The notes under the pieces were generated by a model. It worked only from the letters and a program-made list of their open reading frames with translations, had not been told where the DNA came from and ran no database searches. Positions 1 to 8,002 of a DNA stretch of 8,002 nucleotides are shown here, piece by piece. Location: assembly GCA_002715545.1 (NCBI GenBank), contig PAZI01000011.1, positions 13,268 to 21,269 of the forward strand, read 5' to 3'. Source of the DNA: Methanobacteriota archaeon (lineage in GTDB: Archaea; Thermoplasmatota; Poseidoniia; Poseidoniales; SP79). Within the stretch, counting starts at the first letter, position 1. Every line of letters begins with the position of its first letter. Made by a program: the position numbers and the translations under genes.

Positions 1-771
1 ATCACTGGCCCGAATGTTCCAAAGATGCTTGGGCTCGGAGGTGAGCAACTCTCAATTGATGATGGCATGATTCTTCCTATCGCTAGTCATCGTGGTTTGA
101 AAGTAATTTCAATGGCGTTTCTTCTTGAAGACGATGACAAACCTGTCGTGTGGCGTGGTCCTATCAAACTCGGTGCGATTCAGCAATTCATCGGAGATGT
201 AGCATGGGGCGAACTCGATTACATGATCATTGATTTCCCACCGGGAACGAGTGATGAACCTCTCACAGTTGCTCAGACGATAACTGACATTGATGGCATG
301 GTGATTGTATCAACTCCTCAGGAAGTTGCTCTTATGGATAGCCGAAAGGCAGCGGGATTCGCAACAACACTCAAGATTCCAATTCTTGGCGTTGTTGAGA
401 ACATGAGTGGCTATACAGTGAGTGGTATGATTATCGATGCTGAAGGTATTCCATTGAGGAAGACCCAAGTGAGTATTGATGCACCTGCTGGCATCACGCA
501 GAATGTGACGTCAGATGAAGATGGCAGATGGAGTGCAGTTCTAGATATATTCAAGCGCGGTGGTGCTGAAGAAGCAGCTCAACAACTTTCAGTTCCATTC
601 CTTGGTCGAATCCCCTTCGATCCAGGTGTTGTACGAGGTGGAGATGATGGGGTTCACCGTGTTTTAGCGGAGCCAGAAGGAACTACAGCTCTTGCCTTTA
701 GTTCGATTGTGGACAACATTCTCGAACAACTGGATCAATCAGCACCTTCCAGTGGCCCTGCAATTCTCTAA
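1..771 (+). CDS. Mrp/NBP35/ApbC-family P-loop ATPase, Fe-S cluster carrier (5' end missing, domain insertion)
   Basis: C-terminal 256 residues of an Mrp/NBP35 ATPase. The frame is open from base 1, and the first residues ITGPNVPKMLG match the family's post-Walker A region, so the P-loop and start lie outside the window. Visible family signatures are VWRGP (fragment residues 50-54), the switch/Walker B-like segment DFPPGTSDE (78-86), STPQEVAL, GVVENMSGY, DIFKRGGAEEAA, and PFLGRIPFDP followed by a GGDDG segment. In this family, proteins bind and transfer 4Fe-4S clusters as dimers using a CPxC motif just after ENMSGY. Here that motif is absent, and residues 139-181 are an unrelated insert, described separately. 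The fragment contains no cysteine at that site. The frame is intact on both sides, so this is not a simple pseudogene. The stop abuts the stop of the convergent cyclophilin gene with no spacer. Family assignment is firm; cluster-carrier function is uncertain because of the missing cysteines. Confidence 0.93.
   Translation: MTGPNVPKMLGLGGEQLSIDDGMILPIASHRGLKVISMAFLLEDDDKPVVWRGPIKLGAIQQFIGDVAWGELDYMIIDFPPGTSDEPLTVAQTITDIDGMVIVSTPQEVALMDSRKAAGFATTLKIPILGVVENMSGYTVSGMIIDAEGIPLRKTQVSIDAPAGITQNVTSDEDGRWSAVLDIFKRGGAEEAAQQLSVPFLGRIPFDPGVVRGGDDGVHRVLAEPEGTTALAFSSIVDNILEQLDQSAPSSGPAIL
415..543 (+). other. In-frame 43-codon insert replacing the CPxC segment of Mrp; carboxypeptidase-regulatory/Ig-like
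   Basis: The insert lies between the family motifs ENMSGY and DIFKRGG, where Mrp proteins normally have roughly ten residues containing CPxC. The inserted segment has the pattern VSGMIIDAEGIPL, then a V-S-I strand, then TSDEDGRWS. This follows the G-x-V-x-D-x-x-G-x-P-L ... T-D-x-x-G-x-W/F-S signature of CarboxypepD_reg and related transthyretin-like beta-sandwich domains found in surface proteins. At 43 residues it is shorter than a full domain of that type, so it would be an incomplete or minimal sandwich. Its base composition looks like the flanking gene. The similarity is judged from motif pattern only. Confidence 0.6.
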
Positions 772-777
772 TCATGT
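766..777. other. Abutting convergent stop codons (mrp / cyclophilin)
   Basis: The TAA of the Mrp gene (769-771) is directly followed by the reverse-strand stop of the cyclophilin gene (772-774), leaving no intergenic base. No hairpin or T-rich terminator is visible at the junction, so any transcription termination signal must lie inside the opposing coding sequence. Confidence 0.85.
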
Positions 778-1476
778 ATTCCATGCTTTACGAATACAGG
801 ACTCAATAGCAATATCATAATCAATTGTTTTTGGTATGATGGTGAGTATATGGACCTCAGGTCTCGGCCGATTACCTGCACCGCGGTTGAATTCAGAGAT
901 CTCTGTAATCTGGTCGAGGGATGCATTATCTGCAACTCTTCCAAACGGTACGTGGCTGTCATCAAGCACGCTGAAATCAGCTTTCTCACCTAACATCAGA
1001 AAGACAGAACCCCACGATGTGTTTCCATCAGTCCCGGTTGTCAGAACTCCAGGTCCATGATGTAGTGAAGGGGTATGGACTGGATGGACCGTCCAATTTT
1101 CAGGTTCACCGCCAATTCCGGTTCCATCGATGCCAGCATGGCCTCCAGTTCCATCTCCCTGTTCAAAATCACCTGTCGCTATGTACATCTCGGGAATGAT
1201 GCGATGCACGGGAGTTCCATCGAATTTTTCATTCTCGACGTGTGCGAGGAATGAAGCAACATGGTCAGGGCGTAACGGACACAGGTTGACATTGATACGT
1301 CCAATCAGGGAAGAACCTGCAGAGGTCCAGTTGAGTTGAATCGTTACCTGGGTTCCTGTCTTGATCTTTGATTCAATGTCCTCTACGTGAACCTCGGTGC
1401 TTGGATTCAATTGACATCCTGCAAGCATAGGTGTGAGCAAGACCAGCAGAAGCAGGGCTGAAATCGTCTGCTTCAT
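772..1476 (-). CDS. Predicted lipoprotein cyclophilin-type peptidyl-prolyl isomerase, 234 aa, altered active site
   Basis: Cyclophilins catalyse cis-trans isomerisation of X-Pro bonds. The ATG at 1476 is chosen because it follows a GGTGAT ribosome binding site by 6 nt and opens directly into a signal peptide: K2, hydrophobic 5-19, and lipobox L18-A-G-C21. The product is therefore probably exported and lipid-anchored at C21 on the outer face of the membrane. The cyclophilin core starts near residue 44: FDGTPVHRIIP (85-95), GDGTGG (107-112), HHGPGVLTTG, and LDDSHVPFGRV. Aligned to human CypA by eye, R55 (here R92) and H126 are kept, but F60, M61, Q63, F113 and W121 become M, Y, A, L and V. Activity may thus be reduced or the protein may act mainly in binding. 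The frame stays open upstream to 1596, but that part lies antiparallel to no other gene and simply overlaps the nadA 3' end, so it is not coding. The gene lies 7 bp after nadA and is probably cotranscribed with it. Confidence 0.87.
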   Translation of the reverse strand: MKQTISALLLLVLLTPMLAGCQLNPSTEVHVEDIESKIKTGTQVTIQLNWTSAGSSLIGRINVNLCPLRPDHVASFLAHVENEKFDGTPVHRIIPEMYIATGDFEQGDGTGGHAGIDGTGIGGEPENWTVHPVHTPSLHHGPGVLTTGTDGNTSWGSVFLMLGEKADFSVLDDSHVPFGRVADNASLDQITEISEFNRGAGNRPRPEVHILTIIPKTIDYDIAIESCIRKAWNT

Positions 1477-1482
1477 CAATTC

Positions 1483-1488
1483 ATCACC
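1483..1488 (-). promoter_or_regulatory. Shine-Dalgarno GGTGAT for the cyclophilin gene
   Basis: On the minus strand GGTGAT ends 6 nt before the ATG at 1476. It matches the archaeal 16S 3' end (SD consensus GGAGGTGATCC). The motif overlaps the last sense codon and stop (CGG TGA) of nadA, which suggests translational coupling and fixes the cyclophilin start. Confidence 0.7.
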
Positions 1489-2572
1489 GTAATTCAAGCA
1501 TCTGTTCAAGTGCCCTTCGAGCATAATCAGACGTTTCTTGTTCAACGGTGACTTGATTGAACAACTTTCCTTCAAGTAGGCTTTCAAGAAGTCCAAGTAG
1601 ATAGGGTGGCTGAATCATGTACATTGTTGAGCATGGACAGACTGAATCGTCAAGACATAACACGGTTCTATCCGAGTGAAGCTCGTTTAGGCGTTGGACT
1701 AAGTGAACCTCGGTCCCTACTCCTATGACATCACCAGGCTTCTGATCTGCGACCCAAGAACGGATGAATTCGGTAGATCCCACTGCATCAGCCATTTCGA
1801 CGACGGCATTAGAGCACTCTGGATGAACAACGACCTTTCCCTTTTCATGCTCCTCTCGGAACCGTTCAATCTGGTCAACACGGAACCGTTGATGCACTGA
1901 ACAATAGCCATGCCAGAGCAAGAGGTTCTTTCCTTCAATTTCCTTAGGTTTAGGAGGTGCCGCAGGATTCCAAACCATCATTGAGTCATGTGTCATTCCC
2001 ATTTCCAGTGCGGTGTTTCTACCAAGATGCTGATCCGGAATGAAGAGAACTTTTCCTTCTTCTCCAACTTCTTCAAAGGCCCATTTCATAGCAGTATGAG
2101 CATTTGATGAGGTGCATACTGTTCCCCCGTGACGGCCAACGAAGGCCTTGATTTCCGCTGATGAGTTCATGTATGTCACTGGAATCACGCGATTCTCAGA
2201 GAGTTGCGACCAAGCAGCTTCAACATCTGTCAAGGTTGCCATGTCTGCCATGGAACATCCAGCACGCATGTTTGGAAGAAACACCATCTGTTCATCTGAA
2301 GTGAGTATGTCTGCACTTTCTGCCATGAAGTGAACACCACAGAAAACAACGTGAGTCGCATTTGATGATCGAGCAAGTTGTGCAAGAAGGAAGGAATCCC
2401 CCGTCATGTCAGCATGTTGGATGATGGCATCACCTTGGTAATGGTGACCAAGAATAAGGAGGTCCTCACCCATTTTTTCACGAATCTGCTCAATCCTCTC
2501 TGCGATGTCTTCCTCAGGAATATTGGCGAAGTGAGCCATCGGATTGGCCTGGACTACGGGTAGGTTCAGCAC
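1484..2572 (-). CDS. nadA: Quinolinate synthase A (NadA), 362 aa
   Basis: NadA condenses iminoaspartate with dihydroxyacetone phosphate to quinolinate, the first committed product of de novo NAD synthesis, using a 4Fe-4S cluster. All family blocks are present: LGHHYQ (41-46), MAESADIL (83-90), CSMADM (106-111), YMNSSAEIK, CTSSNAHT, FIPDQHLGRN (177-186), WHGYCSVH, HPECSNAVVEM (250-260), GSTEFI, GVGTEVHLVQRL and CPCSTMYMI (312-320). Likely cluster ligands are C106, C253 and C314. The length fits the longer NadA subgroup. The first available start is a GTG at 2572, just after an in-frame TAG. An ATG at 2539 (residue 12) is an alternative, since the first 11 residues are not conserved family sequence. 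Neither start has a well-spaced ribosome site. No nadB, aspartate dehydrogenase or nadC lies in the window. It is head-to-head with bud32 across 33 bp and followed by the lipoprotein cyclophilin. Confidence 0.96.
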   Translation of the reverse strand: MLNLPVVQANPMAHFANIPEEDIAERIEQIREKMGEDLLILGHHYQGDAIIQHADMTGDSFLLAQLARSSNATHVVFCGVHFMAESADILTSDEQMVFLPNMRAGCSMADMATLTDVEAAWSQLSENRVIPVTYMNSSAEIKAFVGRHGGTVCTSSNAHTAMKWAFEEVGEEGKVLFIPDQHLGRNTALEMGMTHDSMMVWNPAAPPKPKEIEGKNLLLWHGYCSVHQRFRVDQIERFREEHEKGKVVVHPECSNAVVEMADAVGSTEFIRSWVADQKPGDVIGVGTEVHLVQRLNELHSDRTVLCLDDSVCPCSTMYMIQPPYLLGLLESLLEGKLFNQVTVEQETSDYARRALEQMLELR

Positions 2573-2605
2573 GTACTATTCGACCCTACCCTCACCTTTG
2601 AAGTC
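2573..2605. promoter_or_regulatory. Compact divergent promoter region between nadA and bud32
   Basis: Only 33 bp separate the GTG of nadA from the ATG of bud32 (66 bp if nadA begins at 2539). A weak TATA-like TACTATT at 2574-2580 is centred about 28 bp before the bud32 ATG, as expected for a leaderless archaeal transcript. Read on the other strand (AATAGTA), the same box would place a nadA transcript start near 2550, which would favour the 2539 ATG. The bud32 ATG has no Shine-Dalgarno, consistent with leaderless translation. The box is a poor consensus match and the assignment is inference. Confidence 0.3.
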
Positions 2606-3277
2606 ATGCAAATGTTGGACTGTGTCGTGACCCACATCTGGTCGGCAGAGGCCCCTCTCCATAGTGGTGCCGAGGCGCAAGTCATAGCCGGTATTTGGAT
2701 GGGTCGCCCAGCAGTTCTGAAGTACCGTCATCCTAGAACATATAGGCATCCAGAACTGGAGCGCCGGGTTGTTCGCTCACGCATGGCTGCAGAAGCCTCA
2801 ATCCTCCGCATCCTCCATGAGAAGGGGTTGCCGGTTCCTGAAGTTCTGGGTACACTACGTGAGGGAAGAATCATCATCTTGGAGCGGATTCAAGGAGGTC
2901 CTTTGTGTGAGGCTCTCGATCATGCAGGGCCTGCAGATGCTGCAGATTTACTTGAGAAGTTAGGAAGCTTGTTGCGATTGCTTCATGAACATGAAATCGT
3001 ACATGGTGATCCAACTACACACAATGTGATCGTTGGTCCGAATGACCTCTCACTTGTTGATTTTGGCTTAGCCCGCAGAGCTCCTGAGCTTGAACACCTT
3101 GGCCTCGATCTTCACGTATTGAAAGAGAGTCTTGATGCCCGCCATTCAGGACTTGAGGCAGCGATGAATAAAGTTCTATCAGGGTATGTCTCCACTTGTT
3201 CTGGGCATGATCCACTTGGCGTGTCTGTTGTTCGCCGATTCGAGAGCATCCTTGGTCGGGTAAGATATCACGGCTGA
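2606..3277 (+). CDS. bud32: Bud32/PRPK-type atypical kinase/ATPase of the KEOPS complex, 223 aa, stand-alone
   Basis: Bud32 is the small kinase-fold ATPase that works with Kae1, Cgi121 and Pcc1 in KEOPS to make the universal tRNA modification t6A in the cytoplasm. The sequence shows GAEAQV at the start of the fold (21-26), the invariant lysine in VLKYRHPRTYRHPEL (K39), which is the Bud32-specific signature, the helix C glutamate E63 in MAAEASIL, the catalytic loop HGDPTTHN (133-140, D135), the metal-binding LVDFGLA (D152), and a C-terminal LDLHVLKESLDARH block. The length is right for a free-standing Bud32. In many other euryarchaea the protein is fused to Kae1, but no Kae1 sequence lies in this frame or next to it. 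Two ATGs (2606 and 2612) could serve as start; the first is used. The gene is separated from the downstream pyrophosphatase by 79 bp. Confidence 0.94.
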   Translation: MQMLDCVVTHIWSAEAPLHSGAEAQVIAGIWMGRPAVLKYRHPRTYRHPELERRVVRSRMAAEASILRILHEKGLPVPEVLGTLREGRIIILERIQGGPLCEALDHAGPADAADLLEKLGSLLRLLHEHEIVHGDPTTHNVIVGPNDLSLVDFGLARRAPELEHLGLDLHVLKESLDARHSGLEAAMNKVLSGYVSTCSGHDPLGVSVVRRFESILGRVRYHG

Positions 3278-3344
3278 ATCAACGCCCCTGTCATCGGGTC
3301 GTGAATGTTGAATTAATGTGGGTTTGGAGCACCTTGATGTTGGG

Positions 3345-3350
3345 GGTGAT
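3345..3350 (+). promoter_or_regulatory. Shine-Dalgarno GGTGAT for the RdgB-type pyrophosphatase
   Basis: GGTGAT within a GGGGGTGAT run ends 6 nt before the ATG at 3357. This is the same motif and spacing as at the cyclophilin gene. It decides the start: the longer frame from a GTG at 3318 would add 13 non-conserved residues that overlap this site. Confidence 0.72.
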
Positions 3351-3356
3351 TCTCCG

Positions 3357-3944
3357 ATGTCTATGATTAGGAAGTTGAGATTCGTCACGTCCAACGTTGG
3401 TAAGTTAGCAGAGGCTCAGGATTTTCTCCTCTCAGCTGGAGTAACGGTTGAAGGGGTGTCTCGTGACATTATTCTACAGGTTGTGGAGCCCCAATCTCCT
3501 TCACTGAAGACAATATCCTCTTCAAAGCTTGAACAAGTGTTGAGCCTCTTTGATGATGATGGCGTGCCAACCTTTGTCGAAGATGCAGGACTGTTCATTG
3601 AGGCATGGGGTGGATTTCCCGGACCATTCTCCTCCTTCGCTCATTCAACATTAGGATGTTCGGGTCTCATATCGTTAATGCGAGGCCTATCCGATAGGCG
3701 TGCTCACTTCAAAGCAGTGATAGCTATGCATCTTGATGGACAAACTCATCATTTTGAAGGTCGCATTGATGGCAGCATTGCTCAGAGCATGGACGGGGAC
3801 GAAGGATTCGGCTTTGATCCAATCTTTATTCCAGAGGGTGAAGCGTCTACAATCGCCCGGCTAGGTGATTCATACAAACACCGTCATAGTCACAGAGCTC
3901 GGGCTTTAGAGAATCTTCTTCATCTATTGGTGCAAGATGACTAG
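3357..3944 (+). CDS. rdgB: RdgB/HAM1 non-canonical purine NTP pyrophosphatase, 195 aa
   Basis: The enzyme hydrolyses ITP, XTP and dITP to the monophosphates and pyrophosphate, keeping deaminated purines out of DNA and RNA. Signature blocks in order are FVTSNVGKLAEA (9-20; T-x-N-x-x-K substrate loop), VEPQS (43-47), FVEDAGLFIEAWGGFPGPFSS (73-93, with the catalytic aspartate D76), FEGRIDGSIA (133-141), GFGFDPIFIPEG (150-161) and YKHRHSHRARAL (173-184, with the base-binding SHR). The length is typical of the family. The start at 3357 is set by the ribosome site and directly precedes the first beta strand. It lies downstream of bud32 on the same strand, with a gap long enough to hold its own promoter, and is followed by the acidic membrane protein after 41 bp. 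No motif residue appears to be missing. Confidence 0.95.
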   Translation: MSMIRKLRFVTSNVGKLAEAQDFLLSAGVTVEGVSRDIILQVVEPQSPSLKTISSSKLEQVLSLFDDDGVPTFVEDAGLFIEAWGGFPGPFSSFAHSTLGCSGLISLMRGLSDRRAHFKAVIAMHLDGQTHHFEGRIDGSIAQSMDGDEGFGFDPIFIPEGEASTIARLGDSYKHRHSHRARALENLLHLLVQDD

Positions 3945-3985
3945 ACTTCCGATATGGTCAAACCTGCTGACTTGCGCCACGTGTT

Positions 3986-4846
3986 GTGGCGTCCGCGTTG
4001 CGCCTGATGGCATGGTTGACTTTCTTCGGGTCTACCTATGGTTACTTCATCTTCGTAGATCAGTCCAATGCTACCAATCTCGCCTATGGTCTGATAGGAT
4101 TAGCTCTTCTCAGTCTGGTCATTGCACTTCGACCGGGAAAACCAGCGTCCCCGCAACGCAGAACTCCCTCTCCCTCTTCCCCAGATAAGAGCAAAGATAT
4201 CCCCGCTCCTGTGCTCTCAGCCGAATCAGCAGCTGACAGTGCCGAACGCAAAGAAGATCTGATAGATGGTGCTGAATCAACGGTCGATTCAGATGCAATC
4301 TCACTTGGCGAAGATGAATCGGTAGTTCAGAGTGCAGAGGAAGAGTTCGAAGAAATCGATGAAGAGCTTGAGGAGGCCATACATCTGGCGGAGGAAGAGG
4401 AAGAAGAATCCATTCAGATTTCGATTGATGCCCGGCTTGAACGTAATGCTGCTATCAGAGAACGAGTTGAGATGAGGCGCCGAACACGCGTGTCACAACT
4501 TAGGGAGAATGAAGTACATCAGCGACAGATAGAAGATGCCCCCGATGAGGATCTCAATGCACTTGTTGCAGGTGGTCCGGACAATCTTGAAGTGATTGCT
4601 GAACCACTGCACTTGGACCCTGGTAGAGTTGCGGCGAGCACGCTTGTCAGAATCGATGAGCAAAGGGTCCTCAAAGTACGACAACCCGTAGATTCACTTC
4701 AGTTCCGAAAACCAGGTGAATCAACTGTGGAAGAATCTCCTGTCTTGGAGTTCTCTGAACTTGGTGACCTCCCACCGCCTCCGGCTCCAGATTCAGCCTC
4801 TGGCCGACTTGCTGCACTCAGGGATGAACGCTCCTTGGATGAGTGA
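3986..4846 (+). CDS. Hypothetical membrane-anchored acidic, coiled-coil-like protein, 286 aa
   Basis: I do not recognise a family. The N-terminus has two hydrophobic segments (about residues 7-24 and 32-48), which would form a helical hairpin in the membrane. A Pro/Ser/Lys-rich linker follows (50-75), then a strongly acidic stretch (about 85-142, densest at 117-142 with long Glu runs). Next comes a charged helix rich in Arg and Glu (143-185) that looks coiled-coil-like, then a more globular-looking part (about 186-230) and a tail with a PPPPAP run (253-258). Most of the protein would sit on one side of the membrane, probably the cytoplasm. The start is uncertain: GTG 3986 is used, ATG 4007 (residue 8) is an alternative that still keeps most of the first segment, and no ribosome site is evident. 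The frame is stopped at 3968-3970. The stop lies 1 bp from the stop of the convergent crotonase. It could be a scaffold or chaperone-like factor, but nothing shows this. Confidence 0.8.
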   Translation: MASALRLMAWLTFFGSTYGYFIFVDQSNATNLAYGLIGLALLSLVIALRPGKPASPQRRTPSPSSPDKSKDIPAPVLSAESAADSAERKEDLIDGAESTVDSDAISLGEDESVVQSAEEEFEEIDEELEEAIHLAEEEEEESIQISIDARLERNAAIRERVEMRRRTRVSQLRENEVHQRQIEDAPDEDLNALVAGGPDNLEVIAEPLHLDPGRVAASTLVRIDEQRVLKVRQPVDSLQFRKPGESTVEESPVLEFSELGDLPPPPAPDSASGRLAALRDERSLDE

Positions 4847-4847
4847 T

Positions 4848-5696
4848 CTACTTTCCAATCCATTTTGGTTCGCTTCTTTCAAGAAATGCCTTGACTCCAA
4901 TTCCTTGATCCTCAGAGTCAAAAAGGCTTGCAAAATCAATGGCTTCCGCCTCCAGTCCCTTGCTAAGAGGCAATTCAACTGATAAGCGGACCGTCCTCTT
5001 TGCAAATTTGATAGTGTATGGTGATTTACTACCAATGTTCTTTGCAATATCCATGGTTTTCTGTTCCAATTCATCAATCTCACAAAGATGGTTTAGCAAG
5101 CCGATACTGAGTGCTCTTTCCGCCTCCACCATTTCGCCTCCAAGAATCATTTCCATGGCGCAACCTAATCCAACTAAGCGCGGCAGTCTTTGAGTACCAC
5201 CATAGCCTGGAATCAGACCTAGATTGATTTCAGGAGTTCCGAAGACTGCGCGAGTGCTACCTATCCGAATATCACATGAACAAGCCAATTCGCATCCGCC
5301 ACCAAGTGCAAAACCGTCAACCATTGCAATCGTTGGCTTACTTAGATTCCAAACGCTTTCGATAGCATTGTCCATGAATCTCTCACGAATTTCACTGGAA
5401 TCGGTTCCAACAAATTCTGTGATGTCTGCACCTGCAACAAAGGAATTCGGCTTTTTCCTCTTACCTTCTGGGGGGTGGTTCGGCATTGCACCTGAAATGA
5501 CCAGCACTCTGACATGGTCACTCTCTTCTACCCAGCTGCAAATTTTCTTCAGCCCATCCACAACATCTGAGTTCAGTGCATTCAATTTCTCAGGCCGATT
5601 AATGATGACTTTTGCAATGATTCCTTTGCTTGAATCTTCATAATCGATTGGGACCTCTTCAACAGATACGACACTACTTTGTGGAACTTCGGCCAT
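4848..5696 (-). CDS. Enoyl-CoA hydratase/crotonase family protein, 282 aa
   Basis: Crotonases hydrate trans-2-enoyl-CoA to 3-hydroxyacyl-CoA in fatty-acid or hydroxybutyryl-CoA pathways. The family core is clear: INRPEKLNAL (32-41), first oxyanion-hole strand FVAGADITEF (86-95), second oxyanion loop GFALGGGCELA (128-138), and TPEINLGLIPGYGGTQRLPR (154-173). The two catalytic glutamates of rat crotonase, E144 and E164, correspond to E136 in GGGCE and E156 in TPE, with the same 20-residue spacing, so a true hydratase is likely. A C-terminal FLERSEPKW block (about 270-278) is also typical. An extra basic, proline-rich loop (71-85) precedes the first oxyanion strand. The ATG at 5696 is chosen because the family similarity starts shortly after it; the 18 codons upstream to 5750 are Cys-rich and look non-coding. 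No ribosome site is visible. No thiolase or dehydrogenase is adjacent, so the pathway cannot be assigned. Confidence 0.92.
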   Translation of the reverse strand: MAEVPQSSVVSVEEVPIDYEDSSKGIIAKVIINRPEKLNALNSDVVDGLKKICSWVEESDHVRVLVISGAMPNHPPEGKRKKPNSFVAGADITEFVGTDSSEIRERFMDNAIESVWNLSKPTIAMVDGFALGGGCELACSCDIRIGSTRAVFGTPEINLGLIPGYGGTQRLPRLVGLGCAMEMILGGEMVEAERALSIGLLNHLCEIDELEQKTMDIAKNIGSKSPYTIKFAKRTVRLSVELPLSKGLEAEAIDFASLFDSEDQGIGVKAFLERSEPKWIGK

Positions 5697-5787
5697 AGCA
5701 CATCGACAGGGGCATGCTGTAAGGATGTTGGCGTTGCCGAAGACATGCACTCATAACCTGACATAGTCTGTCCATCTTGAGGGGTGA
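5697..5787. promoter_or_regulatory. Divergent intergenic region between crotonase and ABC ATPase genes
   Basis: These 91 bp must hold the promoters for both divergent genes. I see no strong TATA box on either strand, only weak candidates such as TCATAACC near 5751. A GCATGC palindrome occurs near 5712-5717, but nothing indicates that it is an operator. A GAGGGGTGA run (5779-5787) abuts the ATPase ATG, too close to work well as a ribosome site for that codon. Confidence 0.3.
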
Positions 5788-6561
5788 ATGGTGGAAATCG
5801 AATCAGAGGCTGAGCCCGAACCAGTGGTAAAGGCTGTCGGTCTTGCCAAAAGGTTCGGTTCATTCATTGCACTGCACCCTCTTGACGTGACAGTTCATTC
5901 GGGAGAATTCTTTGGCGTCTTTGGACCCAATGGTGCTGGGAAATCCACATTCATCAGGCTGCTAACTGGGCAGATCCCACCTTCTCGAGGCAGTGCGAGC
6001 GTTCTTGGAATTGATCCTGTGAGTGATTCCCGCTTGCTGAAAGCAAACATCGGTATTGTTCCAGAATCAGAATCACCCCCGTCTTTTCTTACTGCTCATG
6101 AATTTCTGACCATGGTGGCAAGATTGCGAGACCTTTCGGGTATTGATGAGATTGTAGAACATTGGTTGGATTTCTTTGGCATAACAGACAGAGCCAGGAC
6201 TTTGTGCAAAGACCTCTCGAAAGGTCAACGTCAGAAATTAATGCTCAGCGCCGCCTTGATGCACAAACCAAGGTTGTTATTCCTCGATGAGCCCTTTGTC
6301 AATCTCGACCCGCTCTATCAACGTAAATCGAGAGAACTGCTTGTTGATTATGTTGCAGCGGGTGGGACGATCTTCCTGTGCAGTCACATCCTTGAGATCG
6401 CCGAACGTCTATGTACGCGCTTTGCTGTAATTGATGAGGGTCGGGTCCTTGCACATGGCACTTTTGAGGACATAAGGAAATCAGGTGAATGGACATTAGA
6501 GGACGTTTTTATCCGTCTGGTTTCGGAAAGCAAACAAAATGTGTCTGAGGGAGATGAATGA
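5788..6561 (+). CDS. ABC transporter ATP-binding protein (ABC-2/exporter type), 257 aa
   Basis: Cytoplasmic ATPase subunit that would power the permease encoded immediately downstream. Motifs are complete: Walker A GPNGAGKST (46-54), ABC signature LSKGQ (143-147), Walker B LLFLDEP (163-169, catalytic E168), D-loop NLDP (172-175) and switch histidine in LCSHIL (H200). At the Q-loop the usual glutamine is replaced by glutamate (IGIVPESE, E93), as is seen in many drug/antibiotic-export-type ATPases. An acidic 14-residue leader (EIESEAEPEPE) precedes the fold. ATG 5788 is used; GTG 5791 is in frame and sits slightly better relative to the GGGGTGA just upstream. The stop overlaps the permease start (ATGA), indicating one operon and coupled translation. 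The substrate is unknown. Confidence 0.93.
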   Translation: MVEIESEAEPEPVVKAVGLAKRFGSFIALHPLDVTVHSGEFFGVFGPNGAGKSTFIRLLTGQIPPSRGSASVLGIDPVSDSRLLKANIGIVPESESPPSFLTAHEFLTMVARLRDLSGIDEIVEHWLDFFGITDRARTLCKDLSKGQRQKLMLSAALMHKPRLLFLDEPFVNLDPLYQRKSRELLVDYVAAGGTIFLCSHILEIAERLCTRFAVIDEGRVLAHGTFEDIRKSGEWTLEDVFIRLVSESKQNVSEGDE

Positions 6562-8002
6562 AACCCACCCAGTCTCTGATCGTCCCTGCATCAACTGTTT
6601 CTTCATTCAGGACGATTCTTGGCCTCATGCTGAAAGAGGAATGGCGACAGAACCTCGATAGGGCAAAACGTCGGCACCTCCTTCTCTTTCCAGTTGTGAT
6701 CATTGGCTTCACATCGATTCTTGTAATCGCCCTCCAGTTTCTTCTTGAAGGTGGGATTCCTGGGTCTGGCGGTGAAGCCAAAACCTTCACTTGGGATGAA
6801 ATCAAACGTTCGATACATCTTCCCATCTTTCTGTTTTCACTTGGTATGGGGGCATTCGCCTTTTTTGTACAAGATTCCATTGGTCGCAGGTCTGGTAGCC
6901 GCACAATGTTGATTCTGACTCCATTCTTTCATCCCTTGCGCCCGAACATCACCTATGCCGCCCACTATGTCAAAGAAGTCCTGTTTTACATTGGAATGAT
7001 TCTCATCCCAATGATGCTTGGTATGGGCTTGGGTCTGATTTTCAATACATTCGGTGATCTTGGTTCACCCCTACAACCACAGAGCATCCCTGTGACCTTC
7101 CTTGCTCTCTCTCTGACTCTTGCCCATGGGGTTGCCTTGTCGTTCGCCCTCACTTCGATAATCAGCCGAGGTGGTTGGTTGCGTTTGGTATCACCAATCT
7201 TGGTCATCGTTGTGGTTCTGGGGGTGTTAAGAGGTCCAATTCCATTGGACCAAGCTCTACCTGGACTTGCCTTCCAACTTGTTCATGACCCAATCTGGTT
7301 GTTTCTCGGCATAATGCAGACCGCTGCACTTGTGCTGATTGGAGCGACACTGCTTGAGATCACTGAACGAATCTCTACTTCGGAGCATCGACCATTATTC
7401 AACGCGGCATGGGCCGGCATACCTTTCTTCTCTTCAAGGACGCGTGCTCTCATCGCTAAGGAATTCGTGGACCTTGCTCGTTCAGGTGCACTGGTGAAGA
7501 TGACCCTCTCGTATTCGATTCCTCTGATTGTTCTTCTTCTTATTGCGACAGCAATCGATTTCACACAAGCTCCTATCCCCTTCAACCTCCTCTCCTATGC
7601 TCCCTTCCTCGGATTTTTTGGATTCAACTTCTATAGTTGGATCAATGGCATCGATCGCCCGGACCCCTATGATGTTCTTCCAGTGACAGTTCCAGATTTG
7701 ATTCGAATCAAAGTGATAGTTTATCTGATTGCAACAACTTGGATATCAATTCTCTTTCTGATGCTGATGGCCGAGCGCTTAGATCAATGGGGTGCCTTTT
7801 TTCCCGCTCTTATCGTGATGCTTGCTAATTCGGTTTATATCGTAGCATTGACAGCATTTTTGATGGGCCTTTCTCCAAACAAGGCTATTTTTGATGTTTC
7901 AATCATGGGTTGGTTCTATCTTTTCACAACCTTACCCTTGATGATGCTGTTCTTTCTCTCCTTCACCCAGGGGGATACTGGCTTGCTTGAGAATTGGTAC
8001 GC
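6558..8002 (+). CDS. ABC transporter permease with tandem ABC-2-like halves (3' end missing)
   Basis: The frame is open from ATG 6558 to the window edge (481 codons seen). It starts inside the ATPase stop (ATGA overlap), with a purine-rich GAGGGAG just upstream. By hydropathy I see six membrane segments in the first part (about 41-63, 87-104, 141-162, 178-201, 209-224, 245-268), then a cytoplasmic stretch to about 315, then five more (316-334, 344-361, 384-404, 413-437, 451-470). Each half opens with an amphipathic element ending in LKEEW or AKEFV before its first helix. After its second helix, each half also has a polar loop with a conserved-looking Pro (LTPFFHPL; LPVTVPDL) leading into the third. 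This suggests an internal duplication of an ABC-2-type unit, with a twelfth helix beyond the window. Specific family and substrate cannot be assigned. It probably forms an exporter with the preceding ATPase. Confidence 0.87.
   Translation, partial: MKPTQSLIVPASTVSSFRTILGLMLKEEWRQNLDRAKRRHLLLFPVVIIGFTSILVIALQFLLEGGIPGSGGEAKTFTWDEIKRSIHLPIFLFSLGMGAFAFFVQDSIGRRSGSRTMLILTPFFHPLRPNITYAAHYVKEVLFYIGMILIPMMLGMGLGLIFNTFGDLGSPLQPQSIPVTFLALSLTLAHGVALSFALTSIISRGGWLRLVSPILVIVVVLGVLRGPIPLDQALPGLAFQLVHDPIWLFLGIMQTAALVLIGATLLEITERISTSEHRPLFNAAWAGIPFFSSRTRALIAKEFVDLARSGALVKMTLSYSIPLIVLLLIATAIDFTQAPIPFNLLSYAPFLGFFGFNFYSWINGIDRPDPYDVLPVTVPDLIRIKVIVYLIATTWISILFLMLMAERLDQWGAFFPALIVMLANSVYIVALTAFLMGLSPNKAIFDVSIMGWFYLFTTLPLMMLFFLSFTQGDTGLLENWY

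Follow-up and report, generated by a model that had tools for sequence, protein, structure and literature searches.

The carriers of the Mrp/Nbp35 family have a CXXC motif that holds a [4Fe-4S] cluster between the two monomers of the dimer, according to PMC6345978; the corresponding CPxC segment is present in Mrp, ApbC, Nbp35 and Cfd1 (PF10609; PDB 8zkc, 6g2g, 2ph1 and 3kb1). Plant HCF101, a relative in which MIP18, ParA and DUF971 domains form one chain, binds a 4Fe-4S cluster as well, and its candidate cysteines, as listed in PMC5890173, form no CxxC. PMC7980591 and PMC11838916 describe DUF971 as a domain of unknown function, the binding of metal being suggested for its CxCxxC motif. A further relative, the ATPase-type HypB of Thermococcus (nickel insertion; PDB 5aun, 3vx3), is represented in our material by proteins of ca. 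245 residues.

The window (the whole stretch of 8,002 nucleotides that was analysed) opens inside a gene for an Mrp/Nbp35-type ATPase (1..771, + strand), of which the C-terminal 256 residues are encoded; the reading frame (+1) is open at its 5' end, the start codon and the Walker A motif lying upstream of base 1. The frame belongs to Pfam family ParA (PF10609; 219.9 bits, cut-off 27.1; E 4.7e-65), the match falling into two stretches. The conserved motif ENMSGY (397..414, +), ending at residue 138, is directly followed by an insert of exactly 43 residues (T139–L181; 415..543, +), delimited by profile matches, strand prediction and length measurement, and the Mrp sequence is resumed with the conserved motif DIFKRGG (544..564, +), beginning at residue 182. 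In CPxC-bearing Mrps of Thermoplasmatota the gap between these two motifs was 9 residues at 45/45 measurable loci (60 fetched; 15 outside the gap-measuring pattern), and CxxC stood just after ENM in 59 of the 60, the exception (L222) having the segment deleted. The window frame contains no cysteine in its 256 residues and no CXXC of the kind that marks the ApbC/Nbp35 carriers; unlike these, the insert type also has an altered C-terminal motif, GGDDGVHRI. Judged by its sequence, the window protein is a Mrp/Nbp35 family ATPase outside the CPxC cluster-carrier type and has lost the canonical cluster site. The preliminary description had placed a replacement of CPxC by 43 in-frame residues within 391–570; place, size and content were all borne out, and these coordinates bracket the insert correctly.

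The missing N-terminal part was read in a full-length relative (P0002; 342 residues, 97% identity to the window) with the Walker A motif GKGGVGKS. The deviant Walker A signature (GKGGhGK[ST]) is present, GKGGVGK being invariant throughout the 33 relatives aligned, P0002 among them, as are E219, N220, M221 and G223 in the ENMSGY region and F270, K271, G273 and G274 in the DIFKRGG region (P0002 numbering). Neither a MIP18 nor a DUF971 domain was found in P0002, which is therefore not a three-domain chain of the HCF101 kind. Downstream of the ATPase gene (775–3941) the window encodes a cyclophilin (−), NadA quinolinate synthase (−), a RIO/Bud32-like kinase (+) and Ham1 (+); in many Poseidoniales loci, too, Mrp is followed by NadA, the kinase and Ham1. 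An open frame for an acidic protein (3986–4843) and a likely ABC permease (6558–8000) gave no Pfam match at 0.001, the latter adjoining an ABC ATPase (5788–6558).

The window insert matched CarboxypepD_reg with E 3.8e-6 (27.6–27.7 bits; Pfam cut-off 32.3) over positions 1–41 of 82, i.e. with a score below the cut-off and over no more than the profile's first half, so that it does not qualify as a whole Ig-like domain of the CarboxypepD_reg or Big_6 type. Profile search of 42 inserts gave Big_6 in 33 and CarboxypepD_reg in 18, the ranges covered being 1–41 and 1–43 of 82 and 12–53 to 12–56 of 83. Structure prediction for the insert alone gave four strands (pLDDT 90.6), with Ig-like proteins among the fold neighbours. 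A hydrophobic pattern is confined to a single face of the sheet, both in the group of the window (clade A; 41 rows) and in a second set of insert-type Mrps (clade B, see below; 70 of 86 inserts, a single length class out of the 78 that matched). These results indicate that the insert corresponds to the N-terminal half of an Ig-like domain, its four strands being predicted to form a sheet that is hydrophobic on one side. The Ig-like domains of secreted proteins (Big_6, CarboxypepD_reg, Big_1, Invasin_D3, MG4) share with it the sequence match and the four-strand arrangement, but only their first half is present. The CarboxypepD_reg-like beta element proposed earlier is supported; of the extracellular-type module the Ig-like match stands, whereas no complete module is found in Mrp, a family that is not known to be other than cytosolic. 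Two Asp positions of the insert are well kept (33/41 and 40/41 rows), as might be expected if metal or a cluster were bound there by non-cysteine ligands; since the aligned insert rows contain no conserved His or Cys, and the conserved Asp and Gly residues agree with the usual turns of an Ig-like fold, such binding is considered very improbable.

The insert was found in all 120 best-listed of 7,687 homologues (E up to 0.001; 36 residues in 83, 43 in 37) and in 80/80 best of 373 relatives, one genome being taken per species (36 residues in 72, 43 in 7; in one locus, L066, the pattern gave a wrong length and the insert was read by eye). The groups named for the 80 loci were Poseidoniales, Poseidoniaceae, Thalassarchaeaceae, Marine Group II or a wider taxon. 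Genome searches yielded 43 loci of the class that were read, the first 20 of them being genes already among the 80; 42 carry the insert and one (L168) ends at the contig end; over the whole Poseidoniales class, an Mrp match at 1e-20 was obtained in 294/339 genomes. An assembly chimera in the window was ruled out, the same junctions occurring in the 80 loci and 120 homologues, and the relative of 97% identity representing 23 member sequences on 7 contigs; the residual chance is negligible. No close relative was seen to keep CPxC and lack the insert, the case that would speak for such an artefact. The domain swap described earlier stands in that an Ig-like element occupies the place of CPxC; it is neither local nor recent, being a conserved form of the whole group.

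All 20 insert-type genomes searched, a set that does not include the genome of the window, gave a single strong Mrp match (257–270 bits, split by the insert), all other matches being below 40 bits. The second, CPxC-bearing Mrp that the preliminary description had suggested looking for was found in none of the 20; accordingly, no CPxC paralogue covers for the insert type in these genomes. CXXC was absent from 120/120 best-listed homologues and from 78/78 loci parsed. No conserved cysteine was found across 192 insert-type sequences (78/80 loci and 114/120 proteins, i.e. 192 of 200 clade A sequences parsed by the core pattern, 8 being dropped); the best column held 32 Cys, and 133 sequences had no core Cys. 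The insert-type Mrp is shown by these data to be a conserved, single-copy ATPase that retains its nucleotide-binding motifs and has no CPxC site. Some insert-type Mrps (P0005, P0017) begin with a long tail rich in His (SHPHSHGGHGDAHGHSHGD, EGHSHNHDHGG), which might bind metal.

Outside the Poseidoniales class, two genomes (G082, G170) contained an Mrp with the insert and without CPxC. Protein search from G082 gave 86 insert-type relatives (P0121–P0206), mostly from Thermoplasmatota where named; CxxC was missing in 86/86, and the insert, measured in 79/86, had 35, 38 or 46 residues (P0163 is cut short, the frame is lost in P0175, and P0168, P0189, P0190, P0196 and P0197 show the insert by eye). 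Both clades are well supported among the CPxC-type archaeal Mrps (A, 100/100; B, 100/99). Forcing A and B into one clade cost 8.9 log units (AU p 0.107) when the tree had 121 rows and 3.2 log units (p 0.414) when it had 71; clade B may have either a common origin with clade A or an independent gain of its insert at the same place. The alternative that the segment is simply a common Mrp variant loop holds true only inside these two Thermoplasmatota clades.

The insert-type Mrp might be a cluster-free ATPase re-purposed for another target, as in the Thermococcus HypB, the sheet then being a docking surface. The HypB relatives read are free of the insert and distant in the tree, in which 27 insert rows sit among CPxC-type archaeal Mrps, apart from a 100/100 clade made up of five HypB-like rows; none of the 27 grouped with the latter. 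With DUF971, the domain of HCF101, accompanying the insert-type Mrp (see below), this re-purposing is judged unlikely. Most of the loci L119–L138, from other Thermoplasmatota, encode short (ca. 245 residues) Mrp paralogues of this ATPase-type HypB-like kind, without CPxC.

Loss of CPxC was met elsewhere in the family. Eleven unbroken HCF101-like Mrps of the Poseidoniales class (L141–L151) were read, of which five keep CPxC and six are CPxC-less, with the loop TPPG...IFHIFG; the cut pieces L247 and L248 as well as L327 belong with the CPxC-less sisters. Two of the eleven (L143, L145) were scanned and gave MIP18, ParA and DUF971 in a single chain, as in HCF101. None of the HCF101-like proteins has the Ig-like insert of the Poseidoniales Mrp. 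In L222 and in a further Thermoplasmatota Mrp, L229, a plain deletion has removed the CPxC segment (ENMAGEIFGQGGG, ENMSGDVFGIGGG). Among plasmid-borne Mrps CPxC was missing in 2/8 read, both from Bacteroidota (L350, Bernardetia; L354, Parabacteroides); like the insert type these have no CxxC after ENM, but a short unrelated loop (FTPAELPENKYY) and no Ig-like element stand in its place. A CPxC-bearing Mrp fused to the hybrid cluster-associated redox disulfide domain (PF08984) was also seen (P0208). Loss of CPxC alone is thus not new; the Ig-like element in its place is the new part, and no description of such an element replacing CPxC, group-wide and in the only strong Mrp, was found in the literature searched.

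The short-loop Bacteroidota proteins, the six HCF101-like sisters and the two deletions would also agree with the insert being a filler, i.e. with a disused cluster site that was free to change and captured a small stable sheet, the role of the ATPase being independent of a cluster as in other CPxC-less Mrps. The higher variability of the insert points the same way (dN/dS 0.16; remaining protein 0.05; 3 pairs only). A filler would, however, hardly be expected never to be lost (80/80 best of 373 loci), to show the same hydrophobic pattern in clades A and B, and to occur at the same place in clade B, be it by common origin or by independent gain; this explanation is possible, if on the improbable side.

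The MIP18, ParA and DUF971 parts of HCF101 all occur in Poseidoniales genomes; in contrast to HCF101, they are separate genes, and the ATPase lies outside the HCF101-like group of the tree. At 35/80 loci a DUF971 gene (PF06155) was located in the 700 bases that follow Mrp, in the same orientation (at L298 with a spacing of nine bases), and at 43/80 there was none in this range; two loci had no room. By genome, DUF971 was found in 18/20 Poseidoniales and, fused to Mrp, in 6/6 HCF101-like genomes; no match was obtained in 2/20 Poseidoniales, 2/2 clade B, 23/23 other Thermoplasmatota and 14/14 named control genomes. A phylum sample of 292 genomes contained DUF971 in 81: in 76/77 class genomes with Mrp, in 0/176 Mrp-bearing genomes outside the class, and in five genomes without an Mrp match at 1e-30. 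After setting aside five HCF101-like genomes (including G114, the HCF101-like nature of which is evident from L327), DUF971 was present in 72/72 insert-type class genomes, most of these being classed by group and not by reading. As DUF971 is limited to one class, its co-occurrence with Mrp counts as one event and not as 72.

In stand-alone DUF971 proteins CxCxxC is joined by a fourth Cys, which lies within GCxxG (40/40 read; 37 by pattern, 3 by eye), and the same four-Cys motif was found in 35/35 downstream neighbours, partly from the same genomes as the 40. In the fused proteins the fourth position is His in three with a CPxC-keeping ATPase and Ala in five with a CPxC-less one; it is His in the solved DUF971 relatives 3luu and 2l6n. 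Within the class, the fourth residue of the metal site (His, Ala or Cys) varies along with the condition of the site in the ATPase itself. The DUF971-related domain of gamma-butyrobetaine hydroxylase binds zinc, so that the four cysteines may mean zinc only. For the earlier idea that ligands may be brought from elsewhere, this four-cysteine DUF971 protein is a candidate.

Taken together, the data are read, with a probability of about 0.4, as a split HCF101-like Fe-S set in which the sheet would hold the dimer or dock a partner at the former cluster position and DUF971 would supply the ligands. Because CPxC normally holds a [4Fe-4S] cluster bridging both subunits, the half-Ig sheet is expected at or near the two-fold axis of the Mrp dimer. 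Its hydrophobic face would be covered by its counterpart on the other subunit, so that both halves make up one sandwich, or by a partner; protein would therefore take over from the cluster in holding and signalling the ATP-driven dimer. The insert-type Mrp would still act in iron-sulfur maturation, providing the ATPase in a set of Mrp, DUF971 and MIP18; the metal or cluster ligands would now reside on the DUF971 partner, its motif turned into CxCxxC...C, and Mrp and DUF971 may work together with SUF and MIP18 (SufB/D in 20/20 and MIP18 in 19/20 Poseidoniales genomes). The specific form in which the cluster is replaced by two half-Ig sheets that close into a sandwich spanning the dimer, with the ligands moved to a trans-acting four-cysteine DUF971, is regarded as unlikely.

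Several observations count against the split HCF101-like set. DUF971 is distant from Mrp in 43/80 loci, and none was seen among the eight further frames scanned in the window. A-type carriers, found in 18/20 Poseidoniales, 1/2 clade B, 5/6 HCF101-like and 8/23 other genomes, could carry clusters without Mrp. In clade B the insert occurs without DUF971 (0/2 genomes), so that the two need not go together.

The insert-type Mrp is a natural, group-wide form in which the ATPase is retained without the cluster site; the two roles of the family are thereby separated and become open to test. The DUF971 domain of HCF101 gains a candidate role. If the reading as a split HCF101 is true, motor and ligand would be different gene products; the Poseidoniales are widespread in the ocean, and their route of Fe-S maturation therefore bears on marine iron use.
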